Part shown: positions 1 through 64,000 of the stretch, one piece after another
Layout of the letters: every line of letters starts with the position of its first letter
How positions within the stretch are numbered: the stretch's first letter is position 1
Assembly: GCA_963575645.1 (NCBI GenBank)
Contig: OY754470.1
Span: 30,238,501 to 30,302,500 of the forward strand
DNA length: 64,000 nucleotides
Source of the DNA: Xanthostigma xanthostigma
Lineage: Eukaryota; Arthropoda; Insecta; Raphidioptera; Raphidiidae
Reading direction: 5' to 3'
Notes under the pieces: model-generated
Told to the model about the DNA's origin: nothing
The model's database searches: none
The model's input: only the letters and a program-made list of their open reading frames with translations
Program-made: the position numbers and the translations under genes

Positions 1-85
1 ATGAACGTGCGTACTCATGTCCCTCCCCCGTTCGTTCTTTTGCACCCGGGTGTAACTGGGCGGGACCGCTAGTTAATGATAAAAT
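1..85 (-). repeat. Fragment of dispersed retroelement 3' tail
   Basis: This segment is an inverted partial copy of the start of the repeat at 14043-14345. Both contain the actagcggtcccgccc-like motif, the gcaaaagaacgaa motif and the acatgagtac motif. It is cut by the window edge. No coding capacity is visible. Confidence 0.6.
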
Positions 86-760
86 TAGTTTATAAATCAG
101 AGATGGAAAAGTTGTCCTTCTTTGAAATACCAGAGACACAGATTTGATTCAGGCAAAAATTTTGTACAGACTCCTGATCCGGTATTAGTTTCTATATGAC
201 TTTTTTTTTGTTCCTCAAATAATTACCCAAATCATGCTATAATAATGAATAGAAATTCACATAAAAATTTATTTGATTTAATTTAATGCGAATTATAATT
301 AAATAATTATAGTAATGTAATTAATAAAATATTAATTGATTAGTACTCAGCTGTCACTAGTCACTGTCACTACAACAACAGAGATAAACAATAAAGATAG
401 AGGCCACATGTCAGTATTAAAAAATTAATAAAATCAAAAGTACGTGGTAAATTATTCTGAAATTTTGCAGTGTGTATTTCAGACATCGTTCTATCCATTA
501 AAAAGTTTTTTTAGTGTGGTCAAGCTTGTCATTTTTTTACAAATCCTCAATTTCCGGAGTTATTGAACAAGGATACTCATAAGAGCTCGTGTATTTTTGC
601 ATAACTTTAATTAATTATGTCTCTTAAACGGTGTGGTAAAAAAATCTGATTCTTTTTCTGTAGGTGTCTTTAATTATAATCTTTTGAATAAATATAAAAA
701 AATGTAGGGTCAAGTTTAAGTCATTTGGCTACCAAACTACCTTAAGCGGCCTATACACTA

Positions 761-853
761 GCAATATTATTGCGCAATAATATTGCACAAAAAATTGAAA
801 CGTCACTAGACTTTCAATATTATCGTGCAATAATATTGCACAAAAAATTGAAA
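761..853. repeat. 26-bp perfect palindrome with a second direct copy of its right half
   Basis: Positions 761-786 read identically on both strands (GCAATATTATTGC followed by its reverse complement). A 27-bp segment at 774-800 recurs directly at 827-853. This looks like a hairpin from a decayed MITE. Apart from this and the 5' tail fragment, I see nothing recognisable in 86-1220, which is AT-rich and non-coding. Confidence 0.6.
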
Positions 854-1222
854 ATTTCAAGCTTTGTTTTCGAGCTTCTATAACCAACAAGAATCTACTC
901 AGAACGTAATATGATTTTTTTACTCACACTGTACTGTTAACGAAGTTAAAAGTAAAAGTGTAAAATAATTAACGTGAGGTGTTGCAAACTAAACATACAC
1001 CGACACAAAACTGTGATAACTTGGAAATAGGATCTGTTGTGTGATATATATACTGACGAGGCGTTATTATAACTGGGAATAGAAGGTACACCTTTGGAGG
1101 TATTTTGAATCCGCAACACCTAAATCTTCGGGCTCGCCATCGTCGTACAAAGATCAAATCAGATTACAGCACAATTTTGTTGGAACTCAGATGAGACCAC
1201 CCACGCAACGACCTTGCAGTAT

Positions 1223-1301
1223 AAGGCCTAGCACACATGAAGAGCGTTCAACGCGCGTTGGGCTAACGCGCGTTGAACGCCTCTCATATAAACTAGGCCT
1301 A
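1223..1301. repeat. GC-rich hairpin next to a MITE
   Basis: The arms pair through AGGCCTAG/CTAGGCCT at the outside and GCGTTCAACGCGCGTT at the centre, with a very short loop. It abuts the MITE at 1302-1613 directly, so it may be a separate element that served as insertion site or an extended end of that MITE. Confidence 0.6.
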
Positions 1302-1613
1302 ATACGCGCCACGAATCTAAAAGGCTCGGAAGTTAGATGCGAATGCGGGCTTGCGCTTGTACAGTCTGTTGAAAAACTACAAACTCGCACCTCAACAAAA
1401 CTAAAATAACAATAACAACTTGACAATAGCGTACACGACTGTACTTTAAAGCGACAAGTGACAAAAGCAACGAGCGGAGCGATCATGGCCAATCACCGAC
1501 GAGCGCACGTTCCCTGCAGGTAGGGAGGTGGTGGGAGCCTCAACGGCTCTAAAATGTGCCTTTGCGACGCTGTTTGTGACTAACTTCCGAACCTTTTAGA
1601 TCCGTGGCGCGTA
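1302..1613. mobile_element. MITE family M1, full-length copy (312 bp)
   Basis: Terminal inverted repeats of about 33 bp begin ATACGCGCCACGAATCTAAA and end with the mirror sequence (gatccgtggcgcgtat). Internal sequence is about 80-90% like the copies at 32047-32368 (full) and 21685-21916 (3' truncated). There is no transposase. I could not see a convincing target-site duplication, so the superfamily is open. Open frames here on both strands are non-coding. Confidence 0.8.
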
Positions 1614-4008
1614 TTACCTATACGAGTTTTACTTTTCAGCGGTAAGCATGCCGGACGAAAGTACTGTGTCCACCGTGGACATAAGAAAGTAAGATTCCGA
1701 TCCCTTCACGAATACTATTTTTTCCATACAGAGGGCCAGCGCTAGTTTTTGCCGCCCTGTACAAAGTGAGCGTTCGACACTCTCTATTCGCCGCCACAGA
1801 AATTACAGCTTACGGTTGTGAGACATATTACAACAAAGACAAAAAACGCATTATTAATTTTACCTTACAATTATATCTATTAAAAATGAAAATAAAATCA
1901 TTCTAGTAAACAAAAAAGATATAAACTAATATAGGCAATCGGTCTTCCGGTCTCGGCGGCCCTTAGCGTACCGGGAAAACTCCCAAAAACCTTATTGACC
2001 GATCCGCCCCTGGCGCTGGTAACTTAAATAGCTTTTCAGTTCATAATAATTTTTTGGCAGCGAAATTTAATTGAAGTAACTATATAACTCAGAGATCAAG
2101 TGCGGAGTTCTTGACTTGTGTAACTTTTTCGCTCACTGCCCCGCCGAGCTACCACGGCAGCTCAAATATGCTACCAAAATATGTTTCGCGTATCGATGCC
2201 GTCAGTCGCAACTGAGTTTTCAGCCTGACCGACCGGAAGTCGGACAAGTTCTGTTTACTGCATTTTGCTGGCATCTCAATCAGCTGAGCTGCCACTGGTA
2301 GCTCGGTGTTATGGTTGTGCATCATCACCGATTTAAGAATTACTATAGTTGTGAGTGAGTGTGCATTATTGTACTCAGTTTTCAGACAGCCTGTAAATTC
2401 AACACATAATTATAATTAATTGATATATGGGTGCAGCTCAGCGCAGTGCAGAGTTGAGAGGGTATTCAGTCGTAGTTTTCACCGGAGGTTAACTGTGTTA
2501 ATCACACTTAAGTGTCGATAATAACCAGATACAGTAGATACTGTTTATAACGATCTATCACTGTATAACGCCAATATCCTTTATATACCGATTGTCACAG
2601 ATTACAAACGTGAACCTTGATAAAAGAAAAAAAATATATTTATATTCATAGAAAAGAGAAAAAATCACGCATCACTTTGATATGTAATCAGTTTGAAATA
2701 CAATACGTATCTTATTTGGGGTTTATACAACTTATGAAATGAAACAGAAAATAGAAATACTTAATTTAACTGACAGTATTTTGATATTAATTTTTAATCA
2801 GATAATAATTAATAATAGCTCTAATATTTTTAAATATCTATAAATTGAGAATAATGAACTTATTTGTGCTCTAGACATGTTGACATCAAGATCTTGATTC
2901 TTTCTCGACTATAATATGGCATCTTAATTTGTTTACGGAAAGCTCATCTATATATAAAAAAAACGTGTCAAAAATCAGTCTAAAGATGGTTCCGTTTTAT
3001 AGAGCAGAATGTCTCTTTTTTAAAAGCTTCAATTTTAACGGATTCCGTGCGAAGTAAATCTAGATATAATTTCTCTTATGAACGGAACTCAAGTTCGACG
3101 TGCAAAGCAATATAATTTCAAATTAGCTGGCTTTAATATTTGTTATTCTATTTATTGACAAAAATCGGCTAAAACAAAATAATGTTCTTTTTTTCATCAG
3201 TTTCTGTTTATATTTCTGAACCGTAAACCCCAAAAGGATGTTTTAATCGCAAAAACATTTATAAACGTCATTCGGTTTAGTTTGAAAAAAACGCCTGCCT
3301 TTGAAACTAATCAGAGAAGATGTCTGCTATCATAAATAAAGGCTTATAATATTACTATAAATATCATAAACATTTCAGGTTTGTTAAAATATGTCTGGGC
3401 ATCCGACTACTGGCTCTTTAGCTATAACCAAATAACACTAAATCCAAATGATCTAGAATCTAGATAAAAACGAACCACCTCGTTTGCTGCGCTCGCTTGG
3501 TCATTTATTTGATAGCTTCGGAAATAAAATGCTCCAAAATTCATTCCATCATTTGTCGTTATAACCGATATTTACTGTATACATAGATGAATTGATGGCC
3601 TTTTTGACCTCGATATTAAAAGCTTGTAATCTTGTTATGTAACCACTGTAGAGCGGGTTGCACTCCAGGAAGACGGTCACTAATGTATGGGAAACCAAGC
3701 CTGTGTATATATATTATGTACCTATATCTATGTGGCATATAATTCTGATCGCATTATCTTTTATACGTTTTCTTTCATATGCGCATATTATAATGCACCA
3801 ATCATCTAGCGCCGGTTCGTTGAATTGCGATGCCAACCAAAATCTATACAGCTTACATGGTACAGGGTGTGACAGTATTTTGTGTAAATGTATTTTTGCA
3901 CACCGCCTATAAAATAATTATACCTGCAGTATAGCGATAGTAAAATGGCACATTTCGCACTAATGCCTAAAGTAAAATAAAAGTTGTCGTAAAACTGCTT
4001 TCCATGGG
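1614..4008. other. Intergenic AT-rich DNA, no gene seen
   Basis: I see no conserved coding segment or complete mobile element. A short piece around 1960-1985 carries a TACCGGGAAAACTCCC motif that is also present near 6358 (accgggaaaagtcccgg), probably a relic of a shared dispersed repeat. Short open frames (for example 2116-2301 and 3658-3912) do not resemble proteins and lack a supported start. Confidence 0.5.
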
Positions 4009-4095
4009 CTTACCCAGCTTTAGGCCGGGGAGGGGGGTAGAGCAAATTAGAAATTTCTTAAGCCGGGTTCCCCGCGCTCGTGTTGCCCTACACAC
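4009..4095. repeat. Short dispersed repeat, pair with 37211-37300
   Basis: Both copies share a tacccagctttnggcc motif, then gcaaattagaaattt and ttaagccgggttc, then a gc-rich end with ttgccct. Divergence suggests an old dispersed element fragment. Confidence 0.6.
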
Positions 4096-4272
4096 TTCAC
4101 GAAGACATTAAAATGCTTTTTATTGTAGGTTTTCTTATTTAAGGTTTGATAAACAAAGGAATGCAAAGCGCGCTTTTTCAAAAGTTAACGCATAAAATAT
4201 TATAAAGTAAGTCGTGACGCAACTCTAACATAATTTTTATTGATAACAGTAGGTACGTCAGCATGCAAAATA

Positions 4273-4706
4273 TAGGGGGGCAGCTTTAATATTAAGCCAC
4301 GTGACACCTGTCGCAATGTATTTGCAAATAATAAACTGTTGACAGTTCCTTCTATTTACATATATAAATCTGGCATCTTCGTTTGGAACAACTATAATTT
4401 GTTTTCGCAACATAATCACCAGTACCTCACAAGACACAAACATAATTTAGTGTCTAATATGCCAAAATTAACATTGTATCAAAAAAGCCCAATGTACTGT
4501 TGTAGTAAAATATTCAACACCATTCCAGATGATATTAAAAACGCACCTAACGTTCATCACTTTAAAAAGAGACTCAGAGCTTTTTTGAGTAATAGCTGTT
4601 TTTATTCTTTAAGTGATTTTTTTAATAGGTAATTTTATATTATTTAAATGTTTTTTGTAAACGATGACTTCTCCTATACATTGTAGTATGTTCGTGGAGT
4701 AATAAA

Positions 4707-4750
<44 letters not shown>
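4273..4750 (+). mobile_element. 3' end of a jockey/CR1-like LINE with (ATT)n tail
   Basis: The reading frame through 4276-4632 encodes the C-terminal tail typical of jockey/CR1-type non-LTR reverse transcriptases: a GGS motif, then KPRDTCRNVF, LLTVPSIYIY, a run of basic residues and a closing FYSLSDF-like motif before the stop at 4630-4632. The residue before GGS, normally Trp (WGGS), is a TAG stop here, consistent with decay. About 70 bp after the stop is an (ATT)n run at about 4709-4749, the usual microsatellite 3' terminus of such LINEs. The element is severely 5'-truncated; endonuclease and RT domains are absent. The family call rests on recognising the C-terminal motif, so the exact clade is uncertain. 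Confidence 0.75.
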
Positions 4751-4751
<1 letters not shown>

Positions 4752-4920
4752 CTATCCATATGGAAATCCAACTCAGCCGACAATTTGAAGTGTCACTTGC
4801 TCAAAATTGAACTGTAAAAATTTTGAAAATTATGTGAAAATCAGCAATTTTACAAGGGGCACGTGTAGAAAATACTATATACATAATGTATTTCGCACGT
4901 GATACTATCATGATTCACTC

Positions 4921-5590
4921 TTTTACCATTCCAACCCACAAGTGGGGAATGGTACTAATTTAGGTCAAAAATCACTTTTAAAAAATTTTATATCTTTCCG
5001 TTTTTAGGTCCCCCGAATCCAAAAAACATATTTTTGAAAAAACTGTGCGTCTGTTAGTCCGTTAGTCTGTTAGTCTGTGAACACGATACAGGCCAAACGG
5101 ATGAGTGGATTGAAACCAAATTTTGGGAGGATGTTTGGTATGCAAATATGAAGAGCCCTATTGTTTTTGGGGAAAATCGGCGCATGCGCAGAAGAGATAT
5201 ATGCTATAACGGTGTTTTTTATACAATAATGGTATGCTTTTCATAACGGATTATTAATATATTTATTTATTCAAGAAAGTTTTGTTAAAAAAAATGTTTT
5301 CTAAACTTTATAATTTCGCAAATATTTTGAAAAAAAAATAAGCCGCTCTTTTGTTTTATGGATCTGTCAGAAATAAACTAGTTCAGCATGCTTTGATTAA
5401 TTTTTACATGTCGTGGAACATATGTAGGTAACCATGGCAACGAATAGCAAATATCATATTGAATACTAGCCATTACCCGCGTCACCTCACACGATATCAG
5501 AAATTTTATTTTCTTTATAATAATCAAATGTCAACATTTTTGAAGTTGGAATGGTCCCGTCGCCAAATTGGCTGGAATTTTTTAACAAGT
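4921..5590 (+). repeat. Dispersed repeat family R1, copy a
   Basis: This copy contains the ccattccaacccacaagtgg motif at its left end, a pyrimidine-rich gtctgttagtccgttag section, the aatttgggaggatgtttggt motif and aagttggaatggtccc near its right end. The same blocks occur in reverse order and strand in 30596-31450. Sub-blocks (catcctcccaaaatttggtt, gcgcatgcgcc) also occur in family R2. No protein is encoded; it is probably a non-autonomous element or LINE-derived tail. Confidence 0.7.
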
Positions 5591-7007
5591 TCCAATCATC
5601 GCACGAAAATGCAATTTTGACAGATTGTGTATCATATTTATATAAATGTTCCCTCAAATTTGCACCCTTTTGCGATTTTGTGGAAATGTTTGGGGTCAAA
5701 TCATCTTCATTTTACTGACTTACGCGATAGTAACTAAATTTCGCCCTGTTATCTAGATGTCGCCTTCGACTAAAGCCATTTTTAATCCAAACGCACACCA
5801 ACGTAACGTCCTCCCATAAAACGAGGTCCCATATAGTAGTGATGAAGAATTCATTTTTTAACAGCTTCTAGTAATATAAACGATATTCTTTGCTTCAATT
5901 TATAGCTTGTTGACAATTTCAGTTGCCTGATGATGATATATTATGCAAATATTTGTTTTAAATAAAAATATTTAAACCACATAGAAGTTCAACAGTGAAC
6001 TTTTTCCATTCACTATATCAAGTCTTCTTCATATATAGGCGGCCCGCGGACCAAGCCCAACCCGCAAAAATGTTTGTGTTCATCAGTCATCAGTCACTTT
6101 AGAAATATCGATAGACCGTAGTGTTGTTTTTTTTTTATTTTTGGTGTCAAATTTGTCGTTTTATTGAAAAGGACGTTGCTAAATGCTAGTTAGTACCACG
6201 GTTACAATTTACAAAGCGCGGTGTAACCGTTCAGAGTCAGTCTGGGACCTAAAAAGTTACCGGGAAAATTGTAAAACGCCTCTACATGACCTTGTAGGTA
6301 ACTAAAAAGAAAAAAGATCCGGACAGGACCGCACCGAGCCACGGAGGACCAGCGGCCTACCGGGAAAAGTCCCGGTATTCCCTGAGGTGAGACCGACGCT
6401 GTAACCGTAATTCCAAGTTTTCTGATGAAAATTCTTTGTAATAATGCGAGGTGGTTATGATCAAAAGAGTGTTGTGTTTCCTTAAATTATTGAATGAATA
6501 GCCCGCGAGTAATTAATATAAATGGTCATTTGGAAAATTTAATTGAGAAGGCCTAATTTATACCGTACCGCACATGCGAGAATAGCAGATATTATATCAT
6601 CAAGTTAATTTTCTTACTAATTAATTCCATTACGAAGTTAATTTTCCTGGACTATATCGCATTTTGGAAACGTTGTCAATTAAAAAGTTAAACACCAGTG
6701 AATTTTATTTAAGTCATGAATATTTATGTTCGTAATATCACAATTTTTTGACAGGCTGTCGCAACACTTACTTTGTGAACACAATATCACTCGTTTGTCC
6801 CAATTTCCATCGATAGATACTCAAATTGGTCGTGTTTTAATGACGCCATTTCCTCTAAAATATACTACGTATTATGTACGCGTCCAAACGGAAATAAAAT
6901 GTCAGTTTACGACGCTATCATGTTTGATTGATTGTGATTAGATATATTTTTAGTTCAAGTGTACCGTTGAACGAACACAATATTTGTAGATTCATAATAA
7001 GTAATTG
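5591..7007. other. Intergenic, no gene seen
   Basis: The stretch is AT-rich and non-coding. The only structured piece is a GC-rich patch at about 6310-6400 around an accgggaaaagtcccgg palindrome. Short open frames at 6726-7109 do not resemble known proteins. Confidence 0.45.
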
Positions 7008-7998
7008 TGGCCTCTGCACACGAGGCTGGAAACACTGCTGGGACTTTTGCTGGATTGTCGTAATCGATTCAGGTTGACTTTTTCTGTAAGTTCGGTTAAT
7101 ATAAAACAAGCCAAAAATCCTTGTGTCTTAAAAAGTTGCAGATTTATATAAATATTTACAATGTTTGGAAAAATATATAAATATCTCCGATATATACGAT
7201 TGGCGTGCCTTATAGAAGAAAGTACGCTGAATCGATTAGGCCCAAGCGCAAATTCGTATCTCGATTAGTTTAGACGCTATAACCATCTAAAATGTATAAA
7301 AATTTTAACAGTTGAAATTGGCTATATCTCCGAAACTAAAAGAGATACATGGTTGGGGATGGTCGGAATCGATTCAGAATGACTTTTTCTATATGTGTGC
7401 ATAATAACAAACGAAACAGAGCTAACTTACTTTTCAAAAATTTTCCAATTAAGAAAGAAGGGCCCTTCTTACTTTTTATGTTTTTAAAAAAACCGAGAAA
7501 TTTGTGAGATATTGTTTACATACGACTTATAATTGAGGTTATTCTTATAGAAAAAATCGCGCTTAATCGATTCCCATCACTCCCACCTCTGTATCATTCG
7601 TCGTCTATAAGTTATGGCGTTTTTAAGTTTTTCTCAAATACTTTAAATAAATGCTCATATCTCTGAAACAAAAAGTGATATAAGGTTGCGGATTGTCGTA
7701 ATCGATTCAGTTTGACTTTTTCTATAAGTTCGGTAAATATAAAACGGGCCAAAAATCGTTTAGTGTCTTAAAAAGTTCCAGATTTGCAAACGCATGAAAA
7801 CATGAAAAGATTTACGATATTTGAAAAATATATAAATATCCCCGATATACTTAATATTAACATGTCTTAAATAGAAAAAAGTACGCTGAATCGATTAGGC
7901 CTAAGCCCAAACCCTTGTATCGTGTGATGCCAATTTATACATAAAAGCCATCACTAAAAACAGCGCTAGCAACAAAACCAGCCTCGTGTGCAGCGATC
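7008..7998. mobile_element. TIR element (~0.98 kb) with internal degenerate tandem units
   Basis: The ends carry the inverted repeat CTGCACACGAGGCTGG: at about 7014-7029 on the plus strand and reverse-complemented at about 7976-7993. Inside, a block with the core tcgtaatcgattcag and tgactttttct recurs at about 7057, 7366 and 7700, roughly 310-340 bp apart, and two of these share a further downstream 150 bp. No transposase is seen. The same end motif appears alone at 22606-22622. Superfamily is unresolved because no clear target-site duplication is visible. Confidence 0.6.
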
Positions 7999-8639
7999 TT
8001 AATTTTTGCCTACAATTTCATCGCGTTTGCGTTTCGCTCGCTTACATTTCAATTTTGACAGGAACCCTATCTTAACACTAGCTTGGATATTTTAATAACC
8101 AGCAAAAAAATGCCCGTTTTCGGGCTCTCTAGAACCGAATTATATGTCAAATCATTGGTTATAATGAAACTATAATCACACAAAAATATTATAAGTCGAA
8201 GATGTGATTGGTTTTAAAAATACAGACCATTGTCCACCCTGCTTATACCCAACTTAAACCCCTCTAGAATTAATGCTGTTGTTCTCGTAACTGCGTGGAG
8301 TATATAGTTACGGCTATTTCCTTCGTGTAGTCCTGTGAACTGCTTGCGCGTTATAATCCGCTGTAGATAGCAACAAATGGAATGAGATTATAATTTGCGT
8401 GCACCTTCCAGCCTTGAACGTGAGGTATATCCTACAGTGTCGGTCGGTATGTAATTTGCGAAAATTATTGCGCCGCGGGTTCTAGCTTGGTCTTGACTAG
8501 CAAAACGCAATTAAAGCACACTGGTATACACGGAACTGTGAATTTTAAATGCTTTGTTACTAAGAAGAAAAATGCAATATAGATCTACATTTAAAATAAA
8601 AATAGGATTTTAATGCCAAAGGTGACTAGAAATTATTGA
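7999..8639. other. Intergenic, no gene seen
   Basis: Moderately GC-rich in places but without recognisable coding or repeat structure. Confidence 0.4.
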
Positions 8640-8735
8640 AGTGAAACTTCTTTACGCACGCTTGACTTGGGGAGTAAGCTGGTGACTGCCTGACGAGAGA
8701 TTTACGGAAGTGTGATCGGGCGAGGCGAACGGAGG
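8640..8735. repeat. Dispersed repeat shared with 23727-23845
   Basis: Shared core: cttctttacgcacgcttgac, then agtaagctggtga, then tgtgatcggg and gcgaggc. In the second locus the tgtgatcggg segment is itself duplicated in tandem. Confidence 0.7.
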
Positions 8736-8774
8736 TTGAGAGGGATATATAAGTTAGTGAAGATAGAAAGAGGA

Positions 8775-8935
8775 TGACAAATACTTCACTGGCTAGTGGC
8801 GTCATCAGGTGGCTGAAACAAATACTTCACTGGCCAGTGGCGCCATCAGGTGGTCGAAAATATAAACAGTACTATAGACAATAGAATGACACATACTTTA
8901 CTTGCCAGCGGCGCTATCGAGTGACAGAAAAAAGT
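8775..8935. repeat. Degenerate tandem repeat, about 3 units
   Basis: Three units share the core ACTTCACTGGCCAGTGGCG, with the third unit most diverged (actttacttgccagcggcg). Each unit contains the near-palindrome CTGGCCAG. Likely non-coding. Confidence 0.6.
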
Positions 8936-10678
8936 TTTGTAAACCTACTTTAAACAATATTTCATAAAGATTTACGCTTAAAATCCAACGAGAGCTAAGT
9001 AATTGCAATGTATTACTTTTGTTTTCATTATCTTTATGTTTATATTTCTTTCTTCTTACATTAGACTGTTCATTTCGTTCTTGAACAATTTTATAAATTA
9101 ATATTTTGTTCAATACATTAAATATTCTACGTTTAAAGTGAATAAAATTGTGAAATCATTTTAAAGTTCATATTTTGTGAATTTTCGGATGAATACTGAA
9201 TAATAACAAATTATGGCAGGAAGAAGTTTTACTTCAGTCGTGTGGTCTAAAGCACACTCGTTTTTTTTACTGGATTTATTACTCGTGACTATGATTTAAA
9301 AATAAGTGAACTATGCGTGAGTGTTGAATACAGTTCAGGTGTTAGTTTGATTTGAAAAAAAAAATAGTACGACTCAACTGCACTGTCTCTAGCTAAACTT
9401 CATCATTTTAGAATTTTCGTTTATCAATAATCCGGGTGACTTGGAAAAAATCCCTCCTGAAAGTCTCAAGTTTAAACATTTGGTTTTGGTCCGTCTAGCG
9501 GCAGCCCTTTGCACATAAAGATCGCGAGCATCCTGAAACTCGCTTTTTGGTTATGGATAGGGACCACGAAACGTGTCCACCGAAACATCGTATGCGAATT
9601 CTTTTTCTGTCCTAAGATTTATTTATCTTCTATGGTCAGCGAAGAGAAAAAGAAACGGATACGCGCATTCGTAAACGAGTACGTTGACAAGATTTTCGTG
9701 AGAATGAATGAACAATGCCCACGCTTGCATCTTTACGAAGTATCTTAAACCTTCTTCGGTTGACCTTGAATCTCGATCTAGAGTTAGGTGGAGCTTATAG
9801 ATCCCTGTAGGGTTAGGCGGTGCATTACTCTACGAGAGTAAGATGGTAAACATTTGGACCAGTGGCGTATACAAATATAATAATCAGAATCAAGTATCTA
9901 TGTCATCGAGAATTACTTGTACTTCAAATATTTTTATTTCTCAAAATACATAAACATTTTTTTCAAAAATGTATTAAAAATAACACAGAAGTTTTAAATG
10001 CACTATTTACGAGTTAGGTTGTAAGGGAGTGGTATGACACTGCGTAACGTGAATGGCGGTGGGCGGAGTGAAAATTTCACGAACACCCTGCTACTTTCAA
10101 ATCTCACACATACTTTGATAAATCACGATTCAATTCACTCCATGGTCACGCCGATGTGTACCGAGATTCCTAACCGGAAAAGGGTTAATATAATATTATA
10201 TGTAATGCTCAATGTACATAATATATGAACATTAGTTTTAGAGTTATTTGCGCTCCAATGGCGTGACACCGGAAAAGCATGAATAGTGAATAAATATGAG
10301 CTCAGTATAATAGTACCTCAACGCTAGCCTAATGAAATGACAATTATAAATCCCATTATGATGAATGTTTTCGTGCATTATTTCTACGTTGCCTGAAATG
10401 TCATTTCGTTAAAAAAAATATAACAGGTTTGACAAAGTTATAGCTGCTTTCCCGTTTACAATTTTAGTAACTTCAAAGCAAAGTTGAACTATTTCGGATA
10501 TTCCTTTTAGATGGATTAAAATAACGTACTTTATTGTTTACTTTTCACTGAGTCTTAATAAAAATACGTCATTTTTTTATACGTTAGCTAAAAATACCTT
10601 ACATGTAATTTAAAAAATCCATCTAGAAAATTACAGGAAATTTGATGATCTAGCGTTAACCTCTCTCTGATCTCTTTA
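8936..10678. other. Intergenic, no supported gene
   Basis: A relatively CpG-rich open frame at 9509-9748 has no recognisable family and opens with TTG, so I do not call it. The rest is AT-rich and shows no repeat structure that I can define. Confidence 0.4.
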
Positions 10679-10992
10679 CAGTTGCGGATTTACACATTTT
10701 CCAAGTATAGGCTTTTAAATTTTTGCCGCTCTTACCTCAACAATTGTCAGTTCTTATAGGTTATTTTTACAATCCAACAATTTGGTTGAAATTGCATACA
10801 AGAAATAGTTTTTGAGTATATTTCTGAGTTAATCAAAGCTTAACCACGTACGACTAATAAAGCGGGGTAATGTATGCTACTAACACAATAATGTACATAC
10901 TATAAACGTAATTAAATACTTTTTATTCGCCGCCCCTAAAATCTGCCGCCCTAGACTCAAGCCTACTCAGCCTGCTGGTAAATCCGCCACTG
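10679..10992. mobile_element. Non-autonomous hAT element with perfect 8-bp TSD
   Basis: The element begins CAGTTGCGGATTTAC and ends with GTAAATCCGCCACTG, matching the hAT-type terminus CAGTGGCGGATTTAC. It is flanked by identical 8-bp direct repeats TCTCTTTA (10671-10678 and 10993-11000), the hAT signature. Its 314 bp contain no transposase frame. The intact duplication suggests fairly recent insertion. Confidence 0.88.
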
Positions 10993-11637
10993 TCTCTTTA
11001 GGTTGATTAAAAACATTTTAGATTATAAACATTAAAGTTGTGCGAATTTTTTAATTTGAAAAGTTTCGAATATACATATAGGGTTTGGTGAAAATTCATG
11101 ACTTAGACTTTAGAACATTATGTTTCCTTTAGATTTCAAGACTCTAAACTCGATAGCGTTCGTTTTTAATATAATGTACCATTCGTCTTAATGTGTGTTA
11201 TCAAGCACTAGAAACATAGTCTACTATAATCGTAATCTACGAAAAAATAATCACAAAACTGTCTATGCGTCCGAAGTTGTGTAGTTCCAATATTAACAAA
11301 GTCATAGCAATGCCGCTGATTTCACTTTGGACATCCTGTAGTAACTGTGCGGTTAAGCTAGTTATATCAAATTTGCACGGTCAGCTGTCATCTCGCCGTA
11401 TCCTCTTTCTCGAGCTCTGCGTGCACCCTGGCTATCTGTGCAAATATTATATTATACCCTTGAGCCTGACCCAAGAAAAATTGATTCTGCTGTCACTAAA
11501 CGATAATAACAATTGACGAAAACTGTTACGACTCTGTCGACAAATATCAGATAACTTTTATTGGAAAAATTCCTAAAGATAAATTCATATTTTTATTCTC
11601 GTTTTAATTTGGAAGATTTCAAGCAAAAAATGGACCT

Positions 11638-11992
11638 TAAAAACTTTTTAACAAAAAAATTAAACCGCCGAAAAACTGAAAAGCAAAAAATAATAAATCT
11701 TTTTATTTAACTAAGTAGTTGAACGTACGTGACAGTCTAGTATATCTAAGTAATTTTGAGTCGGCGTCAAACAATCAATGAACAAAGATCACTAAAAGAA
11801 ATAACCAAATCAAATTAGAGAACTCTCGTGAACTCTCAGAGATTTCCGGCGAAGGATTGTTGACGCCGACTCAAAATTACTTAGATATACTAGACTGTCA
11901 CGTACGTTCAACTACTTAGTTAAATAAAAAGATTTATTATTTTTTGCTTTTCAGTTTTTCGGCGGTTTAATTTTTTTGTTAAAAAGTTTTTA
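11638..11992. mobile_element. Foldback element, ~140-bp arms
   Basis: The left arm (11638-11776) and right arm (11855-11992) are almost perfect reverse complements with one small indel near the loop; the spacer is about 78 bp. The outer ends are taaaaacttttt. The arms include AACCGCCGAAAAACTG and GAACGTACGTGACAG. There is no coding capacity. The family is unknown. Confidence 0.8.
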
Positions 11993-12044
11993 TTTTATAA
12001 TTTTTTGTGGCTATATAATTTATAATTGTAATACACAAAGCATG

Positions 12045-12440
12045 AAAATCTGTGAGTGAACTATAAATCACCCCTATTTTCCCACCCTTAGGGTAGGAGT
12101 TTTTTTTCCAAATTTATATGAGAGGTATACCCTATCCAATAAAAAAATAATTATCAAAATTGGACCACTCTGTAAAAAGTTATGTGTGGTCATACATTAC
12201 AATCAGTGAGTGAACAATCAATCATCCCCTGTTTTCCTACCCTTAGGGTTGGAATTTTTTTACCAAATTTATATGGGACCAACTTCGGGGTATACCCTTT
12301 CAAACAAAAAAATAATTATCAAAATCGGACTACTCTGTAAAAAGTTATGCGTGGTCATACATAAATAAAAAAAAAAAAAATAAAAAAAAAATATACGCGT
12401 CGAATTGAGAACCTCCTCCGTTTTTGTTTTTCGTCGGTTA
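12045..12440 (+). repeat. Tandem duplication ending in poly(A) and a LINE-like tail
   Basis: Two units of about 155-170 bp (about 12045-12202 and 12203-12362) share cccacccttagggt-type, aaaaaaataattatcaaaat and actctgtaaaaagttatg blocks. The second ends in an A-rich run (12366-12392). It is followed by a gcgtcgaattgagaacctcc segment that I recognise as a widespread arthropod retroelement 3' tail motif. It is probably the 3' end of a non-LTR element or a derived SINE. Confidence 0.6.
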
Positions 12441-12590
12441 AAAACACGATTTTCTGTTTGACTAAATAGTCTTAAAATAACATCAATGAAGCTTGATCGA
12501 TTGAATCAATTAATATAAAAGGTTTAAAAAACACCTTTTCCCAATCCAATTAGTCGATTTATTTGAGTTAAATTAATTGACTTATTAATT

Positions 12591-12802
12591 GGCGTAGCAA
12601 GAGGGGGGGGGGCAGGTTGTTAATTGTTCACATACAAACAACAAGATACTACATATTTTCTATGTCGTGACATTTCTCCGGAAAATCGTGTTGATCAATT
12701 TCGCTTCTATATGAACGTAGTTTTCAAATTATGTGGCAGCTGGTAATGGTAGGCAGAGTTGAAAATTTACCCCTCCCCCCAGGATAAAATCGTTGCTACG
12801 CC
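12591..12802. mobile_element. MITE with GGCGTAGCAA / TTGCTACGCC ends
   Basis: The inverted termini GGCGTAGCAA and TTGCTACGCC bound 212 bp with G-rich and C-rich runs just inside (11 G near 12603, CCCCTCCCCCC near 12770). The flanks share taattg, a possible partial duplication. There is no transposase. Confidence 0.55.
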
Positions 12803-12895
12803 TATGTAATTGAATCGGGAAACAGTTTTCATTTTTAAAACGGAAATGATTTTGGCCCCAGAACTTGCAGTGGCGTTCACTTAACCGATATCCAA

Positions 12896-13353
12896 GTGTG
12901 TAGGCTTTCACGGCCGGTGTTGATCCAAATCTTCTTGATTTCCGGGCTTGTATGCCGTGGTCCATTGGTATTACTACCTTACGTTTCGTCTACAACTGCG
13001 GTAGACATTATCAAAGGCGATGTGGTAGCGGGTGAAGTGACCTTCTAGGCTGCTCACAGGTAAGTGTGGTACTTCAGTCTTTTATAGTCAGCGTGCTCGT
13101 GTTCTCTACTCGGTCGTAGTATGGAACAACCAATCACAAAAGAGCATACTACGACCGAGTAGAGAACACGAGCACGCTGACTATAAAAGACGGAAGTACC
13201 ACACTTGTCGACACACTTACCTGTGAGCAGCCTAGAAGGACACTTCGCCCGCTACCACATCGCCTTTGATAATGTCTACCGCAGTTGTAGACGAAACTTC
13301 AGGTAGAAATACCAATGGACCACGGCATACAAGCCCGGAAACCAAGAAGATTT
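12896..13353. mobile_element. Foldback element with 10-bp flanking repeat; possibly Penelope-like
   Basis: Long arms (about 12927-13122 and 13145-13353) are near-perfect reverse complements around a 22-bp spacer. The right arm has a short extra segment near 13206. Identical 10-bp repeats CGATATCCAA sit at 12886-12895 and 13354-13363, consistent with a target-site duplication. Outside the left arm are about 30 extra bases (from gtgtgtaggctttcacgg) without a mirror partner, so the element is asymmetric. Each arm contains a small hairpin (GTCTAC, 7-nt loop, GTAGAC) followed by GAAAC, a hammerhead-like arrangement. Penelope-like ancestry is inferred, not shown. Confidence 0.65.
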
Positions 13354-13363
13354 CGATATCCAA

Positions 13364-14042
13364 TTGCTTCGCGATGTGACAGGCCAACCGAATTGATTCA
13401 GTCGCGCATCTTATAAAATTTCGCTATAGCTGTGAGACCACTCGCCAATAACAGAACTTGTCACATTCAAGACCCGCACTAATATTTTAGTTTTAATTAC
13501 AAAGTGTTTTCCTGTTGTATTTTATTCGTTATATAGTTGCATTCACCTTTATATTACGTGTAACTATTTTTTTATTATTGTATTCATGTCATTCCAAAGC
13601 TTATATAATCTGCCATACAAATACAATACATTCAACTGCATTGTTTTTAAATGTAAATGTGACAATTAGTTATAGTGGATTTTTACTTTGAATTTCTATA
13701 GTTTTCAACTTGTCCGTAATTATTGTTATTAATTAAATTTTTATAAATTCCTCTTGGCCACTTTATACATAGAACGTATTCGACAAAAACAATTTAATAG
13801 ATAATTATATCAATTATAAATGAAAGTTTTAAAAATATATTGCATTAAATTATATAGGTGGAACCATAGTTAAATATGCTAAAACACAATTTTTATTTGA
13901 AATCTATTTAATAAGATTGATAGAACGAAGGTTTGAAGAATAGCAAACTGTATACCTTTAAATAAACATTATTAATATGTTTTAAGATAAAAACAACCCG
14001 AAATTGAGTAAAAAAACTTTATTTCTAAAATTACGTATTTTA
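13364..14042. other. AT-rich intergenic, no gene seen
   Basis: No coding or repeat structure recognised. Confidence 0.4.
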
Positions 14043-14375
14043 CTAGCTGTCCCGCCCAGTTTCACGCAGGTGCAAAAGAACGAATGGGGGGGGGGAGGTA
14101 CATGAGTACACACATTCATCTTAGTTTACCGAGATGAATGTTGTGTCCAAATTTCATGATGATCGGAGTTACCGTTCAAAAGTTTATGTCGGACGGACAA
14201 ATTTTGAGTTACATTTTACAACATTTTTTATTGATGTTCTGCTCCTATTGGTCGTAGCGTGATATTATATAGCTTATAGCCTTCCTCGATAAATGGGCTA
14301 TCTAACAAAAACATTTTTTTTTCAATTCGAACCAGTAGTTCCTGAGATTAGCGCGTTCAACCAAACAAAAAAAAC
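14043..14375 (+). repeat. Dispersed retroelement 3' tail
   Basis: It begins actagctgtcccgcccagtt and ends cctgagattagcgcgttcaa followed by an A-rich run. This layout (aaatttcatgatgatcgg in the middle) is the common 3' tail of arthropod non-LTR retroelements. An inverted fragment is present at 1-85. No ORF. Confidence 0.65.
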
Positions 14376-14416
14376 AATTAACTCTTCAAATCTTTGATTA
14401 ACGTCTGAATAGAACT

Positions 14417-14553
14417 CTTCAAATAAATAAAATTGTCGACCAATTTTTCTCAGATCGAAACATCATCTTGTGTTTTATTGATTTGTTATTTTTTTATTTT
14501 TTGTCAATATATTGGTCTGAGAAAAATTGGTCGACAATTTTATTTATTTGAAG
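14417..14553. repeat. Palindrome with 38-bp perfect arms (family C)
   Basis: Arms 14417-14454 and 14516-14553 are exact reverse complements, containing TTGTCGACCAATTTTTCT. The 61-bp spacer starts with ATCGAAACATCATC. Single arms of the same sequence occur at 28496-28533, near 38118-38146 and (diverged) near 36205-36230, so this is a dispersed family that has become a foldback here. Confidence 0.75.
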
Positions 14554-15413
14554 AATTAACTCTTCCGCTTAGTATAGATGATTTAACCATTTAAATTTAA
14601 CGGGTAATACGAAGTATTCTAAACAAGTCCCCGATTTAAAATAAACGAGTTTCGTCATCCTTACTATAAATTCGATCTACTAAATTTCCACATACATAAT
14701 ATATGAACGTGTATGTATTCGATTTCGCTCGAAATATCTAATTTGAATTTTTTATGAATTTCGATATACTGTACGAGTATTTTAGACCCGAGGGAACAAC
14801 AAAAAATACATCTTTAAAGTTTTAAACTACATTTTGTACTGTTGAATCATTTTAACTTGAAATATACGTATACATGAGTGAACGTTTAAATTTCGATTTG
14901 AGCGATTTTTCTAATCGAAGGTTTTCGAATAGGATTAAATTGAAACTTTCATTTATGATTTATCGTTTCTCCTTATCCACATAATATACTATTTTATTTC
15001 GGAAAAACGAAGTGCAATACCTATTTCACTTTTTCATTTAATTATTTTTTTAAGAACAAAATAAATCTTACGCATACGTATATAAACTATATCAAGTCGA
15101 CTGTCAGGCATATTTCATATTAATATTTCTTCACAGAAATAAAAGGCGAGTATCATCAACCTCTACGTAAAAAAGTAATATACATAAGTAACGTTTGTCA
15201 TAAAAATAAGTAACGCAGATTCTTGCCAAGTTTCTAATGTTTTCACTAAAATTATAGAGAGGATTGTACTCACAACAAAATGAAAACAACATAAATACAA
15301 GCGCAGATACATAATAATGAAGAATTTGTAGTTTTTATGTGTAAAACTACTTTTTAATGTTCAGTTATTTTCAACAATAAGTATTAAAAGTGTTCTGCTT
15401 ATTGTAAGATATC
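14554..15413. other. AT-rich intergenic, no gene seen
   Basis: Nothing recognised. Confidence 0.4.
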
Positions 15414-15656
15414 CAGTGCCGGATTAACCTATATAAGCAAAGTAAGCAACTGCTTAGGGCATCACGTCTCAGGGGGCACTAAAAATCACAACTCAGAAAT
15501 GAAAAGTACATCACTAGACCGTGTCAACAAGAATTTTTTTTACATGTTCTCAAAATTTGATCTACTGATATAAAACTGTCTTTAGAAGTATAGAAGTTAA
15601 AAATATATAATAATTTATTTTTAAACAAAAATATTAGGAGCACTGTGGTTTGAATC

Positions 15657-15837
15657 TAATAAAAAATAGAGAATAGTTACTTCTTACCACAACAAGTTTA
15701 TTAGTGGATGTACATTTCGAGAGCTATGCTCTCATCTTCAGCATAGTGTATTGCTGAAGATGAGAGCATAGCTCTCGAAATGTACATCCACTAATAAACT
15801 TGTTGTGGTAAGAAGTAACTATTCTCTATTTTTTATT
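15657..15837. mobile_element. Perfect foldback (family B), ~85-bp arms
   Basis: The arms are exact reverse complements over about 85 bp with a loop of only a few bases at 15745-15750. Near the centre each arm carries CTGAAGAT, then GAGAGC-ATA-GCTCTC, then GAAATG (minus or plus strand), again resembling a hammerhead-type stem II plus GAAA box. It lies inside the hAT-like element. Confidence 0.8.
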
Positions 15838-16093
15838 TTAATTTATTTTTGATGAAAACGAAATTTTTTAACTTAAAAGTTTTGTAACTTTTTTTCAAAC
15901 GGTATAACCGATTTTACAGACAGTGAAATTTTCAATGAGATTAAATTTTTTCCTAATATTCTATGTTTAACAGTTATCAATTTAAAACTTATGGCATTCA
16001 CAATTTAAAAAAAAAATTATAAACTTAACGTGAGAAACAGATAATAACTGCTGTTAGAAATGTGGGCCCATAGGCAAGAAATGTTTAGGGCAT

Positions 16094-16524
16094 CTTAAGA
16101 GTATTCGTCCCTGCAAATACCCCCTGCACCCTTCATCTCAAATCTTTTCCCCTCGCCTAAAAACGGTTCGCGCTTTCCCGACGCTATTTTTAAAGCTAGA
16201 GGGTTCTGGTAAACGCCAAATGAAAGACAAAGAATCAGACTACAGATCCTTCAGGCGAATTTTTTGAAAAACAGTTTCGCCTACCTGTGAAATATTACGT
16301 AACTTATTATTTTTTTCAAAAGGTTGTGAGTTTTTTCAGGAATTTTTTTTTCAAAAAATTCGCCTGAAGGATCTGTAGTCTGATTCTTTGTCTTTCATTT
16401 GGCGTTTACCAGAACCCTCTAGCTTTAAAAATAGCGTCGGGAGAGTGCGAACCGTTTTTAGACGAGGGGAAAAGATTTGAGATGAAGGGTGCAGGGGGTA
16501 TTTGCAGGGACGAATACTCTTAAG
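16094..16524. mobile_element. Foldback family F1, copy 1 (431 bp)
   Basis: Arms of about 170 bp (16094-16265 and 16352-16524) are near-perfect reverse complements with ends cttaagagtattcg. A second copy at 28608-29036 has the same arms and spacer. The spacer (about 85 bp) is AT-rich and non-coding. Confidence 0.85.
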
Positions 16525-16543
16525 GAGTCTTAATCCGGCAGTG

Positions 16544-17840
16544 ATTGTATCTAATTCCATTAAAAATTATTAAAATCAATTTTAGGATTTTAGTGCATTT
16601 GTTAATTAAATTCCTTTAATTTATCTACTTCGATTTTTGTGAATACTGGGTTAAAAAATACAAACAAAGAGAATGTTAATTCGTTAGATATATCAATCTT
16701 CAGTTTTAAGAACAACGGATTGGTACCAAAAAAATCTACGACGTTTATGATTGATGATATCAAGCGATCTTAGTCCTTATTGTTTCTTTCTTGTACGAAC
16801 GAAGCAACGCTTTAGCCAAGAGATGCCTAAAGTGTGCTCTACAGCCCCCCTTCGAGGCGCTGGATGATCAGGGAGGCGTTGGAAGACAAGTACTTTTAGA
16901 GACTCTTGCACAATAATTGGTTTTATAATAAAATGCTTCAAATATTAAAAAAAATGTATTTTTACAATGTATATTGCAATACACTTGTTATTTTTAATTA
17001 ACTTTATGAGGGGTACGATGATGAAATATATAATCTAAAATGTGGCAGTAGTTCTAAATAGTTTGGAAAGTATTGCAGTCTAGATTCTTTCAATTTTTAA
17101 GGCCAATAATATCAGGGGTTTTCTGCGCTTAGTAGCAATTAAAATTTAAAATACGGGGAATCAATTTTTTAACAATTCCTGTAACATCATAATTCAGCCG
17201 ATTAATAGATGAATCAACTGTATCTCTTATTAACGTACGTATTGTTTTTTTCTATATCGTTTTTACTAACAGAAAATCCTACGCTCTCGAACTCTGGAGC
17301 ACACAGCTCCTAAAAACTTATTATCTGACGACTGGCGGACACTACATCCAATATGTTCAGTTTTCAGTGTAACTGCAATGAAACAAACAACAATAAGCAC
17401 CGGGTGACCAATCACGATTAACCAAATAAAGGCGTCATCTGCGGAGGTGTCGGTAGATACTTGATAGTAAGCCACATTACGTCGAAGTCTCTCGGAACAG
17501 TGTTGTATCAATAACTATGTACATTATTGTACATACATACGTAACGCCGGCACAGCGGCGTAGCGACACGTCACCATGGTAACATACAGCGCTCTAGGAT
17601 CGATCACGCAGGCCGTTTCGCGGCCAAGGCTTTCTCCACGCCATACGATGTATAATGTGTCCTCGCACGTAAAAATTATAAAAAAACTCGTAAGAGACCG
17701 ACTTCTTTGTGACTTTTCAACAATACGTAAGCACATAGATTTATTAACAAAACCAGTATACAACCACAATCTACTGGTGTAATATAGAGCTAGTGAACTA
17801 TTGTGCCTAAGAGTTTACTTAATCTAAGTGTACTTAGAAA
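16544..17840. other. Intronic or intergenic DNA downstream of the exon ending at 17848
   Basis: For the minus-strand gene whose exon ends at 17848 this is the start of the next intron. A CpG-richer island lies at about 17270-17640. Two minus open frames there (17266-17511, 17524-17769) do not resemble proteins and I find no acceptor plus conserved exon. Confidence 0.4.
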
Positions 17841-17847
17841 AACTCAC

Positions 17848-19638
17848 CTGTGCCTTACTGTGAACGTCATGACCGTTTCTCCAAGTGTTAATCACTGGCC
17901 CTCCGCCGCGACGTTTGTCGAGCATCAATTCGCTAGGACATTTCTCGAAAATCAGCACCCGTTCAGCGACCGAACCACGCGTCAAAAACGGTCTGACCGG
18001 ATTATTACCACTTATACTGAATCCAGAATTGGCGCCTTTATCGGCCGCAGCGCGAATATGTTGTCTTTGGGTACACGTCAACTCTGGATGCGGCACTTGC
18101 TGATTGCCGCGAGGTCTCAGTCCCCACCTGGAACTGGAACCACTGACACTGACGCCACTTTCACCGTCTGAAGTTTTTGTCACGATTTCTGTGTTCGGTT
18201 CGAATTTATTCCTGACTTTGGAAACAATCACTGGTTCACTGCTATTAATATTATTATTGGAACCCGTTGTGGCCGAACGTTCTATCAACTTGTTGTCGTC
18301 TAAACGCTGTTGAGTCAAAGGATTTTGTTGCGCGGCACGATATCTTACTTTGGCGTAATCGATCAACGACATGCTGGAGAGGCCATCGCGATCATCTTTG
18401 GATAATGGCTTTTCGTGTTGGTGCAGGGTGTTGAAAGGCTTCTCAATCGAAGTGGGAGTAAATTGCTTTTCAATCAAAGGAGAAATGAAATCATTTTCCG
18501 TTAAAGGTAATGAAAACGACTTATCGGCTAATGCAGGCGAAAATGTTTTTTCAACTTGGTGTAACTGAGATAAATACGGTTTTTCTGACGGCCGACTAGT
18601 TGTCTGAGATAAATAATCCAATGATGGTGTTGAAACTGGTGAAATGTTTTCCTTTTTGGCCGCTATTTTGGTGGTCTTTGTTCTCAAAGTTCGTTCCGGT
18701 GAAGAATGATCTTCGGCAATAATAACACCCGTTTTCAAAGCGTTGATTAATCTTTCTTCTTCTCTCGCTACTTCGTCCAAATACGCCGAACTATTTTTCG
18801 ACGGAAGAGTTGAATATTTATTCAAGGATTCTTCTTTGGAAGGCGTCCTTATTGGCTCACTTATTTTAGATTGCGTCATGCTTTTTTTAGGCTCGTTTTG
18901 TATAAGCTTGTTTTTCAAAGGCCACGTTTGTAATCCAGCAGTTATTGTCGAAGGAGACTCTTTTTGTTGTGGTATAAAATGTATGTTTCTTTTTGATGTT
19001 TCGGGCTTTTGTAAGTCTGGAGGGAACGTCGTTTCGATTGTATCCAAAAGAATCTCTTGCTGATGAAGCACAGGCTTTGGTGACAATTGTGGTTTTTGTT
19101 GCTGAATGGAAGACATTTTCTGTTGTGTGGGTAGTGACGACAAAGAGGATGTCGATGGAGTATTTCTAAGATACGTTGGCTTGTTAGCAGGCGTCGCTGG
19201 TTTAAGTATAGGCGGATTGTTCTTTTCAAATTTTTGTAAAGCAAATTGTATACTAGAAGGAAGCGTTTTTGCTGGTGATTTTTGACGTTGAGCTGCGAGT
19301 CTAGCTTTGTCTTCGACTACAAAATTATTGACTAACTTCTCTAAATTATTATTGTCTAAGTTTTGCGGCTGGGATAAAAGCTCGACAACTGTCTGGGCTG
19401 GAGAAGGAGGCGGTGACGATTTCGGTGTTTGGGGTTTAGGCGTTAAAGCACTTCCAAATTTGTCAGCTGCTTGGGCATTACTGTGACAATTGAGTATCTC
19501 TGTTGGAGCAAGTCCTCTCGATTTCCACGTCTGATAAATAGCTTCGGCATGATCTGATATTTGTTTTGCTATAGCTGCTATGTCTTCTTCGCCAGAATCA
19601 GGAAACTTGCCTCCGTGCAAATTAGCTGTCGTCGCCAT
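17848..19638 (-). CDS. First coding exon of an unrecognised, mostly disordered protein (possibly cytoskeletal)
   Basis: A single 597-codon open exon starts at ATG 19636-19638 (context GAACAATGG, good Kozak) and ends at an ideal donor, CAG|GTGAGT (17848/17847), phase 0. The protein therefore continues in exons at lower coordinates; the seven codons after the donor are intron read-through. The N-terminus has an ordered-looking helix (EEDIAAIAKQISDHAEAIYQ), then a Ser/Pro/Gln-rich disordered region with short conserved-looking helices (ELLSQPQNL, KLVNNFVVEDKARLAAQR, SSIQFALQKFE). Near the end is a basic block with RGSVAERVLIFEKCPSE. Low-complexity composition and short amphipathic motifs suggest a cytoskeletal scaffold. 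The SVAERVLIFE element is vaguely like smoothelin-family proteins, but no calponin-homology domain is in view, so I give no name. The coding status is strong; the function is unknown. Confidence 0.85.
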
Positions 19639-20945
19639 TGTTCCTCAATCTTGAGAGTTTTAAATTTTACACATATATTTTTATTTTCTATTAGACAATT
19701 TTTAGAAAACCAATATTTGATTTAATGTACATTTCCTCATCATATATCATTTTTATACAGTTTAGAAAGTTTTTAATGTAATTAATGGCAACTATTTAAA
19801 GTTCCAGATATTTATCAGTGTTATTTAATTTTGTTTATTGATATCCAGTATTACTAAATGAAGTAACAAAAAAAAAAAAAAAAACAGAACACCGTGAGTT
19901 AAATAATGCAATAATTATAATAATAGACGGGTTAAATTAATTAATTAATTTATTATTTAGGGAATATTTGTTTTGCACCGATTCCGCTCTTCATATCCGA
20001 CTTTGCAACGAATTATTTTATAGTTTGATAACAAAGGATATGCGTTACTTTGATAATAAATAAGAATATTTATTTCAGGCAAATTCGCTTTTCTTTACAA
20101 CTAAATAATATTATCTAAAAATTGATTTTGAAATATTGTATTTATATCGACCAATATTCAGTCATTTTATTTTCATTAAAATAAAGTTAGAATTTATAAT
20201 CACTAAAACATTTAGTCTAAAAAAAATACAAAGTGAATTCGTATAGTTTTTCACCCAAAAATGATTACTATATCTAAAATCTCGCAAATGAAATCATGTA
20301 AAAATTAATTTCGGTACAATTTTGTCCATTTTTAATTATTTTTGTGTTTATTCAACATTCAATTAGCGTAATTTAATGAGATTGTCTTATAATATAAAAA
20401 AAAACTTTTTAACGCATTCATTACCTCTATAAAACGTACAAAAATATCACTTCTGTTTAGCAACATTGTTTTCTATTTTCCTCCGTTGCTTATCGGGCCG
20501 ACGAAACACGGTTCTATTTATAAAAATTTCACTTTGTTAATAGCGTAAAGTATACGTGCCCAAATATACTCGCAAAAGTATCAAATAATACTGCGTATAC
20601 GTTTTTAATTATATATTATGATAAAATAGAAATTTGGATAAGCTTTCCATACAATTAATAATAATTAGAAGTACACATTTTCCGTCGATAAATACAATAA
20701 TTGTTTACAATTCACTGCAGGCTAATTTTACTTTATAACTTGTTAAACAGCAATTTTAACTTGCACAATGATTTTAAAAAAAAATTGAATTTTCACACCG
20801 CTTTTTATATATATACAATCGTCAACACCACAAAATATTAAAACCACATCTCATTGAAGCCGAAGCACGTAAACAATTAACAAACAACAATTAAAAAAAA
20901 ATTAATATTATAATCCACAATCGAATAACGCAAAGTGTATTGATT
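19639..20945. other. AT-rich 5' region upstream of the 17848-19638 exon
   Basis: Very AT-rich, with a poly(A) run at 19867-19884. No coding segment. It is probably the first intron or 5' flank of the minus-strand gene, since no strong promoter motif lies right next to the ATG. Confidence 0.4.
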
Positions 20946-21345
20946 TTAGAGTAGCATGTTATTTATTTCTCGTGAAATAAGAATAGGCAACACTGAAAAT
21001 GGAGTAAATAATATAGTTTGACAGCGATGACACGACATGCGTACATACTCGCGCACCGTGAGGCAGCTCGCGCGTGTCTGAGCCAGCTGTACTGATCGCG
21101 GAGGATCGGGAGTACGACGACGTGGAGGAGGTGCGGCGATCGACGCGACACGGATCGAGGTAACGTTAAGGTTGTGCACGAAACTAGAGTATTATATACG
21201 GAGAACCGCCACTCTCTGCAGGTCCGCGTATCAATTGACAAGACTTACAGCACACAGCCACCAGACCGATGGACCAACGATCTGAAAACAAAACAAGAAT
21301 ATATAAATAATATAAACTCCGCCGCGTCACGCGCGGTTTTCTTGA
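20946..21345. promoter_or_regulatory. CpG-rich island, candidate promoter or untranslated first exon
   Basis: Between AT-rich flanks, about 21020-21345 is clearly richer in G+C and CpG (for example gatcgcggaggatcgggag, gcggcgatcgacgcgacac). It lies 1.4 kb upstream of the minus-strand ATG at 19638, a sensible place for that gene's transcription start. The overlapping open frames on both strands are not protein-like. The assignment is inference. Confidence 0.35.
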
Positions 21346-21684
21346 AACCGGAACACTTGGTTTAGAATGATCAAATTAATGTTACGAAAGTGAAATTACT
21401 CAGATGTTTATGAGCGAAATTAGTTTATTATTATTATTAACCAGCGTCTATAGCTGAAGCATTCTCCTCACAAGAAGAGTGGCCTTACATCACTTTATTC
21501 CTAATTTAAATTCTAATATGACATCATTTAACAATTGCTTTCGGCAGTTTCGAACTACGCTGAGGAGTAAAAAAATCCTTTAGAAGCCACACTTCTTATA
21601 TTCTAGTGTTCGTTCAGGATTTGAAAATGGTTATGTCGAATTCGTTACCGTGAGTCGTGACCATAGAGAAAATGCTACGTATAG

Positions 21685-21916
21685 TACGCGCCGCGAATCT
21701 AAAAGGCTCGGAAGTTAGATGCGAATGCAGGCTTGCGCTTGTACAGTCTGTTGAAAAACTACAAACTCGTAACTCAACAAAACTAACATAGCGATAACAA
21801 CTTGACAATAGCGTACTCGACTGTACTTTAAAGCAGGAAAGCGACAAGTGACAAAGGCAACGAGCGATCACGGCCAATCACTAACGAGCGCACGTTCCGT
21901 GCAGGTAGCTGGGAGG
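21685..21916. mobile_element. MITE family M1, 3'-truncated copy
   Basis: It starts TACGCGCCGCGAATCTAAAA like the full copies and follows them to about 21916 (gcaggtagctgggagg), then switches to unrelated C-rich sequence. The right inverted end is missing. Confidence 0.75.
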
Positions 21917-23604
21917 CTTTACGCCCCCCCATCTACGCCCTTATTTAGAAAATATAAAACATCGTTTCATTGTTTATCGAAAATTTGGTAGAAGAAGTTC
22001 GATAAATCGGAGTATCTGTAAATTTTTCAGTATACACAGATCATAATTTAGTCAGAACTTTCTCTGAAAACATGGAATTTATGGCAGCTATATTTTTTCT
22101 TTGTTAAATTTCTTTACATAAAAAATACACGCGCATCCTCCCAAAAGCCCGTTTCTCATTGCAGACAGAGAAAGAAATGTTAAATGTACAAACAGATCGT
22201 AGATTGTACAAACATAAATGTTTCGTTTTGGCTGTATTCCAAAATTTAAAGCAGGACTTTCCAACTGGCGATCCGCGAGTCACATATGCCTTGCGAAAAA
22301 TGTTAATTTATTACCTTACATTAAATAAAGATTAATGTATCGAGTCAATTTAAAATTAATTTCGTTCTCGGCAAAAGTTTAATTTATGTCAAAACTCTAT
22401 TATTTCTTGCAGCATGGATCTATATGTTTTTCTCTTTTCTTCTGATCATACAGCATATATTATTTTTGAACTTTACATGCAATTGCCAAGCCAACAAAAA
22501 TCGGTTTTCCCTGAAGTTGTTCTTCGTGCATCGTTGGGAAAATTTCTATTGAAAGGTTTTCTTCAGCGTTTCTTCCGGTATGGTTGGAGTCTGTTCATCA
22601 ACTAAAGGCCGCTGCACACGAGGCTGAATTTGGCGGTAGATTCCTTGCTAGATTTGACTACTATTTTTCTAGCGCTGGTTTTCTTAATTGCTCTTATGTG
22701 CTCGCTTCACACGAGACGTCTTTTCAAGCTTGTTTTGTGGATAGATCTGGTGCGCGCGCAGTGACAGTTCAAATATAAACACAGAGCAAAACGTGACCGT
22801 TGTCTGACTCTGAACATAATGACGCCATGTTGGTTTGAGGGTGTTTGTTCATGTCGCCCACGTGACAAGATACCGTTTGCTGTAACATCGAATTTCGCCA
22901 GGTTCTACCTTCGGATCGACCGAATGTATGTATGATGAAGAATGAACCAACGAAGTTCGGTTACTGCGTAATTATTAAAATTGTATTGATGTAAAAATTA
23001 CCTTTAGTTTATTTTTGCTTAGTGAAGTGCCAGCATCTTTGTCTTGAAATCTACAAAACACGAACACAATTTAGTATAGATTCACAGGTTTGGAATGAGG
23101 ATAAATGATTGTTTACAATAATATTGTGATTTTTAAACCTCTTTGTCCAATAAGTATGACGATTTTTACAATGAAACTTATTCACTTACTTTCCGAGAAA
23201 GCATTCTTTCTCCTTTTTCTTATACGATCTACAATGCAATTAAACAAAACAGACGCGCTTTATGTTCTTTTCTTAAAATTTAATATTATAATTAGAAGAC
23301 AAAACAAAAAGGAAACGTTTCCAGGTGAATGGAACTGCAGTGTCTGTTTGTTTATGTTCTTTGTACGCAAATGAGCTTTAGTATGCGGCAGCCTGGCAAG
23401 GAGCTTGAAGCTTTCTGTATAGTGAGTGGAATGCCGAACATAAAGATTTCATAAGATTGGTTTATACGACGAACGAACGCGTCGGACAGCAAACAGTTGA
23501 ATGCACAAACATAAGATATAGGGTTTTCTGCGGTTAGAGACATCGTCATCTTAGAACAACCTACGGCGAGACGATTTGATTAGCACGGGTACAATTTCTA
23601 AATA
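21917..23604. other. Intergenic, mainly unresolved
   Basis: It holds a single end motif of the 7008-7998 element (CTGCACACGAGGCTGA at about 22609) followed at about 22708 by ttcacacgagacg, so a diverged relative may sit at about 22600-22720. Other open frames (22414-22605, 23105-23374) show no recognisable domain. Confidence 0.4.
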
Positions 23605-24498
23605 AAAAATCGACCAAGTGCGAGCCGAACTCGCGTGGAGAGGGTTCCGTATACCATTTCGTTTTCCATGAAAACTCTAAGACAGGATTTTCGTCAACTA
23701 TGAGTGAGGCTCTATATTCCTTTTTTGAAGTAAATCTTCTTTACGCACGCTTGACTTGGGCAGTAAGCTGGTGAATGCGTGACGTGAGCGTTACGAAAAG
23801 TGTGATCGGGAGCGTTACGAAAAGTATGATCGGGCGAGGCAGTTACGTTTCGTATATCTAGACACAGTGCAGGCCTATTGTCTGTATCTTTCTCTCATTA
23901 TAAAATCGGTTAGAATTATTTTTTTCCAAAAATTCTAACGGGATACTAAAGTTGAATGGATTTGTGATTTTTCTGGCTTGGTCCGACCAGCGAAACCCGT
24001 TTGTGAAAAAAATGGCGCAATTTGCAATTAAGGAAACAAAAAAAAGTGATCGTTAATTACTCGAGAATGATCGATGACGCTAAAATTATTCATGCATGTT
24101 TGGGTCAACATATACATCATTTTTGAAAATTTTCAGTCATCTATGTGCGGTCATTTTTTAGTAAAAAAATAGTGAAAAAAACGTGTGTTTTTAACTTTCG
24201 GGGCTATTTGCAAGTTAATAATTGCACTTAGCGACCTCTGTCAGTGCTAATTTTTTAGGAAATTTTATAAGGAACAACTTTCTGAATGCATATGCTATAC
24301 TAAAAGTCAAGAGGAACGGAGATATTAAAGGAAATAGAGAAAAAAGCACTATTTTCGTCACTAATTGTCAATTATAAAATCAAGCACACCAACAATTTGT
24401 AAGCAAACTTAGGGGGCTGAACTACGCCCTAAAACGAAGCGATTCCAACAAGAATCTCGCCTGTGCCCGAATAATGCACTTTTTAATGTTTTTACCTC
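23605..24498. repeat. Dispersed repeat material interrupted by the foldback transposon
   Basis: It starts with accaagtgcgagccgaactcg then gagggttccgta, a motif I know as common in arthropod retroelement tails. Positions 23727-23845 repeat 8640-8735. Positions 24000-24490 are unique-looking non-coding sequence ending at the target site of the 3.9-kb foldback. Confidence 0.5.
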
Positions 24499-24879
24499 CT
24501 CGCCGTCACGTGTGTGAAGTTAGCCCCCCAACCAATCAATATTGCCCCCAAATATTTTGTAACCTTAATATTTTAATTTGTAACTATTTGTAACCAACTT
24601 TTTTAAATTTGTAACCAAACCGTTTTTGAGATATGACCGGTTTCTCAATGAGGGGCTAACTTCACGGTAGCCCCCCCAAGTCGTCAAATTTATTCGAAAT
24701 AATTTGTAACCTGACTATTTTAATTTGTAACTATTTGTAACCAACTTTTTAGAATTTGTAACCGAACCGTTCCCGAGTTATGACCGTTTTCTCGAATCAG
24801 TCAACAATGCATTGTTACTATTGTTGACTGAAACGAGAAAACGGTCATAGCTCGGGAATGGTCCGGTTACAAATTAAAA

Positions 24880-26520
24880 AACATTGGTTACAAATAGTTT
24901 CAAGTCAAAATATTGAGGTTACAAATTGTTTCGATTGAATTTGGTGCTTTTGGGGCACCCGTGAAGTTACCCCCTCATTGATAAACCAGTTATATCTCGA
25001 GAACAGTCCGGTTACAAATTCAAAAAACTTAGTTACAAATAGTTTCAAGTCAAAATATTAAGGTTACAAATTGTTTCAATTGAATTTGGTGCTTTTGGGG
25101 CACCAGTGAAGCTAGCCCCTCATTGAGAAACCAGTTATATCTCGGGAACAGTTAGGTTACAAATTCAAAAAACTTGGTTACAAATAGTTTCAAGTCAAAA
25201 TATTAAGGTTACAAATTGTTTCGATTGAATTTGGTGCTTTTGGGGCACCCGTGAAGTTAGCTCCTCATTGATAAACCAGTTATATCTCGGGAACAGTCCG
25301 GTTACAAATTCAAAAAACTTAGTTACAAATAGTTTCAAGTCAAAATATTAAGGTTACAAATTGTTTCAATTGAATTTGGTGCTTTTGGGGCACCCGTGAA
25401 GCTAGCCCCTCATTGATAAACCAGTTATATCTCGGGAACAGTTAGGTTACAAATTCAAAAAACTTGGTTACAAATAGTTTCAAGTCAAAATATTAAGGTT
25501 ACAAATTGTTTCGATTGAATTTGGTGCTTTTGGGGCACCCGTGAAGCTAGCCCCTCATTGATAAACCAGTTATATCTCGGGAACAGTCCGGTTACAAATT
25601 CAAAAAACTTAGTTACAAATAGTTTCAAGTCAAAATATTAAGGTTACAAATTGTTTCAATTGAATTTGGTGCTTTTGGGGCACCCGTGAAGCTAGCCCCT
25701 CATTGATAAACCAGTTATATCTCGGGAACAGTTAGGTTACAAATTCAAAAAACTTGGTTACAAATAGTTTCAAGTCAAAATATTAAGGTTACAAATTGTT
25801 TCGATTGAATTTGGTGCTTTTGGGGCACCCGTGAAGCTAGCCCCTCATTGATAAACCAGTTATATCTCGAGAACAGTCCGGTTACAAATTCAAAAAACTT
25901 AGTTACAAATAGTTTCAAGTCAAAATATTAAGGTTACAAATTGTTTCGATTGAATTTGGTGCTTTTGGGGCACCCGTGAAGCTAGCCCCTCATTGATAAA
26001 CCAGTTATATCTCGGGAACAGTCCGGTTACAAATTCAAAAAACTTAGTTACAAATAGTTTCATGTCAAAATATTAAGGTTACAAATTGTTTCGATTGAAT
26101 TTGGTGCTTTTGGGGCACCCGTGAAGCTAGCCCCTCATTGAGAAACGAGTTATATCTCGGGAACAGTTAGGTTACAAATTCAAAAAACTTGGTTACAAAT
26201 AGTTTCAAGTCAAAATATTAAGGTTACAAATTGTTTCGATTGAATTTGGTGCTTTTGGGGCACCCGTGAAGTTAGCTCCTCATTGATAAACCAGTTATAT
26301 CTCGGGAACAGTCCGGTTACAAATTCAAAAAACTTAGTTACAAATAGTTTCAAGTCAAAATATTAAGGTTACAAATTGTTTCGATTGAATTTGGTGCTTT
26401 TGGGGCACCCGTGAAGCTAGCCCCTCATTGAGAAACCAGTCATATTTCGGAAACGGTTCGGTTACAAATTAAACAACGTTGGTTACAAATTGTTACAAAT
26501 CAAAATATTAAGGTTACAAA
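24880..26520 (+). repeat. 145-bp tandem array, left arm (about 11 units)
   Basis: The tgaatttggtgctttt block recurs at 24936, 25081, 25226, 25371, 25516, 25661, 25806, 25951, 26096, 26241 and 26386, exactly 145 bp apart. Units alternate between two types (cagtccgg with cttagtt, and cagttagg with cttggtt), giving a 290-bp higher-order period over most of the array. Each unit contains three GTTACAAAT motifs. Confidence 0.92.
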
Positions 26521-26789
26521 TTGTTTGAGCGAATTTTTGTGACATTATAAAACCGGTTATATATCAGGAGCGGTTTGGTTACAACTTCTAAAAAGCTGGT
26601 TACAAATAGTTACTAATCAAAACATTATGGTAACAAATTGTTTCAAGTGAATTTCGTGACTTAAGGTGGGGTCCCAAATAATTTGTAACCTGACTAACCA
26701 AGCAATATTGCCCCCAAATATTTTGTAACCTTAATATTTTAATTTGTAACTATTTGTAACCAGCTTTTTTTAATGTGTAACCAAACCGT

Positions 26790-28080
26790 TTTCGAGATAT
26801 GATCGGTTTCTCAATGAGGGACTAACTTCACGGGTGCCCCAAAAACACCAAATTAGTTCGAAACGATTTGTAATCTTAATATTTTGACTTGAAACTATTT
26901 GTAACCAAGTTTTTTGAATTTGTAACCTAACTGTTCCCGAGATATAACTGGTTTCTCAATGAGGGGCTAGCTTCACGGGTGCCCCAAAAGCACCAAATTC
27001 AATTGAAACAATTTGTAACCTATTTTGACTTGAAACTATTTGTAACTAAGTTTTTTGAATTTGTAACCGGACTGTTCCCGAGATATAACTGGTTTATCAA
27101 TGAGGAGCATGCTTCACGGGTGCCCCAAAAGCACCAAATTCAATTGAAACAATTTGTAACCTTAATATTTTGACTTGAAACTATTTGTAACCAAGTTTTT
27201 TGAATTTGTAACCTAACTGTTCCCGAGATATAACTGGTTTCTCAATGAGGGGCTAGCTTCACGGGTGCCCCAAAAGCACCAAATTCAATTGAAACAATTT
27301 GTAACCTTAATATTTTGACTTGAAACTATTTGTAACTAAGTTTTTTGAATTTGTAACCGGACTGTTCCCGAGATATAACTGGTTTATCAATGAGGGGCTA
27401 ACTTCACGGGTGCCCCAAAAGCACCAAATTCAATTGAAACAATTTGTAACCTTAATATTTTGACTTGAAACTATTTGTAACTAAGTTTTTTGAATTTGTA
27501 ACCGGACTGTTCCCGAGATATAACTGGTTTATCAATGAGGGGCTAACTTCACGGGTGCCCCAAAAGCACCAAATTCAATCGAAACAATTTGTAACCTCAA
27601 TATTTTGACTTGAAACTATTTGTAACTAAGTTTTTTGAATTTGTAACCGGACTGTTCCCGAGATATAACTGGTTTATCAATGAGGGGCTAACTTCACGGG
27701 TGCCCCAAAAGCACCAAATTCAATTGAAACAATTTGTAACCTTAATATTTTGACTTGAAACTATTTGTAACTAAGTTTTTTGAATTTGTAACCGGACTGT
27801 TCCCGAGATATAACTGGTTTCTCAATGAGGGGCTAGCTTCACTGGTGCCCCAAAAGCACCAAATTCAATTGAAACAATTTGTAACCTTAATATTTTGACT
27901 TGAAACTATTTGTAACTAAGTTTTTTGAATTTGTAACCGGACTGTTCTCGAGATATAACTGGTTTATCAATGAGGGGGTAACTTCACGGGTGCCCCAAAA
28001 GCACCAAATTCAATCGAAACAATTTGTAACCTCAATATTTTGACTTGAAACTATTTGTAACCAATGTTTTTTAATTTGTA
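26790..28080 (-). repeat. 145-bp tandem array, right arm (inverted)
   Basis: The same unit in reverse orientation, with caccaaattcaattgaaac recurring every 145 bp or so (one unit near 27020 has a small deletion). The two unit types alternate at the left end, but the units nearest the right end are all of the ccggactg type. The arm arrays are therefore not exact mirror images and have changed independently. Confidence 0.9.
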
Positions 28081-28449
28081 ACCGGACCATTCCCGAGCTA
28101 TGACCGTTTTCTCGTTTCAGTCAACAATAGTAACAATGCATTGTTGACTGATTCGAGAAAACGGTCATAACTCGGGAACGGTTCGGTTACAAATTCTAAA
28201 AAGTTGGTTACAAATAGTTACAAATTAAAATAGTCAGGTTACAAATTATTTCGAATAAATTTGACGACTTGGGGGGGCTACCGTGAAGTTAGCCCCTCAT
28301 TGAGAAACCGGTCATATCTCAAAAACGGTTTGGTTACAAATTTAAAAAAGTTGGTTACAAATAGTTACAAATTAAAATATTAAGGTTACAAAATATTTGG
28401 GGGCAATATTGATTGGTTGGGGGGCTAACTTCACACACGTCTCGCCGTC

Positions 28450-28607
28450 TAGCCTAATATAAAAATTTTTGATAAACGTCTGCATTATAGAACTCTTCAA
28501 ATAAATAAAATTATCGACCAATTTTTTTCAGACTATATATTGACAAAAATAATAAAATTATAAATCAATATTTCACTAGATGACGTTTCGATCCAGATTT
28601 GGATCTT
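28450..28607 (-). repeat. Family C dispersed repeat fragment
   Basis: It contains cttcaaataaataaaatt at 28496 as in 14417-14454 and a minus-strand stem GATCC-AAATCT-GGATC followed by GAAACGTCATC (28578-28606). It abuts the F1 foldback copy 2. Together with the left flank of the giant foldback it may be one older repeat. Confidence 0.55.
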
Positions 28608-29036
28608 CTTAAGAATATTCGTCCCTGCAAACACCCCCTGCACCCTTCATCTCAAATCTTTTCCCCTCGCCTAAAACGGTTCGCGCTCTCCCGACGCTAT
28701 TTTTAAAGCTAGAGGGTTCTGGTAAACGCCAAATGAAAGACAAAGAATCAGACTACAGATCCTTCAGGCGAATTTTTTGAAAAAAAATTCCTGAAAAAAC
28801 TTACAACCTTTTGAAAAAAATAATAAGTTACGTAATATTTCACACGTAGGCGAAACTGTTTTTCAAAAAAATCGCCTGAAGGATCTGTAGTCTGATTCTT
28901 TGTCTTTCATTTGGCGTTTACCAGAACCCTCTAGCTTTAAAAATAGCGTCGGGAGAGCGCGAACCGTTTTTAGGCGAGGGGAAAAGATTTGAGATGAAGG
29001 GTGCAGGGGGTGTTTGCAGGGACGAATACTCTTAAG
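28608..29036. mobile_element. Foldback family F1, copy 2 (429 bp)
   Basis: Same arms and spacer as 16094-16524, differing by scattered substitutions (gcaaacacc versus gcaaatacc, for example). Arms span about 28608-28777 and 28869-29036. Two copies in one window show it is a mobile family, not a local duplication artefact. Confidence 0.87.
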
Positions 29037-29555
29037 AAATAATCTAAAAAAAATAAAAATTAATTAGTATATCTACTTATTTTCTTAAAGTACACAGGTA
29101 TAGGTGCACAAAAAGTTATAACTTATAATAATAAAATTTGGTGCCGAACCTATTATTTTACGTTTTATAATGGATTTTTTTTGAAAGCGGCTAAATTTTT
29201 TTTTAACTGACGGTGACAGATTTGGACAGCAATGCTTTTTATGTGGCGGGTAGTGTATGTCAAACGGATGAGCGGCATGGAACAGACAGTCCCAGCCGTG
29301 AATAAATAAATATGGCGGAAGGAGACGATGCAACCGTGCAATGAGGAATGCAATTTTCAACGTAAGAAACGTCAATGGCTCTACGTGTGTAGCTTCAAAT
29401 TTATTATGCATGCATCTCGTCTCTAATTACTATATTATTCACCTTATACAGTGTCAGTACCTACTACCAAGTACTAAGTGTAACATATTTACATAATATA
29501 GGTACCAATTCAGCATTCATTTCCTTTAGTTTTTCATAAATGAGCCAACATGTTA
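29037..29555. other. Intergenic, no gene seen
   Basis: The minus open frames at 29085-29411 lack domain similarity or a conserved start; nothing else is visible. Confidence 0.4.
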
Positions 29556-30540
29556 ATTAGTTCAGTGCATTTAGAAATATTTTATATGTGTGACCCAAAA
29601 ATTTCAGATACATTTTTTCTTTTTTTGCTTATTCGAAAGGGTCTTCAATGGAGACTTTAACCCTGAATTTGCGCATTCCCCAAATTGCCCCGTCCGCCGC
29701 CATCTTGGATTCTGTTTTTTTATTTTCAATTGCTCATATCTCGCGTTCTAATTATCCCACAGCAATCGTTCTAGGGTCGTTGGATTCGTCAGGATTTACT
29801 CTTTAATTGAATGTCTATCAAGTAAAACTCTCCAATGTACTGGAAAAAAGTTATTAGCGTCCAAAGTTAAAGTTTTTTATTAAAAGTTCTTGCGCCCGGT
29901 TTTTCCGCGCGAAGCTCTTTCCAGTGCATCTGAGACCCCCACCGACAGTTTACTATTTAAACTAGACTCAATTTCCGGTATTTCAAAAAAAATCATCCCG
30001 ATCGGTTGATTCCTCGCCCGCCAATCCACGCTCGAAGTAGCGCTGTTCATTATCGTGCTATTTTGAAGTCTCTAATACTCGCGTTTCGCGCTGCATTTCT
30101 CGCTTTTGTAACTAATATAATGCAAATTAAGATCAACGACATATTCGTTAAATCTGTGCTAAGAATACGCGTTTTACTTAATTTTTTATTTAAACTTATA
30201 ACTCAGATCAATAGTGACGTGTGAGTCGGACCGAACATGTAAATATTTTGAGTCGGAACGAAATTACCTACCCCCCCCCCCGTTTTCGAGGATGCGGCAT
30301 ACGGTGGAAATATTAAAATTTCGTTTTGGGGTTACGAAACCCCCCAAAACGGTCAAAAACCACCCCCAAACGGAGCAATTGAAACTAAAAAAAAGAATCC
30401 AAGATGGCGGCGGAGAGGGCAATTTGGGGAATGCGCAAATTCAGGGTTAAGGTCTCCATCGAAGACCCTTTCGAATAAGCAACAAAAGAAAAAATGTATC
30501 TGAAATTTTTGGGTCAATTCCTAAATGCACCGGACTAAAT
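29556..30540. mobile_element. TIR element with ~160-bp inverted ends (985 bp)
   Basis: The left end (ttcagtgcatttag at 29561) is mirrored by the right end (ctaaatgcaccgg at 30521). Inverted homology continues inward through acccaaaaatttcagatac, ttattcgaaagggtcttc and gcgcattccccaaattgcc to the aagatggcggcgg block near 30401. The centre (29720-30380) is non-coding, with a C-rich run at 30271. No transposase is seen. Confidence 0.75.
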
Positions 30541-30595
30541 CACAACAACCAAGATAATATCCGGGCATTCGTATATGCTTATAATTTTTTTATTT

Positions 30596-31384
30596 TTAGG
30601 GTTCCGTAGCCAAGTGGCAAAAAACGGAACATCTAATTTCGTTATAGCCCCGTTCGTCTGTCTGTCCGTATATGTCACAGCTTTATAACTCCGCCATCTT
30701 TCCATTGATTCGGATGAAATTGTACAAGCCGGTGTCTTACGTAAACCGGCACCATACAATTGTGTAATGAAATTAAAAAAAAAATTCCAGCCAATTGGGC
30801 GACGGGACCATTCCAACTTTAAAAATGTTGACATTTGGTTATAACAAAGAAAACAAAATCTCTGATATCGCGTGAGGTGACGCGGGTAGTGCAGGCTAGT
30901 ATTCATTATGATATTTGCTATTCGTTGCCACATGGTTACCTACATAATATGTTCACGTCATGTAAAAATTAATCAAAGCATGCTGAAATAGTTTATGTCT
31001 GACAGATCCATAAAACAAAAGAGCGGCTGATTTTTTTTTATTTTCAAAATATTTCCGAAACTATAAAGCTTAGAAAAACAAATTTTAGCGAAACTTTCTT
31101 GAAAAAATAAATAGAATAATAACCCGGTATGAAAAGTATACCATTATTATATAAAAAACACTGTTATAGCATATATCTCTTCTGCGCATGTGCCGATTTT
31201 CCCCAAAAACAATAGGGCTCTTCATATTTGCATACCAAACATCCTCCCAAAATTTGGTTTCAATCTGCTCATCCGTTTGACCTGTATCGTGTTCACAGAC
31301 TAACAGACAAACAGACCGCGCACAGAGTTTTTTCAAAAATATGTTTTTTTGGGTTCGGGGGACCTCACAACGGAAAGATATTGT
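30596..31384 (-). repeat. Dispersed repeat family R1, copy b
   Basis: It starts tagggttccgtagccaagtg, then cgttcgtctgtctgtccg, and runs inverted relative to copy a at 4921-5590. It contains a plus-strand catcctcccaaaatttggtt block and the gcgcatgtgccgatttt block shared with family R2. The open frames here are non-coding. Confidence 0.7.
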
Positions 31385-31625
31385 AAAATTTTTGAAAAGT
31401 GATTTTTCACCTAAACTAGTAGGTACCATTCCCCACTTGTGGGTTGGAATGGTAATATATAATTATTATATATTACCATTCCAACCCACAAGTGGGGAAT
31501 GGTACCTACTAGTTTAGGTGAAAAATCACTTTTCAAAAATTTTCATCCCTCAGTTCTATTTATGGAAAGCTAACCCTAAATTATTTAGGGTTAGCTTTCC
31601 ATAAATAGAACTGAGGGATGAAAAT
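31385..31625. repeat. Two adjacent perfect palindromes
   Basis: The first palindrome (31385-31543) has ~78-bp arms meeting in tatataattattatata and contains the R1 end motif CCATTCCAACCCACAAGTGG. Sharing only its last few bases, a second perfect palindrome follows at 31540-31625 (about 41-bp arms, cccctaaa-like centre). Such back-to-back hairpins could extrude as cruciforms. Confidence 0.8.
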
Positions 31626-32046
31626 TTGTATTTAAATCGGAACATTCAGCGTCCTGATCAAATGTGAATCGGAACGTATCCCCAGACCTGAGACCCCTGA
31701 AAATCCGGACATCTGGCAACGCTATACTTGCAGTCTATTGTGGCAAATCAGCTTGTAATATAACTAGCGACCTGGTCCGAATAAGCCCGAATTAGGATAA
31801 TGATTAATGACACCGTTGCACGTTGCAAAATTGGTCTTCCACGAAAAGAGCTTTTATTTTAACACGATAATATATGTATAGCGTACGTCCATCCTGAAGG
31901 TCCATTCTAATATTGATGAAAAACATTTTGTAATCGGGTGAGTAGTTTCGGAGATTACGTTCTACATCCAAACTTACAAACTTTACACCTCTTTATAATA
32001 TTAGTGTAGATTACACATAAGGGATTCATGCACGTTCTGATGTATA
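31626..32046. other. Intergenic, no gene seen
   Basis: A retroelement-tail-like phrase sits at about 31925-31990 (tcgggtgagtagtttcgg). Nothing else is recognised. Confidence 0.4.
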
Positions 32047-32368
32047 GTACGCGCCACGAATCTAAAAGGCTCGGAAGCTAGATGCGAATGCGGGCTTGCG
32101 CTTGTACAGTCTGTTGAAAAACTACAAACTCGCAACTCAACAAAACTAAAATAACAATAACAAGTTGACAATAGCCTACTCGACTGTACTTTAAAGCAGG
32201 AAAGCGACAAGTGCAGACTAAGGCAACGAGCGATCACGGCCAATCACCGACGAGCGCACGTTCCGTGCAGATAGCTGGGAGGTGGTGGGTGTCTCAACGG
32301 CTCTAAAATGTGCCTTTGCGACGCTGTTTGTGACTAACTTCCGAACCTTTTAGATCCGTGGCGTGTAT
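32047..32368. mobile_element. MITE family M1, second full-length copy
   Basis: The TIR TACGCGCCACGAATCTAAAA and its mirror ending gtggcgtgta bound about 322 bp. The internal sequence is nearly the same as 1302-1613, with a small insertion relative to it near 32195-32215. Confidence 0.8.
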
Positions 32369-32639
32369 TGTAATGTACTATACTGATACTTAATATATTT
32401 TCATTGCATTATTTAGATTAATTATAATTCGAAGTGATATCTCTTTAATGACATTATTATCATCACTTTGGACGATTGAGGCACAAAGAAGTGGTGGTTT
32501 CGTCGAATGAGCCACATCATGAAACATGAAAATAACATGAGACGTTAACTTTGAGAACTGAGATGAGAGTTTCGTTCAAAGCAAAGGAACATATAGTATA
32601 GGTACTGTGCATAAAGTGTATGTAATGACCTCCGAGATG

Positions 32640-32770
32640 TGTCTATTTCTGGAAGCGTCGCGACGCAACTTGGCAACGCGTCTACGTCCGCATACAGCCG
32701 CTCCCCTCTTACTATATAAAGGTTTATTTACACACTGACGGGACGACCAGACCGACGTTATAAATATTTA
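32640..32770 (+). promoter_or_regulatory. Weak candidate TATA promoter in a CpG-rich patch
   Basis: A GC-rich stretch (gcgtcgcgacgcaacttgg) is followed by TATATAAAGG at about 32713-32722. There is no coding exon downstream that I can see, so it may be a relic promoter of a mobile element. Confidence 0.2.
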
Positions 32771-32879
32771 GTGTGCTCAGTTTGTTCCAGAATTGTATTT
32801 ACCTAAGTCAAATTTGATCAGTGAAAGGATGCAAACGTAATCCCAACATATGAAGAAAAGTTTCTCTAACTATACAAGC

Positions 32880-33299
32880 TGACCGGTAATTCTCACGGGA
32901 GAAGAAATTATGACTAATTTCGAATTATTTAACTTCCATCGAAAATACGCCGTTTTTGAGAAAATCTACTTCGGTTTTCTTTTTACAAAAATCTGAATTT
33001 TGAGAGCGAAAATGACAAAAAAAATATTCTCACTTTTTGGACTGAATTTTTCCAAGATCTGATAGCTTACTAATTGGCCAACTTTCCTAAAGCTAAAAAC
33101 CACGAAATTTACTATTAGATTTTTTGTCGTGTGCTAAAACTTACAATAAATAAAAAAAATACAATAAAAATTCTTCACAGAAGTTAAGTGTCATTATCAT
33201 AAAAAATTACGAATTTTCGACGTCCAAGTGATAAGGCTAAATCATTCCAAATTAGTCATAGTTTCTTCTTCCAAGTGAAATATGAACAATTACCGGTCA
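32880..33299. mobile_element. MITE with ~100-bp imperfect TIRs
   Basis: The ends TGACCGGTAATT and AATTACCGGTCA are inverted, and similarity continues through gaagaaattatgactaattt and its counterpart aaattagtcatagtttcttc. It is 420 bp long without a coding frame. No certain duplication flanks it. Confidence 0.7.
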
Positions 33300-35034
33300 T
33301 CCTATATACCAGTCTGTGCAATGACAATGATTTTCAAGCAAGCTTAAACGTGTGTGACCCGCTTTGAAAGCATAGTGAGTTCCGTCATATTGATGCCGGC
33401 TGCAAAAAGCATTGTCAAAAAATTTGATTTTACAATGACATTAGATTGTGATCTTAATTACGGTTTTAAGCATGCAAGGACAGTCTAATGTCGTGAAACT
33501 AAAACATTAGATTGTATTTACTAACTCATCAAAAACAAATGATTGGTGTAAACAGAAAAACATTGCTTTTCAAACTAAATTTTTATCAATATGCAAAAAT
33601 GTTGTTTCGAAGTATATAAAACTGCGTTAAATACATGAATACATAGTTTTAAAAAAAATCACTTCATTCGGTAAAGAGATAGACGCCTAACAATAAAGTT
33701 TGGTCGACACCGTGCATATTTAGTGCAATTCTCATGACTCATTAATGCGTATATAATACCTTTATAATATGAAGTTTGGTTATCGTACACGACATAAATA
33801 AAAAACAAATGCTAGCACAACTTTTTTAACTTTTAATTTTTTTCGGAGACAGTCTACTACCATTCTGTATTATCATCGAATTTTACGAAACTGCGACAGT
33901 TAAAATTCAAACAGAGTGAAGAACCAACACTAATTAAGAAGGCAGTAAAAAAAATAATGTCTACATTTTGTTATACTTAAACCGTCCATAACAAATTATA
34001 AATCTAAATAAGTTTGTCAACTCAATAATATCAGGTTTAATCACACGAATGTCTTTATGACAAACATGTACCTAGCAAGAGATTGTTTCTAATTCAGTGT
34101 GTTATAGTATCAATTTTTTCGTAAATAACAAATTTCATAACTTATTTTAAAATTTAGACGAATTCGTTAAAGTAAACAAAAGAATCTAGAAACAAAACAG
34201 AAAGTAAATATAGGAAACAAAGGAAGTTCATAAAATAAACGGTTTTATTTACATAGTTGCAAGGCATAGATGACGGTATACGCTAAAAAAATACATTTTA
34301 AATACTCCGTATTGACAAAACAATAATAATAATGATAACCGCAAATATCAGTATATTTTATTAATAAATCCTAAGAATGAAGAAATAGGAGATATATTGC
34401 ATCTTAGTTCAGTTGTTTGTCTTAACATGCTTTACTCTACTTACTATGATCCAAAGCATGTAGGTAAATATAAAATAGCCATAAGATGTTCTAAGATGAA
34501 AGAATTATGTACACCTATATGTCATCACACGAATGACGGAAGTCGGAACGCCATTTTTTAATTTTTACTTCAGGTTTCACGACACATATATATATTATAT
34601 ACTGTTATTAAGATTGCGAAAAAAACATATTAATTTATGAAAATTTCATCTCAAAAAAGAGGCAAATACTTGGCTACTTATTTTTACTGTATAGATAGTC
34701 GTTTTATATTGTTAAAAATTATAAGAAATAAATTTGGTAGCAGGTATGGACGCCGCGAGGAGGTGTAAGAAGGTGTGATTCAGAGATAAGAAAATAGAAC
34801 ATCCTGGAGTAAGAAAAGAATAAAATATCAGAGTTGCATTATTGCAAACCTTGGAATCAATTCTCCAATCATTGGTTCCCTCTTGGAATTTGGATTCAAT
34901 ATCCTGACGGCGCCCATATGTAAGTAAACCTATATATCTCACATTTTATAATTTCTCTGGGACGTTTGTACTAGACTTGACGTTCATCTGTTATTAATTT
35001 ATTTTTAATTATAAAACCAGTGGGAGTATATGCC
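33300..35034. other. AT-rich intergenic, no gene seen
   Basis: No recognisable coding or repeat structure. The open frame at 34712-34942 is not protein-like. Confidence 0.4.
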
Positions 35035-35127
35035 CAAGTAATTCAAGAATTACAAGGCGCGAAATTTTACATCATATACCCCGGTATTTTGTTTGAATAT
35101 CGGTGTATATTTATCGTTCAGCCCGGA
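35035..35127 (+). repeat. Dispersed repeat shared with 44946-45040
   Basis: Both copies contain agtaattcaagaattacaag, gcgcgaa-ttttacat and atataccccnacg-like blocks. This copy leads directly into the 120-bp array. Confidence 0.65.
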
Positions 35128-35666
35128 ATAAAATTAGTCCGCCTTCTTTAGAAGTCCGCCATATTAAATTTAGAGTGACGTCACTTTATTTTTCGAGTTA
35201 TTCTCAGCAAGCCCTTTCATTTGATACCCATATTGTAGGAAAGCATAATAAAATTAGTCCGCCATCTTTAGAAGTCCGCCATATTGGATTTAGAGTTACG
35301 TCACTTTATTTTTCGAGTTATTCTCAGCAAGCCCTTTCATTTGATACCCATATTGTAGGAAAGCATAATAAAATTAGTCCGCCATCTTTAGAAGTCCGCC
35401 ATATTAGATTTAGAGTGACGTCACTTTATTTTTCGAGTTATTTTCAGCAAGCCCTTTCATTTGATACCCATATTGTAGGAAAGCATAAAAAACTTAGTCC
35501 GCCATCTTTAGAAGTACGCCATATTAGATTTAGAGTGACGTCACTTTATTTTTCGAGTTATTCTCAGCAAGCCCTTTCATTTGATACCCATATTGTAGGA
35601 AAGCATAATAAAATTAGTCCGCCATATTTAGAAGTCCGCCATATTGGATTTAGAGTGACGTCACAC
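35128..35666 (+). repeat. 120-bp tandem array, about 4.5 units
   Basis: The aaaattagtccgcc block recurs at 35130, 35250, 35370, 35490 and 35610. Units are over 95% alike and each carries the palindrome TGACGTCA (TTACGTCA in one), the CRE/ATF consensus. Because 120 is divisible by 3, one frame stays open for 189 codons, but it opens with GTG and simply repeats a 40-residue unit; I treat it as non-coding. Confidence 0.88.
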
Positions 35667-35935
35667 AGCTAACCATGCATTGTCATCCCAACTAAACGTG
35701 TATACAAATTTTCATCTTAATCGGTTGAAGATATCTGCTTCAAAATTACCGAAGGAATTCTAGTCGCTCACTTAGTAATTCAGACGCTCACTTATTAATT
35801 TAGTCACTCAACTATTATTTTAGTATCTCAAGTTATTAAAACAGTATCTCATCATCAGTCACCAAGTTTTTTTTTTATTCAATCGTTTTATAATTCCCCT
35901 ATTATTATTATATAAAACAACATTATAAGATATAT

Positions 35936-36700
35936 ATTCTTTTACGCATGCGCCAATGTTCCCCAAAAACAATAGGCCACTTCATATTTGCATATCAAAC
36001 ATCCTCCCAAAATTTGGTTTCAATCCGCTCATCCGTGGTGTCGGAATGGTAAGAAATGTCAAAAATGACGTTTGCATCTGTCAAAGAATTACCTATGTTC
36101 TAATAATTAGTTATTCAAATTGTTAACTCAGAAGGCGTTGCAATTCACAAATATTCGAAACGGCATCCGTTTTTGAACAAATGCTACCTTTTTATTTCAT
36201 TATTGTAATAAATAATATTATCGACCAATTTTATTTTAAGACAGAACATACGCAATTTTTAAATTGCCATGTTAAACCGTGCAACAGAGAGAGATAACCG
36301 AAAGCTGTTTGCCATCGGTTATATCATATTGAATTTATTTCTATATAAATGTGTATTAAAAAACTGTTTGGGCGTTTTCTGTTGTACGAATCTTATGTAA
36401 AATTTTCTCCTCTTTCGTTTAAGACAGGTTTCGAGCCGATCTGATTTAAATTGAGCGAGTTATAAGCGAAAAACTTCGTTTTTTCCTTATTGCTCCCCTC
36501 TGGGGTCAAAATTTAAAAATCGGCCGACGTTACGAGCTAAGTTACGCGGAGACGAATCGAACAAAAAAAAGTTTTTTAAAATCGGTTAAGGCGTTTGGGC
36601 TGTACGCGTGACACAAAAAAACGTGACACACAGATTCACAGATTCACAGACAAAGCGAGTACATATAGGCGCTTTAGCTTACGCTATTCGCGCCTAAAAA
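35936..36700 (+). repeat. Dispersed repeat family R2, copy 1
   Basis: It starts tcttttacgcatgcgcc, passes through catcctcccaaaatttggtt, tgtcggaatggtaagaaatg and cctctttcgtttaagac, and ends acgctattcgcgcctaaaaa. The same order is found in copies 2 (39490-40165, lacking the last third) and 3 (45990-47230, longer). The sharp shared end cgcctaaaaa (36700, 47230) marks a true element boundary. There is no protein-coding frame. Confidence 0.8.
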
Positions 36701-38597
36701 TAACAAAAATAATATACTTAGTAAAAAGTTTTAAGATTTTTTTCTTCAAATGAACTGCGTAATATTTGTACAGTAGGAATATATATAATATGCGACTTGC
36801 AAAACAGGTGAACTCGAATAAATTTATGTGAGCACCCACTATTTTACGCCGGTCAAACTTTCATCAACAATTCATTTGTTATTTTCAAAATCGCATTCGC
36901 AGTTTTTTGTTTTCGTACATATTATATATATAATGCTTTGGTACATTCAAACTTATATTCCGTGAAAATATAAACGTATTTTGGTTATGATAGAATCTGT
37001 AAAAACCATATATCTATTAATAAACTATATGAATCATTGCCTATCTACTCAATGTACGGTGAGTGAACGCAACAAAGCGTATCGAAAATATATCTGCGTC
37101 TCTTTCTTCGATGTAATTCCCTGATTTCTCCGATGACAGGATTGGTACTTTCATTTAATCTGAATAAAGTATCTCTGTTTCAAAAACTTTGTCTTTTTCT
37201 ATGACGTTAACATGAGCGTACCCAGCTTTTGGCCCAGAAGTGGGCAAATTAGAAATTTTTTAAGCCGGGTTCTCCGTGCTTGTTTTGCCCTCTCTCTATG
37301 TTGAACATATTCGAGGTGTCAGACATTTTAAATGCTTCATGTTATTTGTCAGAGAACATTATTTTAGCGTTTTGGTTGAAGTTTTTAAGCTATCCAATTA
37401 AAAAAAACAAACACTAAACAGTATCTATAAATTTGTACATGTTGTCAAAACGACATCTTTCGGAAAATTTAGAGGGAAAACGCCCCAAAATCAAGAAAAG
37501 TCATAGAGGAAATAGGTGTCAGACTAGACCTAATGAAGTCATATACAAAGTTTGGGGAGAGTATGTGTCAGTAAAATTTTTGCCGACGGGCACTCTGACT
37601 ATAAGTTAGTCGCATTTCGAAATTTATTATTTTCGAATTTGTTCTTTTACTTGTGCTATGAAATATTCTTTCGTGCCTTTCAAGATTTTAGGTAAACTGG
37701 AATAATCTAAAACCTTTGGAGATTTCGAAAATGTAAAAAAAAATATATGTTACCGTTTGAAAAAAAATGCATGTACACAGGGTCGAATCTACGTATTTTG
37801 CGCTTATGGGCCCCTCGAAATTGACGCCCTCCCCACAATTAAAAGCACTCTATACCCCAACCAAAATTTTCTCTATTATTTACATTGGATTTGAAATATT
37901 TTTTACCGCCGAACGGAGCCGGAGATGCACGAAGCAACAGCACCGACACCCCCTCCCCCTTGCACACAATCAGCTGAAACAGTCCCCGAATGTACCCGAG
38001 ACTGCGCGGAGCGGTGGCCGCCTTCTCTTACTCTCTCTCTCTCACATACGAAGGTCCAAATCCGGATTGAAACGTTAATGTATTAATTATATATTTTTTG
38101 TTAATATATTGTCTGAAAAATTGGTCGATAATTTTATTTATTGAAAAAAAACACTATTTTGTTTTTGTACCTAGTATAGAATACACGAATTTATTCACTG
38201 TTATACCACTTTTGGTGAACACACTGTATACATTGTAAGGGTTAAATCAGTAGGTACCTATATTATATTGTTCGCAAATGATTATCCCGTAGTGAAAACG
38301 ATTGACAGAGTTATAAATAAATATTGATGAGAAACGTGGAAGTACAATGTTGAATCTGTTCCAAAATTTTAAACTACACATTCACTTATTTCGAACATAG
38401 TCGCAACATCTAAAAATCTGTTTATGCTTTTTTGAAAAAGTAAAGGTTCAGTCACACCACGAATTACAAAATGATAAGAAAGAAACAAGGGCCGAGCAAC
38501 TACCTATCAAGGGCGTAGGAAATCCCGTCTTTTGTAATTTTGCTCCCTACTTAACAATTGGTTCTAACTACGTCCTTGTTACCTGCTAATATTTTTT
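36701..38597. other. Intergenic with repeat fragments
   Basis: It holds 37211-37300 (partner of 4009-4095) and a family C fragment at about 38055-38150 (ggtccaaatccggattgaaac, then tctgaaaaattggtcgata). A GC-richer stretch with (CT)n lies at 37910-38045. No gene. Confidence 0.45.
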
Positions 38598-39279
38598 ATA
38601 GTACAGGTAATAGAGTCGTTATTTTCGTCCACATTGCACTATCCTACAACTTTTTCTCGTTTTCTTAAATAGGTTCAGTATCACGTATTGACCCTAAATG
38701 TACAAAATCCTTACAAATTAGGCGGGCGGAAGTGCCGCCATTTTGACAAAAACCGTTTTAGCCCATATCTCCGTAACCGTGCACTTGCGGTCAAAAAAGG
38801 TAATAACCTTTATTGTAGATAAATAAATTTACTATCTTTTTTGTTCAATAATTTTTTTTGTATCACTTACCGTTTACGACTTATTCGACTGTTACGATTT
38901 GTTTATTGACTTTTGAACCCATTTCTCTTCTAATAATTGTTTAAACAATAAACGGCTAATGACTTAAGTTTTAAATCTACAAATTTTCTACAGCTTTTAT
39001 TTCAAACTTTTTTTCCTAAAATTAATATTTTTGAAGTTATAACGCGCTAATGTCAAAAATCCTGTGCCTACAATAAAGGTTATTACCTTTTTTGGCCTCA
39101 AGTGCACGGTTACGGAGATATAGGCTAAAACGGTTTTTGTCAAAATGGCGGCACTTCCGCCCGCCTAATTTGTAAGGATTTTGTTCATTTAGGGTCAGTA
39201 CGTGATACTGAACCTATTTAAGAAAACGAAAAAAAGTTGTAGGATAATGCAGAAAAAAATTCTCTATTACCTGTACTAT
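38598..39279. mobile_element. Foldback element, ~215-bp arms (682 bp)
   Basis: Arms 38598-38818 and 39069-39279 are near-perfect reverse complements (ATAGTACAGGTAATAGAG at the outside; gtgccgccattttgac in the middle; ctacaataaaggttatta at the loop). The 250-bp spacer is AT-rich and non-coding. Flanks suggest at most a TA duplication. Confidence 0.82.
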
Positions 39280-39489
39280 TATACCAGTTGCGAAAACTTG
39301 AAACATCATTTTTAATAAAAAAAAAATTGATTGTCTGTAAAGTCGGTTTACGGACGATAGTTTTACGTGATAACGTATTCCGTAATACATAACCTAAATT
39401 TATATAATAATTATAATAATTCGAATCTATGATATTGCATCTTTCGCTTCAAATTTAGGTAAATTTTATTAAGTAGAATAATAAAACAC

Positions 39490-40165
39490 TATAAAAAGTA
39501 CACTATTATTATATAAAAAACAACTATGGCATGTATCTCTTTTGCGCATGCGCCGATTTTCCCCAAAAAATTTACAAAAATTTCTAGTAAAAATAGAGTA
39601 AAAACCGTTTTAAAAACTATATTATTATTATATAAAACATCATTATAAGAGATATATTCTTTTACGCATGCGCCGATGTTCCCCAAAAACAATAGGCCAC
39701 TTCATATTTGCATATCAAACATCCTCCCAAAATTTGGTTTCAATCCGCTTATCCTTGGTGTCGGAATGATAAGAAATGTCAAAAGTGACGTTTGCAACTG
39801 TCAAAGTATTATGTTCTAATAATAATTAGTTATTCCAATACTTAACTTAGAAGGCGTTGCATTTCACAAAATACTAATGTCAAAAAATTGAATTAAACAT
39901 TAGAAATGCAGCCGTTTTCATGTTAAGACAAGACATACGTTATTTTCTAATTTCCATGTACGGCAAACAAAGACGACCGACCGCGTCGCGCCATGCATTA
40001 GACAACATTGCATTTATACAGCTATTTTTCTATATAAATTTGTATAAAAAAACTGTTTAGGCAAATTCTGTTATACGAAATCTATGTAAAATGTTCTCCT
40101 CTTTCGTTTAAGACTGGTTTCAAACCGATCTGATTTAAATTGAGCGAGAAATTAGCAAAAAGCAC
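39490..40165 (+). repeat. Dispersed repeat family R2, copy 2 (truncated)
   Basis: It starts with a duplicated R2 head (actattattatataaaa with cgcatgcgccgat at about 39545 and again at 39667) and continues like copy 1 to attgagcgagaaattagc, where it ends. The final third is missing. Confidence 0.75.
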
Positions 40166-41757
40166 GCACAGGGTCAGGCGGAACGTTACGCGTTAGGAAC
40201 GTTACGCGTTACGAACATTACACTTTTTCGTGCATGCAGCCGGTGTTTTATCAATTTATAAGATTGGTGATTCATCAATTTATAAGACGTTATCACGTCA
40301 AAAATATTAATTGTGAACACTAAATTATGCAATGAACGCGTGAACCAGACTGTTGAAGTTATAGTACTTAGATATAATATTATATTTTGATCTGTAAATT
40401 ACAAAGTTTATTAATAAAACATTATTGCTGAATTGCACAACGTATTGTCAGACAACTTTAATAGTTGACATTGCCCTTAGACCGCGACTATACACATCTT
40501 GTTCAAAAAATAATTGAGTGACTGAACCGTTATTTTTTGTTCGTATTGTGTTTGTGTAGGTATTCCCACTTGAAACCACCATTTTTGTAAAAGTAAAGCT
40601 TGAAAAATTAATTTTCTTTTCGTAAAATAACGTTTACTTTTCAGTAAGTACATTCTAATGTCCGACAAAATAACAAATTTAATAACGATCTTTGATTGTT
40701 CCCTTGGAGGTGAGTAAAAACTTAATAATATTATGTCATCCTATATGCGTTGTGAAACCCGACATAAGGACATTTTTAAATTCAAACTGACGATTATTAC
40801 ATGCCAATAATTACTAGCATACTTAGTTATTGATTGCAGCTGCGGAGTGATAAATAATTCGTAATAATACATATTTACTATTAAAACGGGAGTAAGGTGT
40901 TCAATTATTATTTTACTTCTAGAAATTACAAAAAATCAGCAAATATAGTTATGCAGCATTAAATAGCGAATATTATTTTTGGTTTCTCTTGCACTTTTGA
41001 TTTAAACAAAGACGCATATAGCGAAGACTCGTCTGAGATTAGTACATTCGCAGAAAGATCTTTCAGCGCTAAGCTAAGAATAAAGCGTCAGCAAGCCCCT
41101 TATTTGGTGATGCATGCGTCGTTCTCTTGCCCCGTGCACTCCGTGCTTTCTCGCATGGCACTGTATTGAGCCGTCGTTAAGCGTCGGTCCACTAAACGAA
41201 AAGTTTCGTTCGAACTTAATTCCTTATGACCACAAAGCAAAGTGATATATGTCTTCGAATCAGGGACAGTCCCGGTTTTACGGACTCTGTTCTGTTGTTA
41301 AAGACGTCAAGGTCAGATGCTACCGGATTTTATAAGTTCTAAAAAATAACCACTGATGACTTTTGCTTTTATTAGAGTACTCTATGATTTCAAATTTGTA
41401 AAAGAATAATTTTCTAAACGTATCGCGGTAGATAATTTAGTTTTTAAAAGTTGTAAGTACTTGTCAAATATGTATTCAAATTTCAAAAAAATTCACTGGC
41501 GGCAGAAAATCTTAACAATAAATTTAACAATCAAAACCAGTAGCAAATATAGAATTACAATACTTACCTCGTTCAGTGTACGTTATTTATTAAAAATGTA
41601 TTTATTTTTTCAAAACTGATTTTAGTTAGAAAAGTTACAAGTGTATAAAATGTAGTAAAACTGTTGAGGAATTCTGGTAGAAGGTGTAGTGAAATTTGAA
41701 AACATAACCTACAAATAATTACAGAATATAACAAGTTTGAAAACGCAATTTATAAGT
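40166..41757. other. Intergenic, upstream of LARS2
   Basis: A short direct repeat of gaacgttacgcgtta lies at 40182-40220. Otherwise AT-rich, no gene seen. The last ~150 bp presumably hold the LARS2 transcription start; no TATA box stands out. Confidence 0.4.
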
Positions 41758-44379
41758 ATGAAAACAAATTATTTTAAGTTGATTTTACTTAATAGAAATT
41801 TGCATTATATTAATAAACGACAAATATCAGGGCTCGGGCTATGGAATGAAGAATTATCGCTTGACATAAAACACCGCATAGAAAAATATTGGTCAAGCAA
41901 ATTAGGATCATATAATTTCAACGAAAATGATTGCAGCCGAGAAAAGTACTATGTGCTTTCAATGTTTCCTTATCCTTCTGGTCAACTACACATGGGCCAC
42001 GTACGAGTTTATTCGATCTGTGACTCGGTAGCTAGATTCAATCATATGAAAGGTAAAAATGTTTTTCATCCAATGGGATGGGATTCTTTCGGATTACCAG
42101 CAGAAAATGCGGCTATTGATAGAAATATAGCACCTGAGGATTGGACTAAATCAAACATAATCCAAATGAAAGAACATCTTCAAATGCTCGGGTGCGGATT
42201 CGATTGGCATAGAGAAATAACGACATGTAATCCAGATTATTATCGATGGACGCAGTATATATTTTTAAAATTGTTTGAAGCCGGTTTAGCTTTTCAAAAA
42301 GAAGCGCTTGTTAATTGGGATCCAGTTGATCAAACAGTGTTAGCGGACGAACAAGTCGATTCGAACGGATGTTCGTGGAGGTCCGGTGCCCGTGTCGAAA
42401 AGAAATTTTTGAAACAGTGGTTTATTAAAACAACACGTTTTGCTAAAGATCTTTCAGATGGCTTAAACGATCCTATCCTGGAAGACTGGCGTGATATAAA
42501 AAAATTACAAAACCATTGGATCGGCGAATGTAACGGTGTGCAATTTAATTTTGGAGTGCAGCCTTCTGTAAACAATAACATAACTGTTTGGACCAAATAT
42601 CCAGAATTCATTACACACGCTTGTTTTATAATTGTTTCACCGGAAAACGTCTTGTGTAAAACTAACCCCGTTACCGTAAATGGGATTAAAAAATTAGACT
42701 TGAATGCAATAAATCCTTTAACGGGTAATATTTTACCAATTTTTGTAAGCGATCAAATGGAGTTTCCACATGGCAGTGATTCTTATTTAGGTATACCGGT
42801 GTCATGTGACTATGATAGGAGTTTCGCAATTGAAAATAACATTCCAATATTAGAATTTGAACAGGTTCCCAAAACTGAACCTGAGCGTTTAAAATTGCAA
42901 CAGAAAAATTGCTTAGAGGCACGTAATTTAAATGTAGGTGGCGACTGGTGTAGTTTTAAACTTAAAGACTGGTTAATTTCAAGGCAGAGATATTGGGGCA
43001 CACCGATTCCGATTGTACATTGTGATAAATGCGGCCCTCAACCGGTACCAATCTCCGATTTACCTGTCGAATTACCAAAACTGAAAGAGCTAACAAAAAA
43101 AGGTTTGTCTCCTTTGTTACAAGCGACCGAATGGCTGGAAACGAAGTGTCCAAAATGTGGTAATAAAGCTAAACGGGAAACAGATACTATGGACACATTT
43201 GTCGACTCGTCTTGGTATTTTTTAAGATACATTGACCCAAACAATACTGAAAAACCATTTTCTGTCGAAAAAGTAAAAAACTTAGTACCGGTCGATTTAT
43301 ACATCGGTGGCAAAGAACACGCTGTTCTACATTTATACTATGCAAGATTTATCCATCATTTTCTGCATTCAATAAATTTGGTACCGGAACGGGAACCGTT
43401 CAAACGATTATTGGTTCAAGGTATGGTTATGGGACGCAGTTACCGGATTAAAGGTACAGGTGAGTATGTAACGGAAGATCAGGTTGATGTTTTGGATATA
43501 AAAAAGAACAAAGCGGTTCACAAAGAAACAAAACAACCAATAGTTATGGCATGGGAAAAAATGAGCAAATCAAAATTAAATGGAGTTGAGCCATCGAAGA
43601 TGTTCGAAGAATATGGCATAGATACAACGAGACTGTTAATACTCGCTGATATAGCTCCGACATCGCATAGAAATTGGAATTCTTCAACTTTTCCTGGAAT
43701 ATTAAATTGGCAAAGACGCTTATGGCTCACAATACAAAGTTTTATTGATCATCGTACAAATTTACCCGATGTTGATTATAACGAAAAAAATTATAAAGAA
43801 TTAGACGATTATATGTTCGATTCTAGAAATTACTACGTTAAAGGCGTTACATTTAATATTTGCTCCTCTCAACAACTGAGCGTCGGCATATCAAAACTAC
43901 AAGGTTTAACAAATAGTATACGCAAAGTTACGCCGGATGTAATAGCTTATAGTGCCCAATTTGAACGGTGTTTAGCGGTACTAATTATAATGTTGGCACC
44001 GATGGCACCTCATTTTGCTTCCGAATTATGGACTGGCTTTTTATCTGCGCCTAACAGGTTAAACGAAAAAGAAATTAAATGGGACAAAAATGTTCTCGAT
44101 CAGGATTGGCCTGAAGTAGATTCGGAGTATTATTGTGACATCGATATTAATGTTCGCGGTAAAGAAATAATTCATAAAATTACAAGACGCGAATTAGACA
44201 AATTAACTCATAATACAGCTATGAAAATCGCAATGAATTTACCAAACGTAAGAGAGTGCATTGCTGATAGAATTATTACTGATAGTCGATTTGTTTTATA
44301 TAAAGGATGTGGTGCGGAATTATTTGTTTCCACAAAGAAACAGACAAATGAAATTCAAGAAACTGTTGCTAATTGTTAA
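41758..44379 (+). CDS. LARS2: Leucyl-tRNA synthetase, mitochondrial (intronless)
   Basis: This enzyme charges mitochondrial tRNA-Leu with leucine in the matrix. I start at ATG 41758 (873 aa). The seven codons upstream are open but begin with TTG, unlikely in an animal nuclear gene. The N-terminus (KTNYFKLILLNRN) is basic and hydroxylated, suiting a mitochondrial targeting peptide. Class I signatures are intact: FPYPSGQLHMGH with HMGH at about residues 78-81, and KMSKS at 601-605. Two CxxC pairs (CDKC, CPKC) flank the ZN-like insertion around residues 422-466; the editing domain lies between, and an ADIAPTSHRNW-like connector follows KMSKS. Length fits the family (about 870-900 aa). The frame is unbroken from end to end. 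Lack of introns contrasts with all neighbours; retention of full length argues against a dead retrocopy. Confidence 0.96.
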   Translation: MKTNYFKLILLNRNLHYINKRQISGLGLWNEELSLDIKHRIEKYWSSKLGSYNFNENDCSREKYYVLSMFPYPSGQLHMGHVRVYSICDSVARFNHMKGKNVFHPMGWDSFGLPAENAAIDRNIAPEDWTKSNIIQMKEHLQMLGCGFDWHREITTCNPDYYRWTQYIFLKLFEAGLAFQKEALVNWDPVDQTVLADEQVDSNGCSWRSGARVEKKFLKQWFIKTTRFAKDLSDGLNDPILEDWRDIKKLQNHWIGECNGVQFNFGVQPSVNNNITVWTKYPEFITHACFIIVSPENVLCKTNPVTVNGIKKLDLNAINPLTGNILPIFVSDQMEFPHGSDSYLGIPVSCDYDRSFAIENNIPILEFEQVPKTEPERLKLQQKNCLEARNLNVGGDWCSFKLKDWLISRQRYWGTPIPIVHCDKCGPQPVPISDLPVELPKLKELTKKGLSPLLQATEWLETKCPKCGNKAKRETDTMDTFVDSSWYFLRYIDPNNTEKPFSVEKVKNLVPVDLYIGGKEHAVLHLYYARFIHHFLHSINLVPEREPFKRLLVQGMVMGRSYRIKGTGEYVTEDQVDVLDIKKNKAVHKETKQPIVMAWEKMSKSKLNGVEPSKMFEEYGIDTTRLLILADIAPTSHRNWNSSTFPGILNWQRRLWLTIQSFIDHRTNLPDVDYNEKNYKELDDYMFDSRNYYVKGVTFNICSSQQLSVGISKLQGLTNSIRKVTPDVIAYSAQFERCLAVLIIMLAPMAPHFASELWTGFLSAPNRLNEKEIKWDKNVLDQDWPEVDSEYYCDIDINVRGKEIIHKITRRELDKLTHNTAMKIAMNLPNVRECIADRIITDSRFVLYKGCGAELFVSTKKQTNEIQETVANC

Positions 44380-44415
44380 CATGCATGACTGTTGTCTTAA
44401 AAAGAGTAGAAGTAC

Positions 44416-44421
44416 AATAAA
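44416..44421 (+). terminator. Polyadenylation signal of LARS2
   Basis: AATAAA lies 37 bases after the stop codon, the only good candidate before the repeat that begins near 44458. Confidence 0.65.
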
Positions 44422-44457
44422 TTATTTATTTTTAAACGACTGTGTTAATTTCACTCA

Positions 44458-44812
44458 AGGCCGTAGCAAGGAATTCACTTCGGGGGGAGTTGAGCTCTGG
44501 ACCAGAGACAATAAGTAACAACTTTGTTTTAAAATAAGCACACATATGTATATTATAATACATAAATTATAAGGCAGCCGTCTTAGATTTCGACGAAAGA
44601 GTTTAATGATTTAATTAATTTATTACATTTCGATTTTATTCATTCCAAAGAACGTGGAATCCAATTATCGTATCACAGATCCAAAAAAGAGTCGAAAATA
44701 TTTCAGTAAATATGTGAACCCTTATCTCTGGTATGTGTATAAAACGGTGGGTTGGCTGAGGCATTTCGAGAGGGGTTTGAACCCCCAAAACACCCCCCCC
44801 CCTGCCTACGAC
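44458..44812. mobile_element. Possible MITE with GGCCGTAGCAAGG-type ends
   Basis: The left end ccgtagcaaggaattc followed by a G run is mirrored imperfectly by a C run and cctgcctacg at the right. The layout resembles 12591-12802. Termini are too diverged for a firm call. Confidence 0.4.
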
Positions 44813-44945
44813 TATCATGTGCCATAAAAAAACATAGAAAAATTGCCTTTCACATGAGCTTGCGTCTATCTGTAAAATTATCTTTCGGTTACAATTCTGC
44901 AAATGGCACTAATTTGAATGCTTTTTTAAAAATATTGTCTGAAGA

Positions 44946-45560
44946 CACAAGTAATTCAAGAATTACAAGGCGCGAATTTTACATAATATACCCCAACGTT
45001 ATGTTCGAAAATTGATGTATATTTTTAACGACACTTTGAGCTTAATAATATAATTTAATTAACTTAATCTAATAAAAAAATAACAGTTGAAAGTATTGAA
45101 ACACAGAAAAGAAAAAATCATTTTAATAATTTATTAATAATTAATTTAGGTTCATAAATATAAAAGCGTTAGCTGTAAACTCTATGATCGTTTATTAGTC
45201 ACAATCAATAATATAATTGTGACCCTAAATTATAAAAATTATATTTTTTTTTTGGTACATTTCAATAAAAACTTTCTTTTTATTAGTATTTTATTTTTCT
45301 TGTTTTTATAGTCTTTCAAAATTTTAACTATTATGACATTAAATTATAAAAATTATTTGATTATTTTATTCAAGATGGTTGAGAAGGAAAAGGTATTCCG
45401 TCATCTTGGGGCATCCGCCATATTGGATATATACATTGTCACCAGACTTGCATGTGTGTGAAATTTCAAAGCTTTAGTTAATTTAATCTAGTCGAACAAA
45501 TTGCAGCAATTAGATTATGGGGCCTTTCCAACTAATAAATTATAATATTGACATTTGACA
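44946..45560 (+). repeat. Dispersed repeat fragment plus AT-rich DNA
   Basis: Positions 44946-45040 match 35035-35127, and 45400-45440 (gcatccgccatattggat) resembles the 120-bp array unit at 35128-35666. This suggests both loci derive from one repeat, with the tandem expansion only at 35128. No gene. Confidence 0.5.
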
Positions 45561-45859
45561 TATAATAACAAAGAAAATAAAATTTCCGTTAACGCGTATA
45601 GTAACGCGTATAGTTACCACTAAATATTATAAAATTTGCTGTTCGTGTTCATGGTTTTCTATATGTTATCACGTTATGATGTTAAAAATAAACAAAGAAT
45701 GCTTGTCAAATACCTAACTAACATCTACGGAACAAACTAACATTAGATTTTTTTTATTTTCAAAATATTTCTGAAACTAAGTACAAATTTAGAAAAACAC
45801 ATTTTTTCATGACTATCTTGTAAAAATATACAGGCTAATAAACTGTTATGACATGTAAG

Positions 45860-47230
45860 TATATCATAATTATAAAAAAAACAACATTGAAAGGTAGGTA
45901 CTTCTTTCTCTGTTGCGCATGCGCCGATTTTCCCGAAAAATAAATTACAAAACTTTCTTGTAAAACATATAGAATAATAATCCGTTATGAAAAGTTTACT
46001 ATTATTATATAAAAAACATCATAGCATATAATATCTTTTGCGCATGCGCCGATTATCCCCAAAAAAAATTACAAAAATTTCTAGTAAAATATGCAGAATA
46101 ATAAACCGTTATAAAAACTATATTATTATTTTATAAAACAACATTATAAAAGATATACTCTTTTGCGCATGCGCCGATGTTCCCCAAAAAACAATAAATC
46201 ACTTTATATTTGCATATCAAACATCCTCCCAAAATTTGGTTACAATCCGATCATCCGTTGTGTCGGAATGGTAAGAAATGTCAAAAATGACGTTTGCAAC
46301 TGTCAAAGTATTATGTTCTAAATTAGTTATTCAAATTGTTAACTCAGAAGGCGTTGCATTTCACCAATATTTATAATGGCATTCGTTTTTTAACAAATGC
46401 AAACTTTTTATTTTAGTACACCCAGGCAATTTTAAATGAAAGGCTTGCCTTTTTTTAATATTAATTATTTATAATTAAAAAGATATTTATTTAATTAAAT
46501 ATCTTTTTAATTAGTCGGGCACAACGGGTTTTTTTGTTTTCAATAATTTATTAATGTTTTAATTTTAATTTAAATAGTTTTTTTTTAATTTCAACCGACT
46601 AGTTTTGGAGAAATCAATGAAAACATATCATCCATCTACCGTTTTACCATAAAGCCAATGTTAAATATGCCTACTTTTGAAGTCATTTATTTATATAAAT
46701 AATCGGGCAACCCCCCCTAAAATTTTCAGAATTGGTTTAGACTTAGTCCAACTTAAAAAAAAATCAATCCTTTCTATTTCAAATTACCTTGGTGCTCGTA
46801 TTTTAAATTGTCATGTTAAACCGTGCAACAATTAAATTGAATTCATTTCTATATAATTATGTATAAAATGAATTTATTTCTATATAAATCGGGATAAAAA
46901 AACTGTTTGGGCAAATTCTGTTACACGAAATATATGTAAAATGTTCTCCTCTTTCGTTTAAGACTGGTTTCAAACCGATCTGATTTAAATTGAGCGAGAA
47001 ATAAGCAAAAAACTTTTTTTTTCCTAATTTTCTCCCCTCTGGGACAAAAATTCAAAAATCGGGCGACGTTAGGATTTAAGTTACCCGGAGACGAATCGAA
47101 CAAAAAAAAGTTTTTTAAAATCGGTTAAGGCGTTTGGGCTGTACGCTGGATACAAAAAGCGTGACTCACAGATTCACAGACAAAGCGAGTACATATAGGC
47201 GCTTTAGCTTACGCTATTCGCGCCTAAAAA
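45860..47230 (+). repeat. Dispersed repeat family R2, copy 3 (longest)
   Basis: The head module (attattatataaaaaaca with gcgcatgcgccgat) is tandemly repeated at about 45915, 46040 and 46165, then the body follows copy 1. An extra ~350 bp of AT-rich sequence lies around 46430-46790. It ends at cgcctaaaaa, 47230. Frames here are not coding. Confidence 0.75.
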
Positions 47231-47293
47231 TGTTTCTTCTTAAAGTCCGCTGCACACATATTGCTTCTATGGAGGTTTGTAGCATCTCATTTT

Positions 47294-47340
47294 TAAGCAG
47301 CCAGTGAAATATTTTCTACTATTTCATTGGCTGCTTAAAG
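47294..47340. repeat. Short hairpin
   Basis: The arms TTTAAGCAGCCAGTGAAAT and ATTTCATTGGCTGCTTAAA flank an 8-base loop. The aagcagccag motif is also the end of the MITE at 54800-54931, so this may be a minimal relative. Confidence 0.6.
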
Positions 47341-47515
47341 CAGTCAGTTCAGACAACTTGGAGTCGTCCGTGTATGGCGGGCCTAAGAACTTTGGGCCTA
47401 TTTATTTTGGGTGTCAATCAGACTAAGTGTTCTGATCATTTGACATTGATTTGGGGATTCTCATAGAATAGTAAGTGAATTTAAAATTTAAAAAATATTA
47501 TGTTTATCATAGAAT

Positions 47516-47521
47516 TTTAAT
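47516..47521 (-). terminator. Possible polyadenylation signal (ATTAAA) of the 271-aa gene
   Basis: ATTAAA on the minus strand 85 bases beyond the stop; no AATAAA is closer. Confidence 0.35.
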
Positions 47522-47605
47522 GTGCTCATAAATGCCTTACATCTTGACATTATATTTGTATAAAAATAACATCTTATTTGAAAATCGAACAATAATAAAT
47601 AATAA

Positions 47606-50237
47606 TCACTCGTCAGAAGATGAACTGCTCATTTCACTACCAGAACTTTCTCGTCTCTGTGCGTTTCTTGCTGAAGTTTCGCTCTAAAAAGGGATTTTTT
47701 TTATAAATGAATTTGAAATTGTACGAAAATTGCGCAATACTATTAGTCTAAAAGCTATGTAACACTTCTTTTCTAATGTCTGAACACAAAATCGAAGACC
47801 TGGCTGAAGGGTAGTGGGGCCTAGCCAAGCCGTGAATGTTTAACTTTACGAAATTTTATTTGGAAAAAATGTCGAGGCATTTTGAAATTTTAATACCTTC
47901 TAATTTAGTATTTAATACAATAAAAATAAATACCTAAGCCAGATCATTTAGATAAGTGTAAATGTCTGCCAAGTGGTTACAAAATTCTCTATTATATGTG
48001 AGTGCGAGTAAAACGTTACGGGTAGGTTGATGGAGAGTATATTATTTTATTATATACTAAATTTGAAGGTATTAAAATTTCAAAATGCCTCAAGAAGTTT
48101 TTTTTGCAAATAAAATTTCGTAAAATTAAAAATTCACAGCTTGGCTAGGCCCCACTATCCTTAAGCCAGGGCTTCAATTCTGTGTTCAGAAGTGTTACAC
48201 AAATTTTCACGTTGCCTCAAATATCTACCCAAAAATGTTTGATAGCTCTTCTACTACACTGATAAATACAATTTAATAGTAACGTGTACATCGTCTGACT
48301 CGAAGTAACGAATTGTTACTTACAAATTCATTTCGTTACTCGCATCTGTCGTATCCATGTCAGTTCGACTCGTTTGATGCGGTTATACGTTATACGAACG
48401 AAGTCATACCGTATCATGCTTGATGCTGTTAGTACACGATTGTATGTCGTATGAAAAGTAACGAGTAACGTAACGATACGAAAGTAACGGGTACTGGTTT
48501 TTTAAGTAACGAATACATACGGGTACACAGTTTCTCGTTACTTTTACAGCTCTATTGTAGGTAGAAGCACTGACGAAACAAAAAGAAAAAAAAAAACTTA
48601 CAGAGTTCCTTGGCTTTTCATTAATTACAAAATAAAATGGTTCGTCTTCTTTTTTCATTGTAGCTAAAGAATACGCAATCTTCAAATCATTTAGTTTAAA
48701 CACATTGAACTTCTTTACTATATACAATAAAGATTCATTTGGTAAGTTTGTTTTTTCAATTTCAATGTTTTTTGGCCTTATGTCTTCAGACTGATAGTGC
48801 ATTCCAATATGAACAGTGTAAATAGTTTTTGTCTCCTTCTCTTTTAGCTTGAAATCTAGTTTCACATACTCATAGGAAATGGAGCTAAAAATTTCAACTG
48901 TGTCACCGAGACTTTCCTGAAAAATAGATTAATTATGAAACGTCGACATTTAAAAAAATTAAACTTTTGAGTGATCGTAAGACTTCTCCTAAATCGGACG
49001 AATTATTTAATTGACACATTCTTGATACAAAAATGTTATACCTGCAATTGCTGCGTTTGATATTTTCTATTTTCAAACGCAAAACAAGCATCTTTCAAAT
49101 AATCTAAACAGCGTTTTAAATTAATATCATTAAGGGGTTGATACTGATTCTTCACTGCATCTATATCAATTGAGATTGGTAAATAACACCTGGGAATTGT
49201 GAACAGTCCTACAAAATAAAATTTGCCTTAACCAGAGCTGGGCACGGAACCTAGGTCGAGCACTTTCATAAATGCTCTATTTATTCAAATGACAAACACT
49301 TCCATTTTCAAAAATGCTTATAAGCATCAAGCGCATACTGAAGTGCTCAAAAAATTAAACATTTTAAAATAACTTCCCAAATCAATTCAGTTACAACATG
49401 AACAATATTTCTAATAGATGGGAAAGTTCTCGCTTCAACAAACAAGAAATTGATCTCTAGCATCAAATGAAATAAGAATCATAAAAAGATAAACGAAATT
49501 TGTTTTAAGCATTGAGCGTGTTTATTAAGCAAAGCATCTGTCTGATAAAGTGCTTAAAGCATTACTTAATACAAGCACTAAGTTCTCAGCACTGCCTGCT
49601 CTGGCCGTAACTAGCAATTTCTAAACATTTTCAAAATCCAACTATAAAAAATATATAGGTACCGTCGTCTCCCTTTTCAACTTTAGCAGCATACTCTTCA
49701 ATAGATTTTCCTTTACAAGTGCATTTAAAAATAATACCAAATTGCAGTTTCTCTGACGATGTTAACATTAATCTGGTACTTGTGAAAGATTCAAAGAAAT
49801 CCAACCTATCAGATATTCCCTGAAAAATATATTAGGTAAACAATTTATTGTAAAAAATTCACATTACTTTAAGCAAGCACATAAAAAGGACATTTTGATA
49901 TAATTTAGTTTTCTATATATTTATACTGGTTTCTGATAAGAACAAATTGAATCAATTAATACTATTGAATTTTACCTGGAGCTCATAAACTTTAAGTTGA
50001 ATTGCTTTTAAATCTAACTGTAACTCTGCCAAAGCCAAATCTCCCTCACTTTTAAAACCTGCAATTTTATAATTCTATTATCTTTCTACATCTAATTAAT
50101 TGTTAAGTGATTCAAAACTGAATAGGTTAGTTGAGATTCTCGTATTGTAACCGTAATTTTAAGGACAATATTGCATAAAATTAATTAATTTAGGTATATA
50201 AAAATAAATTATGTTTAATACCATCTATATTAGACAT
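47606..50237 (-). CDS. Unrecognised 271-aa protein, six exons; RWD/CENP-P-like fold possible
   Basis: I assembled six exons with GT-AG junctions and continuous frame: 50222-50237, 49976-50058, 49663-49819, 49042-49208, 48602-48916 and 47606-47683 (816 nt, 271 aa). The start is ATG 50237 (MSNIDG across the first junction). An N-terminal predicted coiled coil (about residues 8-33) is followed by DRLDFFESF, a hydrophobic strand region, a helix around KDACFAFENRKYQ (about 125-145), and alternating strands (YVKLDFKLK, IYTVHIGMHY). The C-terminus is Ser/acidic (SSSSSDE). Coiled coil, then a 'FF-SF-T' element, then helix and beta-sheet, recalls the CENP-P/CENP-O family of kinetochore RWD proteins, but I see no diagnostic motif and give that low weight. 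It sits head to head with PARL, 256 bp between start codons. Introns 3 and 5 carry transposon insertions. Confidence 0.85.
47759..48199. mobile_element. TIR element (441 bp) in intron 5 of the 271-aa gene
   Basis: The ends TGTAACACTTCT and AGAAGTGTTACA are inverted, and the arms continue through gtggggcctagccaagc and aggcattttgaaatttt for about 150 bp, with a ~140-bp middle. There is no coding frame. It lies within the 48601-47684 intron and does not touch the splice sites. Confidence 0.78.
49233..49603. mobile_element. Non-autonomous hAT element in intron 3 of the 271-aa gene
   Basis: The ends CAGAGCTGGGCA and TGCCTGCTCTG are typical hAT termini. The flanks GCCTTAAC (49225-49232) and GCCGTAAC (49604-49611) are a 7/8-matching 8-bp duplication. 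The 371 bp contain internal repeats of aagca/tgctta motifs and no transposase. Confidence 0.78.
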
Positions 50238-50493
50238 TTTTATCTGTAAATACTTGACACCTGACAGTTTAATTTATTTCAAATTCATGCAAATTGAACA
50301 CTGATGCAAACATAACTTTGTAGCAAACGCCCAACATTAAAAAAAAATGTACCAACAAAGATACCAACTTTTGTGGTGGGGGTAAAAGTTTTGTCAAAAA
50401 TTGACGTTTCCTGACTTATTTTTATAGAATTAAATTTCAAAAATTATTTGCTTTATTACTGCTATCACTGCTATGCTATTTTTTTAGCGAACA
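50238..50493. promoter_or_regulatory. Shared divergent promoter region (271-aa gene / PARL)
   Basis: Only 256 bases separate the two start codons on opposite strands. The sequence is AT-rich with no TATA box at a fitting distance from either ATG. Shared regulation is inferred from spacing alone. Confidence 0.5.
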
Positions 50494-53400
50494 ATGGCGT
50501 TAAGGAATATTGTTCCTTTGTCTGAGTTGACATTTAATGTATAGTAAGTCAAACGTAATGTTTTGCTATATTTTTTGGTTATAAAATAATTTATAATTAT
50601 ATTTACAGCGGAAAATTGAATAGGAATTATAAAACAAATGTTTACAAGAGCTGCGTTAGAAATTTTAAGCGGACACGTAATAATAACCCAACAACACAAT
50701 CACTAACACCTTTTGAAGGGATTTATGCTGATACAGGGCCCCTGTCGATACGAAAATTATGGAGGCCCTTGGGATTTACCGTAGTTGTAAGTTATTAAAA
50801 ATAATGTTATTTATGACAATCAAAGATAGAAAGTGAAAAACTATATATTGACAATCTTCGTATTTGTTTTAGTTTGTCGTCCTAGTCATAAGATTTTGTC
50901 ACATAGAACGAATCCTAGCGTTTAGTGAAATATTTTAGTTTTTTTTTGTGTATACCTATTTTGCAAGGCATTGTTTAGGCTTACACGATACGATTTTGTT
51001 TTCAGTTCAGTTCAGCAAGTTTTGTTGGTGCAGCAATTTGGCAATATGAAAATATGAGGGCACATGCAATTTCTATGATTAGAAAACCCGTTGGCTGGTT
51101 AAAAAATCAAATTGAAATCCGCGTATGTATTTTCAAGCGTTACATATTAGCTCAAAAATGAAGTGTTTTGGTTTATGTTATATGCTTAATTTTAGTAATA
51201 ATACACATAGAGCGGTCGAAATTAACAAAAAACTAATACAGTGTAAACTCTTTATAACGTCCTTCGTTATAACGAAAAACTCCCTATAACGTCGAAATTT
51301 TTACGATTTGGTTGGTTTACCTTAAAACCTATACATTAATACCCTCTTTATAACGCAACAGCCATTCTCTATTACAAAGAAATATGTTCATATTTAGGCG
51401 TCAGCAAATGTTTACAGACATAAAGAGGACCATTCTGAACCATCACCATCTATTCAACAAGCACTTGATGACGCCAAACTTATCGAAAAATTCCTATTAT
51501 TTAATGAAGATTATTCCACTACATTGAAAAATTGTTTTTTTTTCTTTCTTCCCTCCATATAACGAAAATTCTTTATAATGAAAAAAATGTTTGGTCCCTT
51601 AAAATTCGTTATAAAGAGATTATACAGTACATTGAAGATTATTGTTAATTTGGTTGTTTTTCTTTCTTCACTCCATATAACGGTAACTCTCTATAACGAT
51701 AAAAAATGCTTGGTCCCTTGAGTTTCGTTATTAAGAGTTTACACTGTATTTTAAACTTATTTCTAATGAATATTCCATTTCAAATTCATTTGAAATAAAA
51801 AATGCAGTTCAAAATACGTAAAAGAAAACATGACGGAATGATTCTTATAAATATTAACTCCATTCCAAGTTGTCTGAGAACAGTAACAGAACCGTCTCCA
51901 TCTTGCGCAGTAGCTAAAACGAAACTGTATCGGCTTACTGCACAATACTGTTACCATTGTTCTGTCAGCTTTGACAAGGCTATTAACGACAGATTGAATT
52001 TTTCACTTATGAAATTAATAATTTGCGGCATGATTTTTAAACTTAAATAATGAATTTTAGAAACAAAGTAATAAAGATTTACAGAAATGGTGGAGAAGTT
52101 TATCAGAAGGTGAAAAATTGTTCGTACCGATATGTTTATTAAACGTGTTAGTATTCGGTATGTGGAGAATACCTTCTTTACAACCGACAATGGTGAAATA
52201 TTTTTGTTCCAATCCCGCCAGTAGAGCAATATGTTGGCCAATGTTGCTGTCAACGTTCAGTCATTATTCAGGCTTCCATTTGCTCGCCAATATGTATGTG
52301 CTTTATAGTTTTAGTAAAGGTATGTGTTAAATAGTTTGTAATTTTAAATTTTTTAAAAAGATCTAGTTCAAAGCCTATAAGCGTGATTGTAGTCAGCAAG
52401 TCAAACATTTTAAATTATATTAATTCACATCGTGATAGAAGGTGTGCTGGTTGTTGCAGCTGGGACAGTTCTCAATAGCTCTGTTCCCACCTCTCTGCGA
52501 ACGGTAATATTATCGTCATAGTCATGAGCAGTTGTTAAAACGTGTTCCAACTGAGATTATAACGGTTCTAGAACTGTCATGTAATCCACAAAACAGTACA
52601 AAGTCAACGCATACGCACACAGTTTCGTTTTAGCTACTGCGCATGACTGTGACGACAATATTACCGTTCGCAAAGAGGTTGGAACATAGCTAATAAGTTA
52701 AGTTCAGATTGCCCGAAAAGTTCTAGAACCGTTCAAAAACACACCCAGCGTATCGTCTATTTCTAAAGCACACTCAGAGACATGGAAAGATCATCATTTT
52801 CTATCGGTCTAACCTCACCTGAAATTAATATTCTAGAAAACCTTGTAGGATTTGGAGGTGCAGATGTAAAATATTTTGTTTAACTTCCCAGTACATTGGA
52901 AAGATAGTGAAATGGACCCGAAAATTAAAATCAAAAATTTTAACAAATTTTTTATGTTTCAAGGTCACTAGACTATTTTTGAAAAGATGTATGTGCGTCT
53001 GTATGTATGTACGTGGTGATTTCTTTCCTAGACGAAATCTCATGAATAAAAAAATATATTGATTACAATAGTGTCAATCGACGCGTATTAACGTAAATAT
53101 GATCTGAAAGGAATCTTTTCAAAATCGGTCCACTCGTTTTTTTTTCAAGACTTCAAAAAAGTAGATTTTATTTTTACGCAATATTTCGCGTATAAAAAAT
53201 TATATATCGACTTTGTTAGAATGTCAATTGTTAACGTCATTTCGATCCAAAAGAAATTTTATCAAAATCGGTCCTGTCTGTTGACTATATCCAAGATGTT
53301 ATTTTTGTCTTTTTATTTTTGGTGAAAATATGTTCAATATTAACTGGGATCATTATGTATCACTTAACAAGAACTCACGGTATAACACTATACCTCAACG

Positions 53401-54243
53401 AAAGATAATTTTCGATGAATTCATGTTTTTTACCATAAGTAATATTATTTTAGGTTCGGCTACTGTATTAGGTAAAGAACAATTATTAGCGCTTTATTTG
53501 AGCGCAGGCGTAATATCAAGTTTCACCAGTTATTTCTATAAAGTACTAACAAAACAGCCTGGTCTTTCATTGGGAGCAGTAAGTGATTATAAAAAAATGG
53601 GTATTCGACTAAGCAGTTCACATCGTAAAAAAGCAGTCAAATAAACAATAGCCAGTCGAATTCCTTGTATCGTAACCCAAGGTGTAGAATTTTGATTAAC
53701 ATTAATTTATTTTGTAGTCTGGTGCAATTATGGCTATACTGGGATTTGTATGCACTCAGTTTCCTGATACTCAACTTGGGATTGTTTTCTTACCATTTTT
53801 CACGTTTTCTGCTGGCCTTGTAAGTATTGTTTTCGTTAATACGGTTATTGCGCGTACAAAATCATGTGCGAATACCATTCTACAGATAATAATTTATAGT
53901 TTTTGGAAACAAAATAATAGGTTAAATAATTCAGATTTCTTGATTTGTCGGTACTTCAGCGTTTCTTAATTAGTATTTTTTGTTTTGTAGGCAATAAAAG
54001 TAATTGTTGGCCTTGATCTAGCTGGAGTTATTTTAGGATGGAAATTTTTCGATCACGCTGCTCACTTAGGTGGAGCATTTTGGGGAATGTGAGTAATTCA
54101 TGTTATTCTCTACATAGCTATAAATTAATTTCAATAAAAATATTTTCAGCTTTTATGCATATTTGGGTCAAGAGCTAATCTGGCAGCAAAGAGGGAGTTT
54201 AGTAGCTCACTGGCATAATTTAAGAGGATCGCCTCAAAAATAG
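50494..54243 (+). CDS. PARL: Mitochondrial rhomboid protease PARL (rho-7), eight exons
   Basis: PARL is a seven-helix serine protease of the mitochondrial inner membrane that cleaves PINK1, PGAM5 and similar substrates. Exons: 50494-50543, 50609-50786, 51006-51122, 52085-52319, 53454-53578, 53718-53819, 53991-54088 and 54150-54243 (999 nt, 332 aa); every junction is GT-AG and in frame. The catalytic dyad is clear: Ser236 in GASGA, encoded by the first codon of exon 6, and His294 in DHAAHLGG of exon 7. The rhomboid-defining [18 protein letters not shown] and [13 protein letters not shown] lie in exon 4. The N-terminus is short and basic, as for matrix-targeted proteins; the first exon is only 50 nt. 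Length is close to the fly orthologue. Introns 3 and 4 hold a pogo-like and a MITE insertion. The gene ends tail to tail with ESD, 281 bases between stops. Confidence 0.95.
51239..51746. mobile_element. Decayed pogo/Tigger-like element in PARL intron 3
   Basis: The termini CAGTGTAAACTCTTTATAAC and the mirror gagtttacactg are flanked by TA (51237-51238, 51747-51748), as for Tc1/mariner-type elements. Internally, plus-strand codons around 51440-51533 read [20 protein letters not shown], which resembles the C-terminus of Tigger/pogo transposases. Stops and indels break the rest. It is 508 bp, so mostly deleted. Confidence 0.8.
51845..51975. mobile_element. Possible MITE in PARL intron 3
   Basis: Imperfect inverted segments tctgagaacagtaac and ctgttaccattgttctg surround GCGCAGTAGCTAAAACGAAA, a motif also found in the elements at 52477-52691 and 54800-54931. 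Confidence 0.45.
52477..52691. mobile_element. MITE in PARL intron 4
   Basis: TIRs of about 40 bp run from agctctgttcccacctc through gcgaacggtaatatt and are mirrored at 52650-52691. The inner part has the reverse complement of the GCGCAGTAGCTAAAACGAAA motif. It is 215 bp with no coding frame. Confidence 0.75.
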
Positions 54244-54318
54244 TATTCATTAGGTAATTTATATTCAATGTTTTTAATTTTCTATCAAATCACAAATACA
54301 TGCCTGTAAAAATATATA

Positions 54319-54324
54319 AATAAA
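54319..54324 (+). terminator. Polyadenylation signal of PARL
   Basis: AATAAA 76 bases after the PARL stop, in ataaataaataatg. Confidence 0.6.
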
Positions 54325-54428
54325 TAATGTTGTTACTATAGTACATTATTTTATATACGTCAGCTTTGTAAATAAATCAGTAGGGTTTTGGAAGATTAGA
54401 AAAATCAATACAAAATATGAAATATATT

Positions 54429-54434
54429 TTTATT
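54429..54434 (-). terminator. Polyadenylation signal of ESD
   Basis: AATAAA on the minus strand, about 90 bases beyond the ESD stop. Confidence 0.6.
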
Positions 54435-54524
54435 TCGCCATTTTGTAATCGTGTTAAGTAGTAACAATAACATTAAAAGCTATTGTATCAATACATGCAA
54501 GACAGCGATGTTCGTTGCGTGGCT

Positions 54525-56049
54525 TCATGCATTAAGATGACGAGCATGATAAGCGATATGTTCGCCAATAAATGTAGCTATATAAAAATAACTGTGATCG
54601 TATCCTTCTCGGAGATGGAGCACAATCGGCACCTGCGCTTCTTTGCAAGCTTTAACTAGATTTTCAGGCAACAACTGTTTTTCCTTATAAAAATTATCTT
54701 CCGTTCCCTGTAAAAGCAACAATCAACATAGTAGCAGAGTTTGTGGATAATAATTGAAGATTGTATTTTAATTGTATAATCATGAACACAATATGTTCGT
54801 TCTAAGCAGCCAGCAAACGGTAATGAAACCGTCATCTGCATGCGCAGCAGGTAAAACGAAGCTGTTAGTGGCGATTTTAGCTACTGCGCATGCGGGTGAC
54901 GATTTCGAAACCGTTTGCTGGCTGCTTGGAATAAACCTATCAAATGTTTAAATAATTAATGAATCATTAGTACCAATAAATTACGCTAGAGCGTGCTAAT
55001 AATCAACATATTGTATTCTTTTCATAATTGCTTGACGTGTGCAACAAAAATTAACAAATCGAAATTGTTTTACCTGATCTACAAACAGTTCCAATGGAGG
55101 ACCGTTGTATGTTTTGACAAGTAATGTAGCATCCCAATCTTGCCAGTTAGAACTTTCGCGAGGTCCTAAATAGCCATTAAATGCCTTTTTACCCCATGGG
55201 CACTCAGATGGGTTGCTAATTGGAGAAAATGCTGATACTGATTTATAAAGGCCTGGATTTTTTAAAGCGCAAATCAAAGCACCATGGCCTCCCATGCTAC
55301 AAAAACACCAATATGTTTAAAACATTTTTATGTATTCGATTATTCTCGAAACCAATATGGTTCCTTGTGATAATAATACAGTTAATTTCAAAATATTATT
55401 TTGTAGTCTAGTAGATTTTAGGTAGTGCTCGAAAACAGAAATACAATACCGTATTACATCTATCTTACCTGTGCCCCATAATGGACTGTTGACCATTCAC
55501 AGGAAAATTGCTATTAATAATGTTTATCAACTCAGACGTTACATAACTAAACATTCGATAATTCGTTTTCCATGGCTCTCTAATAGCGTCGACATAAAAA
55601 CCAGCACCTACTCCAAAATCCCATGATTCGGAATCTCCAGAAATGTTTAGACCTCTCGGAGATGTATCAGGACATACTATAATAACGTTGTGTTCAACTG
55701 CGTATCTATAAAGCAATTGCCAGTTGAAACAATTGATTATTTTGAGTGGCAATACAATTGTTATCGTTTTGTGTTTGTAACACCACAATTTTGATTAAAT
55801 ATTGCGCTCTAGTAATTTTAAATTAAAATAAATAACTGCCTACTTCTGGCCTCCGGCTTTTTGGACGAAATTTGCTTCCGTGCATGTTAATCCAGAAAGC
55901 CAATAAATCACTGGATATTTTTTCCCCTCTTCAGTTGGTGGCAAAAATACGGCAAAATTCATTCGGCATCCTAATTCATTTGATTGATGTGAAAAAATCT
56001 TTTGGATACCCCCAAAGATTTTATTAGATGATTGTTCTGTTAAAGCCAT
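54525..56049 (-). CDS. ESD: S-formylglutathione hydrolase / esterase D, four exons
   Basis: This cytosolic serine hydrolase converts S-formylglutathione to formate and glutathione, the last step of glutathione-dependent formaldehyde detoxification. Exons: 55844-56049, 55469-55705, 55074-55296 and 54525-54707 (849 nt, 282 aa, exactly the human length). All junctions are GT-AG and in frame. The nucleophile elbow GHSMGG spans the exon 2/3 junction with Ser148; acid Asp226 (GTED) and His260 (GYDHSYF) complete the alpha/beta-hydrolase triad. Other family blocks are [18 protein letters not shown] and GAGFYVDA. The start ATG at 56049 gives the family N-terminus [19 protein letters not shown] occupies intron 3. 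It is tail to tail with PARL and just downstream of the THAP gene on the same strand. Confidence 0.97.
54800..54931. mobile_element. MITE in ESD intron 3
   Basis: TIRs built on AAGCAGCCAGCAAACGGT at about 54804 and mirrored at 54909-54926; total about 132 bp. The centre carries gcatgcgcagcaggtaaaac and gctactgcgcatgc, relating it to the PARL intron elements. The hairpin at 47294-47340 shares the aagcagccag end. Confidence 0.75.
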
Positions 56050-56145
56050 CTGGAACGTTCAATGCTTTAGCTCCAACGATATATAAATTTAACTGAACGT
56101 TTTTATCTAAGAACTATCAAGAATTATTTAAGGTTATCATAAATG

Positions 56146-56789
56146 TCAAATATTTTTTTTAATCATTTTAATCAACCACTGGATGAGAAACGTAATGTAG
56201 TTGGCACCAGGTATATAGCTACCTATTTTATGATTGGTTTTTATAGGAAAACGCGCGAGATGGCGCAAGTACGAATTGAAAAACAAAAAACGTACAATGC
56301 GCATATTAGTAGACAAGCTCCGAAATTTTCGAAATTTAATATTTGATTTTTTCCAAATAAAGATAGATGGAATGGATCCTTTTTTTAATCGTCTTCTCTT
56401 TGTAATAGGAAGCCCTAAAAAAATTTATATATGACATATTTAAAGTACAAATCAAATGCGGTAACAATGACATAAAGTTTCTTTAAGGTTAATTACATTG
56501 TTAATATTCATTGAGGTGATACAAATGAAAATTAATTTAAAGTTCTTACAATAATGTATAAATAACAACCATTATTCAAATAACTATAATTAGTTTTCCT
56601 ACCTGAAACTGCTCCTTCTGTGGCAAAATCTTCTTCAGTAAAGTGGGCTTCACAAACTATTGCTTTAGCACTTGGAGCAAAAGCTTTTTCCCTTCCGATA
56701 GCATGCAACCATTTCTTTTTCAGTTCCAAATCCTTTGGAAATACAAAACCTTTATAATTTGAACATTGATTAACACAACACATCGGCAT
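56146..56789 (-). CDS. THAP-type zinc-finger protein, two exons
   Basis: THAP domains bind DNA through a C2CH zinc module. Exon 1 (56603-56789) starts at ATG 56789, two codons inside an open TTG, and ends TCAG|GTAGGA. Exon 2 begins at 56414 after tttttttag and runs to TGA 56146-56148; frame is kept (456 nt, 151 aa). C2CH residues are Cys4 (or Cys5), Cys9, Cys46 and His49, with the invariant Pro18 (FPKD), Trp27 and Phe50. Exon 2 supplies the closing AVPTIF-type motif as GSIPSIF (75-81), which strongly supports the splice. The ~70 residues after it are basic and hydrophobic with no domain, so the true 3' end may involve a further splice (a donor-like GGTAGC lies in exon 2). The partner or target is unknown. 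It might derive from a P-element-type transposase but no catalytic region is present. Confidence 0.8.
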
Positions 56790-57378
56790 TGTCAATGATT
56801 TATTATTTTAAATAAACTTATTTTGTACACAGTAAGTACTGTTGTCACAAATGGAGGTGGTTATATAGCTGGCGCCTCTAGCGTTCAAGTTTGGCAGTGC
56901 TCATTCTCATTGATAAAAAACACCGAAATATTTACAATTGTAATTTTTACCGAAATGTATCAAAAACATAAAACAAGGTCATGATTTGCATACAAAAAAA
57001 TGTTTAGAATTCCTCTTTTCACCACAGACACGTGATTTTAATCTTATAACTTGGTTCGTATCATAGGTTATAAGGTCATTAACTTGATTCTACGTATTTT
57101 CTTGTCAACGTATGTTTTTTAAGTATGAATCGGACCTATTTTCTCAATAAAATGACATAACAAATCAGAACTGTGATTACTTGATTTTCATGAAAAGAAT
57201 ATTAATAAACGGTATATTTGGAATAATTAAATATAAGAAATAATTACTCATGGATTTACACATTCACCTTTTGTGAAATACGAGTGTTATTACTTGAGGT
57301 AAAATGTTACTTTTTTTTTTGTTATTAAAAATTGATCTGATAAATATGTCTAAAAGTACAATTTTTTTCTAAGTCAAA
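56790..57378. promoter_or_regulatory. Divergent intergenic region between THAP gene and MFF
   Basis: 589 bases separate the two start codons. AT-rich with no obvious TATA box; a moderately GC-richer patch lies at 56855-56900. It presumably holds both promoters. Confidence 0.4.
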
Positions 57379-58694
57379 ATGTCATCAGCTTCGAGTACAT
57401 CAGACTCGTTAGCACATTTAGATGACCATTATGTGAGTGATACACATTATACCGAGGACATTAATAGAAAAATGCGTGTTCCAAAGAGAATTCGCGTTGG
57501 AGGAGAACAGAATGACGATTTTCCAAATGGAATGATTGGTGGTAATTGGGCGAACGCTATGAACCAGGAACGCTTTGATATGCAAGTACCGGAACGTATC
57601 ATTGTCGGAGGATACGGACAGAGAATAGGTGAGGAACAAGTCAAAGTCAATAATACGTGACCAAAAATACGCTGTCTTTGTTAGTTAGCATTTGTCAATC
57701 GCGAATCTTCTAAAACTGATCGACTTAGATGTTGCATACTATAACATAGTATTCAAACATGCTTAAGTTGCATTTTCTTTTTGCTTGCTGTCGACGTGTA
57801 AATAACTTATAATCGAACTTTTGCTAATCAAGAAAATCGCTTCCGTTTGTTATGTTTTATATCAGTTTTTATGTAGAGAAATTTTGTAGATAAGCCTAAG
57901 TATAATGTAAATCAGAGATTTGGCAGTTATCCAGTTCAACATTGGAAATGGCATTCTAAATCATTGACATTTAAACTTGATTTGATAGATATTTTTAGCC
58001 CCCAAACAGTTAAACCCAAGGGATATTTCAATAATGATGTTTTAGTTTTCTGTTGATGTGGAGATTGACACTCGGAAAGACCCTAAAATATTTGTCGTAA
58101 ATTTATCGGTTTAATAATTTTGTAAGATTTTTAGTATACAAATAATACATAAATTTCTGAGAACAAAATATGCTTTTTATAGGAACGAAAGCATTACCCC
58201 GTGAAATTATGTTGGAAAATCAAATGATGCCCCCAGACCCTGGTCTTGTCAGAGTGGCAACACCACCAAAAACAATTACCCTTGATAAAGCCGTATATCC
58301 CAGTGGTAGAGACCCTCCCTATGAACCATCGGAAGCAACAGCTATTGTAAAACCAAAGCTAAGATACGATTTAAATGGAAGTGATATAAACATTTCACAT
58401 AGGTAATAATAATAATAATAATAATTAGTTATTTGCTATCTAAAGCGTACAACCTGACATAGAAGTTTTTGTATGTGAATTTTTAGAGACTCAATAGCAC
58501 CAATCGGTATCGGCGGGGAAGGTTTAAGCACCGCAGAAGAAGTGCTGCATTTACGAAAACAATTGGCTAAACTTAACAGGAGGGTAATGGCTATCGAATT
58601 AGAAAATATGCAACGGCAACAAAAAGAAAAATTCATTTACGGAATTGGACTTGCGTATTTTCTTTTAAAAGCTATTATATGGCTTAATAAGTAG
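57379..58694 (+). CDS. MFF: Mitochondrial fission factor (MFF / Tango11), three exons
   Basis: MFF is a tail-anchored outer-membrane adaptor that recruits the dynamin DRP1 for mitochondrial and peroxisomal fission. Exons: 57379-57628, 58183-58402 and 58487-58694 (678 nt, 225 aa), all junctions GT-AG and in frame; start ATG 57379. The two characteristic repeats are seen as YTEDINRKMRVPKRIRV and MQVPERIIVGG, the segments that bind DRP1 in other animals. A middle block has ATPPKTITLDKAVYP. A coiled coil (LRKQLAKLNRRVMAIELENM) precedes a single C-terminal membrane helix (IYGIGLAYFLLKAIIWL) that ends two residues before the stop, the tail anchor. Size suits short insect forms; vertebrate forms are longer because of alternative exons. 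Alternative splicing is not visible here. Confidence 0.95.
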
Positions 58695-58898
58695 TAATCT
58701 TATGCTGAGATCGTTAATGAGAATAATTAACTTTCAGTTTTTGAACAGTGTAAATTGTGGAGATATAGTATGGCGTATTGTACATTAATTGCATTTTATT
58801 CAGTTGTTAAAAGTGTTATAATTTGAATGCTATTTACTATTTATGAAAACTACTTTTTAAACATTTTAGAATGTCGGTTATAGTCTGCATTTTTTTTT

Positions 58899-58904
58899 AA
58901 TAAA
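58899..58904 (+). terminator. Polyadenylation signal of MFF
   Basis: AATAAA about 205 bases after the stop, following a T run. Confidence 0.55.
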
Positions 58905-60134
58905 AAGTATGCCAGAAAATTATTATTAAAACTTGCGTTTCCTCGTATTTAAACTTTATTGTTGCACGGGAGATTAAAATGGAAGTAAAATGAGATGCAC
59001 ATCATATTGTGATCATTATTTTTAAGTTTAGTGTCTTTGACCAAGAATGTTCTTAACCTTTTTTTTTTTCATATATAGCTATCTACTTTTAATCAATCGA
59101 AACATTTAAGAAAGAAAATTAAAAGTTGCGTTTTGCTAAAAAAAGTAACAAGAAGTCTGTTAAGAATGGTAAAATAATTTATTTTTGATCCAAATACAGT
59201 AGAACGCCGATTATCCGAATTAATTGGGACCGGGGTCAATTCAGATAATCGGACATGTAGTGTCTTGCCTCTAGCTTTCAACCATAACAGTTGAAATATA
59301 TCTGGACTCCAGCGAGTTCCAACTTCGACGTGAGCTGATATCATTGTAGCGTCTACACGGCAATTGTCACTCGCATTTTTGTATTCTTGCGTCCCCACAA
59401 AACTTGTTTTTATTGAAAAAATACTTGGTTTTAATTTTTTATATTACGCTTAGGACCGATTCGGATAATTGGCGATTCGGTTAATCGGCGTTCTACTGTA
59501 GTCACAAAATTATTAAATATGTGGCTTAAAAGACACTGAAAAAATTTCTGTATCACATTGCTTTTATTTAATAGAAACATTTTCGAAGCTGTTGGTGTCA
59601 ACGTAAAATAATATAAACATTATTTTCATGTATGTTTACATTTAGTGACTATCTCACTATAATAATGTTATCTTCAATTTGAAATTTTTTGAAACATTTC
59701 ATATTTCAAGAATGTAACATATTACTTTAAGAATATAAAATATGAAACGTACTGATGTTTTTAAAAATTAAAATGTCATTGTTTTTCCTTACTCTGCTGG
59801 ATATGATCTGACCATGATCAAGGTAAACGTTACCTGTGTCCTATCCTAAATTATAGTCTCCTCACATCGCTTACTTCCTGTCTATTCATTGCTGGAATTG
59901 TATAATACTATAGAATATAGAACAGAATACGTTAGTAAATTGAAGTGGATTATCAAACATACGTCATACAAATACAAAAAACGCCTGGGCAGATCGAGAA
60001 ATAAAACTGAAGGATCGTGAAATAATCAGCTCGATAACCGACTATTACGATTAACTGGAATACTGATAATCGCAGATTAACTGTAATCGTTTCATCACTA
60101 GTCAAAGTATTATTTTCTTATAAATAAATTAACA
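58905..60134. other. Intergenic between MFF and bystin (tail to tail)
   Basis: Apart from the pogo-like element at 59197-59498, I see only AT-rich unique sequence. Confidence 0.45.
59197..59498. mobile_element. Pogo-like MITE (302 bp) with TA duplication
   Basis: The termini CAGTAGAACGCCGATTATCC and ttaatcggcgttctactg are inverted and flanked by TA (59195-59196, 59499-59500). This is the Tc1/mariner-pogo pattern. The interior has open codons on the minus strand but no recognised transposase motif. Confidence 0.8.
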
Positions 60135-60140
60135 TTTATT
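60135..60140 (-). terminator. Polyadenylation signal of bystin
   Basis: AATAAA on the minus strand, 54 bases beyond the stop. Confidence 0.6.
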
Positions 60141-60193
60141 TTTATATCGTAAATTTTAAAAACAATATTTAAATACATAATATTTTGTAACGT

Positions 60194-62597
60194 TTAATCA
60201 GTATCTGTTTTCATAGGTTCGCAAATTTCACTATCTCTGCATTTAGCATTCTGTAATTCCCGTCGTATTTCTGGTGTAATAGATATGTGGGTTTGAAATC
60301 TAAGTAATTCTAATAAAGCTTCGCGCTGTTCACTCGAAATGTCTCCTTTGTAACGCTGAACAAAAGTTAAAAACGCCTGATGCCACAGTACTGGCAATTC
60401 ACGAGTATCTGTTTTGAATCTGCAAAACAAATGAAAGTAGTTTTAACAATTTTCATCACGCACAAAGTGTCTGATTGGTTGTTTTGCTGTGTTGAGTTTT
60501 GAGCGACCAATGAAATGCTTATCACGCAGTTTTATTGCTACATCGGTTCGTGGGATAGACTAGGGTATCGGGGGTTAGTACTAGTGATGTGCCGGATCGT
60601 TAAAAATGTATATCCGCGGATACGGATCTGAATATGGATATTTGGTTTCAAGATCCGCGGATACGAATCTTAACTTTCTTAGAGTACGCGGCGGTAAATA
60701 TTGCACATCGACTTTTGGAAAGAGACTATCTGTTATGGGAAAAAGTTATTGACCTCTTTAAAAGTTAACTCTCATAACAGATTGTCTCTTTCCAAAGATC
60801 GATGTGCCATATCTCACTATAAAGATAGTTTTTTAGTACCTTTGAGTTATGTACTATTGGTATGGTACTCACTACGATAAATGTTTGCAATATAAAGGTG
60901 CCAAATACGATTTTAAAAAATAATCTGAATGGAATTTAACAGTTTTTCGTTATTACGTAATCACCTATATATATAAAATTTCATCTATGAATTGAAAATT
61001 AATAAGGTAAAAGATCCGCCAAAAACTAACGGATACGGATCTTTCTTCTCCCTCGGATATCCGCGGATACGGATATCCGGCACATCACTAGTTAGTACAT
61101 TGAGCCATCTTACAGACGGCACTGTCTAAAACTCGACCTATTGTTTATGTATTTCTATTTTCATGCACTGAGTGCAATATATCAAAAAAAATATCTATGA
61201 ATGCATTGCTCCTAACAGTCGGTTTATTAAATGTTAGAAGTTTGGTGAGACTTAATAATTATTCATATAATACATACCTTAAAAAGTGGAAAACAGCTGC
61301 ATCTACAACGCGATAAGGTAAAGCATATTTTTTGTCGAATAATATTCTCAGGAAAACTGAATTGGCACCAGTATAATCCATTTCCGCTATTTTAAGAAGT
61401 ACAGCCGCCGAATGAATCATTGGGAGTGAATTACGTTGAACCACAGAGCCAACAATGATTGCTTCACGCAATGTGCAAGTTCCACTCTAAAATAAATGTT
61501 ACATAATTGCTGAAATCAGATCATTACAAATCCAATTGGGAGTAAGGAGGGCTGTATGAAAAATGGATATTTCAGAATAAAATTGGTAATTTTAAGATTA
61601 AGTTTGATTACCAACCTCAAGTAAAGGCAATATTATTCCTTTCATGAATGCTCCAGGTTTGAAAAGAGCCTTTCGAAGTGCTTGATAAAGATGAAAATTG
61701 AGTCGCTTATATTCAGCTATATCGTCCCGAATTCGAGGTAATAGTACGAGATTGTAGTAACGTTGTGCCATGTTTTCTTTCAGATTTGAAGCAAATATAC
61801 GTGTTCCCTGGTACATGCCTGCTGCTGACCAGCCCATAGGATCTGAAAATAGACGTTAATTGAAAACTCATTAATAAAAGAATTCCCTTTATCGAGACAG
61901 TAACGCTATCGAAATACCTGTGATATTAAGGATTTCTTCCCAGTTTGAAAGTTTGGGTATTATTTTAAAAGCTTTAGGCAATTTTCCGCTTCTGTAGTTC
62001 TTTAAAACGTCGCGCACTCCTTCATAAATCTGTATGACTCTCGGGTCCAATTTGCTGGTTGGTTCCAAGCCAGATTCCGAAAACTGGGAATGTATTTCGG
62101 TTTGTTTTTCAGTAATCTTATCCATAATAATATCGGCTAAAGTTCTACGGGGTGCAGGATCTTTATTCATAAATAATTCTAACGCTTTCTCATCGTCTTC
62201 GTTAATTTCTATTTTTTCATAAAAATGGTCTGGTTCCAAATTATCTTCCATCTCCGACTCATCCGAATCCATATTTCCAAGCTTAACCGTTTGACGATCG
62301 GCTTCGGCAGGCGTTGGACCAAAATCTTCCCCTAATTCCATTTGTTGCTGACGAGCAGCTGATATAATTTTTTTCGATAGATTTGCGTCCACAAACTAAA
62401 ATACAGAAAAAATCAGTCATCTTATTTATGTTATTGTAAGTGTTTTTAACATCATAATGTACCTCTTCATCTTCTGCCTGTCGGAAACGAATTTTGTTTC
62501 TATTTTTTGGTTTTATAAATTTTGCATTTTCAATTTGTCTCTCTAGAGGACCATTTGGTCCGACCTTATTTCCTTTCATTTTCTTTGATTTACCCAT
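60194..62597 (-). CDS. bys: Bystin, five exons
   Basis: Bystin (yeast Enp1) is a nuclear/nucleolar factor needed for processing and export of pre-40S ribosomal subunits. Exons: 62463-62597, 61918-62395, 61616-61842, 61278-61486 and 60194-60419 (1275 nt, 424 aa; family about 430-440). All junctions are GT-AG and in frame. The start ATG 62597 gives the basic [11 protein letters not shown]-terminus. An acidic stretch ([16 protein letters not shown]) lies near residue 85-100. The conserved core follows: [37 protein letters not shown] across the exon 2/3 junction, [15 protein letters not shown], and [15 protein letters not shown] across 4/5. The C-terminus [17 protein letters not shown] is typical. 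A hAT MITE fills much of intron 4. It is head to head with MED12. Confidence 0.97.
60582..61090. mobile_element. Non-autonomous hAT element with perfect 8-bp TSD in bystin intron 4
   Basis: The ends TAGTGATGTGCCGGAT and ATCCGGCACATCACTA are perfect inverted repeats, flanked by GTTAGTAC at 60574-60581 and 61091-61098. Many atccgcggatacggat copies line both ends. An internal palindrome (about 60710-60805) has arms with ggaaagagac. It is 509 bp with no transposase. Confidence 0.9.
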
Positions 62598-63203
62598 TTT
62601 TAACGAATTATGTCTTGTTTAATCGTTTACGAAACACACGTGGAAAACACTTCCAAATAACCTAAAAAATCAATTACTTTGACAGTTCACTTCAAAATGA
62701 CCATGAAAAATAAATCAAACTAGAATACAATCTATTGTAAAAATCCATAGACTTATGTCTGTGCAGTGTGCTTACGTCAAAAAAAGGACATCACCCCCTC
62801 CCTCTGAATGTCAATGAAGGAAATATGAATAAATCCGTGAGTTGACCACACAACAGGGCAATAAGATAATAAAACCAGTCAAAATAATGCAAAATGGAAA
62901 GTAAAACAAACAAAATAAACTTAAATTTGACTGTTATTTTCAAAGACGTGGAAAAGAAACAATGAAAGCTTCTTATATATAATAATTTATAATTTTTTGC
63001 TCGCTACTTCATGAATGGGTGCCTGATAAACGCTTTGATCATCTATACATAAATGTGTCAAATTAGAAATAAAATAAAAATAAGGTAGTTCAAATACAGT
63101 GACTATATTAGTTCATTAGAATATAAAATTTCTGAAGTATTATTACATTTCTTGAACTATTTTTGTTTCAGATATTAAAAATATTTGATACTAACAAATC
63201 ACG
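62598..63203. promoter_or_regulatory. Divergent region between bystin and MED12
   Basis: It separates two opposite starts by 606 bases. The segment just before the MED12 ATG contains ttttgtttcag at about 63161-63171, a possible acceptor for an untranslated first exon. No TATA box seen. Confidence 0.4.
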
Positions 63204-64000
63204 ATGATGGCATCATTGTATGAAAAGAGGCCTTTGAAAAAGCCGAGAATTGGCCCTCCGGATGTGTATCCACAAGAACCTAAGCAGAAAGAAGATGAAC
63301 TTAATAGTGTTAATGTTAAACATGGCTTTGCAACCATGCCGCAACTTTCAGATGAATTTGGTACAGCTCGTAATTGCAATGTTACAGCAAGCAAGGTAGT
63401 AAATTATTGACAAGGTTTTTTTTACAAGCGTCCTGTGAAACTTGTAGGTACTCAAACGTAGAAGATACGAATTCAAACGATTTAAAATAGAAATGATTAT
63501 TTAGTAACGCGTTAGAATAATTAGGAATTTGACTGTACCATCATTTTTTTTTCGACTGCATGTTTCGCAATCAAGTATGAAGTACGAGCTTTACTATCTT
63601 TGAAGGCTTAAGCCGGATGGAGTGTATTATGACAAATGAAAACGCATTCTCCCATTTAGGTATCGTATATACAATACCCGAGAAATTTGCGAAAGAATGA
63701 AATGACATAAAAGTTCATCAACAATTTTTTATATTAACTAGTTTTGTACCCTCCTCTTTGCTGACACTAAGGTTTATTTTGATTAAAATCGTTCATGACT
63801 AGCTGTCATTTAGCAAACAATTTATAGTGTCCTTGACACCTTTCAGCTACCAACTGAAGTACTATATTATTACTTTGATCAATTGCTACTAGTTGTCGAA
63901 AATCATTTTCCACGGCTTTCAACGCGTTAGTTAGACAAAAAACGTATATTAACTCGATTGTAGCCAAATAAAAAGTTTCTTTTATTCAGGTGGGAGCATA
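63204..64000 (+). CDS. MED12: Mediator subunit 12 N-terminus (kohtalo), partial
   Basis: MED12 belongs to the CDK8 kinase module of Mediator and activates cyclin C-CDK8; its N-terminal segment does this. Exon 1 (63204-63395, 64 codons) begins ATGATG; the protein opens [20 protein letters not shown] and continues [18 protein letters not shown], closely following the animal MED12 start. The exon ends AGCAAG|GTAGTA in phase 0. A second exon starts at 63990 after tttattcag (VGA...) and is cut by the window edge after 11 bases. Between them is a 594-bp intron in which I see no repeat. The four codons after the donor in the open frame are intron read-through. Confidence 0.93.

What the first reader, a model, noticed from the sequence alone, without database searches (positions are those of the whole stretch)
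24499..28449. Complete 3.9-kb foldback transposon whose arms are tandem arrays, with perfect 9-bp TSD
Seen: inverted ends ACGTGTGTGAAG / CTTCACACACGT, near-perfect ~375-bp outer arms, 145-bp tandem arrays in opposite orientation on the two sides, and CTCGCCGTC directly repeated at both borders. Known: Drosophila FB elements have long TIRs made of tandem repeats and 9-bp duplications, and Mutator-like elements also make about 9-bp duplications. Inferred: this is an FB-like/MULE-derived non-autonomous transposon. It has no ORF, so the transposase must come from elsewhere. I do not recognise its sequence, so it may be an undescribed family.
Basis: partly seen in the sequence, partly recalled or inferred. 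Interest (0 to 1): 0.88.

Follow-up and report, generated by a model that had tools for sequence, protein, structure and literature searches.

The report
Beetle foldback transposon built from ends
A 3.9-kb piece of mobile DNA in what looks like a beetle genome consists almost entirely of repeated copies of its own end sequence, arranged as a large hairpin; it looks like a well-preserved new example of a known kind of jumping gene that needs its enzyme from elsewhere.

Summary
The element is 24508-28440 (3933 bp) with a perfect 9-bp flanking duplication (CTCGCCGTC). Its outer 645 bp are identical between arms; the arms pair in register for 1420 bp. New here: 3859 of 3933 bp belong to one ~145-bp monomer family. 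Each arm begins with two diverged monomers, then an array of the same monomer reversed, so each arm tip is a palindrome inside the big palindrome. The two arrays share variants in different orders although the tips are identical. GTTACAAAT boxes in the monomers are more conserved than the rest. No frame exceeds 80 aa. A housekeeping gene points to a beetle host. Best reading: a non-autonomous foldback transposon mobilised by a MULE/Rehavkus-type transposase. Closest published precedent: Rehavkus-1_TC of Tribolium, with 164-bp tandem arrays in its inverted termini; Tetris, Tm1 and FB are parallels. Other copies, an autonomous partner and a genomic empty site could not be sought: the own-genome search did not complete, and six pattern scans of viral and prokaryote collections found nothing. 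New member of a known kind; superfamily unproven.

The parts
24499..24507 (.). left copy of the 9-bp target-site duplication CTCGCCGTC
24508..28440 (.). the element, 3933 bp, inverted ends ACGTGTGTGAAG
24508..25152 (+). left tip, 645 bp, 100% identical (inverted) to the right tip
24508..24666 (-). terminal monomer LO1 (hand-cut), with its own inverted ends GTGAAGTTAGCCCC / GGGGCTAACTTCAC
24667..24807 (-). second outer monomer LO2 (hand-cut)
24550..25076 (.). palindrome within the left tip (82% over 530 aligned positions): LO1-LO2 against LA00-LA01
24808..26555 (+). left array LA00-LA11, orientation opposite to LO1/LO2
26555..26665 (+). diverged central monomer C1 (111 bp; its cut overlaps LA11 by one base)
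26663..26695 (.). longest stretch not covered by the three monomer queries (33 bp); by eye, part of it resembles a piece of an O2-type monomer
26687..28140 (-). right array RA09-RA00; RA09 is of terminal type O1 (94% over 111 shared columns) and lies in the centre
28141..28281 (+). second outer monomer RO2 (hand-cut)
28282..28440 (+). terminal monomer RO1 (hand-cut)
27796..28440 (-). right tip, 645 bp, identical to the left tip
28441..28449 (.). right copy of the 9-bp target-site duplication

Best explanation
A non-autonomous foldback DNA transposon that moved to this site by cut-and-paste, making a 9-bp duplication, using a MULE-type transposase encoded elsewhere (most likely Rehavkus-like, given the beetle-like host and the satellite-like inverted termini; it is not filed as a Rehavkus). 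Its body is multiplied transposon end: a ~145-bp end unit was duplicated in tandem and head-to-head, giving arms that can fold back on each other and on themselves. The GTTACAAAT boxes are proposed to be repeated transposase-binding sites. Tips are kept identical by exchange or repair between the arms, while the arrays grow, shrink and shuffle by unequal exchange. Shown: anatomy, duplication, single-monomer composition, identical tips, shuffled arrays, conserved boxes. Inferred: transposition itself (from the duplication), transposase type, binding role of the boxes, conversion and unequal exchange.
For: Perfect 9-bp duplication at exact inverted ends. Arms 645 bp identical, then 19 mismatches in 775 bp; an even, independent spread would leave the tips clean with chance 1e-5 (weaker in truth, since several mismatches are neighbours and come from the same monomer variants). 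3859 of 3933 bp covered by three monomer queries. Over array monomers LA01-10 and RA01-08, 24 variable columns: 10 have all alleles in both arms, 14 do not, 11 of these varying only in the two inner monomers RA07/RA08. Boxes: 23 of 27 box columns invariant across 7 representative monomers (of 27) against 36 of 84 other columns; 1 of 110 circular shifts does as well; spacing 21/31/93 in arrays and 21/10/21 in O1. No frame above 80 aa. Beetle-like host: of the ten best matches of the mitochondrial leucyl-tRNA synthetase, eight name beetles, one a lacewing, one has no name. [quoted passage not shown] Rehavkus TSD 9 bp, Arthropoda and Annelida (table passage of PMC6446971).
Against: One copy only. 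No transposase seen: none in the element, and no transposase domain in the 10 of 36 window ORFs (>=90 aa) scanned with Pfam, although one of the ten holds a THAP domain; the other ORFs were not scanned. No sequence match to any MULE or Rehavkus could be tested. PMC6446971 lists Rehavkus TIRs of 26-400 bp and a minisatellite before the 3' TIR; here the arms are 645-1420 bp with arrays on both sides. PMC13359780 gives 14-1103 bp for TIRs of complete beetle MULEs, and conserved G/C in the first three bases of most arthropod MULE ends; here the paired arms exceed that range and the end reads ACG. Helical phasing: the period was fitted afterwards; coherence at 10.5 bp is 0.152 (left) and 0.265 (right), best 0.962 at 10.36 and 0.748 at 10.32, so 145 bp simply being 14 turns of 10.36 plays a part.
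Confidence: 0.65

Rival explanations
1. Foldback transposon mobilised by another superfamily (P/Galileo, hAT, Merlin), with a 9-bp duplication by chance or family habit.
For: Foldback shape evolves in several lineages: Galileo uses a P-type transposase (PMC3169594, PMC4079207 passages). A THAP-domain ORF, the DNA-binding type of Galileo transposase, lies in this window at 56532-56807, though nothing links it to the element. The end starts with A and the arms are longer than listed for beetle MULEs.
Against: Most Galileo copies have 7-bp duplications (PMC3573991 passages); hAT (8 bp) and Merlin (8-9 bp) are recalled. 9 bp is the length given for Rehavkus and Tm1 and lies within the MULE range.
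Confidence: 0.2
2. Composite or dimer: the element arose when one foldback copy inserted into or recombined with another, and now moves as one unit using the outermost ends. This concerns its history and does not exclude the best explanation.
For: A terminal-type monomer (RA09, 94% to O1 over shared columns) lies in the centre; inner monomers LA11, C1, RA08 and RA09 are diverged; the uncovered 33 bp at 26663-26695 reads by eye as an O2/O1 hybrid.
Against: Unequal exchange between arms would also place O1 copies inside. No search for an internal duplication or inner ends was run.
Confidence: 0.3
3. A stretch of satellite DNA or a palindromic rearrangement, not a transposon.
For: Nearly all of it is satellite-like monomers.
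Against: Exact inverted ends with a 9-bp flanking duplication, unique among 60049 pairs at that spacing.
Confidence: 0.03
4. Assembly artefact producing or distorting the palindrome.
For: Perfect 645-bp inverted tips could be collapsed or copied in assembly; no reads were available.
Against: Arms differ by 19 substitutions in register and in array length and order; an artefact would not readily make the flanking duplication.
Confidence: 0.05

Closest known systems
Rehavkus-1_TC (Tribolium castaneum), with satellite TCsat23
   Same: Beetle; DNA transposon; inverted termini holding tandem arrays of a satellite-sized monomer (164 bp; mostly five and eight copies) (PMC10218199 passages); Rehavkus group listed with 9-bp duplications (PMC6446971 passage).
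   Different: 9.5 kb, against 3.9 kb without ORF here; monomer 145 bp; sequence similarity not testable here; the group is listed with TIRs of 26-400 bp and a minisatellite before the 3' TIR; arm tips form palindromes of their own here.
Tetris (Drosophila virilis)
   Same: Non-autonomous foldback, no conserved ORF, 8-10-bp duplications, tandem arrays (~220 bp) in the arms, array unit sharing sequence with the outer domain (PMC4079207 sections 10 and 19).
   Different: The paper reports a shared stretch of 37 bp between outer domain and array unit, and a middle domain; here outer monomers, arrays and nearly all of the centre are one monomer family. No sequence comparison was run.
Drosophila FB (foldback)
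   Same: Long inverted arms of tandem repeats and 9-bp duplications (recalled; no FB paper was read here).
   Different: FB unit lengths of 10/20/31 bp are recalled; here 145 bp with boxes 10, 21 and 31 bp apart. FB-NOF not compared.
Tm1 (root-knot nematodes)
   Same: Composite inverted repeats with a tandem motif, mostly 9-bp duplications, one type with a Phantom-like MULE transposase (PMC3169594 passages).
   Different: ~14-bp tandem motif; asymmetric 7-bp motifs outside the inverted repeat.
Plant MULEs with tandem TIRs
   Same: Whole ends duplicated in tandem on both sides (PMC3310237 passages).
   Different: External and internal TIR around an internal region, some with three TIRs in all; here the ends make up nearly the whole element.
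Galileo (P superfamily)
   Same: Foldback with tandem repeats in some arms, reported to hold secondary transposase-binding sites in one subfamily (PMC3573991 passages).
   Different: 7-bp duplication.

Membership tests
Foldback elements (structural class) | long inverted arms containing tandem repeats | tested here: met
Foldback elements (structural class) | target-site duplication at exact ends | tested here: met
Foldback elements (structural class) | dispersed copies with their own duplications | not testable with these tools
   The genome search unanswered in all ten tries; single copy in the window
MULE (Mutator) superfamily | 8-11-bp duplication (PMC6446971) | tested here: met
   9 bp
MULE (Mutator) superfamily | MULE DDE transposase in an autonomous partner | not testable with these tools
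MULE (Mutator) superfamily | G/C in the first three terminal bases of most arthropod MULEs (PMC13359780) | tested here: inconclusive
   terminus is ACG: first base A, then C and G
Rehavkus | 9-bp duplication, arthropod or annelid host (PMC6446971) | tested here: met
   insect, beetle-like host
Rehavkus | TIR of 26-400 bp (PMC6446971 table) | tested here: not met
   arms identical for 645 bp and paired for 1420 bp; arrays of five or eight 164-bp monomers in Rehavkus-1_TC would also exceed 400 bp by arithmetic
Rehavkus | minisatellite before the 3' TIR (PMC6446971) or arrays in the inverted termini (Rehavkus-1_TC) | tested here: inconclusive
   arrays on both sides: fits the Rehavkus-1_TC description, not the one-sided one
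Rehavkus | PHD-finger transposase | not testable with these tools
Rehavkus | terminal sequence similar to a known Rehavkus | not testable with these tools
   no eukaryote DNA collection or Repbase; the sequence was not in the passages read
P superfamily (Galileo) | 7-bp duplication | tested here: not met
   9 bp against 7 bp

The most novel reading that the evidence does not exclude
A transposon that is nothing but multiplied end: a ~145-bp end unit with its own inverted 14-bp ends has spread head-to-tail and head-to-head until it forms a palindrome of palindromes with almost no other content. Its identical self-folding tips act as the unit recognised by the transposase, and its arrays are both a binding-site store and a source of satellite DNA.
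Probability: 0.3. Interest if true: 0.6.

Novelty: new member of a known kind. Interest (0 to 1): 0.42.

Why it matters
It is a very clean foldback copy: exact ends, perfect duplication, arms long enough to tell array turnover from tip homogenisation. It offers a test case for how transposon ends become satellite DNA in beetles, where I saw one similar case in print (Rehavkus-1_TC/TCsat23), and for why arrays of possible binding sites accumulate in unrelated foldback families.

Tried and rejected
Relatives by DNA pattern: four scans of viral contigs and two of genome contigs gave 0 exact matches; these collections hold viruses and prokaryotes, so this says little about beetles. Relatives by spurious ORF: the 80-aa frame shared three words with no protein of the collection. 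Published sequence: four short strings searched as text gave two papers, each with one occurrence of one string; their titles (cordgrass SNP assay, pig gene expression) have no bearing and they were not opened. Other copies within the window: none at E <= 1. [quoted passage not shown] no match spans it. RNA family: four Rfam matches at E up to 0.1 (best 6.7e-09), all far below their gathering scores (56.1 against 195, 29.6 against 98 bits) and lying on the head-to-head monomer junctions; read as matches to a long hairpin, not as microRNA genes. Helical phasing was kept only as a hint. Marquez and Pritham 2010 (Phantom) is not held; FB details are recalled.

Full report
Check. The element runs from 24508 to 28440 (3933 bp) between two copies of CTCGCCGTC. 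Within it the ends ACGTGTGTGAAG and CTTCACACACGT occur once each. Of 60049 position pairs at this spacing in the window, one shares 9 identical bases: the duplication. For 400-bp arms at this spacing, the best of 56068 other placements (starts within 2000 bases of the element's start left out) matches 155 of 400; here 400 of 400.

Anatomy. The arms are identical for 645 bp, then differ at 19 of the next 775 positions, and stop pairing in register at 1420 bp. Tandem Repeats Finder gives 145-bp arrays of 11.6 and 9.5 copies. Cutting the element by hand at the repeat boundary gives 27 monomers, one of them (C1) incomplete: LO1, LO2, LA00-LA11, C1, RA09-RA00, RO2, RO1. Three monomers used as queries cover 3859 of 3933 bp; the longest gap is 33 bp in the centre. 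So outer domain, arrays and nearly all of the centre are one family.

Nested palindromes. In each arm the two terminal monomers face the array head-to-head. The left tip is thus a palindrome by itself, 24550-25076, 82% over 530 aligned positions, with an 84% core at 24685-24943; the matching right core is 28005-28263. O1 also carries inverted ends of its own, GTGAAGTTAGCCCC and GGGGCTAACTTCAC. A terminal-type monomer, RA09, lies in the centre and is 94% identical to O1 over 111 shared columns.

Arrays against tips. Among array monomers LA01-LA10 and RA01-RA08, 24 alignment columns vary. At 10, every allele occurs in both arms; 14 have an allele confined to one arm, 11 of them varying only in RA07/RA08 at the inner edge, two in the left array (LA08, LA09), one in RA03 and RA07. 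Two monomer types alternate in much of the left array but not in the right. Shared variants in different orders, beside perfectly identical tips, suggest arrays turned over by unequal exchange and tips homogenised recently. With 19 differences spread evenly and independently, clean tips would have chance 1e-5; several of the 19 are neighbours and stem from the same monomer variants, so the true figure is weaker. The mechanism is inferred, and a recent copying of one tip onto the other would look the same.

Boxes. GTTACAAAT-type boxes recur at 21, 31 and 93 bp in the arrays and 21, 10, 21 bp in O1. Across seven representative monomers chosen from the 27, and 111 columns where all seven have letters, 23 of 27 box columns are invariant against 36 of 84 others; 1 of 110 circular shifts does as well. 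For phasing at a period of 10.2-10.7 bp, 10 of 5000 random box triplets in a modelled ten-monomer array reach the observed value, 0.9% of 20000 random triplets within one monomer, and 0.07% of 20000 random quadruplets for O1. The box and the period range were chosen after seeing the sequence. At 10.5 bp the coherence over the real arrays is low (0.152 left, 0.265 right); the best values are 0.962 at 10.36 bp (left) and 0.748 at 10.32 bp (right). So phasing is a hint only. Transposase-binding sites are the natural reading, as reported for Galileo arrays (PMC3573991 passages).

Host and surroundings. The mitochondrial leucyl-tRNA synthetase gene within 41719-44379 was searched; of the ten best of 120 listed rows, eight name beetles, one a lacewing (fifth), one has no name, at 59-62% identity (that the genera are beetles is recalled). 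The species was not identified. Ten of 36 ORFs of at least 90 aa were scanned with Pfam: bystin, an esterase in two pieces, a THAP domain, and six without a family; no transposase. The element is the only copy in the window.

Comparison. Foldback elements with tandem arrays in the arms are known: FB (recalled), Tetris (PMC4079207: passages and sections 10 and 19), Tm1 (PMC3169594: passages), Galileo (PMC3573991: passages). The nearest precedent by host and anatomy is Rehavkus-1_TC of Tribolium castaneum, whose inverted termini carry short arrays of the 164-bp satellite TCsat23 (PMC10218199: passages). PMC6446971 (passages) lists Rehavkus with 9-bp duplications, TIRs of 26-400 bp and a minisatellite before the 3' TIR; the first fits, the second does not, the third fits in part. 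PMC3310237 (passages) describes plant MULEs with tandem ends; PMC13359780 (passages) surveys arthropod MULEs; PMC1634758 (one passage) only lists Rehavkus as a superfamily. No published sequence could be compared, and I do not file the element as a Rehavkus.

Verdict. A well-preserved non-autonomous foldback transposon, most likely mobilised by a transposase of the MULE/Rehavkus group. Its single-monomer composition and self-folding tips go beyond what the passages I read describe for the others, but I neither found nor excluded a published description: the searches were made, in open-licence papers only. I rate it a new member of a known kind.

Noticed in passing
28606-29038 and 16093-16524: Two copies (97% identical) of a ~430-bp near-palindromic element with CTTAAG at the ends; one lies about 160 bp downstream of the foldback.
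   Followed up: partly
12923-13357, 11638-11992, 15658-15837, 31385-31543, 31537-31627: Further palindromic repeats, 87-99% self-matching on the opposite strand; the window is rich in foldback-shaped repeats.
   Followed up: partly
35127-35664: Array of 4.5 copies of a 120-bp unit, 96% matches; the period is a multiple of three, so it stays open as a 191-aa frame, probably not a gene.
   Followed up: no
56532-56807 (-): ORF with a THAP domain (Pfam E 4.5e-12); the Tetris paper names THAP as a domain of the Galileo transposase.
   Followed up: partly
28463-28593, 14388-14557, 38068-38145: The right flank of the element belongs to a dispersed repeat with relatives at other places in the window.
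   Followed up: partly
24729-24897 (-) and 28051-28219 (+): Rfam matches to MIR8007 (56.1 bits, gathering 195, E 6.7e-09 and 6.8e-09) at the head-to-head monomer junctions, likely only because these form long hairpins.
   Followed up: no
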